DNA from: Acidobacteriota bacterium
GTDB lineage: Bacteria > Acidobacteriota > Terriglobia > Terriglobales > Acidobacteriaceae
Direction: 5' to 3'
Assembly: GCA_028876335.1 (NCBI GenBank)
Contig: JAGWSG010000073.1
Span: 1 to 40,427, forward strand
Length of the DNA stretch: 40,427 nt
Part shown: piece after piece, positions 1 to 40,427 of the stretch
Position numbering within the stretch: the first letter of the stretch is position 1
How the letters are laid out: each line of letters begins with the position of its first letter
Notes under the pieces: generated by a model
Seen by the model: only the letters and a program-made list of their open reading frames with translations
What the model was told of the DNA's origin: nothing
The model's database searches: none
Program-made: the position numbers and the translations under genes

Positions 1-80
1 ACGGCGACCATGACTAAGGCAAATGCGGGGAGGATGAGGAGTGCTTTTTTGAGGCGTTGGGGGTCGGGTCCGGCGATGTC
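1..80 (-). pseudogene. Fragment of an MFS transporter 3' end (left copy)
   Basis: On the minus strand this piece reads as about 26 codons of the C-terminal region of the MFS transporter whose intact gene ends at 2149; it aligns with 2180-2259. Of the differences seen, four are silent third-position changes and one is Lys to Gln, plus a change at the break point, so the copy looks like the remains of a once functional paralogue rather than random decay. Similarity stops near base 80. The window begins inside the fragment, so its stop codon lies outside. Confidence 0.7.
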
Positions 81-240
81 GCCCGGGCCTTAAGGCCGGA
101 CGTATTTTGCGATGGCTTTTCCGCGGCTTGAAATTCACCTCATCGACGTGGACCTGTCGATGAGGACCCCGATCAGCCGCTGCTCCCTCCGTGTCCTTCG
201 ATACCGACCTGTTGGTGGCAGGCGGAGTGTCGATCTTTCC

Positions 241-263
241 CATGTCCCAACTTCAGGGACATG
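241..263. repeat. Hairpin repeat, family 2, copy 1
   Basis: Perfect 8-bp inverted repeat (241-248 with 256-263, 7-nt loop) followed by GGCACCC. A second copy at 1701-1725 has a different stem sequence that also pairs perfectly and is followed by the same GCACCC, so the structure is conserved while the bases change. Confidence 0.65.
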
Positions 264-303
264 GGGCACCCGGTTCTTGTGGTGGGTATGCATCGCGAAA
301 AGC

Positions 304-449
304 AACAGCAGATCCTTCGCTTACCACCCCCAAACTGAAAAACGTTTGGGGCCCCGTGTCACCCCAAAATGCAAAGACCGCATTTCCGGGGGCCCCGACT
401 TTGCGCTCTGGATGACACGTCGGTGGTTGGGGAAGTGACGATCTTCGAC
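304..449. repeat. Intergenic direct repeat, copy 1
   Basis: Bases 304-358 are identical over 55 bp to 1812-1866. Bases 402-449 match 1865-1912 almost exactly. The two blocks are adjacent in the second copy but separated here by about 43 bp, so one copy has an internal insertion or the other a deletion. No coding potential was recognised. The pair brackets the toxin-antitoxin module. Confidence 0.8.
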
Positions 450-497
450 AAAGTGAGTGGATGGTGGCGATGGCGCGGGCCTGAAGGATGGATGCCG

Positions 498-652
498 TCG
501 CGCCGGCCCTACGGGACGGCGGGTTGGTGAGCTTGGGTCCCGGGGTTACGCGCTTCGCGCTCCACCCTCCACCCCAGCGACAAAAGACCCAGTCGCCGGG
601 GACCCCGGCCCGGGCTATTTTCGTAGCACCCCTCCGGGGTGCATTTCTCGCT
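498..652. repeat. Hairpin repeat, family 1, copy 1 (interrupted)
   Basis: Three-hairpin intergenic element also found at 2034-2148 and 6069-6173. It contains a CCCTACGGG mini-hairpin, a long stem starting at 539 with an inner GCGC/GCGC stem (550-553 with 557-560), and a perfect GCACCCC/GGGGTGC hairpin at 626-642. In this copy the right arm of the central stem is interrupted by an insertion of roughly 45 bp (about 567-611) that the other copies lack. It runs directly into the MFS tail fragment at 653-740. Confidence 0.7.
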
Positions 653-740
653 CTACCGCGCGGCGCCTTGGACTGCCAGATTGACGGCGACCATGACTAA
701 GGCGAAGGCGGGGAGGATGAGGAGTGCCTTTTTGAGGCGT
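653..740 (-). pseudogene. Fragment of an MFS transporter 3' end (middle copy, stop codon kept)
   Basis: Reads on the minus strand as the last 28 codons and in-frame TAG of the MFS transporter encoded at 2149-3282. Bases 681-740 align without gaps to 2177-2236. Changes are silent apart from Ile to Val in the extreme C-terminus. Similarity ends exactly at 740, 14 bp before the toxin stop codon, where the rest of the transporter gene should have continued. It is a truncated paralogue, not an expressed gene. Confidence 0.75.
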
Positions 741-754
741 GCGCGTTAGGCGGT

Positions 755-1273
755 TCAGATTTCCGGGTAGAGTTGCTGGATTGTGGCCATGGGGAGGAAG
801 AGGCGGTCTTTCGATTCCGGGAAGGGGATGAAACCGAAGCCGCGGTAGAAGCGGTGGGCGTTCGAGTCTTTGGCATCGACAATGACGGCAGCGGAGGCGA
901 TGTGGCGGCTCATTTGGAGTGAGCGTTTCAGGGCGTCGACGAGAAGCAGTTCTCCCACGCCCTGGCCTTTGAAGGCGATGTCGCGGGCGAGGCGGCCGAG
1001 GAGCGTTGCGCCGATGCGGTCGTAGCGGGGCAGGTTGAGTTGGCGGATGGTTTCCTGGGGAATGTCGTCAGCGGCGATGTTGTCCTGGGTGAGGGTGTAG
1101 AAGCCAGCGATTCTTTCGTCGTCGGATAGGAGCACATAGACGGCGCAGGCGCGGCGGTCGATGTCTTGCCGGGCCTGCTGTTTGAGGTAGCGGTCCAGTT
1201 CCGGCGAGCCGCAGGAGAAGGCGGTGCGGAGTTTCTTGTGCCTGTCGCCGAAGAGCTCAATTCCCTGGAACAT
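755..1273 (-). CDS. GNAT acetyltransferase toxin (TacT/AtaT-like)
   Basis: A 172-residue GNAT-fold acetyltransferase of the kind that pairs with DUF1778 antitoxins; characterised members acetylate the amino group of aminoacyl-tRNAs and block translation. The acetyl-CoA P-loop is visible as KGQGVGELLL around residues 102-111, preceded by the LGRLARDIAF strand, and the C-terminal FYRGFGF segment carries the tyrosine usually found at the active site. The N-terminal SGSPELDRYL-like segment (here CGSPELDRYL) is typical of the family. It lies 11 bp downstream of the antitoxin on the same strand, so the pair is one operon with the antitoxin first. No strong Shine-Dalgarno precedes the ATG (GGAG lies too close), suggesting translational coupling. 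Function is inferred from family and partner. Confidence 0.9.
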   Translation of the reverse strand: MFQGIELFGDRHKKLRTAFSCGSPELDRYLKQQARQDIDRRACAVYVLLSDDERIAGFYTLTQDNIAADDIPQETIRQLNLPRYDRIGATLLGRLARDIAFKGQGVGELLLVDALKRSLQMSRHIASAAVIVDAKDSNAHRFYRGFGFIPFPESKDRLFLPMATIQQLYPEI

Positions 1274-1284
1274 GCTCCGCTGGC

Positions 1285-1581
1285 CTATCTGCCCAACACT
1301 TGCGCGTGGCGCGCGGCGGCTTTGCGGAGGCGCTGGCTGGGGGCCGGCGGGTGGATGAGGGCCTCGACGAAGGCGATGCGGTCACGGTGCGTGAGCTGGG
1401 ACAACTGGTTTTCACGCAGGACCCGCTGGGCGGCTTCCACGGCGCTGGTGACCACGAACTCGGTGACCTTTCTGCCCTGCACGGCGGCGGCTTGCTCCCA
1501 GAGCGCTTTTGTCGCGCGGGGAACGCGGGCTTCGAGGCGCGCGTCGCGGATGGAATCCTCTTTGAGTGCGGCGTTGGCCAT
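1285..1581 (-). CDS. DUF1778 ribbon-helix-helix antitoxin
   Basis: A 98-residue protein starting at the ATG at 1581, chosen because AAAGGAG sits 5 bp upstream; an in-frame start 39 bp further out lacks such a site. Residues from about 10 (RLEARVPRATKALWEQAA) form the short RHH DNA-binding motif of DUF1778 antitoxins, followed by a helical region that wraps the GNAT partner. It is expected to neutralise the toxin encoded immediately downstream and to repress the operon. A perfect palindrome at 1631-1645, inside the likely promoter, is the probable operator. Confidence 0.9.
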   Translation of the reverse strand: MANAALKEDSIRDARLEARVPRATKALWEQAAAVQGRKVTEFVVTSAVEAAQRVLRENQLSQLTHRDRIAFVEALIHPPAPSQRLRKAAARHAQVLGR

Positions 1582-1630
1582 GTTTGCTCCTTTCCTGGGT
1601 GCGGCAGTGATGTGACCCATTTCTTATTGT

Positions 1631-1645
1631 ACGGCAATTTGCCGT
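1631..1645 (-). promoter_or_regulatory. Operator palindrome in the toxin-antitoxin promoter
   Basis: ACGGCAA-N-TTGCCGT is a perfect 7-bp inverted repeat with a 1-bp centre. On the minus strand it lies between a TTGCGC box and a TACAAT -10 box (19-bp spacer), 50-64 bp upstream of the antitoxin ATG. RHH antitoxins bind short palindromes of this kind, so binding here would occlude RNA polymerase. Promoter boxes are by eye. Confidence 0.6.
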
Positions 1646-1700
1646 TTTTTGCGCAATGGGATTTGGGGGGAGGGTCGGCGAGGTGAGTGACGATCCATCC

Positions 1701-1725
1701 CCGGTCCCCAAATGCGAGGGACCGG
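1701..1725. repeat. Hairpin repeat, family 2, copy 2
   Basis: Perfect 8-bp stem CCGGTCCC/GGGACCGG with a 9-nt loop, followed by GCACCC. It corresponds to the hairpin at 241-263, whose stem is CATGTCCC/GGGACATG. The outer four pairs differ, but pairing is kept on both sides. Confidence 0.65.
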
Positions 1726-1811
1726 GCACCCACGACCTGAGCCGGAACGAACATCGCAAAACCAGAACCGTGCTTTCCCCTGTTTCGGCTTCCCTGCGTT
1801 CCGGCAACCCT

Positions 1812-1912
1812 AACAGCAGATCCTTCGCTTACCACCCCCAAACTGAAAAACGTTTGGGGCCCCGTGCGCTCTGGATGACACGTTTGTGGTTGGGGAAGTG
1901 ACGATCTTTCCC
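1812..1912. repeat. Intergenic direct repeat, copy 2
   Basis: Bases 1812-1866 are identical to 304-358, and 1865-1912 match 402-449. Together with the family-1 hairpin repeats (498-652 and 2034-2148) and the MFS tails, this gives the toxin-antitoxin module a pair of long, directly repeated flanks. Confidence 0.8.
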
Positions 1913-2033
1913 CGGTGTCAACTTCAGGGATCCTTCACTTTGTTCAGGACATGCTCTCCGCTTCGCTCGGGGGCACCCGGCGGCTCATGGTGAGGGAACG
2001 TTGCAGCGCCGGGAGTCCCAAGTTTCGGGGACT

Positions 2034-2148
2034 TCGCGCCGGCCCTACGGGACGGCTGAGTCAGTGTGGGCAAGGTTCCCGGGGTTGTGCGCTCTGCGCT
2101 CCACCCCGGGCTAATTTCGCTGCACCCCTCCGGGGTGCATTTCTCGCT
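2034..2148. repeat. Hairpin repeat, family 1, copy 2
   Basis: Uninterrupted copy lying just downstream of the MFS stop codon. The central hairpin is CCCGGGGT (2078-2085) with ACCCCGGG (2103-2110), with an inner GCGC/GCGC stem (2089-2092 with 2096-2099). The right hairpin is GCACCCC/GGGGTGC (2122-2138). It may act as the 3' boundary or terminator of the MFS transcript, though no T-run follows on the minus strand. Confidence 0.75.
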
Positions 2149-3282
2149 CTACCGCGCTGCGCCTTGTATGGCCAGATTGACGGCGACCATGACTAAGGCG
2201 AAGGCGGGGAGGATGAGGAGGGCCTTTTTGAGGCGTTTGGGGTCGGGTCCGGCGATGCCGCCGATGATGGGTGAGGAGAGGGCGAGGCCTGCCCAGCCGC
2301 AGGTGATAGCGAATCCGGTGGCGGTGGCGGTGAAGTGGGGGAAGCTGGAGCCGACGATGGCGAGGGTTGTGGGGAAGACGGGGGCCATGACGAGTCCGGC
2401 GAGAAAGACGAGGATGGCGGCGGTTACCGGCTTTGTGGCGCGGAGCATGAAGAAAGTGGTGATGGCGATGCCGACTGCGGCCCAGAGGGTGACCTGGACG
2501 GGCGGGACGCTGATGAGGATGGGCGAGACGGCGACGCGTCCGAAGAGGAGGCCGAGAGCGAAGCCGAAGGAGAGGATGTTGAGGGCTTTGGACTCGGGGA
2601 CTCCCTGGGCGATGAGGTGGCGGGTGAGCCAGTTCCAGATGCCGACCTCGCAGGCGATATAGAGGAAGAGGAAGAGGCCGAGGAGGAGCAGGAGCGGCTG
2701 GGCGAAGATGGCGGAGGCCTGAGCGAAGACGAATCCGGAGCCGGCGGTGGGCGCGGGCATGGGAGTGACGGCGTGGACGGCGAGGGTGAGGAGAGCGAAG
2801 GCGGCGACGGTGTAGGAGACGCTGGTCCACTTTTGCTTGAAGACGTGAGCGGAGATGAAGGGTGTGGCGAAGCCGCCGAGTCCGAAGAAGAGGTTGACGA
2901 GATTGAGGGCGATGGCGCGGTGGTCTGACGCGGCGGCGCCGGCGAGCGCGTTGGCTCCGGTGACAACGATGCCGCCGCCGATGCCGAGGAGGAAGAGCTC
3001 GAGAACGATGGAGCCGAAGCCGGTGGCGCGGGGCAGAGCGATGAGCGCAATGGCGATGGCGATGAGGCCGAGGATGAGGCCGATTTTGTCGCCCTGCGAA
3101 TCAAGCAGGGGGCCGACGCCGAGTGAGGCGATCATGAGGCCGATGGCCTGGGCGGCGGCGATGGTGCCGTTCTGGCGCGGGGTGAGGCTGAAGCGCGCGG
3201 AGAGGTCTGGCAGGATGGTGCCGAGGAGGGCGGCGGTCATGCCGTAGACGAAGATGGCGAGGATGGCGGCGAAGATGAGCAC
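2149..3282 (-). CDS. MFS transporter
   Basis: About 377 residues with some twelve hydrophobic segments, and a membrane-export pattern typical of the major facilitator superfamily (sugar-permease-like branch, tentative). The segment LLDSQGDKIGLILGL (after TM2) is the family's cytoplasmic G-x3-D-[R/K]-x-G signature in degenerate form. The GTG at 3282 is preferred because AAGGA lies 8 bp upstream. A GTG at 3327 would add 15 residues but has no ribosome-binding site; with the chosen start TM1 begins almost at once. The substrate is not predictable. Two fragments of the same 3' end occur at 1-80 and 653-740, so the gene once had close paralogues nearby. It is divergent from the ABC permease at 3551. 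Confidence 0.85.
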   Translation of the reverse strand: MLIFAAILAIFVYGMTAALLGTILPDLSARFSLTPRQNGTIAAAQAIGLMIASLGVGPLLDSQGDKIGLILGLIAIAIALIALPRATGFGSIVLELFLLGIGGGIVVTGANALAGAAASDHRAIALNLVNLFFGLGGFATPFISAHVFKQKWTSVSYTVAAFALLTLAVHAVTPMPAPTAGSGFVFAQASAIFAQPLLLLLGLFLFLYIACEVGIWNWLTRHLIAQGVPESKALNILSFGFALGLLFGRVAVSPILISVPPVQVTLWAAVGIAITTFFMLRATKPVTAAILVFLAGLVMAPVFPTTLAIVGSSFPHFTATATGFAITCGWAGLALSSPIIGGIAGPDPKRLKKALLILPAFALVMVAVNLAIQGAAR

Positions 3283-3550
3283 GTGGGTTGTCCTTGGTGA
3301 TTTTGGAGAAGGATAAGCATACCGCACGAGTGAGGGGTCAGGGGTCAGGGATCAGGGCGTCAGTCCGGAGAAGATTTGCATGGGGAGTGCTACCGGCGGT
3401 AACATTGGCGCGTCCAACTGGAACTGACTACGCAGATTTTTCGTTAACCAAGGGAGAGGTTCAGCCGTTGTCTTGTTGACGGCGCAAGAACCCGTTTGGA
3501 TTGCCGTTTTCTTTTTTTACTTCCCGACATGGAGCAGGAGAGGTGTGCCT

Positions 3551-6007
3551 GTGGGCGAACTGTGGAATGACATCAAGCATGCACTGCATTTGTTTGTGAA
3601 GAGCCCGGCCTTTACAGTGGCCGCGGTGAGCGCGCTTGCGCTGGGCATTGGCGCGAATACGGCGATTTTTTCCGTGGTGAATGCGGTGCTGCTGAAGCCG
3701 CTTGGGTATCCGACGGCGGACCGGCTGGTGCAGTTTGAGCTGACGTCTCCGCAGGGGAATGCGCCGGTGGCGTCGATACCGAAGTTTCAGGTGTGGCAGG
3801 AGCAGACGCAGGTATTTGAGGAAGTGGCGGCGCACGATTTTGCGGGGCCGGGCTTCAATATAACGGGTGACCGTCCGGAGCTGGTGCATGGGATTCATGT
3901 GACGGAGGGGTACTTCCGCGCGCTGGGCGAGGCTCCGATGCTGGGGCGGACGTTTACGAAACAGGAAGATGCGCCGCATGGCGGGAATGTGGTGGTGATC
4001 AGCTACGGGCTGTGGCAGCGGCGGTTTGGCGGCGACCCGAAGATTGTGGGCAAGACGCTGCCGCTGGGCAATGATCCGTACACGATTATTGGCGTGATGG
4101 GGCGGGATTTTCATACGGATCCGGAAGCGGATATATGGGTGCCGTTTCAGTTTGAGCCGAACAGCACGAACCAGGGGCACTTCTTCCTGGCGATTGGATT
4201 GCTGAAGCCGGGCGTGACGCTGGCGCAGGCCAATGCGCAGATGAAGCTGGCGTGGGCGGAGTTCAAGAGGAAGTTTCCTGCGGCTGCGGATAACGATGGC
4301 GGGTTTGCGGTGCAGCCGCTGCGCGACTCGATTGTGAGCGGTGTGAAGTCGAGCCTGATGGTGCTGCTGGGCGCGGTGGGGCTGGTGCTGCTGATTGCAT
4401 GTGCGAATGTGGCGAACCTGCTGCTGGTGCGAGCGACGGGACGGAAGCGGGAGTTTGCGATTCGGTCGGCGCTGGGCGCGAGCCGGACGAGGATTATTCG
4501 ACAACTGCTGACGGAGAGCGTGCTGCTGGCGGTCTTCGGCAGTGTGCTGGGACTGCTGCTGGGGTTCCTGGGCGTGCGTGCGCTGCTGGCAGTGAGCCCA
4601 GCGGGGCTACCGCGCATTGGGGAGAATGGCGCGGCGGTGGGTCTGGACTGGCGGGTGCTGGTGTTTACGCTGCTGGTGGCGTTTGTGACGGGCATCCTGT
4701 TTGGGCTGTTCCCTGCCCTGAGCGCGTCGAAGACGGATTTGAATACGGCGCTGAAGGACAGCAGCAACCGCTCGGGGATCAGCTTCAGGCAGGGCAAGAC
4801 GCGGTCACTGCTGGTGATCAGCGAAGTGGGGCTGGCGCTGGTGTTGCTGGTGGGCGCGTCACTGCTGATTCGTACGTATATCGCGCTGCGCGGGGTGAAT
4901 CCGGGGTTTGATCCGCATCACGTACTGACGATGGAGATGGCGCTGACCGGCGACCGGTATCAACACACGGCCGCGGTGGCGCAACTGGTGCGCGATGGAC
5001 GCGAGCGGCTACTGGCGATTCCGGGTGTGGAGAATGCGGCGAGCGCGTGCTGCCTGCCGCTGCAGGGCGGATTTGGATTGCCCTTCAATGTTGTGGGCAG
5101 GCCGACGAGCAATGGACCCTATACCGGTGGCGCAGGTTGGTCGTATGTTACGCCGGGCTACTTTGAAACGTTCAAGATTCCGATTGTGCGCGGGCGTGCG
5201 TTTACGGATAAGGACACGACGGGTGCACCGGGCGTGGCGCTGATCAACCAGGCGTTTGCCAAGCAGTACTTCCCGAAGAGCGACCCGATTGGACAACAGA
5301 TCATCATTGGCAAGGGTGTGGGGCCGGAGTTTGAAGAACCGGCGCGGCAGATTGTGGGCATTGTGGGAGACATACATGACGGTGGACTGAATCGCGATCC
5401 CGGACCACTGATGATTGTTCCCATGGCGCAGGTGCCGGATGGAGTGACGAAGCTGAATGCAGGGATTGGTCCGATTGCGTGGCTGGTTCGTGCGCATGGC
5501 GACCCTCGTTTGCTGACGACGCAGATCACCGAACAGTTGAGGCAGGCGAGCGGAGGATTCCCGGTGGCGCGCATTCGACCTATGGATGAAGTGGTGGCGC
5601 GGTCAACGGCGAGGGAGACGTTCAGCATGATTCTGCTGGGAACGTTTGGCGCGGTTGCGCTGATACTGGCGTCCATTGGGATTTATGGTCTGATGGCGTA
5701 CTCGGTGCAGCAGCGCACGCAGGAGATGGGCATCCGCATGGCCCTGGGCGCGGACCGCGAGGTGATTCGCAAGCTGGTTGTTTGGAATGGCATGCGCCTA
5801 GCGCTGATTGGGGTGGTGCTGGGGATTGGTGCGTCGTTTGGGCTCACTCGGCTGCTCTCGGCTTTTCTGTTCGGCGTGAAGCCCTATGACCCGCTCGTGT
5901 TCATCACTGTGCCGATTGTGCTGACACTTGTGGCGCTGCTGGCGGTGTGGCTGCCCGCAATGCGGGCGTCGAAGCTGAATCCGATGCAGGCGCTGCGGGT
6001 GGAGTAA
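3551..6007 (+). CDS. MacB-like ABC transporter permease, duplicated orphan type (ADOP)
   Basis: About 818 residues. The start is the GTG at 3551, with GGAGAGG 7 bp upstream; the upstream in-frame extension looks non-coding. The protein begins with the acidobacterial permease signature (KSPAFTVAAVSALALGIGA, then NTAIFSVVNAVLLKPL), has a periplasmic MacB-PCD domain, three membrane segments of the first FtsX unit (about 265-410), a second MacB-PCD domain and a second FtsX unit at the C-terminus with QEMGIRMALGAD. Two fused FtsX/MacB halves with no ATPase gene beside it match the 'Acidobacterial duplicated orphan permease' family. Its partner ATPase, substrate and role (efflux or mechanotransmission) are unknown. 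The FN3 lipoprotein downstream is separated by 389 bp and is probably not co-transcribed. Confidence 0.93.
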   Translation: MGELWNDIKHALHLFVKSPAFTVAAVSALALGIGANTAIFSVVNAVLLKPLGYPTADRLVQFELTSPQGNAPVASIPKFQVWQEQTQVFEEVAAHDFAGPGFNITGDRPELVHGIHVTEGYFRALGEAPMLGRTFTKQEDAPHGGNVVVISYGLWQRRFGGDPKIVGKTLPLGNDPYTIIGVMGRDFHTDPEADIWVPFQFEPNSTNQGHFFLAIGLLKPGVTLAQANAQMKLAWAEFKRKFPAAADNDGGFAVQPLRDSIVSGVKSSLMVLLGAVGLVLLIACANVANLLLVRATGRKREFAIRSALGASRTRIIRQLLTESVLLAVFGSVLGLLLGFLGVRALLAVSPAGLPRIGENGAAVGLDWRVLVFTLLVAFVTGILFGLFPALSASKTDLNTALKDSSNRSGISFRQGKTRSLLVISEVGLALVLLVGASLLIRTYIALRGVNPGFDPHHVLTMEMALTGDRYQHTAAVAQLVRDGRERLLAIPGVENAASACCLPLQGGFGLPFNVVGRPTSNGPYTGGAGWSYVTPGYFETFKIPIVRGRAFTDKDTTGAPGVALINQAFAKQYFPKSDPIGQQIIIGKGVGPEFEEPARQIVGIVGDIHDGGLNRDPGPLMIVPMAQVPDGVTKLNAGIGPIAWLVRAHGDPRLLTTQITEQLRQASGGFPVARIRPMDEVVARSTARETFSMILLGTFGAVALILASIGIYGLMAYSVQQRTQEMGIRMALGADREVIRKLVVWNGMRLALIGVVLGIGASFGLTRLLSAFLFGVKPYDPLVFITVPIVLTLVALLAVWLPAMRASKLNPMQALRVE

Positions 6008-6396
6008 GGCACTGCGTGCCGCGGGCGCTTGCGGGATGCTCGCATGAGATTGGTGGTATCCGCCTTCGCACCGGCCCTCCGGGACGGAGGGTTAGATGGC
6101 CGGGTTCCCAGGGTTACGTCCGCTTGTGCGGACTCCACCCTGGGCTAATTTCGAAGCACCCCTGCCGGGGTGCGGTGCATGCAGGCATACCTGTTGTTGG
6201 CGCAGGCGTTCGAAGTTCAAAACAGCAGACGCTGTGTGCTCGCCAGAAGAGTTGGATTTCCTACTCATCGCTGCAGGATGAATAGGGCACTGCAAGTGCG
6301 GTGCCGCAGACGCTCATCATTCGTTCATAAGAGTGTTGTGGTTTCCCGCTCGTCGCAGGTTAGGAGAGCCGCGCTGCTCCAGTAGACTGAGAAGCA
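6008..6396. other. Intergenic gap holding a family-1 repeat
   Basis: No convincing gene. The first half holds the hairpin repeat at 6069-6173. The remaining 220 bp should contain the promoter of the lipoprotein gene, but no clear -35/-10 pair was found. Confidence 0.5.
6069..6173. repeat. Hairpin repeat, family 1, copy 3
   Basis: Third copy of the element. The central hairpin is CCCAGGGT (6107-6114) with ACCCTGGG (6137-6144), enclosing GTCCGC/GCGGAC (6118-6123 with 6128-6133). The right hairpin is GCACCCC/GGGGTGC (6156-6162 with 6167-6173). Compared with the other copies the central stem changes G to A on one arm and C to T on the other, and the inner stem is replaced by another fully paired one. 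Compensatory changes indicate selection or transposition of a folded element. Confidence 0.75.
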
Positions 6397-7491
6397 ATGC
6401 GAGGGATGCGAGGAGCGGGGTGGGCAGTGGCTGCGCTGTTAAGCGCTGGCGTGGCTGCCGGATTGGCTGGGTGCGGGACGCCGGGTGCGCCGCAACCGCC
6501 GTCCTTGAATTTGCCTGAGACAGTGAAGAACCTGGCAGCGACGCGCGCAGGCGACACGGTAACGCTGGCGTGGACGATGCCGCGGCGCAATACAGACAAG
6601 CTGTTGCTGACGGAACCGGTTGAGGTGGTGGTGTGCCGCGGCGTGGGCGATGCGCCATGCACGCACGTGGGTGCGCCGCAGAAGATGGAGCCTGCCAAGG
6701 ATGCGACGTGGACCGAGACGTTGCCGGCAGCACTGGCCGCGGGGCCGCCGCGCGCGATGCAGTATTTTGTGGAGTTGCGGAATGAGCGTGGACGCTCGGC
6801 AGGCGAGTCAAACGCGGCGCGGGTGCTGGCGGGAGCCGCGCCCGGACAAGTGACCGATTTAAGTGGCGAGCTGCGCAGACACGCCGTGGCATTGCATTGG
6901 ACTGCGGAGAACGATGACTTTGCGGTGCGATTGATCCGCACGCGCATGGGTACTGCGAAGGAAAAGAAGCAAACGGGACCACTGTCGCCCGCGACTCAAC
7001 CCTCCGAAGTAACGCTGATGGTGGAGAACGGATCGCGTGCGGGCGGCGCGCTGGACAAGTCGGCGGAGCTTGGCGAGACGTATGAGTACCGCGCACAGCG
7101 CGTGGCGATGGTGGAGGTGGAGGGAAAGACGCTGGAACTGGCGGGTCCACTTTCACAACCGCTGCGTGTTGAGGTGAAGGATATCTTTCCGCCGGAGGCA
7201 CCGAAGGGGCTGGAAGCTGTTGCATCGAAGTCGGAGCAGGGTGAGCTTTCCATTGACTTGAGCTGGCAGGCGAATGGCGAAAGCGACCTTGCAGGGTACG
7301 TGTTGTACCGGCGTGAAGGAGATGCGGCGTGGACGAGAATTTCACCAGCTGAGCCGGTGATTGCGCCGGCCTTCCACGATACGCAGGTTCTGGCGGGACA
7401 TACGTATCAATACGCTGTGAGTGCGGTGGACAAGAACGGGCATGAGAGCGAGCGCTCGGCGGTGACGGAAGAGACTGTTCCCAACGAGTAA
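6397..7491 (+). CDS. Fibronectin type III-domain lipoprotein
   Basis: A 364-residue exported lipoprotein. The N-terminus is a lipoprotein signal peptide ending in LAGC (lipobox cysteine near residue 26), followed by a proline-rich linker. Two to three FN3-like beta domains follow: about 40-145 (with VTLAWTMP), about 146-260 (with VALHWTA) and about 265-362 (with IDLSWQANGESDLAGYVLYR, ending in YQYAVSAVDKNGHES). The last is the clearest FN3 match. FN3 lipoproteins usually bind carbohydrate or protein at the outer membrane; no enzyme domain is seen. A second ATG three codons downstream is an alternative start. The FAH-family gene begins 24 bp after it on the same strand, so the two may be co-transcribed. 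Confidence 0.85.
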   Translation: MRGMRGAGWAVAALLSAGVAAGLAGCGTPGAPQPPSLNLPETVKNLAATRAGDTVTLAWTMPRRNTDKLLLTEPVEVVVCRGVGDAPCTHVGAPQKMEPAKDATWTETLPAALAAGPPRAMQYFVELRNERGRSAGESNAARVLAGAAPGQVTDLSGELRRHAVALHWTAENDDFAVRLIRTRMGTAKEKKQTGPLSPATQPSEVTLMVENGSRAGGALDKSAELGETYEYRAQRVAMVEVEGKTLELAGPLSQPLRVEVKDIFPPEAPKGLEAVASKSEQGELSIDLSWQANGESDLAGYVLYRREGDAAWTRISPAEPVIAPAFHDTQVLAGHTYQYAVSAVDKNGHESERSAVTEETVPNE

Positions 7492-7515
7492 GAGAATTGA
7501 CCAGGATGGATTGCG

Positions 7516-8334
7516 ATGACGTATTGCAGGTTTGAGTTTGAGGGGCAGGCGCTGTACGGTGTGGTGGAAGAGCGCGGCGGCGAGCCGTGGATTGTGGACC
7601 TTGCGCCGGGTATGGAAGAGGACCTTGCTTACAAGCTGGCGCACCTGAGTGCTGCGGCGTGGAGTTTCGATTTTGAGCCGATGCCGCTTTCCGCTGCGAA
7701 GCTGCTGCCGCCTGTAACACCGTCGAAGATTATTTGTGTGGGGCGGAATTATCGCGACCATGCGAAGGAACTGGGGAACGAAGTTCCCGCGGAACCGCTG
7801 CTGTTCTTCAAGCCGGTATCGTCGTTACTTGCGCCGGGTGGTGTGGTGCGAATGCCTGCATTGTCAGAGCGTGTGGACTTTGAAGGCGAGCTGGCGCTTG
7901 TGGTGGGCAAGCGCATTCAAAAGCTCCGTACAGGCGAAGATTGGCGAGGCTTTGTGCGCGGATACACAATTGCGAATGATGTGACGGCGCGCGACATCCA
8001 GAAGAAGGATGGGCAGTGGACGCGCGGCAAGGGCTTTGACACTTTTTGCCCGGTGGGGCCGGTGGTGAGCGACGGGATTGATCCAGACGCGGGCGTGGTG
8101 GTGGAGACGCGGGTGAACGGAGAGCTGAAGCAGCACGGTTCCACGAAGGATTTTATCTTTTCGATTGGCGATTTGCTGCGGTATATCTCAGCCGCGATCA
8201 CGCTGGAACCGGGCGACCTGGTGCTGACGGGAACGCCGGCGGGCGTGGGTCCGCTGAAGGCCGGGGACCGTGTGGATGTTTCGATTGAGGGGTTGGGCGT
8301 TCTGAGCAATCCGTTTGATGCAGAGACTGCCTGA
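7516..8334 (+). CDS. Fumarylacetoacetate hydrolase (FAH) family protein
   Basis: A 272-residue protein with a short N-terminal domain and a C-terminal FAH catalytic domain from about residue 70 (IICVGRNYRDHAKELG). The divalent-metal ligands expected for the family are visible as the two Glu in FEGELALVVG and the Asp in IANDVTARD. The C-terminal half contains the conserved LEPGDLVLTGTPAGVGPL segment. Members hydrolyse or decarboxylate 2-keto acids and acylpyruvates in aromatic catabolism, or act as oxaloacetate tautomerase/decarboxylase. The exact substrate cannot be read from sequence or neighbours. Confidence 0.92.
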   Translation: MTYCRFEFEGQALYGVVEERGGEPWIVDLAPGMEEDLAYKLAHLSAAAWSFDFEPMPLSAAKLLPPVTPSKIICVGRNYRDHAKELGNEVPAEPLLFFKPVSSLLAPGGVVRMPALSERVDFEGELALVVGKRIQKLRTGEDWRGFVRGYTIANDVTARDIQKKDGQWTRGKGFDTFCPVGPVVSDGIDPDAGVVVETRVNGELKQHGSTKDFIFSIGDLLRYISAAITLEPGDLVLTGTPAGVGPLKAGDRVDVSIEGLGVLSNPFDAETA

Positions 8335-8382
8335 AGGGGCTGCTCATCCTGCCAATTTCGTCGACCGGTCATCTAAACGCAA

Positions 8383-9072
8383 GTGATGACCACAAAGAAT
8401 TCGATTTCTGGCAGCGCGCGCGGCAAGAGAGAAAGCGCCAAGCAACTGCGCTGGGTAAGGGAGCATGGCCTGTCGCTCTCGTTTACTGCGCTGTTCCTGG
8501 TGTGTGTGACTGGGCAAAGCATTGCGGGGCACACGAGCTACAACGCCGAGCTTGCGGCGCATGGTATTCACCAGATCAGCTATGAAGCCTACCTTGATAC
8601 AGGGAATTTTCTAGACGGCATCTTCGTAAATTGGCAGGCGGCACTGCTGCAACTGACCTGCCTTGTGCTGCTGGGTACCCGGCTGCGCGAAAAGGGTGCG
8701 GCACACTCACTGACAACGAGAAAGAGCGCAGAGCGAAGACGGAAGCGGGACGGAATGAGGCGGCCGTGGGTCTATCGCAACTCATTGACACTCGCATTGG
8801 GTGGTCTTTTCATTCTTTGCCTTGCAGCCCACTTGATTTTTGGCGCGATGGATTACAACGAACAGATGCGCATGGTGGGGAAACCAGCGATTTCGACATT
8901 AGCATTTGGAGCGAACTCAACTTTCTGGTTTACCACTCTGCAGACTTCGGAAGCGGGATTTGCGGCGATTGCCATCTACGTTGTGTTCAGCATTTACCTG
9001 CGCCAGCAGGGATCGCCGGAGTCAAAGCCAGTGGACAGCAGCAATGAGGTAACCGGAAAAACGAACCATTAG
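8383..9072 (+). CDS. DUF6766-family membrane protein
   Basis: A 229-residue protein with four predicted membrane segments arranged as an internal repeat. A segment beginning about residue 30 (SLSFTALFLVCVTGQSIAGH) and another beginning about 133 (NSLTLALGGLFILCLAAHLI) are each followed by a polar stretch and a second hydrophobic helix. A basic loop of Arg and Lys separates the halves. This matches the DUF6766 family, whose function is unknown. It lies 48 bp after the FAH gene on the same strand. Confidence 0.8.
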   Translation: MMTTKNSISGSARGKRESAKQLRWVREHGLSLSFTALFLVCVTGQSIAGHTSYNAELAAHGIHQISYEAYLDTGNFLDGIFVNWQAALLQLTCLVLLGTRLREKGAAHSLTTRKSAERRRKRDGMRRPWVYRNSLTLALGGLFILCLAAHLIFGAMDYNEQMRMVGKPAISTLAFGANSTFWFTTLQTSEAGFAAIAIYVVFSIYLRQQGSPESKPVDSSNEVTGKTNH

Positions 9073-9268
9073 AATGGCGCCGCGGGGGCAAGCCCGGCCA
9101 ACAGGTTGTATTGCTCTGATTTTGTGGAAGCTACGATCCGATGAAAGAGAAAATTCAAAGAAGAATAGGCGGAATGCAACCTCGGGCCCGCCGATGAATC
9201 CAAAAAGAGGAATAGACTGATCTTTGAACGCGTTCCATGAGTGGACGCCCAGACCCCAAGGAGGCATC

Positions 9269-10270
9269 ATGCCGCAGAATTTGCTGGAGCAGTTGCGGAA
9301 GTTCACCACGGTGGTGGCGGATACCGGCGATATTGAAGCGATGGAGAAGTTTAAGCCGACGGATGCAACGACGAATCCGTCGCTGATTACGGCAGCGGCG
9401 CAGATGCCACAGTACCAGTCGATTGTGGACAGTGTGCTGAAAGATGCGCGCAATGAGCTGGGCGAGAATGCCGACGAAAAGGCGGTTGCGAACCTTGCGT
9501 TCCAGCGACTGGCGATTGCGTTTGGCAAGAAGATACTGAAGATTGTGCCGGGCCGCGTGAGCACGGAGGTTGACGCCCGCCTGAGCTATGACACCGAGAA
9601 GACGATTGAGATGGCACGCAGCATTATTGCGCAATATGACGCTTCTGGCATTGGCCGCGAGCATGTGCTGATCAAGATTGCGTCGACATGGGAAGGCATT
9701 CGCGCAGCGGAAGTGCTGGAGAAGGAGAATATTCACTGCAACCTGACGCTGCTGTTTGGCATTCACCAGGCGATTGCAGCGGCAGATGCGCACGTGACAC
9801 TGGTGTCACCGTTTGTGGGCCGCATTCTGGACTGGTACAAGAAGGACACGGGCAAGGATTACCAAGGCGCGGATGACCCGGGCGTGCAGTCTGTGACAAA
9901 GATTTACAACTACTACAAGAAGTTCGGCTACAAGACGCAGGTGATGGGCGCGAGCTTCCGCAATATCGGCGAGATTCGCGAGCTGGCCGGATGCGATCTT
10001 TTGACGATTTCCCCGCACCTGTTGGGCGAGCTGGAGAGTACGGAAGCCGAGCTGCCTTTGAAGCTGGATGCGGAGAAGGCAAAGACGATGCCGATTGAGA
10101 AGATGACGATCGACAAGGTGACGTTTGACAAGATGCATGCCGAAGACCGCATGGCGCACGACAAGTTGAAGGAAGGCATTGAGGGCTTCTCAGCTGCGCT
10201 GGAGAATCTGGAGAAGCTGCTAGCCAACCGGCTTGCAGAGCTGGAGCAAAGACAGCCGGCGACGGTGTAA
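9269..10270 (+). CDS. tal: Transaldolase
   Basis: Transaldolase of the non-oxidative pentose phosphate pathway (sedoheptulose-7-phosphate + glyceraldehyde-3-phosphate to erythrose-4-phosphate + fructose-6-phosphate), cytoplasmic. 333 residues from the ATG at 9269, chosen for AAGGAGG 5 bp upstream; an in-frame start 45 bp earlier lacks one. The class I Schiff-base lysine is K136 in [17 protein letters not shown], and the catalytic Asp is D18 in VVADTGD. The DATTNPSLI and [13 protein letters not shown]-like (here [16 protein letters not shown]) motifs place it with the TalA/TalB type. A strong terminator follows at 10296. Confidence 0.97.
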
Positions 10271-10295
10271 ATAGCGAGAATTGCGTTGAGCGAGA

Positions 10296-10324
10296 GGGCA
10301 GCCTGCGGGCTGCCCTTCTTTTAT
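10296..10324 (+). terminator. Intrinsic terminator of tal
   Basis: Perfect 8-bp stem GGGCAGCC/GGCTGCCC with a 4-nt loop (10296-10315), followed by TTCTTTTATTT, 26 bp after the tal stop codon. Confidence 0.9.
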
Positions 10325-10530
10325 TTGGCCTTCATTCTGTTCGCAGTTGGGCTTGGACTCTGCTAACGAAGTTGATTGCAGGGTGTTGAATTTCGCGACA
10401 TGTTCGATTATCCCTGTGTCAACAATCTGTATATCGGCGGGTGGCTGGCGTTTGCCTGGTCTCATACAGGAAGAACAGACACTTGCTGTGTTGACAAGCT
10501 TGTGCGCGTTTATGCGGAGGTCAAAAGTCT

Positions 10531-11070
10531 ATGCAGAGCCAGGCACATCCACTGGAGGCGTTCTTTCAACAAGCGGTGCGCAACAGCTACGAGGGTGCGC
10601 TTGGATTGCGCGATCCTGATGTGACGAATTATGTTGCGCGGCTGCTTTGCGAGTTTTCTGCGACCGACAAGCTTTACAAACTGCGCGATGCGGATGGGCA
10701 TCCGATTGAGCAGTTGGAGACGATGCTGAATGCCGCGGATCCAATTCACGGAGCGGCTCCTTCGTTTGATGCAGAGCGCGCGATGCGCAAACATATCGGC
10801 GACTACGCGCTGTTTGTTGCGGGAATGTATCCGCATGCGGTGGAGTCCAGGAGCGGTCGGCGGCATGCACGGCCCAGCATGGGCGAACTGGTTCATGCGG
10901 GCAAGGAGAGTTACTACATTGTGAGCCAATTCAACCTGTTTGAGTATGAGCAGGAGGCGCCGTTGTTTGCGCGGCTTTCCGACTGGTTCGAACGGTGCAT
11001 ACTTGGGCTCTCGCTGGTGCGCGAGCAACTTACGCCGCGCAGACCGATGCTTCCTCCGCCAGTGCAATAA
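10531..11070 (+). CDS. Conserved-looking hypothetical protein
   Basis: A 179-residue soluble, mostly helical protein that I cannot assign to a named family. GGAGG lies 10 bp upstream of the ATG. It begins with an EAFFQQAVRNSYEGALGLRDPDV segment resembling a substrate-binding or dimerising helix pair, followed by a VARLLCEF helix, and has a GKESYY segment near residue 125. No signal peptide or membrane helix. It is bounded by terminators at 10296 and 11109 and so is transcribed alone. Length, codon use and the ribosome-binding site support a real gene. Confidence 0.8.
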   Translation: MQSQAHPLEAFFQQAVRNSYEGALGLRDPDVTNYVARLLCEFSATDKLYKLRDADGHPIEQLETMLNAADPIHGAAPSFDAERAMRKHIGDYALFVAGMYPHAVESRSGRRHARPSMGELVHAGKESYYIVSQFNLFEYEQEAPLFARLSDWFERCILGLSLVREQLTPRRPMLPPPVQ

Positions 11071-11108
11071 GCAGGAATCAGCAATCAGCGAACAGGGAAT
11101 AAAAAATC

Positions 11109-11145
11109 AGCCAACGGTGAGGGCCGTTGGCTGCTCTTTTTCTTG
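11109..11145. terminator. Bidirectional intrinsic terminator
   Basis: Perfect 9-bp stem AGCCAACGG/CCGTTGGCT (11109-11117 with 11124-11132, 6-nt loop). On the + strand it is followed by GCTCTTTTTCTT and on the minus strand by GATTTTTTATT, so it can end both the gene at 10531 and the convergent VOC gene at 11174. Confidence 0.92.
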
Positions 11146-11173
11146 CGACTGAGATCTGTGGGTGGTGGTGAGG

Positions 11174-11539
11174 TTATTCGGACCAGACGGCAAGTACATT
11201 TCCGCGGCCGTCACTGAAGTGAAAGCGGCGGCCACCGGGAAACTCGAATGTGGGGACGACAATGCTACCGCCGGCTGCGACGATTGCCTTTTGTGTTGCG
11301 GCGAGGTCCGCCGAATAGAGGACGATGAGCGGCGCGGTTTTGGGTGGAGCTTCGTGTGGATCGACGCGATAGAAACCGCCATCGACGCCTGCGGATGTGG
11401 CGGTGAAGCTGGCATAGTCTGGGCCGTAGTCGATGAAGCTCCAGTTGAAGACGGAGGAGTAGAACTTCTTTGTGGCTTCGATATCCGTGGACGAGAACTC
11501 GATGTAATTGATGTGGTGGTGATGTGTGGGATGTCCCAT
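11174..11539 (-). CDS. VOC superfamily (glyoxalase/bleomycin-resistance-like) protein
   Basis: A 121-residue single-domain vicinal oxygen chelate protein. AAAGGAG lies 5 bp upstream of the ATG. It opens with a histidine-rich stretch (GHPTHHHHINYIEF) and the usual FSSTDIEATKKFYSSVFNW motif of the first beta-alpha-beta unit; the second unit ends in FSDGRGNVLAVWSE, where the conserved metal-ligand Glu is expected. Family members include glyoxalase I, dioxygenases and antibiotic-binding proteins; this short type is usually of unknown substrate. It converges with the gene at 10531. Confidence 0.92.
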   Translation of the reverse strand: MGHPTHHHHINYIEFSSTDIEATKKFYSSVFNWSFIDYGPDYASFTATSAGVDGGFYRVDPHEAPPKTAPLIVLYSADLAATQKAIVAAGGSIVVPTFEFPGGRRFHFSDGRGNVLAVWSE

Positions 11540-11750
11540 GGCTGCTCCTTTGCGAAGTTAGGAGTGAAGGCGCAGGTGAGGTGTGGATACACTGCTCCCA
11601 GACGCTGCGATACGCCTCCATCCGCACGCACTCGCGAGCTGGAGCGTGAGGGTAGAGCCCGCTGGTTTGGGTAATGCGGCGCGGGCTGCCGAGGTACGAG
11701 ATGAAGGTAGCACTTGCGCACTGCCGACGCAACGGCGACCTCTGTACGAG

Positions 11751-13565
11751 CTATTTGCCGAGCGTGAGTTGCAGGCCAGCGGTGATGGTGCGGCCGGGCA
11801 TGGGGACGTTGTTGATTTCGGCATAGCCAGTGTTGGAGAGATTGGCGAGGCGTACGAAGGGTTGAATGCGGCCGGCGCCTCGCAGGAGTGCCAAGTTCCA
11901 GACGGGATAGACCGACTGCTGATAACGCTGGGCGAGTTGGATGCTGTTGGAAAGAACGATGGAGTGGGGTAGCTCTGTGGTCCATTCAGTATGGATGTTC
12001 TGAACCGGATAGTTGAAGACGTATTCGGACTGGAGGCCGTGGAGCGCGGACTGCGCGCCGTGCAGAGCGGTCCACGCGATGCCGACGTGTTGGTTGTGCA
12101 TGGGCAGCCAGGTGAGAGCGGTTTCAATGCCGCCGAAGCGAAGGCCGCTGAGATTGACGGCCTGCCATTTGTCGGCAGCGCTGGCGCGGACGTAATCAAT
12201 GGTGTCGTGCTGGCGCGCGTAGAAGCCAGTGGCAGACAGTGAGAATTTCTGCGTGGGTGTCCAGTCGATGCCGCCTTCGCCGGACCAGGAGGACTCGGGC
12301 TTGAGGTTGGCGTTGCCGTTGGTGGTGGGGTCGGAGTAGTAGAGGTCGGTGTAGCTGGGAATACGATAGCCGTAGCCTGCGTCGGCGCGGAGTTTGACTT
12401 GGTGGCCGAGGCGCATGGAACCGGCCAGATGCGGCGACCAAACCACCTGCGCGCCGCCGGAAAAGATTTCCGTGCGGAGGCCGGTGGAGAGTGTCCAGCG
12501 GCGCTTTGCGGGGCGGAGATCGAGATCGAGGTAGCCGGCGCCGCGGTTGCGCGCGTGCCGGCCGAGGTTGTTGCTGTTGATGGCGTCGCCATCGGCGTCG
12601 AGTCCGGCAAGGATTGCAGCGGAAGAGAACTGCTGCGTACGGTGGAGCATGGCTTGCCATGAGGTGGTGATGTGGTTGTTCTCGTAGATGGAGGGATTCG
12701 AGCGAATCAGCACGAACTCGTCTGTGTGGCGGCGGAAGGCAAAGGCGGCGGAAGTACGCGTGCCGAGCTCCTGGCGTGCAGAGGCAAACCAGCCCTTGGT
12801 TCGCTCCCATGAAGGATAGGGGCCGTAGAACTGGTCTGCACCGAAGGCGCGGTCGCTTCCGGCAAGAAAGATGTCCGTAAGTCCGAGTGAGCAGTTGAGC
12901 CAGTATTCGCTTGCCGCGGACTCATTGCGGTAGTTGCGGTCGGCGATGAAGCCGGTGGAGAAGTTGCGCTCGGTGGAGAGCCGCGTGCTGAATCGGGTAC
13001 GTACGAGCGATGCGCGTACCGACTGCTCGTTGATGCCGAAGTTGCCGGCGGCGGCGCGAAGGCGGAGCGAAGTTTCAGCAGGCGCGGCGGTAAGGAAGTC
13101 GACAACGCCGGCAAGGGCGTCGACACCGTGGAGAGTGGAGCCTGCTCCGTGAAGGACCTGAATGGAATCGACGGCGTCGAGTGGAAGAGGCAGGTCAAGA
13201 TTGTGATGGCCGGACTGGCTGTCATTGACGCGAAAGCCATTGAGAAGAACCAGCGTCTGGCTGAAGCCGCCACCGCGGAGAACGATGTCGGATTGTGCGC
13301 CACCAGCGCCGCGCTGCTCGAGGAAGACGGAGGAATCGGTACGGAGCGCGTCGATGGGTGTCTGGAACTTGAGGCTCTGGAGAGCGACGGGGAGTATTTC
13401 GATGGCGCGCGACGTGTCGGCCAACGGAACGGGCGTGGCCGTGCCGAGAACGACGACAGTTTCAGTGAGTTGAACGGGCTTCTTTGTGACGGGTTTGGAT
13501 TGCGCGGCAATCGAGGCGGCTGAAGCGAGAAGCAGGGTTGCCAGAAGTGGATTGCAGGGTTTCAC
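11751..13565 (-). CDS. TonB-dependent receptor, BtuB-like
   Basis: A 604-residue outer-membrane receptor, close to the length of BtuB. It has an N-terminal signal peptide (LLATLLLASAASIAAQ), then a plug domain from about residue 30: TETVVVLGTATP resembles a TonB box region, and the LNGFRVNDSQSG and IDSIQVLHGAGSTLHG-like motifs are plug signatures. A 22-strand barrel follows, ending in an aromatic-poor ITAGLQLTLGK strand. The GTG start has no clear Shine-Dalgarno. Cobalamin is the best-known ligand of this type, but no cobalamin riboswitch fits in the short upstream region, so the ligand is open. It is divergent from the MarR gene and probably repressed by it through the palindrome at 13622. 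Confidence 0.92.
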   Translation of the reverse strand: MKPCNPLLATLLLASAASIAAQSKPVTKKPVQLTETVVVLGTATPVPLADTSRAIEILPVALQSLKFQTPIDALRTDSSVFLEQRGAGGAQSDIVLRGGGFSQTLVLLNGFRVNDSQSGHHNLDLPLPLDAVDSIQVLHGAGSTLHGVDALAGVVDFLTAAPAETSLRLRAAAGNFGINEQSVRASLVRTRFSTRLSTERNFSTGFIADRNYRNESAASEYWLNCSLGLTDIFLAGSDRAFGADQFYGPYPSWERTKGWFASARQELGTRTSAAFAFRRHTDEFVLIRSNPSIYENNHITTSWQAMLHRTQQFSSAAILAGLDADGDAINSNNLGRHARNRGAGYLDLDLRPAKRRWTLSTGLRTEIFSGGAQVVWSPHLAGSMRLGHQVKLRADAGYGYRIPSYTDLYYSDPTTNGNANLKPESSWSGEGGIDWTPTQKFSLSATGFYARQHDTIDYVRASAADKWQAVNLSGLRFGGIETALTWLPMHNQHVGIAWTALHGAQSALHGLQSEYVFNYPVQNIHTEWTTELPHSIVLSNSIQLAQRYQQSVYPVWNLALLRGAGRIQPFVRLANLSNTGYAEINNVPMPGRTITAGLQLTLGK

Positions 13566-13610
13566 TTGCTGATGGTGCTGGATGGATCGGGCTGGCGCAA
13601 GGATAGTTTA

Positions 13611-13639
13611 GTATTACTTTCAATAGTTGAACTATTCAA
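13611..13639 (-). promoter_or_regulatory. Promoter of the TonB receptor gene with MarR-type operator
   Basis: AATAGTTGAACTATT (13622-13636) is a perfect 15-bp palindrome in the AT-rich gap between divergent genes. On the minus strand TTGAAT (13639-13634) and TAATAC (13616-13611) are 17 bp apart, and the palindrome overlaps the -35 box and spacer, so a bound MarR dimer would block transcription. The -10 match is poor. The operator assignment is better supported than the promoter. Confidence 0.5.
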
Positions 13640-13674
13640 TTAACTACGGGAATGCTGAATAGCAGGCGGAATGA

Positions 13675-14112
13675 ATGCGCATTGACACATTTCTTGAACA
13701 GAGCCCCATGTTTGCTGTGCATCGGGCGGCGCGACGGTTTGAGGCTATTGCAGCCGAGGCTCTGGCTGGAGAGGAGTTGGGCTTCCTGGAAGGCCTGGTG
13801 CTGGCGGCGCTGGTTTTTGAGGCACCACGGCTGGTGAAACCCTCGCAACTGGCTGAGACGTTTGCGACAACGCGGAGCAATATCAGCCATTGTGTGTCCT
13901 CATTGGAAGCGAAGGGGCTCGTGCGTCGGCAAATGGATCCGGAGGATGCGCGGGCATTTCTGCTGGTACTGCGGCCGCATGGACGGCGCGCGGCCATGCG
14001 CGTGATTACGGCCTTCGACAAGCTGCAGCGGCAGTTTGAGCAAGAGATTGGCAAGACGGCGCTGGGGGTAATGCTGGGGAATTTGCGGAAGCTGGAGAGG
14101 GCAGGGAACTAG
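13675..14112 (+). CDS. MarR-family transcriptional regulator
   Basis: A 145-residue winged-helix regulator. AGGCGGA lies about 4 bp before the ATG. The HTH is at about 60-82 (PSQLAETFATTRSNISHCVS), followed by the SLEAKGLVRRQMDPEDARAF wing with its conserved Asp-x-Arg. Long N- and C-terminal helices give the MarR dimer interface. Divergent placement next to the TonB receptor and the shared palindrome suggest it represses that receptor and itself. The inducer is unknown. Confidence 0.88.
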   Translation: MRIDTFLEQSPMFAVHRAARRFEAIAAEALAGEELGFLEGLVLAALVFEAPRLVKPSQLAETFATTRSNISHCVSSLEAKGLVRRQMDPEDARAFLLVLRPHGRRAAMRVITAFDKLQRQFEQEIGKTALGVMLGNLRKLERAGN

Positions 14113-14369
14113 CCGGGCAGATTCGATTCGGCAACAGCCGGGATGGTCTGAAGCACGCGCCGGGAACGGATATTGCTGCGGGCCAGGTCCGCGAAACCAC
14201 GATCGTGTGTGTTATCGATCGGTTCTTGGCTTCAGAACGTTCGACCCTCGACTTGTCTTGCGCTGCGCACATCGCGCGCTCCACGGGCTCAACTCTAAAG
14301 CCTGAACTCTGAGCCTTCAGCGCCACATTGATGCGATACCATAGACGTTCATCCCACAGGGGTCTGCGT
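14113..14369. other. Gap containing the GC-skew flip
   Basis: No gene seen. To the left the + strand is G-rich in genes of either orientation (permease on +, TonB receptor on -). To the right it is C-rich in genes of either orientation (recA on +, MutS-like on -). The change falls between the MarR gene and the ABM-like gene. No canonical dif 28-mer was recognised. Confidence 0.55.
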
Positions 14370-14666
14370 ATGTTCGTCGTTGTCTGGCAGTTTGAAGTCG
14401 CTGAAGAAAACGTGGCCGCTTTTGAAGCCGCTTACGGTCCTGAAGGTTCCTGGGCGCAGCTCTTCCGTTCCTCATCCGAGTACCGCGGTACGGAACTGCT
14501 CCGTGACGCCTACATCCCCGGCGCTTACCTCACCATCGACCGCTGGACAAACGAAGACTCTTTCCGCACCTTCCGCCGCGACCACGATGCAGACTACGAA
14601 TCGCTTGACCGAGCCTGCGACGCCCTCACGCAAAAGGAAACCCGTATCGGCGCCTACACTATATGA
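14370..14666 (+). CDS. ABM-like (antibiotic biosynthesis monooxygenase fold) protein
   Basis: A 98-residue protein that looks like a single ferredoxin-like ABM domain: VVVWQFEVAEENVAAFEAAY strand-helix start, then an ELLRDAYIPGAYLTIDRW strand pair, and a C-terminal helix. Many such proteins are heme-degrading or quinol monooxygenases, but small stand-alone members often have no known activity. The start at 14370 (AGGGG upstream) is preferred to an in-frame ATG at 14328. It is the first gene with C-rich + strand composition right of the skew flip. Confidence 0.75.
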   Translation: MFVVVWQFEVAEENVAAFEAAYGPEGSWAQLFRSSSEYRGTELLRDAYIPGAYLTIDRWTNEDSFRTFRRDHDADYESLDRACDALTQKETRIGAYTI

Positions 14667-14935
14667 CCTCGAATCAGGACATACACCTGAAGACAACTCA
14701 TGAGTGACGCAATCACTACCCATTCCCCCGAATCTGTCCTATACTCGCAATCACTCAGCTTAAGGCAGCAAAAATGAGCTGAATCTAAATTTTCACCCTT
14801 TCTTCGCTTTTTCTCCTGTTGTTCCTGTCCCCATCCTGCTAGAATCCTCTCGACTCGTTTACCCGTTTTGCGCCTTTACTCCTGCATCTGGCAGGACGCA
14901 ACCGGTCTTAACCCACTGATTTTAAAGGAGCCACC
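14667..14935 (+). promoter_or_regulatory. recA upstream region
   Basis: A 269-bp gap. A TAGAAT -10 candidate lies at 14840-14845, about 90 bp before the recA ATG, with only weak -35 matches (TTGTTC at 15 bp or TGTTGT at 17 bp). A TCAGCT/AGCTGA inverted repeat lies at 14755-14782. I see no LexA box of the proteobacterial or Gram-positive consensus, so SOS control cannot be claimed. Confidence 0.3.
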
Positions 14936-16015
14936 ATGGCCGTCGCCGAAGATCGCGCTAAAGCAGTAGAACTTGCACTCTCACAAATCGAAAAACAATT
15001 CGGCAAAGGCTCCATTGTCCGCCTCGGCTCCAAAGAAGCCCTCCTGCCCATCTCCGTCATCTCCACTGGATCCATCAGTTTTGACGCCGCACTCGGTGTT
15101 GGCGGCGTGCCCCGCGGCCGCGTCATTGAAATCTACGGCCCTGAGTCCTCTGGCAAAACCACCATCACTCTGCAGATCATCGCGGAAGCCCAAAAAGCGG
15201 GCGGTCTGGCCGCCTTCGTCGACGCTGAGCACGCTCTTGACCCAGGCTACGCCAAAAAACTAGGCGTCGATGTCGATAACCTCCTCGTCTCGCAGCCCGA
15301 CTCCGGCGAGCAGGCCCTCGAAATCACCGAGGCCCTCGTCCGTTCCGGCGCCATTGATGTGCTCGTCGTCGACTCCGTCGCCGCTCTTGTGCCCAAGGCT
15401 GAGCTCGATGGCGAAATGGGTGATTCGCACGTGGGCCTCCAGGCGCGACTTATGTCGCAGGCTCTCCGCAAGCTCACTGGAACGGTCTCAAAATCACGCA
15501 CCGCTCTCATCTTCATCAACCAGATCCGCGAGAAAATCGGCGTCATGTTCGGCAACCCGGAAACCACCACCGGCGGCCGTGCTCTCAAGTTCTATTCCAC
15601 CGTTCGCGTCGACATTCGCCGCATCGCCGCAGTCAAGGATGGCGATACCGTCGTCGGCAACCGCACCAAGGTCAAGATCGTGAAGAACAAGGTTGCCGCA
15701 CCCTTCCGCGAGGCCGAATTCGACATCCTCTACGGCGAAGGCATCAGCCGCGAAGGCGACGTCCTCGATCTTGGCGTCGCACACAACATCGTGGAGAAAT
15801 CCGGCGCATGGTACAGCTATGCCGGTGAACGCATTGGACAGGGGCGAGAAAATACGCGCAATTTCCTCAAGGAAAACAAGGAAATGTTCGCCAAAATGGA
15901 CGCAGAAGTCCGCGCAAAGCTCGGGATCGGCAACGCCCCCAAAGCCGACCTCCCGGACGTTCCCGCGGCTGGTCCTGCTGAAGCAAAGGAAGCGGTCAAG
16001 TCGCGCCGCGGATAG
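14936..16015 (+). CDS. recA: Recombinase RecA
   Basis: A 359-residue RecA, the ATP-dependent strand-exchange protein of homologous recombination and SOS induction. The ATG follows AAAGGAG by 5 bp. Walker A GPESSGKT lies at 68-75, and Walker B is in [17 protein letters not shown] near residue 144. The QALRKLTG and [10 protein letters not shown] motifs and loop L2 around [16 protein letters not shown] are intact. The C-terminal tail is short and mixed in charge. It stands alone, with a strong terminator just after it; recX is not adjacent. Confidence 0.99.
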
Positions 16016-16036
16016 TTTCGTTGGCGAAGACGCGAA

Positions 16037-16070
16037 AGCGCGGGGCTATGGCTCCGCGCTTTTTTCTTCT
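16037..16070 (+). terminator. Intrinsic terminator of recA
   Basis: 10-bp stem with one G-T pair (16037-16046 with 16051-16060, TATG loop), followed by a run of six T then CTTCT. It lies 22 bp after the recA stop and in front of the convergent MutS-like gene. Confidence 0.9.
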
Positions 16071-16073
16071 GTG

Positions 16074-17897
16074 CTACTCCCGCGTTAATCCAATCGCCTG
16101 CATCAACTTCAGCGCATTGCTCGACTTTGCCACTCCCGGCTGCAGCTTGAAATCGAATACCAGCTTTCCATCTACAAGACGATCCTCGAAGTGCCCGTTT
16201 GCAGCTTTTCCGTCCATCGTTTCGGGTATGTGCGTCAGTGCCAGATCATGCGTCGTCACCATGCCAATGGCTCCACGCTCCACCAGAGAACGCACGATGA
16301 GTTCAGTCCCCGCAGCGCGGTCATGCGAGTTTGTTCCCGACAGTAATTCATCCAGGAGAAATAGGACTGGCGTTGTACCTTCTGCTAAATCCGCAATCTG
16401 CTTCAGCCGCTTAATCTCCGCATAGAATCGGGACACGCCACCCTGCAGTGAATCGAGCACACAAATCGACGCGCCCACAGCAAGCGGCGACATCCGCAAT
16501 CTCCGCGCGCGTACCGGTGCGCCACACTGCGCCAACACCGCATTCAATCCTGCCGCTCGAATCAGCGTACTTTTCCCGGCCATATTCGGCCCGCTCACGA
16601 TCAACAGTTGCACACCTTGTCCCAAGTCCAGATCGCTCGGTACGGTTGTTGCAGCGGGCAGTAATGGATGGGCCATCTCCTCCGCTTCAAAGCGAGCGCT
16701 GCCCTCTGCCACCTCCGGCCACGCATTTTCAGGATGCTCATACGCATAGCCGGAAAGAGCCGCCAGAGCTTCCATTTCGGCCACAATCTCCAGCCATATT
16801 GCTATCCGGCCGCCAAATTTTCGCCGCCAGCGCACCGCAAGCGTACCCGCATGCAGACTGTAGAAAATGAATCTGTCCGTAACCCGCACAACCAAGTTGT
16901 CGCGCGACTCAATCCATTCTCCAATCCGTTTCAGCTTTTTCATGGCAGCCGTTGCGGATACGCCATCGGTGCAGAGTTCCTGCTGCAACTTTGCAAAGCG
17001 CGGTGCGTCGCAATCCTCGCTCTCCAGCACCATCATCACCGCAACCAGCATACTCAAATCTTCCGCAGCTTCATCTACGGCATGAATATTGTCCTCAACC
17101 CGCTTACGCAGAATCCTGCTCAATCCCAGGTTCACAATTGCCACAATTGTCAGAGGCAGGTATTCACTACGCCAAACTGCCCATACAAGACTCCCCGCCA
17201 GGAGAACTGCCAGCACCGCCGCCACGGCAGACAGGATCTCCTGCCCTGGCGCCTCCTTTTGCTTGGCCCACTCCAGCACTTCATCGAAGCCCACGCCATG
17301 TTTCACGGCGGCGCCAGCCGTAAACAACCGTTCGCGAAAAGCTGTTCCGCCTTGCAATGCCCGCACCGTCTCCTGCCGTGCGCAAATCTCCTCCGGTTCA
17401 GCTCGTTCCAGTAGCCAGTTCGCAAGAGCTTTCTTTCCAGCCTCCATATGACATGTACACAGCAACTCGAAGAGAGACCCTTTGCCAAACAAATCCAGGT
17501 CTCGCGCATAGGGATGCGTCGGATCCAGATATTGCGCTCCCTCCTCGCCTGAACCTGCCCATTTGTTTTCCAATCGCGCAAGTCCGCGCTCGTAAAAACG
17601 AATCGTCGAGCGGATTGTCTTCACCCGCTGCAGCACGCGCTCATGCATCACCGCCAGCACTGCGAAAACTAATACTCCTGCAGTGAGTGGCCCAATCCCA
17701 TATCCTGCATACGCGTACCAGACAAGCCCGCCGGCGAGCACCAGTCCCAGCACCACTTTGCAGATTCCCAGCCATCTGTCATGCCGCAACGCCAGGTTCA
17801 GTTGTTCAACACATTCTTTGAGACGCCGCGCATAACAGGCCTCGGCCGCTTCCGCAAAGCAATGTTGCTCTTCTGTTCGGTTCGTTTCCGCATCCAT
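16074..17897 (-). CDS. Membrane-anchored MutS-like ATPase
   Basis: About 607 residues. The C-terminal third is the MutS ATPase domain: Walker A GPNMAGKSTLIRAAG around residue 450, Walker B LFLLDELLSGTNSHDR around 525, then a conserved TTHDLALT switch histidine. The mismatch-recognition and connector domains of MutS1 are missing. Instead the N-terminal half has two hydrophobic hairpins (about 55-95 and about 225-270, AVAAVLAVLLAGSLVW) that look like membrane segments, separated by helical lever-like regions. Proteins of this type occur widely, and their role is not established; mismatch repair is unlikely. The ATG at 17897 (GGGGG upstream) is slightly preferred to one at 17921. Divergent from coaD. 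Confidence 0.88.
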   Translation of the reverse strand: MDAETNRTEEQHCFAEAAEACYARRLKECVEQLNLALRHDRWLGICKVVLGLVLAGGLVWYAYAGYGIGPLTAGVLVFAVLAVMHERVLQRVKTIRSTIRFYERGLARLENKWAGSGEEGAQYLDPTHPYARDLDLFGKGSLFELLCTCHMEAGKKALANWLLERAEPEEICARQETVRALQGGTAFRERLFTAGAAVKHGVGFDEVLEWAKQKEAPGQEILSAVAAVLAVLLAGSLVWAVWRSEYLPLTIVAIVNLGLSRILRKRVEDNIHAVDEAAEDLSMLVAVMMVLESEDCDAPRFAKLQQELCTDGVSATAAMKKLKRIGEWIESRDNLVVRVTDRFIFYSLHAGTLAVRWRRKFGGRIAIWLEIVAEMEALAALSGYAYEHPENAWPEVAEGSARFEAEEMAHPLLPAATTVPSDLDLGQGVQLLIVSGPNMAGKSTLIRAAGLNAVLAQCGAPVRARRLRMSPLAVGASICVLDSLQGGVSRFYAEIKRLKQIADLAEGTTPVLFLLDELLSGTNSHDRAAGTELIVRSLVERGAIGMVTTHDLALTHIPETMDGKAANGHFEDRLVDGKLVFDFKLQPGVAKSSNALKLMQAIGLTRE

Positions 17898-18008
17898 CGG
17901 CGCTCTGCCCCCGTTCAGCATACGCCGCAGCCAAGTTGTCCATGCAAAGCGTTACTTCATATCCAGCGCGCAATTTCACATCGGCGCGGTAGAATCCGCA
18001 TAGAAGCC

Positions 18009-18494
18009 ATGTCCGTCCGCGCGATCTATCCCGGCACCTTTGACCCGCCTACCAACGGGCACCTTGACCTCATTCAGCGCGGCTCCAAGCTCTTCGATCA
18101 CGTTGTTGTGGCCATTCTCAATAACCCGGTCAAGAATCCTCTCTTCACCGTGGAAGAGCGGGTGAAGATGCTGCAGGAAGCTACCCGCTCGCTCGGCAAC
18201 GTTTCAGTCGAAACGTTTGACGGACTCATGGTCGATTTCGCGCGAGCGCGGAAGGCAACCGCAGTCCTGCGCGGTATCCGCGCCATCTCTGACTATGAAT
18301 ACGAATTCCAGATGGCGCTCATGAACCGCCGTCTCGCGCCCGACATTGAAACCGTCTTCCTCCAACCTGCGGGCCGCTACTCCTTCGTCAGCTCCCGCAT
18401 GGTCAAAGAGGTCTTCAGCTTCGGCGGCGATATCTCCGGCCTCGTTCCACCCAACGTCCTCAAACGCCTTAAGGGCCGCATCAACGGCGAATAA
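18009..18494 (+). CDS. coaD: Phosphopantetheine adenylyltransferase
   Basis: A 161-residue enzyme that transfers AMP from ATP to 4'-phosphopantetheine, giving dephospho-CoA in coenzyme A synthesis. The nucleotidyltransferase TNGH motif (T/HxGH) is at 15-18 in YPGTFDPPTNGHLD, and the second signature lies in YSFVSSRMVKEV near residue 130. Length fits CoaD. The start at 18009 aligns with the family; only AGAAG precedes it, and a TAGAAT box at 17990-17995 places the likely transcript start a few bases before the ATG. The upstream in-frame extension is a shadow of the divergent gene. Confidence 0.98.
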   Translation: MSVRAIYPGTFDPPTNGHLDLIQRGSKLFDHVVVAILNNPVKNPLFTVEERVKMLQEATRSLGNVSVETFDGLMVDFARARKATAVLRGIRAISDYEYEFQMALMNRRLAPDIETVFLQPAGRYSFVSSRMVKEVFSFGGDISGLVPPNVLKRLKGRINGE

Positions 18495-18520
18495 TCCCTG
18501 AGCGCAAATCTCTCCCGCTC

Positions 18521-18787
18521 TTACGCAGCAAACCTATCAGTCAGCCAGTTGTATAGCAATCCAAAAACAGCCCCGCCTATCAATCCATCTGCCGTGGCAA
18601 ACACGGTTACAAGCACAACCTGTTCTACGGTCGGGACCGCACGATAGCCAGGGTAGATCGATGCCATTGCGTGCAGAAAGCTATATCCGTAGCCGGACCA
18701 AATCAGATTGGACACAGCCACCAGCAGAACAACAGCTCCCCAGAAGATCGCGCATCCCACAGCCAAAGCCTTCACATTGAATTTCAT
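18521..18787 (-). CDS. Small holin-like membrane protein
   Basis: An 88-residue protein with a clear ribosome-binding site (AAAGGAG 6 bp before the ATG) and two membrane segments, about 8-28 and about 58-82, the latter containing DGLIGGAVFGLLYNWL. It resembles a group of small proteins often annotated as bacteriophage holins because of size and topology. There are no phage genes nearby, so lysis is unlikely and the true role is unknown. Its 3' end faces coaD with a 26-bp gap. Confidence 0.8.
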   Translation of the reverse strand: MKFNVKALAVGCAIFWGAVVLLVAVSNLIWSGYGYSFLHAMASIYPGYRAVPTVEQVVLVTVFATADGLIGGAVFGLLYNWLTDRFAA

Positions 18788-18918
18788 GGCGAACTCCTTT
18801 CTTGCTTAGGATTCGCCCGCATTCTAACGCCGTTGCCTGCGGAATGATTATTTCCTTGAAGGTGGAATTCGCTTCTGCCTTTTGAAATTCCGTCTGGCGA
18901 CACTTCTTCTGCGAGCGA

Positions 18919-20517
18919 TCAGCGAGCGCCTTGTACCTGTGATGCTCCGCCGCCGGGAGTTTCAAGCTGCACCACATCACCCTTACTTAGCCGCACGCTG
19001 CACTTGCCCGGCAACTCAATCTCTTCGCCCGTTGTCTTCAACGCGCACGCTCGTCCCGCCGCGCCGTCTTCTCCGCCATGCAATCCCCATGGCCTGAACT
19101 TTCGCCGGTCCGCCAGCAGCGTCACATCCGCATCGCACAGCAGCTCAATCTCTTTCACCAGCCCATCGCCGCCCATGTACTTGCCCTTACCGCCTGAGCC
19201 CACACGATACCCGTACCTCCGCATGCGAAACGGATATGCATATTCCAGCGCTTCAATCGGCGTGTTCAGTGAGTTGGTCATGTGCGTCTGCACGCCGTCG
19301 ATGCCGTCCAAGCCTGGTCCATTTCTTTCGGGTCTTGCACCCATGCCGCCCGCCGTTGTCTCGTAATACGTGAACACCTCGCCTGTTCGCGCATCCACGC
19401 CGCCAATCGTCAGGTTGCTCATCGTTCCCGCACTTGCTGCAGGAACGCGCTCCGGCGCGGCCTTTGCCAGCGCGCGCATCAGCACATCCACAATCCGCTG
19501 TGATGTCTCGACATTTCCGCCTGCCACAGCGGCCGGTGGTCGTGCATCCACAAGTGTGCCCGGCTCCGTCTTCAACGTCAGTGGTCTCAGAATCCCCGCG
19601 GTTGCAGGCGCACCATCACCCAGCAAGCACCGCAGCACGTAGTAGCAGGCAGATAAGGTAATCGCTCGCACTGCATTCACGCTGCCCCGCGCCTGCGCAC
19701 ACGTGCCTGCAAAATTCGCTTCCACCGCGCCCGCCGTCGGATCAAATCGGAGTGCGACGCAAATTCTCAGCGGCTCATCCGTGACGCCGTCGTCGTCCAG
19801 AAAGTCTTCCGCGACGAATTCTCCAGCAGGCATTGCGCGCATCTCTGCACGAACCAACCGCTCCGAGTAGTCGAGCAATTCATCAATCAGCGCGCCCAAC
19901 CTTTCGGCACCGAATCGCTCTGCCAACTCCAAGGCCCGCTGCTCGCCCACGCGGCATGCGCCCATCTGCGACGCAAGATCGCCCTCGCGCTCTGCCGGAG
20001 TCCGCACATTCGCCAGCAGAAAATCCAGCTTCTCGCGATCCACCACACCGCCCTTCACAATTCGCACTGGCGGAATCCGAATCCCTTCCTGCGTAATCTC
20101 CTGCGCCGGACCCATTGACCCCGGATACATCCCACCCACATCCGCATGATGCGCGCGGTTCGCCACATAAAACGCGGCCTTGCCTGCGCCTGGAAGAAAC
20201 ACCGGCATCACCATCGTGATGTCCGGCAGATGTGTTCCGCCCGCGTACGGATCGTTCAGAATCGCAATGTCGCCGGGCCCCATCTCCATCGCAGCCACCG
20301 CAGCTTCCACGCTCATCGGCATTGACCCCAGATGCACCGGCATGTGATCGCCCATCGCAATCACACGCGCCTTGCCGTCGAAGATCGCGCACGAGTAGTC
20401 GCGCCGCTCCTTGATATTCGGCGAAAGTGCCGTCCGGCGCAGCGACGCACCCATCTCTTCGGCAATCGAGTGCACCGCGCTCTGGAAGATCGCCAACTCA
20501 ATCGCATCGATCTTCAT
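18919..20517 (-). CDS. hyuB: Hydantoinase B / 5-oxoprolinase B-subunit family protein
   Basis: A 532-residue HyuB-type subunit. The ATG at 20517 overlaps the hyuA stop as ATGA and has AAGGAAGG 6 bp upstream; this is preferred to a longer reading. Conserved HyuB segments are present: SPNIKERRDYSCAIFD near 35, MPVHLGSMP near 65, ILNDPYAGGTHLPDI near 90, and a glycine-rich GGMGARPERNGPG and GSGGKGKYMGGDGLVKEIE region toward the C-terminus. With HyuA it forms the ATP-dependent amidohydrolase that opens hydantoin, oxoproline or caprolactam-type rings. The precise substrate is unknown. Overlap implies coupled translation and stoichiometric subunits. Confidence 0.93.
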   Translation of the reverse strand: MKIDAIELAIFQSAVHSIAEEMGASLRRTALSPNIKERRDYSCAIFDGKARVIAMGDHMPVHLGSMPMSVEAAVAAMEMGPGDIAILNDPYAGGTHLPDITMVMPVFLPGAGKAAFYVANRAHHADVGGMYPGSMGPAQEITQEGIRIPPVRIVKGGVVDREKLDFLLANVRTPAEREGDLASQMGACRVGEQRALELAERFGAERLGALIDELLDYSERLVRAEMRAMPAGEFVAEDFLDDDGVTDEPLRICVALRFDPTAGAVEANFAGTCAQARGSVNAVRAITLSACYYVLRCLLGDGAPATAGILRPLTLKTEPGTLVDARPPAAVAGGNVETSQRIVDVLMRALAKAAPERVPAASAGTMSNLTIGGVDARTGEVFTYYETTAGGMGARPERNGPGLDGIDGVQTHMTNSLNTPIEALEYAYPFRMRRYGYRVGSGGKGKYMGGDGLVKEIELLCDADVTLLADRRKFRPWGLHGGEDGAAGRACALKTTGEEIELPGKCSVRLSKGDVVQLETPGGGASQVQGAR

Positions 20518-22502
20518 TTCGCACCTTCCTTCATCATCAGCACCAGGTTTCCGAATCCATCCACATCCGCCTTCCACTCCGGCGGCACAATGGTTGCCGA
20601 AGTGTATTCAGTTACCATTGCTGGCCCTTCCACGCGCATTCCCGCACGCAAATTCTCACGCCGATAAACCTGCGTCTGCACAAATGCGCCATCAAAGCAG
20701 ATTTTCCTTTCACCATGGTTCTTTGGAGACTCCTCACTGCGCAATGCATCGTGAACTGGCTCATGGGCATCTGCCTTCGCCGTCATTCGCACGCGCACAT
20801 TCACAATCTCTATGGGCTTCGTCGTATCACTGAAGCCATACCGCTTCTGGTGCAGGGCATGGAACGCGGCAGCTGCGGCCTCAGGGTGCGCTGCGTCGAA
20901 AGCAACATTCAACTCATATCCCTGCCGTCGGTAGCGCACGTCGACTGTCCGATCTGCTTTGCCGTTCAGGCCCTCTGCCGCAAATTCCGTGCGCGCCTGC
21001 TCTTCCAATTTGGCAAAACTTACCTCCGCGCTTGCCAGTGCATCGCCCGGCAGCATCACCGTGCGCGAGTAGTCACGCACCACATCTGCCAGCAGGATGC
21101 CCACTGCGCTGAGAGCACCCGGCAGCGCCGGAACCAGCACACGAGGAATGCGCAGCGCGCGTGCCATCGAGCACGCATGCAGTGGTCCGCCGCCGCCAAA
21201 CGCCACCAGCGTAAAGTCGCGCGGATCATAACCCCGTTCCACGGAGATTACGCGAATCGCCTTCTCCATCGCGGTTTCCACCACGCTGACAATGCCCGCG
21301 GCAAACTCTTCCGCTGTCGCAAGCGCTCCCTTCTGCTCATCCATCTTGTGCCGCGTGCGATCCACATCTAGTGTTACCGCGCCGCCCAGAAAACTGTTTT
21401 CATCCAGCCGTCCCAGCAGCAAATTCGCATCCGTCACCGTCGCCTGCTCGCCGCGTCCAAAACACATCGGCCCTGGATCAGCGCCCGCGGACTCCGGCCC
21501 TACACGCAGCAGTCCACCCGCATCGAAGCGCGCCAGAGATCCGCCACCCGCGCCCGCCGTGTGGATATCCAGCATCGGCACACTCACAGGCACATCGGCC
21601 ACCACGGCTTCATTTGTCCGCATTGCGCCGCCGGTGGTCAGATCCGCCAGAAACACATCCGTCGACGTGCCGCCCATGTCGAACCCGATGATCCGCTCGA
21701 ACCCTGCCAGGCGCGCCACGTGCATTGCGCCCATCACGCCGCCCGCGGGGCCACTCAATATCGTCCGTACAGGTTCGCGCGCAGCCAGTCGTGCAGACAC
21801 AATACCGCCTGACGACTGCATCACATCCACGCGGTTCTCCGCATGCAGCGTGCGCACTCCGCTCTCCAGTCCCAGCAGATAATTCCGCATCTTTGGTGAC
21901 AGGTATGCATTCACAACCGTTGTTGCGCCACGCTCATACTCGCGGAACTCCGGCAGAATCCTGTGCGACGCCGACACCGGAATCCCGAGTGTGCTCAAGG
22001 CATCTTCCGCTTGCTGCTCATGCTCCGGCCGCACGAACGAGAAGAGCAGGGAGATCGCCACCGCCTCCGCTCCGCTCGTGCGTAGACCTTCCACAAGTTC
22101 GGCAAGCTCTTCTTTACTCGGTGCGCGTAGAACCTCACCTTCCGCGCTCACACGCTCTGCCAAACCAAAGCGCAACGCCTTCTCCACTAGGCACACCGGT
22201 TCGGGCGCGAACCAGTCGTACAGCCGTTGCCGCGTCTGTCTGCCAATTGCAATCGTGTCTTCAAATCCCGCAGTCGTCACAAACGCAACGCGCGCTCCCT
22301 TGCGCTCCAACATTGCGTTTGTGCCCACAGTCGTGCCGTGGCGCAGCTCTGCGCGCTCACCTGCGCTCACCTGGCGCACCGCTTGCACCACCGCCAGTGA
22401 GGGATCCTGTGGCGTCGAGCGTATCTTCAGCACCTCAATTCGTCCGTCTTTCAGATACACGCAGTCGGTAAATGTGCCGCCCGTGTCGATTGCGATTCGC
22501 AA
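20514..22502 (-). CDS. hyuA: Hydantoinase A / 5-oxoprolinase A-subunit family protein
   Basis: A 662-residue HyuA-type subunit with the ASKHA ATP-binding fold. The N-terminal phosphate-1 motif is IDTGGTFTDCV (5-15), and a second GFDMGGTSTDVFLADL lies near 270. The C-terminal region (VDVRYRRQGYELNV) matches the family's last domain. The start is a TTG at 22502; this fits because the ATP-binding motif begins at residue 5, as is typical. It is the first gene of a two-gene operon with hyuB (4-bp overlap) and divergent, over 73 bp, from an MFS transporter that may import the substrate. Confidence 0.94.
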   Translation of the reverse strand: MRIAIDTGGTFTDCVYLKDGRIEVLKIRSTPQDPSLAVVQAVRQVSAGERAELRHGTTVGTNAMLERKGARVAFVTTAGFEDTIAIGRQTRQRLYDWFAPEPVCLVEKALRFGLAERVSAEGEVLRAPSKEELAELVEGLRTSGAEAVAISLLFSFVRPEHEQQAEDALSTLGIPVSASHRILPEFREYERGATTVVNAYLSPKMRNYLLGLESGVRTLHAENRVDVMQSSGGIVSARLAAREPVRTILSGPAGGVMGAMHVARLAGFERIIGFDMGGTSTDVFLADLTTGGAMRTNEAVVADVPVSVPMLDIHTAGAGGGSLARFDAGGLLRVGPESAGADPGPMCFGRGEQATVTDANLLLGRLDENSFLGGAVTLDVDRTRHKMDEQKGALATAEEFAAGIVSVVETAMEKAIRVISVERGYDPRDFTLVAFGGGGPLHACSMARALRIPRVLVPALPGALSAVGILLADVVRDYSRTVMLPGDALASAEVSFAKLEEQARTEFAAEGLNGKADRTVDVRYRRQGYELNVAFDAAHPEAAAAAFHALHQKRYGFSDTTKPIEIVNVRVRMTAKADAHEPVHDALRSEESPKNHGERKICFDGAFVQTQVYRRENLRAGMRVEGPAMVTEYTSATIVPPEWKADVDGFGNLVLMMKEGAK

Positions 22503-22575
22503 ATTCGTTTCACTCTCGTATCGTTAAAAATGCGGCCTGGCCCATGCCGCACAGCGCGAAAATCAGGAAGGCCTC

Positions 22576-23814
22576 TTGAACGCATTCTACGGCTGGCTGC
22601 TCAACGCCACACGCGAACAAAAGCGCGCCCTGCTCGCCGCATCCCTCGGCTGGATGCTCGACAGCATGGACGTGATGCTCTACGCGCTTGTTCTCGGCCC
22701 CATTCAGCGCGATATGCATCTCTCCTCCGCCATGAGCGGAGTCATGATGTCGGCAACACTCGTTTCCGCCGCCGTCGGCGGAATCGCCTTTGGCTGGTTC
22801 GCCGATGCATACGGCCGCACGCGCGCGCTCACCTGGTCGGTACTCATCTACTCCGTTGGCACAGCACTCTGCGGTTTTGCACACTCGCCCTCCGAACTGC
22901 TCGCCTATCGCACCTTTCTCGGCCTCGGCATGGGCGGCGAGTGGGCCTCCGGCGCAGCGCTTGTCGCGGAAACCTGGGGTGGGGAACATCGCGCCAAAGC
23001 CCTCGCAGTTGTCCAATCCGCCTGGGCCATCGGCTATGCGCTCGGCGCGGCCATCGTCGCCGTCGTTCTTCCCCACTTTGGCTGGCGTGCCGTCTTTTTT
23101 GCCGGCATTCTTCCCGCCCTCGTTACGTTCTGGATCCGCCGCAGCCTGCATGAACCCGAGGAATGGCAGGCACGGCGCAAGACCGGCCGCAAGCACGAAA
23201 TCACCCGTCCTCCGCTCCATTCACTCTTCCGCGGCGCACTCGGCCGCAACCTTCTCATCTGTTCCTCAATGAATGCTGCGGCACTCGTTGCCTACTGGGG
23301 AATCTTCACCTGGGTGCCACGATTTCTCTCCATGCCCATCGCCCAGGGCGGTCGCGGCCTCAACATCGTCGATACATCCGCCTGGACCATTGTCATCCAG
23401 CTTGGCACTTTCGTCGGTTACATCGCCTTTGGATACATTGCCAGCGTTTTCAGCCACAAGCGGACCTATATTACCTACCTGCTTCTCGCCGCCGCCTTCG
23501 TGCCTCTTTTCGCTTTCCTACGCAGCCCCATCGCTCTGCTCATCGTTGGCCCCCTGGTCGGCTTCTTCGGCACCGGCAATTTCAGCGGCTTCTCCATCCT
23601 CTCCAGCGAGCTCTTTCCCACTTCCGTACGCGGATCGGCCATGGGTTTCGCATACAACATCGGCCGTATCGTCAGCGCTGCCGCGCCCTGGGCCATCGGC
23701 GCCATATCTCAATCCGCAGGACTCAGCGTTGCGCTCGCGTTCACCGCCGCCGGGTTCCTCCTCGCTGCCCTCATCGCATTCGCGCTTCCGCGTACGGGCG
23801 ACGCATATGCATGA
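22576..23814 (+). CDS. MFS transporter (metabolite:H+ symporter type)
   Basis: A 412-residue twelve-helix transporter. The TTG start is preceded by AGGAAGG at a good distance. The loop after TM2 has GWFADAYGRTRAL, the canonical D-x3-G-R-x-R motif. TM4 has RTFLGLGMGGEWASGAALVAE, typical of the aromatic-acid/metabolite:H+ symporter group, and the second half repeats the pattern with FPTSVRGSAMGF. Its divergent position from hyuA-hyuB suggests that it carries the compound opened by that enzyme, such as a hydantoin, oxoproline or related acid. That link is inference. Confidence 0.92.
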   Translation: MNAFYGWLLNATREQKRALLAASLGWMLDSMDVMLYALVLGPIQRDMHLSSAMSGVMMSATLVSAAVGGIAFGWFADAYGRTRALTWSVLIYSVGTALCGFAHSPSELLAYRTFLGLGMGGEWASGAALVAETWGGEHRAKALAVVQSAWAIGYALGAAIVAVVLPHFGWRAVFFAGILPALVTFWIRRSLHEPEEWQARRKTGRKHEITRPPLHSLFRGALGRNLLICSSMNAAALVAYWGIFTWVPRFLSMPIAQGGRGLNIVDTSAWTIVIQLGTFVGYIAFGYIASVFSHKRTYITYLLLAAAFVPLFAFLRSPIALLIVGPLVGFFGTGNFSGFSILSSELFPTSVRGSAMGFAYNIGRIVSAAAPWAIGAISQSAGLSVALAFTAAGFLLAALIAFALPRTGDAYA

Positions 23815-23925
23815 CCAACGGCCTTGTCGTACCCATCCTAATGGGGGGCCCTCACTCAACCAGATTGAGGCATGTATCATCCTGCTGCTCTGTCTACTAT
23901 CCCCTCAGCACTCAGGAGGAAATGT

Positions 23926-24180
23926 ATGACGCGTGTACCACCCGAAGGCTTGGTTCTCGTCCCCGGCGGGACGCTCATCACCGCCACGCCCGAAGAGGGC
24001 AGGGCATTGGCGCTTACCATGGCCCGCCACATGATTCACAACATCCAGCCCGACCTCGACCAATTGCAGGCTGGCCGACCCAAATACTCAGCCAACCCCG
24101 ACAGTCTCATCGCCTGCAGTCAGGTTGTTGCCATCGAGTTCCAGACCATCGCCGCGGCTAATAATTACTGGCGTAAATAG
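23926..24180 (+). CDS. Small hypothetical protein
   Basis: An 84-residue protein with a strong ribosome-binding site (AGGAGGAAATGT before the ATG at 23926). It starts with a hydrophobic beta-hairpin-like stretch (GLVLVPGGTLITATP), then a helix rich in Ala and Met, and ends in AAANNYWRK. No signal peptide, cysteine cluster or known motif was recognised. It lies in the same direction as the MFS gene 111 bp upstream and the aminotransferase 95 bp downstream. The function is unknown. Confidence 0.75.
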   Translation: MTRVPPEGLVLVPGGTLITATPEEGRALALTMARHMIHNIQPDLDQLQAGRPKYSANPDSLIACSQVVAIEFQTIAAANNYWRK

Positions 24181-24275
24181 TCAACTTTACCCACTTTGGG
24201 GGCAGTGTGACGGACTTTACATAGCTTATTCCGTTTGTTTCCTCAGCGCCCAGAATCTGACACAATAGATGCATT

Positions 24276-25469
24276 ATGACCGTCGCAGCTCCCGCCAAAG
24301 TCTTCGCCGATCGCATCGGCCGTATTGAAGTTTCCGCCACCATGGCCGTTGCCGCTGAAGCCGCAAAGCTCCGCGCGCAGGGCATCAACCTCGTCGATTT
24401 CGGCGCTGGCGAGCCGCACTTCGCCACGCCGCAGCACATTAAAGACGCCGCCATCGCCGCCATCAATGCCAACTTCACCCGCTACACCGTCGTCCCCGGC
24501 ATTCCTGACGTGCGCAAAGCCATCGTCGAGCGCCACGCCGCCGACTTCGGCTCCGACTACGGCATCGACGAAGCCATCTTCACCGTGGGCGAAAAGCACG
24601 CCCTCTTCAATGCCATTGAGATCCTCGTCGACCACGGCGACGAAGTCATCCTGCCCGTGCCCTACTGGGTCAGCTTCAAAGACATCATTCAGTACGCCGG
24701 TGGCAAGGTTGTCTTTCTCCACACCAGCGAGGCGGAAAACTTCCGCATCACAGCCGACGCCATTGAGAAATCCATCACGCCAAAGACCAAGGCCATCATT
24801 CTCAACTCGCCGTCCAATCCAGCCGGCTCCATCGTCAGCGCGGAAGACCTCGAGCGCATCGTGCGCCTCGCACACGAGCGCGGTATCTTCCTGCTTTTGG
24901 ACGAGTGCTACGTCTACCTGAACTACGAGGGCACACCCGTCTCTGCCGGCTCTTTTTCCTGGGCCAAGGAGCATATGGTCGTTCTCGGTTCGCTCTCCAA
25001 AACCTATGCCATGACGGGCTGGCGCGGCGGCTTCGCTCTCGCACCTAAGTCCATCATCAGCAATCTCTCCAAGCTCCAGTCGCAGCAGACCTCCAACGCA
25101 ACCAGCATTGTCCAGAAGGCTGCCATCGCAGCCCTCGCCGGCTCACAGCAGTGTGTTGCAGACTTCCGCAAGGAGTTCATTGAACTCCGCGACCACATGC
25201 TCAAGCGCCTCGCGGAGATTCCCGGCGTCACCTGCACCAAGCCGGTAGGTGCGTTTTATGTGTATCCCAATGTCTCGGCGTACATCGGCAAGGGCGGCAT
25301 CAAGTCAGCCACAGAGCTGGCAACGCGCCTGCTCCACGAGGGCCACGTCGTCTCGGTCCCCGGAGAGGCCTTCGGAACCGCAGAGCACATCCGCCTCTCT
25401 TACCCCGTCACGCGCGAAACCATTGACGAAGGCGTCAAGCGTCTCGGCAACTTCCTCACCAGTCTGTAG
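24276..25469 (+). CDS. Pyridoxal-phosphate class I aminotransferase (aspartate aminotransferase type)
   Basis: A 397-residue fold-type I aminotransferase. The PLP lysine is in SLSKTYAMTGWRGGF near residue 242. The conserved Asn and Asp/Tyr are in NSPSNPAGS near 173 and LLDECYVYLNY near 204, and the C-terminal substrate-carboxylate Arg is in EHIRLSYP. This pattern matches the I-gamma aspartate/prephenate aminotransferase group, which makes aspartate from oxaloacetate and glutamate and in some bacteria arogenate from prephenate. No Shine-Dalgarno is visible before the ATG, so the mRNA may have a very short leader. A strong terminator follows at 25498. Confidence 0.95.
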   Translation: MTVAAPAKVFADRIGRIEVSATMAVAAEAAKLRAQGINLVDFGAGEPHFATPQHIKDAAIAAINANFTRYTVVPGIPDVRKAIVERHAADFGSDYGIDEAIFTVGEKHALFNAIEILVDHGDEVILPVPYWVSFKDIIQYAGGKVVFLHTSEAENFRITADAIEKSITPKTKAIILNSPSNPAGSIVSAEDLERIVRLAHERGIFLLLDECYVYLNYEGTPVSAGSFSWAKEHMVVLGSLSKTYAMTGWRGGFALAPKSIISNLSKLQSQQTSNATSIVQKAAIAALAGSQQCVADFRKEFIELRDHMLKRLAEIPGVTCTKPVGAFYVYPNVSAYIGKGGIKSATELATRLLHEGHVVSVPGEAFGTAEHIRLSYPVTRETIDEGVKRLGNFLTSL

Positions 25470-25497
25470 GAGTATTTTCCAACCAGAGAATGGAAAG

Positions 25498-25532
25498 CGC
25501 GGCTCGATCCTTTTCGAGCCGCGTTTTTAATT
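25498..25532 (+). terminator. Intrinsic terminator of the aminotransferase gene
   Basis: Perfect 10-bp stem CGCGGCTCGA/TCGAGCCGCG with a 6-nt loop (25498-25523), followed by TTTTTAATT, 29 bp past the stop. On the minus strand only CTTTCC follows, so its effect on the convergent M50 gene is doubtful. Confidence 0.92.
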
Positions 25533-26474
25533 GATCGGCTGCTCGTGCTCAACCGTAGCTGAGCCTACCCACTTCGGTTGCACACCCCACGCCTCCATCA
25601 AACCCATCCTCCGGCAAAACGGGCATCCCGTCGCCGGATGGTGTTTGCTGCAGTGTGGGCAAACGGCCCTTGTCGCAAAAGTATCAAATCTTTCATTGCA
25701 GAGGTCGCACTTCCAGTACTCGCCAACCGGCGGCGCCTGTCCGCAGTTCGGGCACTTGTACTCGTCCCGCCGCGGCAGCTGGTCCACCTTCATCATTTCC
25801 TGCGCGTACTTGATGCTCCTCCAGCAGCTCATGCCCATGTAGCCGGCAATCAGAATTGTCCAAATTGATCCACCCCAGATTCCAAGCACCAGCAGCCCTG
25901 CGGTCCCAACAACTCCCAGCCACGAGGCCACCAGCAGGCTCTTGCTCTTGCCCATCCAGAACCACAGCAGTGACCAAAGAACCTTCCCGCCATCCAGCGG
26001 ATACACCGGCAGCATGTTGAAGACAAACAGAATTCCGTCAAGCCACATCAAGTTAGCCAGAAACCGGTAAGCGTCTAGGTTCGTATTCCTCCACCCCGCG
26101 TGCCACGCAGCGTACCACGCGCCCAAAAACACCGGAAACAGCGCCACATTCACCAGCGGTCCCGCCACAATGCTCCACAGCACTGCGCCAGGCCTCTCCG
26201 GCGGGTCCACATACGCCACGCCTCCGAGTGGCCACAGCATGATGGTGTTCGCCTTACCGCCCACCTGCCGGCATGCCAGCGCATGCCCAAACTCATGCAG
26301 AAGCACAATCCCAAACAGCGCCACATACTCCAGCACGTTCCAGATCACTGAGTTGTAGCTGCCCCGGCGGATCTGTATCTCGATCAGCGCCACCACAAAC
26401 CACGACCAGTGCAGGTACAGGTCAATCCCCGCCACACGTGTCAAATGAATCGAGCCACTGCGTTTCGTCGGCAT
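25527..26474 (-). CDS. Site-2-protease-type (M50) membrane metalloprotease with C-terminal zinc ribbons
   Basis: 315 residues from the ATG at 26474, chosen because homology (SGSIHLTRVAGIDLYLHWSW) starts there; the upstream in-frame 52 residues look like spacer. The zinc-site motif HEFGH is at 60-64 in a membrane helix, and the third ligand lies in MLPVYPLDGG near 160; both are intact. Several further membrane helices end near residue 230. A soluble tail carries eight cysteines as four Cys-x2-Cys pairs (CPNC, CDLC, CPHC, CPFC), predicted to form two zinc ribbons. S2P proteases cut membrane-bound regulators; the ribbons may bind a partner or substrate. The target is unknown. Confidence 0.92.
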   Translation of the reverse strand: MPTKRSGSIHLTRVAGIDLYLHWSWFVVALIEIQIRRGSYNSVIWNVLEYVALFGIVLLHEFGHALACRQVGGKANTIMLWPLGGVAYVDPPERPGAVLWSIVAGPLVNVALFPVFLGAWYAAWHAGWRNTNLDAYRFLANLMWLDGILFVFNMLPVYPLDGGKVLWSLLWFWMGKSKSLLVASWLGVVGTAGLLVLGIWGGSIWTILIAGYMGMSCWRSIKYAQEMMKVDQLPRRDEYKCPNCGQAPPVGEYWKCDLCNERFDTFATRAVCPHCSKHHPATGCPFCRRMGLMEAWGVQPKWVGSATVEHEQPIN

Positions 26475-26688
26475 AGCCGCTAGCTTACTCCATCGGGTGC
26501 GATGTCCATTCGCCAACCCCGAACTCCGGCCCTCGGCGAAACGCAGGAACTCCTGCGAGCCGATAGCGAGCGTCTGCCGCACCGCAGGTGCCTGCATGCA
26601 ACGGTGCCGCATGATGAGAAGGTGCCCCATAAAAAGTGCGCGTCATCACTGGGCAAATGTGTTCTCCGTCGGTTAGGATTGCCTTTCC

Positions 26689-27807
26689 ATGTCGAGCCCC
26701 ATCGATTTTCGCCCAGTTATTCTTGCCGGCGGCAGCGGAACCCGCTTCTGGCCGCGCTCACGCCGCGCTCGCGCCAAGCAGGTTCTCGCCCTTGATGGTG
26801 AGCGCTCCATGATTCAGCAGACCGTCGAGCGCCTCAAGCCGCTGGCCACCCAGAAGAGCATCTGGGTCATCACCAACGAGTTTCTCGCCGGTGAAATCGC
26901 TGACCAGCTCTCTGGCGTTCCCCGCGACCAGATTATCGAGGAGCCCTGCGCCCGCAATACCGCACCTGCCTGCGGACTGGCCGCCTTCCTTATAGAGCGC
27001 CAGAACCCTGAGGCCGTTATCGGCATCTTCCCGTCTGACCACGTCATTGGTGACGAGCCGCGTTATCTCAAGGCCATCCAGCGCGCCATCGCCCTCGCTG
27101 CCGCCGGAGAAAACATGGTCGTCCTCGGAATCGAGCCCACCCGACCTGAGACTGGTTACGGCTACATTGAGACTGGCGACGAAACCGCCGACGGCTCAGC
27201 CCTGCACGTTCGCAGGTTCACCGAGAAGCCAAACCTCCTCCGCGCGGAAGAGTTTGTGGCGGAAGGCAACTATTACTGGAACTCCGGCATGTTTCTCTGG
27301 TCAGCCCGCACATTGGCCAACGCCATCCGCGAACATCTGCCGGAGACAGCGCCCTTCCTTGAAGAAATCGCAGCAGCTTACGGCACCCCTGCATTTGAGG
27401 AGACCTTCCGCAAGCTCTACGGCAAGTGCGAAAACATCTCTGTGGACTACGCGGTCCTTGAGCCCCGCTCCGCCAAGGGCGTGCAGTTCTCCCGCCTCTT
27501 CTGCCTGCCCGCCGAGTTCGCCTGGAATGACCTCGGCTCCTGGGCTTCGCTCTACGAGTACCAACTCGAGACCCGTCTACGTGGCGACGGTGAAGGCAAC
27601 GTCTCTGATACCAACGGCCATCTCACCATCGAAGCGGGCAACAACTACATCTACAGCCCCAAAAAGTTTGTCGCCCTGGTCGGCGTCGAGAATCTCGTCA
27701 TCGTCGATACGGAAGACGCCCTGCTCATCGCCCATCGCGACCACTCCCAGGATGTCGGCAAAATCGTCAAGGAACTGGGCCAGACCGGCCGCGACGAGCT
27801 AATCTGA
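26689..27807 (+). CDS. manC: Mannose-1-phosphate guanylyltransferase
   Basis: A 372-residue nucleotidyltransferase that makes GDP-mannose from mannose-1-phosphate and GTP. The N-terminal signature LAGGSGTRFWPRSR is at 12-25, followed by the family's RAKQVLAL lysine. IFPSDHVI near 112, VRRFTEKP near 175 and the NDLGSW motif near 285 are typical GMP landmarks. It is the short form that lacks the C-terminal isomerase domain of bifunctional AlgA/ManC. AGGA lies 10 bp upstream. The mutase 117 bp downstream provides its substrate. Confidence 0.95.
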   Translation: MSSPIDFRPVILAGGSGTRFWPRSRRARAKQVLALDGERSMIQQTVERLKPLATQKSIWVITNEFLAGEIADQLSGVPRDQIIEEPCARNTAPACGLAAFLIERQNPEAVIGIFPSDHVIGDEPRYLKAIQRAIALAAAGENMVVLGIEPTRPETGYGYIETGDETADGSALHVRRFTEKPNLLRAEEFVAEGNYYWNSGMFLWSARTLANAIREHLPETAPFLEEIAAAYGTPAFEETFRKLYGKCENISVDYAVLEPRSAKGVQFSRLFCLPAEFAWNDLGSWASLYEYQLETRLRGDGEGNVSDTNGHLTIEAGNNYIYSPKKFVALVGVENLVIVDTEDALLIAHRDHSQDVGKIVKELGQTGRDELI

Positions 27808-27924
27808 GCGACCCTGTTGGCAGCGCATAACTCAGTGGAGCGATCCAGTGCTCCGTCATCACCTGGCTGACCTTTCTGGCGTTTCCGCCAAGTAAACTGT
27901 TCCTTCAGGAGACGGACCATTTCC

Positions 27925-29361
27925 ATGCCCCATCCCCAGATCAAATTCGGCACCGACGGCTGGCGCGGCGTCATCGCCGACGACTTCACCTTCGCCAACG
28001 TCCGCACCGCCGCCGCCGCCATTGCCTCTTACATCCACGCGGAAGAAGACCCGACGAAAGGCCTCTGCATCGGCTACGACACCCGCTTCGGCTCGCGCGC
28101 CTTTGCCCAGGCGTGCGCGGAGGTCGCTTCCTCCACCGGCATCCCGGTCTTCCTCGCCAATGACATTACGCCCACGCCCGCGTTGAGCTTCGGCGTCCGC
28201 GAGCGCAAAGCCGCCGGCGGCATCATGATCACCTCGTCGCACAATCCTGCACAGTGGAACGGCGTTAAATACAAAGCCTGGTACGGTGGCTCCGGCAAGC
28301 CTTCCATCATCGCCGCCATTGAAACCTACCTCGGCAAGCCCGTCCCGCAGGCCGCCACACCCGCGCCCATCGAGACCGTCGACTTCCTCCCGTCTTATCT
28401 CGCCGCCATCGAGTACTTTGCCGACCTCGACCTCATCGCCAAATCCGGCTTCAAGTTCGCCATCGACTCCATGTACGGCGCCGGCCGCACCATTCTGTCG
28501 GACATCTTCACCCGTATCGGCGTTGATCACGTTCAGATTCGCGGCAACGTCGATCCACTCTTTCCCGGCATCAATCCTGAACCGATCGAGCCGCACATCC
28601 GCGCCCTCGGTGAAGCATGCGTCGCGCACAAATGCCACGCCGGTCTCTGCACTGACGGCGATGCCGACCGCATCGGTGCAACCGACGAGCACGGCAACTT
28701 CGTCGACCCGCACAAAATCTTCTCTGTCCTTCTCGCCTGGGTTCTTAAGCGCAAAGGCTGGCCCGGTGCCGTCACTCGCGCCTTCAACACCACCAAAATG
28801 CTTGACCGCATCTGCGCCAAATACAATCGAGAGCTCATCGAGCACGGCATCGGCTTCAAGTTCGTCTGCGACTACATGCTTGAGCGCGAAATCCTCATGG
28901 GCGGTGAAGAGTCCGGCGGCATCGGCTTCCAGCGCCACCTGCCTGAGCGCGACGGCCTGCTCAACGCGCTCCTCCTCGCCAACGTCATGGCCGACGAAAA
29001 GAAAACCCTCGGCCAGCTCGTCGCTGACCTCCAGGCCGAGTACGGCGAGCACCACTACGGCCGCATCGATCTCCACATTCCTGACGCCATCAAGAACGCC
29101 GCCATCGCCAAAGCCCGGGCGCTCCCCGTCGGCGATACCTCCATCGCAGGCATGCCCGTCCTGCGCCAGGAAACACTCGACGGCGTCAAGTTCTACCTCG
29201 ATAACCCCGAGGCCAAAACCAAACCCAACGCCGCCGAAACCTGGATACTCTTCCGCGCCTCCGGCACCGAGCCTCTCATGCGCATCTACACTGAATCCAC
29301 CTCACCGGAAAACGTGCAAAAACTCCTTGCCTCGGGCCGCGCCTTCGCCCTCGGCGAATAG
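27925..29361 (+). CDS. Phosphomannomutase/phosphoglucomutase
   Basis: A 478-residue alpha-D-phosphohexomutase. The phosphoserine loop is TSSHNP with S105, the Mg-binding loop is DGDADR near 245-250, the sugar-binding loop is GGEESGGIGF near 330, and the C-terminal phosphate-binding loop is RASGTEPLMRIY near 450. All four are intact. It interconverts 6- and 1-phosphates of mannose or glucose. Placed directly after the guanylyltransferase on the same strand, it likely feeds GDP-mannose for glycans or exopolysaccharide. GGAGACGG lies upstream of the ATG. Confidence 0.95.
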   Translation: MPHPQIKFGTDGWRGVIADDFTFANVRTAAAAIASYIHAEEDPTKGLCIGYDTRFGSRAFAQACAEVASSTGIPVFLANDITPTPALSFGVRERKAAGGIMITSSHNPAQWNGVKYKAWYGGSGKPSIIAAIETYLGKPVPQAATPAPIETVDFLPSYLAAIEYFADLDLIAKSGFKFAIDSMYGAGRTILSDIFTRIGVDHVQIRGNVDPLFPGINPEPIEPHIRALGEACVAHKCHAGLCTDGDADRIGATDEHGNFVDPHKIFSVLLAWVLKRKGWPGAVTRAFNTTKMLDRICAKYNRELIEHGIGFKFVCDYMLEREILMGGEESGGIGFQRHLPERDGLLNALLLANVMADEKKTLGQLVADLQAEYGEHHYGRIDLHIPDAIKNAAIAKARALPVGDTSIAGMPVLRQETLDGVKFYLDNPEAKTKPNAAETWILFRASGTEPLMRIYTESTSPENVQKLLASGRAFALGE

Positions 29362-29397
29362 ATACATCTCATTGATAAGTAGTGTCATCCTGGGCGA

Positions 29398-29426
29398 AAA
29401 CAGGCCGCGCAATGTGCGGCCTGTTA
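29398..29426 (-). terminator. Likely terminator of the radical SAM gene
   Basis: Perfect 10-bp stem AACAGGCCGC/GCGGCCTGTT with a 7-nt loop (29399-29425). On the minus strand it is followed by a short TTTT-containing tail, 33 bp after the radical SAM stop. It lies between two convergent genes. The + side has no T-run. Confidence 0.65.
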
Positions 29427-29457
29427 GGTCGAAGGACCTGCATTAGTCCACCGCCTA

Positions 29458-30999
29458 CTATTCGCTGACCACAGCCCCCGGCAGCACCACATTCCGCTGC
29501 CTCGCCACCTTTCGCGTCATCACCTGTAAGTGATACCCCATCACCGCCAGCGTCATGGCCGCGCCAAAGCAGTGCCGGTACCGCGTTGCCGCCGTCACCA
29601 CAAACTTCCAGTAGCTCCACTGCGCGCGCCCAAACACACCCTGCCGCACAATCGACATCACCAGCGCACGCATGTTCGCGCGCGTCAGCAGTCGTTCTTC
29701 ATGTTGCACGCGTGTCCGCTTCTCCGGCTTGGGATGAGTCCTGTTCAAATACACCTTCACTCGCTCGTAGTACGCGCCGCTGGCATAAATTCGCTTCAGC
29801 ACGGAGCGGTAGCCTTCCACCAGCCGCGCCGCATCCATGCGCGGCAAAAAGTTCAGGCTCACTGAGGTGTTGTCCCCCGCATCGTTGTGCACAATGCGCC
29901 CTTCGCTGCGCAACCGTCGGAACAGTTGCGTTCCCGGCATCGCCTGCAGCAGCCCCACCATTGCAATGGGTATCCCGCTCTCGGTGATGAACTCCACCAT
30001 GCGGTCGAAGATGTCCTCGCGGTCCGTGTCGAAGCCCAGAATGAAGCCGCCCATCACCTGCATCCCGTAGCTCTGGATGCGCGCCACGCTTTCCAGCAGA
30101 CTGCGCCGCGTGTTCTGGAGCTTGTTGCTTGCCTTCAGCCCCTGCTCGTCCGGAGTCTCAATCCCCAGAAATACTGACTTGAAACCCGCGTCTTTCATCA
30201 GCTGCATCAGCTCTTCATCGTCGGCCAGGTTCAGTGAGGCTTCGGTAATCAGCGGAAATCCGCCATCGCTCCGCGCGCGCCACTTCGCCAGCGCTGCCAG
30301 CAGCACTTTGGCCCGCACCTTGTTGCCAATAAAGTTGTCGTCCACAATAAACACGGAGTCACGCCAGCCCGCGCGCTTCAATTGATCAAGCTCGGCAAGC
30401 ACCTGCTCCGTTGTCTTGGTCCGCGGCCGTCGCCCGTAAATTTCAATAATGTCGCAGAACTCGCAGTTGAACGGGCATCCGCGCGAGTACTGCACCGTCA
30501 TCGTCGAGTAGCGATTCATCTTGATCAGGCTCAAGTCGGGCAGGGGACTGTTTTCCATCGTCGGCCGCTCCTCTGCCTTGTAAACAGACTTCGCCGTGCC
30601 CGCTTCCAGCGCGCACGCCACCTCTGCCATCAGCTCTTCAGCCTCGCCAATCACCACGTGATCCACACCTAGCTCCGCTGCTGCGACGCTGCTGGTAATC
30701 GGTCCGCCTACCACCGTGCGCACGCCCAGTGCCCGGCATCGCGCCACAATCGCTGCCAGCGCCTTCTGTTGAATCTGCATTCCGCTCAGCATCACCACAT
30801 CGGCCCACTTCAGGTCTCGCTCCCGCAGTTGCTCCACGTTCGTGTCCACCAGCTTCTTCTGCCAGTGCGAGGGCAGCAGCGCCGCCACCGTCATCAGCCC
30901 CAGTGGAGGCTGCGCCGCACGTTTGCCCAGAAACTTTAGCGCGTGTTTGAAACTCCAGTACGTGTCAGGAAATTGTGGATACACAAGAAGCGCATTCAT
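29458..30999 (-). CDS. Radical SAM protein with N-terminal B12-binding-like domain
   Basis: 513 residues from the ATG at 30999 (GAGGAG 9 bp upstream); an upstream in-frame start lacks a site. Residues 1-140 form a Rossmann-like cobalamin-binding-type domain. The radical SAM cluster motif Cys-x3-Cys-x2-Cys is at C175, C179 and C182 in SRGCPFNCEFCDIIEIYGRR, followed by FIVDDNFIGNK and VFLGIETPDE. The C-terminal 130 residues are a DUF4070-like domain with a hydrophobic end. Relatives include hopanoid C2-methylase (HpnP) and many B12-dependent methyltransferases. The usual cobalamin-ligating His motif (DxHxxG) is not evident. A lipid-modifying role is possible but unproven. Confidence 0.9.
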   Translation of the reverse strand: MNALLVYPQFPDTYWSFKHALKFLGKRAAQPPLGLMTVAALLPSHWQKKLVDTNVEQLRERDLKWADVVMLSGMQIQQKALAAIVARCRALGVRTVVGGPITSSVAAAELGVDHVVIGEAEELMAEVACALEAGTAKSVYKAEERPTMENSPLPDLSLIKMNRYSTMTVQYSRGCPFNCEFCDIIEIYGRRPRTKTTEQVLAELDQLKRAGWRDSVFIVDDNFIGNKVRAKVLLAALAKWRARSDGGFPLITEASLNLADDEELMQLMKDAGFKSVFLGIETPDEQGLKASNKLQNTRRSLLESVARIQSYGMQVMGGFILGFDTDREDIFDRMVEFITESGIPIAMVGLLQAMPGTQLFRRLRSEGRIVHNDAGDNTSVSLNFLPRMDAARLVEGYRSVLKRIYASGAYYERVKVYLNRTHPKPEKRTRVQHEERLLTRANMRALVMSIVRQGVFGRAQWSYWKFVVTAATRYRHCFGAAMTLAVMGYHLQVMTRKVARQRNVVLPGAVVSE

Positions 31000-31486
31000 G
31001 GCTGCGAACTCCTCTGGAAGAGAGGGCTGCGTAAGCGCAACGCGGAAGGGCAATCCTGCCAACGTTTTCGTACCCATCCACAGTCGCGATCGAGTGTGGC
31101 CGGCTCATTCCGCATCCATTCTCCCACCACCCGCAGCGCCGCACCATTCAAAATTGCTCAATTTGCAGCCAGATTCGCTCCACAAAACCGGACTCTCAGT
31201 CCAATGTGCACTGCCCGCTGTCTACTGTCGTATACTTTATCCATGCACCACGCGGCTCTCATCTTCGCCACCCCCATCGCTGCAGCCGCAGCGCGTGCCG
31301 CGGCCCCGGCCGCCTAGATACCGCCTCACCTCATCCCAATTCAAACCAGTTCCACTTCAGGTGCACTCGCGCGCATCTACGCGCCCGGCCCCTGACCCTG
31401 AACACTTTTTACCCTTGCCTCGAAAGGTAACAATCGGGGTCCCAATCGACAGGTCTTCGTCGATGGGGTGACATACTGAGGTAGTC
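31000..31486 (+). promoter_or_regulatory. Divergent gap: alaC leader region
   Basis: A 487-bp region between the radical SAM gene and alaC. Bases 31231-31236 (TATACT) are a good -10 box, followed 6 bp later by the ATG of an alanine-rich 24-codon ORF. Further down lie GC hairpins at 31300-31313 and 31369-31384, and a 10-bp stem with one mismatch at 31441-31450/31459-31468 that ends 10 bp before the alaC GAGG site. The arrangement is what an amino-acid attenuator looks like, but no T-run terminator is obvious. Confidence 0.4.
31243..31317 (+). CDS. Putative alanine-rich leader peptide upstream of alaC
   Basis: A 24-codon ORF ending in TAG, with alanine in 13 positions, including a run of five (residues 13-17), then Arg, then three more Ala; it begins MHHAALIF. 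No Shine-Dalgarno precedes it. Instead a TATACT -10 box ends 6 bp before the ATG, so transcription would start at or next to the start codon and the message could be leaderless. The next gene is alaC, an alanine-forming aminotransferase, so ribosome stalling at Ala codons could report alanyl-tRNA supply. GC-rich DNA favours Ala codons by chance, so this remains a hypothesis. Confidence 0.4.
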   Translation: MHHAALIFATPIAAAAARAAAPAA

Positions 31487-32674
31487 ATGGAAGAGTTTTC
31501 CCGCATTCAGCGTCTCCCCGCATACGTCTTCAACATCACCGGCGAAATGAAAATGGCCGCCCGCCGCCGCGGTGAAGACATCATCGACTTCGGCATGGGC
31601 AACCCCGACGGTGCCACGCCCAAACACATCGTCGACAAGATGATCGAGGCCGCGCAAAAGCCCGTCACCCATCGCTACTCCGTCTCCAAGGGCATTCCTC
31701 GCCTTCGCAAAGCCATCTGCAACTGGTACAAGACTCGCTACGACGTCGACCTCGATCCCGATTCCGAGGCCATCGTCACCATCGGCTCCAAAGAGGGCAT
31801 CGCCCATCTCTGCCTCGCCATTCTTGACAACCGTGACACCATTCTCGTCCCCAACCCCAGCTACCCCATTCACATCTACGGCCCTGTCATCGCCGGCGCG
31901 CACGTCGTCTCCGTTCCCGTGCACGATCAGGAAAAATTCCTCGCTCAGCTCGAGGAAATCATCCCCCGCATGGTGCCGCGCCCCAAGGCGCTCATCTGCA
32001 ACTTCCCGTCCAACCCGACCACCCAATGCGTCGATCTACCCTTCCTCGCGCGCCTCGTGGAACTAGCCCGTCAGTACGGCTTCTGGCTCATTCATGACCT
32101 CGCCTACGCTGACATCGCCTTCGACGGCTACAAGCCGCCCAGCGTACTTGAGGTCCCCGGCGCCAAAGACGTCGCCGTCGAGTTCTTCACCTTGTCGAAG
32201 AGTTACAACATGCCCGGCTGGCGCGTCGGCTTCATGGTCGGCAACCAGAAACTCGTCGCCGCTCTCGGCCGCCTCAAGTCCTACTTCGACTACGGCACCT
32301 TCACGCCCATCCAGGTCGCCAGCATTCTCGCGCTTGAAGGCCCCCAGGACTGCGTCGCAGAAATCTGCGAAACCTACCGCCTCCGCCGCAACGTTCTTGT
32401 GGAAGGCCTCAATAAGCTAGGCTGGCAAGTGCCCATGCCCAAGGCAACAATGTTCGTCTGGGCAGAGATTCCGGAGCAGTACCGCCACCTTGGCTCTCTC
32501 GAGTTCTCCAAGCTCCTGCTCACAGACGCCAAAACCGCCGTCAGCCCCGGCATCGGCTTCGGCGACTACGGCGACAGCCACGTCCGCTTCAGCCTGATCG
32601 AAAATGAAGAACGCACCCGCCAGGCCTTGAGAGGCATCAAGCAAATGTTTGCCAGGCCCGCCTTGGTTGGTTGA
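31487..32674 (+). CDS. alaC: Alanine transaminase AlaC (glutamate-pyruvate aminotransferase)
   Basis: A 395-residue class I aminotransferase that follows E. coli AlaC closely from end to end as I remember that sequence: [20 protein letters not shown] near the start, [13 protein letters not shown] at 33-45, [12 protein letters not shown] near 97, the PLP lysine in [20 protein letters not shown] near 236, and [20 protein letters not shown] near 350. AlaC makes alanine from pyruvate with glutamate. GAGG lies 6 bp before the ATG. The long leader with an alanine-rich ORF suggests feedback control. It ends 15 bp from the convergent gene at 32690. Confidence 0.95.
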
Positions 32675-32680
32675 CCCCTG

Positions 32681-32718
32681 CCGGAGTCGCTAGTTTGAAA
32701 TGCTGATCGCGACTCCGG
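32681..32718. other. Stem-loop spanning the end of a gene
   Basis: Perfect 10-bp stem CCGGAGTCGC/GCGACTCCGG (32681-32690 with 32709-32718) with an 18-nt loop that contains the stop codon of the minus-strand gene at 32690. It lies 6 bp after the alaC stop. No T-run follows on either strand, so it is more likely a 3' stabilising structure or a Rho-dependent end than an intrinsic terminator. Confidence 0.5.
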
Positions 32719-33247
32719 GTTTGCCCGGAAACTTTATGTCGTACAGGTAGTAGCCATCCCCGGCATAGTCCACATACATATCGTCCTTCTGGTCCCAGTC
32801 CGCGCTCCAGTACTCCGGGTAGCGATCCATCATGGTCATCCAGTGGCCCGCATATTTAAAGCGAAGCAATCCACCATTGTTCCTGAACGGCACCTCCGCC
32901 ATACGAAAGGTGTGGCTCTTGCCAAAGCTCTTGGTGAACTGATCCTCGGGAATGCGCGCGCCGCTATAGCCGCCCCGCCGTTCCCATGTCTGGTGTTCCG
33001 TGTCAAAGTGGTTGGCGCGCTGCTGCCCCATATCATCGTGCTGTCGCACCCGATCGGCAGTTTGCGCCTGCTCTTGTGCCACGCTCAGCGTCTTGCCCTC
33101 GCCATTCAGGCTCACGGCTTCCTGCGTCTGTTTCTCTTGTCTTGCTCTGCTTTCGTGCCTGTCGCTCCGCAGCGTAAAAGCAAACAGCCCGCATGCCGCC
33201 AGCCCCGTGCAGAGCAATGCCACGTTCACAACGTCCATCTTTTTCAT
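32690..33247 (-). CDS. Membrane-anchored or exported protein, paralogue of the gene at 33656
   Basis: 185 residues from the ATG at 33247 (GAGG 8 bp upstream). An N-terminal hydrophobic segment (VALLCTGLAACGLFAFTL) acts as signal anchor or signal peptide. A charged, Gln-rich linker follows to about residue 90, then a compact C-terminal domain of about 95 residues. That domain shares, in order, RGGY-x-G-x-RIPE-x-QF, FG-x2-H-x-F, a Gly-rich RFKYAGHW, YPEYWSADW, DDMYVDY, GYYLYD and PGKPGVAISI with the next gene. The domain is aromatic- and Gly-rich. I do not recognise a named family. It is likely periplasmic, and its function is unknown. Confidence 0.8.
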   Translation of the reverse strand: MKKMDVVNVALLCTGLAACGLFAFTLRSDRHESRARQEKQTQEAVSLNGEGKTLSVAQEQAQTADRVRQHDDMGQQRANHFDTEHQTWERRGGYSGARIPEDQFTKSFGKSHTFRMAEVPFRNNGGLLRFKYAGHWMTMMDRYPEYWSADWDQKDDMYVDYAGDGYYLYDIKFPGKPGVAISISN

Positions 33248-33655
33248 AGGTACTGCCTCGATTCCTGCTTGTTTCGGAATAACGCTGTTCGGTGGTTCGC
33301 GACAAACAACGCAGTGGGTCCCAGGGGCGGGCAGTCGCTCTGCGGGCAAATACGCGGGAGCGTCCTTCAAGCGCAGGCCCGCAATGCATCCGGCACTTCG
33401 ATACTATGCGCTTTTGAGCCCCTTGTCCGCGCAATTATGACCGCAGGTACCGCGCCCAGCCCGTTTCCGCCTCAACCACTCGCCACCCAGGTCTCCATGC
33501 GTGTACTCCTCGTCATCCTCTGCAATCCCGCTCTGCATTTCATGGAGTCCCCTCTGCAAGCCTTGCGATTTCTTACGCACTACGGCCGCGCATCAGTCTC
33601 ATGATGCGCGGCCGCAGGGTCGCCGTCTCTTGAACGGCTTGGGGGAGGGAACTGC
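33248..33655. other. Gap between the paralogous exported-protein genes
   Basis: A 408-bp gap. No gene is convincing in either direction. It holds the strong 13-bp hairpin at 33583-33614 near the end of the upstream gene and should contain the promoter of the gene at 32690, for which no clear boxes were seen. Confidence 0.5.
33583..33614 (-). terminator. Strong hairpin downstream of the exported-protein gene
   Basis: Perfect 13-bp stem CGGCCGCGCATCA/TGATGCGCGGCCG with a 6-nt loop, 41 bp past the stop of the gene at 33656. No T-run follows on the minus strand, so termination would have to be of a U-tract-independent kind. It could also be an mRNA 3' stabiliser. Confidence 0.5.
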
Positions 33656-34285
33656 TTAGAACGTAATGCTCAAGGTAACTCCCGGACGACCTGGATACCT
33701 GCGGTTGTAGAGGTAGTAGCCTCCGTTGTCGTAACCCACATACATGTCGTCATTGTGTTCCCAGTCTGATCCCCAATACTCCGGATAGGGCTCCATCAGT
33801 TCCAGCCAATAACCCCCATATCGGAAGCGTGACTGTCCACCATATCCGCTGTAAAGCGCACTGGACATGTGAAAGCTGTGGCCCCTGCCGAACCGTCGAT
33901 TGAATTGGCGCTCAGGAATGCGGTATCCATCGTAGCCGCCGCGCTGCTCCCAGCTCCGGTGCTGTCTGTCAAAATTGCGGGCCCGCTGTTGCTGTCCCTC
34001 TCCGCGCTGACGACGATAGTCATTCCACTGTCCGCGCGTATCGTCGCGCCGCTGGCGTTGTTGAGCTTGCTCCGCCTGCCTGTGATCGCCGCGCGCTGGC
34101 TGCTGCATTTGCTCGTGTTGCCTTTGCCCGCGGTCCTGTTGTGCGCGGTCATTTGCCTGCTGTTGATGCTGGTCCTGTTTGTCTTTGTTCTCGTGCTTGT
34201 CATCCTGCTGCGCAAAACCAATTGAGCCGGCTCCAATCAACATCACCGCAATCATGGCCGTGTGGATAATTCTTGAATTCCTCAT
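33656..34285 (-). CDS. Exported Gln/Arg-rich protein, paralogue of the gene at 32690
   Basis: 209 residues from the ATG at 34285 (GAGGAAC upstream); the 54 residues further upstream in frame have no start signal. A Sec signal peptide (IIHTAMIAVMLIGAGSIGFA) is followed by a very hydrophilic, low-complexity region, about 28-110, of Gln, His, Arg, Asp and Lys with no hydrophobic residues to speak of, likely disordered. The C-terminal domain of about 95 residues matches the neighbour at 32690: SWEQRGGYDGYRIPERQF, FGRGHSFHM, YPEYWGSDW, DDMYVGYDNGGYYLY, YPGRPGVTLSI. A tandem duplication with diverged linkers is the simplest account. Function unknown, periplasmic or extracellular. Confidence 0.85.
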   Translation of the reverse strand: MRNSRIIHTAMIAVMLIGAGSIGFAQQDDKHENKDKQDQHQQQANDRAQQDRGQRQHEQMQQPARGDHRQAEQAQQRQRRDDTRGQWNDYRRQRGEGQQQRARNFDRQHRSWEQRGGYDGYRIPERQFNRRFGRGHSFHMSSALYSGYGGQSRFRYGGYWLELMEPYPEYWGSDWEHNDDMYVGYDNGGYYLYNRRYPGRPGVTLSITF

Positions 34286-34409
34286 CCGTAGTTCCTCTGT
34301 TCCAATTTCGTTTTCGTTGACGCCGCTCGGCCTCTTGCCACAAATGGCGTCATATTTCTTTCGAGAATGCAGTCGCTTTGCAATCCAATGGGCTGGATTT
34401 CGCTCCTGC

Positions 34410-34556
34410 TTAAACCCTCTGCCGTCCTGATAGCAGGTTGAAGACAAGCACCACCAGAGCGACTACGAGCAGCAGGTGAATCAATCCACCCGCAATATGA
34501 AAGTGGAAGCCCAGAGCCCATAGCAAAACAATCACAACAAATACGGTCCAAAGCAT
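34410..34556 (-). CDS. lmo0937-family (DUF5670-like) small membrane protein
   Basis: A 48-residue protein, MLWTVFVVIVLLWALGFHFH then IAGGLIHLLLVVALVVLVF and a short basic end (GRQRV). Two hydrophobic helices are joined at a Gly-Gly turn. This is the pattern of the lmo0937 family, found in many bacteria and often induced by envelope or general stress; function unknown. GAGGAG lies 6 bp before the ATG. It is on the same strand as, and 38 bp after, the SYLF gene, so probably belongs to its operon. Confidence 0.88.
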   Translation of the reverse strand: MLWTVFVVIVLLWALGFHFHIAGGLIHLLLVVALVVLVFNLLSGRQRV

Positions 34557-34594
34557 GACGTTCTCCTCTCAGCCCCTGTTTTCAGGGTCTGCCT

Positions 34595-35290
34595 TTAGCG
34601 GCTTCCTTCCGCCACGGACTGAGCCTTGGCGTCGCGGATCGAGTCAAGAAATGCGCGCGCCGCAGGCGGCGTTGCCACTTTCCCTGAAAGCACCGCGCGA
34701 GACGAAACATGGCGGCCGTAAATTGCTTTCATAGAGTCATTGTCCCGGCGAACGGATGCTCCCGTCAGCGCGATTCCTGCAAAGGCGCCGCGTGCGCGCG
34801 AGTAAGTCAGGATCTCCGTTTCCAGTTTCCAGTTGGTGTTCGCTGATGCGTGTCGGCCAACCGGGCCCGCCGCTGCTGAAGCATCGCCGCCAATCTTGAA
34901 GCCACTCGAGATCAACTGCTGCATCCCTTGTTCGTTCTGGATGATCATCACCAGGTCAACGCCCTCAACACCAATCTGCAAGCCCCAGCTTCCACCGGTA
35001 ATCGCAAAGAACGCAGGCGCGCTCCAGCCATGATCCGTGCGGCATGTGGCCACTCCGCGGCCGTTCTGCGCGCCAAAGATAAATCCACCCTTCAACAGGT
35101 GTGGTACCACTGCAATGCACCTGGCATGCTCCATCACTTCTTCCGGTATGCCGTTGTCTGGCGCCGCCATAATCTCTTTCATCACTCTGCCCGCATGATC
35201 CAATCGGTCTATCGTCGCTGCGCGATCTGAATTTGCCCACACTGGGGAAGCCAAACTGAGCAATGCAACGCAAATAATAAGTTTCTTCAC
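34595..35290 (-). CDS. SYLF (YSC84)-domain lipid-binding protein
   Basis: About 231 residues. The GTG at 35290 has AAGG 8 bp upstream and gives a compact signal peptide (KKLIICVALLSLASPVWA); an ATG at 35329 is an alternative with a longer N-terminus. The mature protein is the SYLF domain: IPEEVMEHARCIAVVPHL near 45, KGGFIFGAQNGRGVATCR, SAPAFFAITGGSWGLQIG, a conserved DLVMIIQNEQGMQQL helix, and RGAFAGIALTGASVR toward the end. SYLF proteins bind phosphoinositides in eukaryotes; bacterial exported members are of unknown role, probably at the envelope. Two small envelope-type genes follow on the same strand. Confidence 0.9.
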   Translation of the reverse strand: MKKLIICVALLSLASPVWANSDRAATIDRLDHAGRVMKEIMAAPDNGIPEEVMEHARCIAVVPHLLKGGFIFGAQNGRGVATCRTDHGWSAPAFFAITGGSWGLQIGVEGVDLVMIIQNEQGMQQLISSGFKIGGDASAAAGPVGRHASANTNWKLETEILTYSRARGAFAGIALTGASVRRDNDSMKAIYGRHVSSRAVLSGKVATPPAARAFLDSIRDAKAQSVAEGSR

Positions 35291-35590
35291 CAAATACACC
35301 TTTTTCTGTCTCTGCACCGTACTCTTCATCCAATCCACCACCGCAGCGCATGAGGCAATTCCCACGTTATTGAATTGCGGGCCCGGTGTCTGAGCAATCA
35401 AGCTCACCACCCCTCAACGCCGCCAACTTGGCGCAGTCTGGGCTGAATCAGCCGCCTCTCGCGCCGCGTCGGGCGTATAGTCATCTGTAGCAACGGCGCA
35501 CACTTTCTGGCGCGGCCGATGCGAGGGTCGTACATCAACAAACCACCCCATTCCCCCCGGTCTGTAAGAAAAACCCCCGCGGGTCCGCGC
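35291..35590 (+). promoter_or_regulatory. Divergent gap between SYLF and Crp/Fnr genes
   Basis: 300 bp. A TATAGT box at 35476-35481 is a possible -10 for the Crp/Fnr gene, with no good -35. No Crp-type TGTGA-N6-TCACA palindrome was found, so autoregulation cannot be claimed from sequence. Confidence 0.3.
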
Positions 35591-36304
35591 ATGCCTGCAC
35601 CCTCATCCAAGACTCGCGTTCCCAGGGCCAGCTCGAAGGCATTCGTTGCTTTTCCTGAACCGGCAGCCCCCATCGATCCGGCCTACTTGCTCGCGCGGCT
35701 TGCTTCCGGCAAATCCCGCCGCGAGTACCAGCCAAATGAAACAGTCTTCGCGCAAGGGGATGCAGCCGACGCCATCTTTTACATTGAGAGCGGCAAAATC
35801 AAACTCACCGTGGTTTCCAAAAGCGGCAAAGAGGCAGTCATTGCCCACCTTGCCGAGGCAAATTTCTTTGGTGAGGGTTGCCTCGCGGGTCAGCCGCTGC
35901 GCATGGCCACGGCCAGCACAATGCAGAAGGCCCGCATCCTGCGCATCGAGAAGAGCGCCATGAGCGGCATCCTTCAAAGTGAGCCCGGTTTCGCTGCGCA
36001 GTTCCTCCTGCACATGCTCTCCCGCAACATCCGCATGGAGGCCGACCTCATCGACCACCTCTTCAACTCCAGCGAAAAACGCCTCGCTCGCCTACTGCTG
36101 CTTATGGCCAATTTCGGCCAGGATTCCAAACCCATCCCCGTCATCGCCAAAATCAGTCAGGAGGCACTGGCTGAAATGATTGGCACCACACGCTCCCGTG
36201 TCAGTTTCTTCCTTAATAGGTTCCGCGAGCTCGGCTTCATCGATTACAGCTCGACCGGGATGAGCGTAAACAGCTCGCTCGTCAGTGTCGTGCTCCACGA
36301 CTGA
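35591..36304 (+). CDS. Crp/Fnr-family transcriptional regulator
   Basis: 237 residues from the ATG at 35591; an in-frame ATG at 35519 would add 24 basic, non-homologous residues, and neither start has a clear ribosome-binding site. A cyclic-nucleotide-binding beta-roll spans about 30-140 (VFAQGDAADAIFYIESGKIK, then GEGCLAGQ), then the long dimer helix, and a winged-helix HTH at about 185-215 (SQEALAEMIGTTRSRVSFFL). The four cysteines of FNR are missing, so it is not an Fe-S oxygen sensor. The effector is unknown. It is divergent from the SYLF gene, which it may control. Confidence 0.9.
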   Translation: MPAPSSKTRVPRASSKAFVAFPEPAAPIDPAYLLARLASGKSRREYQPNETVFAQGDAADAIFYIESGKIKLTVVSKSGKEAVIAHLAEANFFGEGCLAGQPLRMATASTMQKARILRIEKSAMSGILQSEPGFAAQFLLHMLSRNIRMEADLIDHLFNSSEKRLARLLLLMANFGQDSKPIPVIAKISQEALAEMIGTTRSRVSFFLNRFRELGFIDYSSTGMSVNSSLVSVVLHD

Positions 36305-36377
36305 CCTGATCCCCGGCCCCTGACTACTATCACAATCCCATGTAACAATGAACCCATCCCCGCGCCCGGAGGTCTCC

Positions 36378-37040
36378 ATGCCGACTCCCTCGCAACCCGC
36401 ACGGCGCAGCCTCTCCTCCGTCCTTGTCTCGCTCGCGCTCCACGGTGCGCTCGTCGCGCTGGCCTTCGTCGTTGTCCGTATTCACCCGACTCGTGTTGCC
36501 CAACCTGCCGCGCCTCAGAAATACGACCTGCTTGAAATTGCCGGTGGCGCGCACGCCATTCCCGTCCCGCTGCCAAAGGCGGACTTTGCTGCCAAGAATC
36601 CCCGCCCCACGCCTGAAATGTCAGCTTCGCGCAAATCCATTGTGCCCACCACGGTTGCGCAGAAGACGACTGCCGGCGGAGGCACGCCGCCCGACCCGCA
36701 TCACGGCGATGGCACCGGCCCCGCCGCTCGCGGCAGCGGCAGTGATGCGCACACCGTCATTCCAACGTTTCCTGTCTTCTCTCCGCGCCCGCCGATCTCT
36801 GACCGCGCGCTTCTGCCTGCCACCGAATCCAAGATCATCGTCAATGTCGATGTCGATGCCTCCGGCAACGTCACCCGGGAAACACTTGTGCAGGGAATCA
36901 GCGACCCGCTCAACAAGCTGGTCCTCGACATCGTTCCCACCTGGCGCTTCCAGCCCGCAACCGTCGATGGCAAACCCGTTGCCTCCACCGCCGAGCTCGT
37001 CTTCCCCTTCGACCAGCACTACCCCATCACCGCGACTTAA
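36378..37040 (+). CDS. TonB-family energy transducer
   Basis: 220 residues from the ATG at 36378 (GGAGG 5 bp upstream). A single N-terminal membrane anchor (VLVSLALHGALVALAFVVV) is followed by a proline- and glycine-rich periplasmic spacer, about 45-140. The C-terminal TonB-like domain (about 150-215) contains IIVNVDVDASGNVTRETLV and WRFQPATVDGKPVASTAELV. TonB proteins pass energy from ExbB-ExbD to outer-membrane receptors. exbB and exbD are not next to it, and the receptor at 11751 is 23 kb away, so its partner is unknown. Confidence 0.88.
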   Translation: MPTPSQPARRSLSSVLVSLALHGALVALAFVVVRIHPTRVAQPAAPQKYDLLEIAGGAHAIPVPLPKADFAAKNPRPTPEMSASRKSIVPTTVAQKTTAGGGTPPDPHHGDGTGPAARGSGSDAHTVIPTFPVFSPRPPISDRALLPATESKIIVNVDVDASGNVTRETLVQGISDPLNKLVLDIVPTWRFQPATVDGKPVASTAELVFPFDQHYPITAT

Positions 37041-37341
37041 ATCTCTCCCGGTCCAGTCAGCTTGGTGACCCCAGGTTCCTGTAGTCGGAAGATGGATCGA
37101 ATGCCAAAAATCCACTACTTTTGCACCTTTCCAGCTTCTCGTGGTCTATCCGTACGCAAAGGACTACAAATTCCTGGCCAATTCGCGATTCCACAAATGG
37201 GCGCTCAAAACGGCCACAAAACCCTCACCTTTTCAAGTCGGTTTGGCCAGCTTTTGCGCAACTTTCGGCATGCCCTTCAGGGATCTACCGGCCTTCTGCA
37301 AACAAACCGTGAGCGTTCGGCGTACCGCAGAGAACTGATCC
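37041..37341. other. Gap with nothing recognised
   Basis: About 300 bp of somewhat lower GC. Short open frames exist (e.g. 37141-37338), but none has a ribosome-binding site or recognisable protein features. No terminator was seen after the TonB gene. Confidence 0.4.
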
Positions 37342-37965
37342 TTACTGTCTCTTCCCCGAGTCCTGCATTGCGCACACCGCTTCGTATTCGCTCTTGTCCG
37401 CGTAGTGCAGCGTCACCGTCGCGCGGTCAATGAACGGCCCTGTGTTCAGTTTGATCCCCTGCTCATTGGGTCGGTCCATGACCAGCTCCTGTCCGTGCCA
37501 CATCCCCGCCAGATCGAAGAATCCGCGATGCGGGTAGCTGAACCTGAAGTACCCCGGCCATTCCAGCAGCCTGAAGCTGAAGAGGCTTTGGTCTGCGTGC
37601 AGGTAACCGCCATACATGGTTCCACTTATGTCCATTCGCTCTGTCTTTCCCGGCGCGATGCACAGCCATCCCGTACCCCTTAGATTGGCGCTCCATCCCT
37701 TGCCCTCGCGTCTCCCGCCGCTGTGCCTGCGTGGCTCACCCGGCCAGAATGTCACGTAAAGGGGATAGCTCTTTCCGTCCTTTGCCAGCACCGTTCCCGT
37801 GCCGTGCCAATAAAGAAAGGGAGTTGAGCGTCCGCCGATATGCAATGCCCACGGATTCAGTGCAATGGTGAACAGCCAGACAGCTGCCAAAGCCACCGTT
37901 CCCCATAGAACTAGCTTGATAAGACAGCCAGTTAGTAACCCAAAACAGCCCTTTCGAGCGCTCAT
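37342..37965 (-). CDS. Hypothetical membrane-anchored protein
   Basis: A 207-residue protein. The ATG follows GAGGGCGC. One N-terminal hydrophobic helix (about 10-35, LLTGCLIKLVLWGTVALAAV) is followed by a 165-residue outer domain rich in Gly, Trp and Tyr with several beta-strand-like stretches (SYPLYVTFWPGEP, GTGWLCIAPGKTERMDISGT, LLEWPGYFRFSYPHRG). No known motif was recognised. The anchor and composition suggest a periplasmic, beta-rich domain. Function unknown. Confidence 0.75.
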   Translation of the reverse strand: MSARKGCFGLLTGCLIKLVLWGTVALAAVWLFTIALNPWALHIGGRSTPFLYWHGTGTVLAKDGKSYPLYVTFWPGEPRRHSGGRREGKGWSANLRGTGWLCIAPGKTERMDISGTMYGGYLHADQSLFSFRLLEWPGYFRFSYPHRGFFDLAGMWHGQELVMDRPNEQGIKLNTGPFIDRATVTLHYADKSEYEAVCAMQDSGKRQ

Positions 37966-38371
37966 GCGCCCTCATTTCCCGGCTTCGGACGAGCTGAGCC
38001 GCTCCATTATGGTGTCTAACACATTGCTATTCATAGGGTTGTGAATAGCATCCCACAAAAGTGGGTGAAATAGGCACCTATGAGTCCTATATGGCACTGT
38101 TGGTGACAAGATTAGGAATCTCGTTTCTGGCACTAACTTGCGACCTTCGATGAATTCCCCTTTTTCCGGGATTGTCCGAATATTGGACATGCCAGTCACC
38201 CCGTGGTGTGCTTCGATGAGTGATTCGTAAGCGGGCCGGACGGGATCTGAGCTCAAAAGCGTACGTTGTACCAGAACTTTCGTGGTCTGCATCGGTGAGG
38301 GACCGGTGGGCGGGCCGGACGAAAGTGGGTCTGGGCGCGTACGCCGATGAGCATAGTTCCCGGAGGATGCC
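37966..38371 (+). promoter_or_regulatory. Upstream region of the Tad genes
   Basis: A 406-bp gap. It has two hairpins close together: a 9-bp stem TGCTATTCA/TGAATAGCA (38026-38034 with 38043-38051) and CCCAC-AAAA-GTGGG (38053-38066). The rest should hold the promoter of the pilus operon. A 162-codon frame on the minus strand runs across it into the TadG-like gene but has no support. No sigma-54 site with correct spacing was found. Confidence 0.4.
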
Positions 38372-39574
38372 GTGAAATTTTGGAAACGCGAAGAAGGCAA
38401 CATACTAGTTCTCACATCGCTGACGATGATGTGCATATTCGGATTCGTCGGCCTTGCCAACGACGTGGGCGTCCTCTATTGGAACAAGCGGAAAATCCAA
38501 TCCGCTGCCGATTCTGCTGCCGTTGCCGGCGCCACGGAGCTTAACTACGTGGCCGTCGATAACTCCTCGGTTGCTGCAGCCGCCAAGGCCGCAGCGGCGC
38601 AGAACGGCTTTACTGACGGCCAGGACGGCGTCACTGTCACCGTAAACAACGGTCCAAGCATTGGTCCGCACGCTGGAAACTCTCACTACATCGAGGTCAT
38701 CGTCCAGCGCCAGGCTCCCACCTTCTTTCTCCGCCTATTTGGCGACAACTATGTCACCGTTTCGGCCCGCGCTGTAGCGGGATTTGGCGGCGGACAGGGC
38801 TGCATTTTTGCCCTCAGCCCAACAGGAACCGCAATCTCCGTCTCCGGCGGCGCAGCTATTTCGTCGGATAAATGTCAGATATTCGATAATTCGAGCGATC
38901 AAAATGCATTGACGGTCTCTTCGAATGCGACCCTGACGGCGAAGCAAATTGGTGTCGTGGGTGGATACTCGGAGTCGATGCCGGGAAGCATCACTCCGAA
39001 TCCAGTAACTGGAATCGTCGCAGCCACCGACCCTCTGGCCTATTTGCAGCCTCCAACGATTCCAAGTGCCTGCGCTGCAAAGTTAAATCTCAACGGATCG
39101 GGCTCCACCACCTTGAGTCCGGGATGCTACACCGACATCTCATACTCAGGCAGCGGCAACCTGACATTCCAGCCAGGGACTTACATTTTCACCGGGAATG
39201 TGAACCTGAATGGCTCCGGCGACATTAACGGAAGTGGAGTGACTTTTTATGTGGGGCCTTCGGGCGGGATTAACGCCACGAATGGAGTGCTGAACTTGAG
39301 CGCGCCCACCTCCGGGACCTATGACGACATTCTTCTCTACCAAGACCGGGCGAATACCAACAATATTGTGTTTTCTGGTCAGAGTGGATCGACGCTGGAA
39401 GGTATCTTCTATGCGCCAGATGCATCTCTCTCTTTCACAGGAAATGCAACCGGCACACAGTACAACATTTCGCTGGTTGCGAACACGGTTTCACTCAGCG
39501 GCCAGGCGGTTCTGCAGAACTATTCGCTGGTAAATGGTTCGTCCCCGCTTGGAGCTCCCGAACTGGTGGAGTAA
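38372..39574 (+). CDS. TadG-like pilus assembly protein
   Basis: 400 residues. The GTG start follows GGAGG by 6 bp. The N-terminal TadE/G-type membrane segment (EEGNILVLTSLTMMCIFGFV) precedes LANDVGVLYWNKRKIQSAADSAAVAGA, the classic TadG/TadE signature. The rest is exported and Gly/Ser/Thr/Asn-rich. From about residue 150 it has repeated short strands with GSG turns (e.g. SGSGNLTFQPGTYIFTGNVN, NLNGSGDINGSGVTFYVGP), suggesting a beta-helix or bactofilin-like solenoid. It probably takes part in Flp/Tad pilus assembly or surface display and is first of an operon with the TadE genes. Confidence 0.88.
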   Translation: MKFWKREEGNILVLTSLTMMCIFGFVGLANDVGVLYWNKRKIQSAADSAAVAGATELNYVAVDNSSVAAAAKAAAAQNGFTDGQDGVTVTVNNGPSIGPHAGNSHYIEVIVQRQAPTFFLRLFGDNYVTVSARAVAGFGGGQGCIFALSPTGTAISVSGGAAISSDKCQIFDNSSDQNALTVSSNATLTAKQIGVVGGYSESMPGSITPNPVTGIVAATDPLAYLQPPTIPSACAAKLNLNGSGSTTLSPGCYTDISYSGSGNLTFQPGTYIFTGNVNLNGSGDINGSGVTFYVGPSGGINATNGVLNLSAPTSGTYDDILLYQDRANTNNIVFSGQSGSTLEGIFYAPDASLSFTGNATGTQYNISLVANTVSLSGQAVLQNYSLVNGSSPLGAPELVE

Positions 39575-39577
39575 ATC

Positions 39578-40084
39578 ATGACATGGCGAAATCTATTGAA
39601 CAACGCTTCTTCGCGACAATTTGGCAAGTGCGATAGCGAACTCGGCCAGAGCCTGATCGAACTTTCTCTCGTTCTGCCGGTGCTGTTTGCCATTCTGATC
39701 GGCATTGTGGAACTTGGCCGGATGGCCTATGTGGCGATTGAAGTGTCCAATGCTGCCAATGCTGGTGCGCTTTACGGCTCTCAGAATCTGTTTACAGCCG
39801 TGGATTCGACAGGAATGCAGAACGCTGCAATTAACGATGCTGCCGACATGGCCAGGTGGACCGGCAATCCTGTTACAGCGACCGCGGCTCAGTCATGCAC
39901 TTGTACGGATGGAACAGTGATTACCTGCAGCAATGCGGGCAGCAAGTGCATCACCCCTGCGCGTATTCAGATGAATGTCCAGGTCAATACGCAAGCCACG
40001 GTCAATCTGCTTTTCGTTTATCACGATGGAAGGCCGATGAACTACAAGCTGTATGGCCAAGCCATCATGAGGGTAGCTCAATGA
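39578..40084 (+). CDS. TadE-family pilus protein
   Basis: A 168-residue pseudopilin-like protein. GGAG lies 6 bp before the ATG, 3 bp after the TadG-like stop. The short basic N-terminus is followed by the TadE hallmark GQSLIELSLVLPVLFAILIG, with the conserved Glu at position 5 of the processed helix, then IVELGRMAYVAIEVSNAANAGA. The C-terminal half has four cysteines (CTCTDGTVITC and SKC), possibly disulfide-bonded outside the cell. It overlaps the next gene by ATGA. Confidence 0.9.
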   Translation: MTWRNLLNNASSRQFGKCDSELGQSLIELSLVLPVLFAILIGIVELGRMAYVAIEVSNAANAGALYGSQNLFTAVDSTGMQNAAINDAADMARWTGNPVTATAAQSCTCTDGTVITCSNAGSKCITPARIQMNVQVNTQATVNLLFVYHDGRPMNYKLYGQAIMRVAQ

Positions 40085-40427
40085 CGAGACAATTTTTTGG
40101 TATGGAAAGTTTCCGCAAGTTAGCCGAGAAGAGCCGGTCATTTTTCCTACACGGCAAAACTCGTCTTTTCAAAGATGACTGTGGCTCGGTTCTTGTGGAG
40201 TTTGCTCTCAGCGCGTGTATGCTTCTGCTCCTTGAGATTGGGCTCTTCCATCTTTGCATTGCCATCTATTCGTACGGATTCGTGTCTGATGCCGCGCGTG
40301 AGGCGACGCGTTATGCAATGGTGCGAGGACTAACACTTTCCATCGACTGCACGCAACCGGAATATGCTGACTGCATTGCCCAGACCAGTGACATTCAGTC
40401 ATATATCCGGGGGCTTTCGCTGCCGGG
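40081..40427 (+). CDS. TadE-like protein (truncated by the window end)
   Basis: It starts at an ATG overlapping the stop of the preceding gene (ATGA) and runs off the right edge without a stop after about 115 codons. It has a long basic N-terminus (about 35 residues), then CGSVLVEFALSACMLLLLEIG and a second hydrophobic stretch, IAIYSYGFVSDAAREATRYA, with the TadE-type conserved Ala-rich end. A cysteine pair (CTQPEYADC) follows. Together with the two preceding genes it forms a minor-pseudopilin operon of the Tad type. Confidence 0.85.
   Translation, partial: MTRQFFGMESFRKLAEKSRSFFLHGKTRLFKDDCGSVLVEFALSACMLLLLEIGLFHLCIAIYSYGFVSDAAREATRYAMVRGLTLSIDCTQPEYADCIAQTSDIQSYIRGLSLP

Follow-up and report, generated by a model that had tools for sequence, protein, structure and literature searches.

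An alanine-rich leader ORF conserved upstream of alaC in one genus of the Acidobacteriaceae: a candidate leader-peptide attenuator with a predicted leaderless start

The control of biosynthetic genes by leader peptides is well known for several amino acids. In mycobacteria, leaderless short ORFs with polycysteine runs have been reported (Canestrari et al. 2020, as described in a passage of PMC9031893 and listed among the references of PMC9094748 and PMC13236596), and a passage of PMC9031893 states that the speed of translation on the run of codons for this single amino acid controls the downstream genes. For alanine, one listing of leader-peptide control was found in the open-licence PMC literature, in an excerpt of PMC8079986: the leader peptide alaL, predicted upstream of alaS in Streptomyces lividans TK24, with 6 Ala of 22. 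A described attenuator of alaC was not found in this literature. Two further systems are related in architecture; excerpts of PMC1262725 describe the LEU element of actinobacterial leuA, and those of PMC10272879 the uORF attenuator of ilvB-II in Corynebacterium.

Here we describe a short ORF located upstream of alaC in a stretch of 40,427 nucleotides from an Acidobacteriota bacterium; "the window" refers to this whole stretch. As in general amino-acid attenuators, a short ORF rich in the amino acid that is the product precedes a biosynthetic gene and is conserved in relatives. It resembles the mycobacterial polycysteine ORFs, as passages of PMC9031893 describe them, in being a putatively leaderless short ORF with a run of codons for one amino acid; regarding the start at the 5' end, a TATAAT-type box lies 6-7 nt before the start in the relatives and the same spacing occurs at other genes. 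The likeness is one of descriptions, and the two systems differ in that the amino acid is alanine, the gene is alaC, the phylum is another one, and a hairpin at the end of the ORF and a CACCTCATC block are present. With alaL it shares an alanine-containing leader peptide predicted to control an alanine-related gene; in contrast, alaL as listed in PMC8079986 controls the alanyl-tRNA synthetase, has fewer Ala codons, belongs to another phylum and is given for one genome, whereas the gene considered here encodes a transaminase and the leader is conserved over 36 genomes of one genus, in one of them degraded. The LEU element likewise has an upstream ORF with a codon run and a proposed pairing with the Shine-Dalgarno sequence (SD), but in the excerpt of PMC1262725 it is the codon run that pairs with the SD, while in the folds made here the leader ORF accounts for 0.07 of the SD pairing. 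The ilvB-II uORF is also rich in the regulated amino acids, its lengths are multiples of three, and there is one site per genome before one gene; however, the excerpt of PMC10272879 shows an intrinsic terminator with a stem and a U-run, and the window leader has none. Given that a single genus holds alaC orthologues with and without the leader, whose starts are of the SD-led or of the leaderless type, gain and loss of the candidate attenuator can be compared directly and could be tested with small reporters.

The leader ORF, its promoter and its conservation

The features of the region are collected in Table 1. Those that the sequence-only reading had described, a 24-codon ORF with 13 Ala codons whose ATG begins 6 bp after TATACT and which precedes alaC, were borne out: the spacer between the box and the ATG (31243-31245) consists of the six bases TTATCC, the product is MHHAALIFATPIAAAAARAAAPAA, the stop codon TAG occupies 31315-31317, and AlaC scores 714 bits against the alanine transaminase model NF006033, whose cut-off is 647. 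The gap between the end of the ORF and the alaC ATG (31487) is 169 nt. The left neighbour is divergent and encodes a protein with B12-binding and radical SAM domains. In the window the leader frame is open further upstream, with a first GTG at 30943 and another ATG 39 nt upstream of the chosen start; unlike these, the start adjoining the -10 box is the one common to the relatives.

Table 1. Features of the leader region and alaC (positions in the window)
Feature	Positions	Strand	Basis
-10 box TATACT of the predicted leader promoter P1	31231..31236	+	sequence; TATAAT in most relatives
Leader ORF, 24 codons + TAG, 13 Ala codons, predicted leaderless	31243..31317	+	sequence and relatives
Hairpin GCGGC-CCCG-GCCGC at the ORF end	31300..31313	+	conserved in relatives
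C-rich, G-poor stretch after the stop codon	31318..31367	+	base composition against control windows
CACCTCATC block, 9 nt after the stop	31327..31335	+	conserved in relatives
CATACT, -10-like box, possible second promoter P2	31472..31477	+	comparison with relatives
Shine-Dalgarno GAGGT of alaC	31478..31482	+	GGAG or GAGG within 14 nt in relatives
alaC, alanine transaminase	31487..32674	+	NCBIfam NF006033 above cut-off; Pfam PF00155

A search of 80 genomes of the same genus yielded 67 alaC matches in 64 genomes, 58 of which were used, after nine in which the gene start was missing had been dropped. A leader ORF is present in 33 of these 58 upstream regions, on the same strand as alaC and 6-7 nt after a TATAAT-type box; the 33 ORFs have 20-32 codons, 7-16 of them for Ala, a terminal Ala run, and an end located 61-308 nt from alaC. 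The shortest of them (L029) contains two N. The distribution is patchy, with 24 of the 58 loci missing the leader. Outside the genus it was not found: 36 alaC upstream regions, fetched out of 80 other-genus alaC matches so as to represent each of the 19 other Acidobacteriaceae genera with a match, all lack it. A leader finder applied to 79 of 80 named relatives (L089 came without upstream sequence) was positive in at least 6, all of which were equated with same-genus genomes; its counts are lower bounds, as it takes starts naively and missed at least one known leader, that of L076. The conservation in relatives on which the sequence-only reading had made its proposal depend thus holds within the genus and fails beyond it.

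The nucleotide motif of the ORF end was also searched blind to frame, to avoid choosing ORFs by their Ala content. It was found in 32 of the 58 same-genus loci and in 0 of the 36 from other genera. At all 31 of these loci that have a normal start codon, the ATG or GTG placed 6 or 7 nt after the box is in frame 0 with the end motif, and this agreement holds across ORF lengths of 20-32 codons; the remaining one, L039, has ATT at the place of the start, likewise in frame. At L053 and L054 an additional TATAAA box is accompanied by an out-of-frame TTG or CTG near the leader spacing. Over the 33 leaders, Ala makes up 44% of the residues in frame 0 and 8-9% in the other two forward frames, which speaks against the earlier reservation that GC-rich DNA easily yields Ala codons, and upstream of the hairpin the third codon bases are variable. 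In 25 of the 33 ORFs the second residue is Gln or His, so that they begin with ATG/GTG-CA (31243-31248 in the window).

Regarding the start of the leader, the genome of the window has the exact pattern TATAAT-N6/7-ATG seven times (the backward control, once), and all seven sites open frames of at least 107 codons, among them what we take to be lexA, ligA and larE. Of 35 such sites in three further genomes, 30 were inspected; a frame of more than 120 codons begins at 22 of them, an alaC leader at 3 and another short frame, with no Ala run, at 5. The backward pattern gave 3 for 10 sites in one genome and 2 for 13 in another, and was high, 10 for 12, in G076. The genes that recur in these three genomes are presumably lexA, uvrB, purE and apt. 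Because the pattern opens long frames, the spacing has the appearance of an ordinary start signal for this group. The predicted leaderless genes that carry the pattern are met repeatedly in the genus, and we assume them to be lexA, uvrB, ligA, purE, apt, larE and an NtrY-like kinase. The leaderless start that had been predicted for the window ORF continues to be the best reading, with the box 6-7 nt before the start in the relatives.

Association with alaC and the conserved end of the leader

A covariance model of 54 positions was built from 30 of the 33 leader ends (alignment A1; L013, L021 and L025, with shifted stops, were excluded), since an earlier pattern search had been too strict, with 12 matches in the 80 genomes, all at alaC. 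The model gave 37 matches of at least 34.6 bits, in 36 of the 80 same-genus genomes; the next 31 were all at or below 28.2 bits, and neither of the two of these that were read adjoins alaC. Thirty-six of the 37 strong matches lie directly before an alaC start and on its strand; the other, in G025, is at a contig end, the contig stopping 124 nt beyond it. They include the 33 known leaders and the degraded one of L039, all 34 of them located 37-284 nt before a same-strand alaC match, as well as one further leader with its alaC, in G066, and a second alaC start, L159, in G036, with a presumably kdsB-like gene upstream. G036 has two leader-bearing alaC starts in different settings, which may reflect a duplicate or a contamination. 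As the 36 matches that can be judged are all before alaC, none is before another gene. The leader loci show several upstream settings, and the one with the radical SAM gene occurs at 5 loci with the leader and at 6 without it; given that the setting differs between loci, it is alaC that the leader goes with, and not the adjacent genes.

At the degraded locus L039, decay has struck the start (ATT) and stop (TGG) of the ORF together with the post-stop block and the SD (GTAG), and alaC is still open. It is very improbable that all this merely reflects GC-rich DNA with Ala-like triplets that happens to lie upstream of alaC. GC-rich codons do give Ala readily, and the leader is confined to one genus, as such an origin would allow; but chance is contradicted by the frame test, by the codon table, by the specificity of the model and by this joint decay. 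On the evidence of sequence comparison, the leader ORF is coding, is conserved in the genus and belongs to alaC.

The end of the ORF forms a hairpin with the consensus GCGGC-N4-GCCGC, whose stem is identical in 30 of 30 aligned loci and whose loop is UNCG in 16 of the 30. When Ala codons were permuted synonymously within each ORF (1000 permutations), the full stem appeared in its standard position in a mean of 9.2 and a maximum of 18 leaders, against 30 of the 33 observed. In the three others it is displaced: in L013 it sits one codon further up, and at L021 and L025 the loop contains the stop codon, yet the stem is still kept with a noncoding 3' arm. The hairpin, as judged from these sequences, is kept beyond the demands of the codons, and a constrained sequence describes it as well as a constrained fold does. 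Of mutually exclusive hairpins, as in trp/his-type attenuators, the alignment of leader ends A1 shows this one, invariant and with no covariation in the 30 loci; given that the stem never varies, covariation cannot support it.

After the stop codon two further elements are found. The sequence CACCTCATC, allowing one change, is present a short distance past the stop in 28 of 33 leader loci; when it was sought anywhere in the last 330 nt of the 24 loci without a leader, 1 had it. The single G that precedes it is invariant in A1. In L039, which was omitted from the block and SD counts as degraded, the sole near-match to the block, CACGTCATC, falls inside the former ORF. In addition, the 50 nt after the stop have a C/G ratio of at least 2 in 24 of the 33 leaders and in 9.6% of 240 control windows taken from loci without the leader. 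Elsewhere in the leader C is likewise abundant (0.36), but the G content there is 0.22 as compared with 0.15 in the post-stop stretch. Between the leader and alaC, many loci (L035, L060, L061 and others) carry runs of short repeats of the CAGTG or CCCTGA type.

Such a conserved hairpin and block could act alone, and it is conceivable, if rather unlikely, that the ORF is a constitutively translated leader or a small protein that tunes expression or mRNA stability and does not sense alanine, its Ala run serving some other purpose, for example a nascent-chain pause. In favour of this, positions 1, 2, 5 and 6 counted from the stop are almost always Ala (in 32-33 of the 33 leaders); however, position 3, within the RNA loop, can be P, A, S, T, R, L or C, the N-terminal half of the peptide is hardly conserved, the downstream gene makes alanine, and no strong model match precedes another gene.

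Start type of alaC and a possible second promoter

The SD of alaC goes together with the leader. GGAG or GAGG is present within 14 nt of alaC in all 33 loci with a leader and in 3 of the 24 without it, 18 of which have a TANNNT box 6 nt before the alaC ATG, the layout of a leaderless gene; in a sister genus several loci were also seen, by eye, to have -10-like boxes close to the alaC start. On the AlaC tree, which is weakly supported (16 of 63 inner branches starred), the leader is clustered yet patchy, with 12 changes among the same-genus rows; of the independent contrasts of leader against SD, just two fall on branches with good support, a number that does not allow a p-value, and Fisher tests, which take no account of relatedness, are not relied upon here. 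Joint gain and loss of leader and SD is what is expected if a long mRNA is translated into AlaC.

Of the 33 leader loci, 31 have a box of the form [TC]ANN[CA]T at a distance of 9-10 nt from the aligned start of alaC, on its upstream side, against a background of about 2% per place, which suggests a putative second promoter, P2. An mRNA from P2 would start 2-3 nt before the alaC AUG, downstream of the SD.

Proposed attenuation and its output step

We consider it likely that the ORF is the leader peptide of an attenuator of alaC that senses charged tRNA-Ala and has a predicted leaderless start; the alanine-packed leader probably lets the cell sense a shortage of alanine. An alanine attenuator of alaC was also the proposal of the sequence-only reading, which stands as the best explanation for the 33 of 58 genus loci, except for the 10-bp stem that it had made part of the layout. 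The terminal hairpin, the CACCTCATC block, the link between leader and SD and the second -10-like box are additions to that reading. We infer transcription from P1, translation of the leader, a response to alanine with its direction, and an output step, in the following way. P1 would start the mRNA at or next to the leader AUG, and the short ORF would be translated without an SD. With ample alanine, the ribosome would pass the Ala codons, unfold the terminal hairpin, stop and leave, and the freed C-rich post-stop stretch would reduce the expression of alaC, with Rho-dependent termination as the most likely means. When alanine is scarce, the ribosome would be held on Ala codons at the hairpin or beside it, which would keep the stretch downstream from acting; the long mRNA would be made and AlaC would be translated from its own SD. 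P2, which touches alaC, may give a basal, nearly leaderless mRNA. Several points weigh against an attenuator: P2 would bypass the leader control, the leader is confined to one genus, and within it the distribution is patchy (24 of 58 loci lack it); the stem without covariation, the lack of an intrinsic terminator in the window leader and the folds with a masked ribosome count against it as well.

For the output step, Rho would be the leading candidate, its chance falling a little short of even; masking of the SD would be somewhat less probable, and some other mechanism appears unlikely. An intrinsic terminator of the trp/his type was rejected for the window: as had been noted from the sequence, no terminator with a T-run is found on the + strand of 31050-31600, and no U-run follows the terminal hairpin in the 30 loci of A1. 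A known riboswitch, T-box or other Rfam family was also discarded, with 0 matches up to an E value of 1 in 30950-31700.

In a translational version, the kind of control that the sequence-only reading had thought more likely, the post-stop stretch would pair with the alaC SD and hide it, and translation of the leader would decide whether it does so; we regard this as a possibility to be held with reserve. For mycobacteria, a passage of PMC9031893 describes leaderless short ORFs that bring about translational attenuation, and the tie of the SD to the leader (33/33 with it, 3/24 without it) would agree with it. For the window, the folds assign a probability mass of 0.81 to pairing between the SD and the 32 nt that follow the stop, and ACCUCA could form a full duplex with UGAGGU; over 32 of the 33 leaders (L029 was left out of the folds on account of its N bases) the mean pairing between SD and post-stop stretch is 0.46, as compared with 0.25-0.38 in 10 sets in which the stretch was shuffled. 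However, the overall accessibility of the SD is like that of shuffled leaders (0.18 against 0.17), the energy of the duplex is no better than in the shuffles, and a leader's own pair differs little from foreign ones (-6.87 against -6.67 kcal/mol). Nor did the SD open in folds masked for a ribosome stalled at two places or standing at the stop: its mean unpaired fraction was 0.18 in the free RNA, 0.19-0.20 with a stalled ribosome and 0.23 with the ribosome at the stop.

The fixed place of the C-rich block with respect to the stop, together with its free distance to alaC, would fit an early event such as Rho loading better than SD masking. The Rho version of the attenuator has a weakness of its own: the C-rich stretch would stay exposed if the ribosome stalled on the first Ala codons. 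It is conceivable, though less likely than not, that the output is an unusual one, neither an intrinsic terminator nor plain SD masking, in which a hairpin over the last codons and the single-stranded CACCTCATC block after the stop take part, and which may have evolved in one genus by the addition of a promoter, a leader and an SD to a formerly leaderless alaC.

The 10-bp stem before the ribosome-binding site exists, in an imperfect form (31441-31450 with 31459-31468, 90% complementary). As a switch the stem of 31441-31468 was rejected, being a dispersed palindrome that occurs in no relative's leader: the other 57 upstream regions of alaC in the genus lack it, and a near copy lies at positions 135-173 of the window (E 4e-7), while contigs C144, C231 and C164 hold weaker copies that can be recognised by eye (E 0.01 to 0.2). 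About five related palindromes, three of them weak matches, were counted in the genome of the window. They are of the type GGGGTCC..GAC-AGGTCTTC-GTC..GGGGTG, and copies were located at 31441-31468 and 135-173 of the window, at 1501-1536 of L006, at 1214-1235 of L007 and at 1044-1079 of L008; as judged by eye, the arms differ between copies and still pair.
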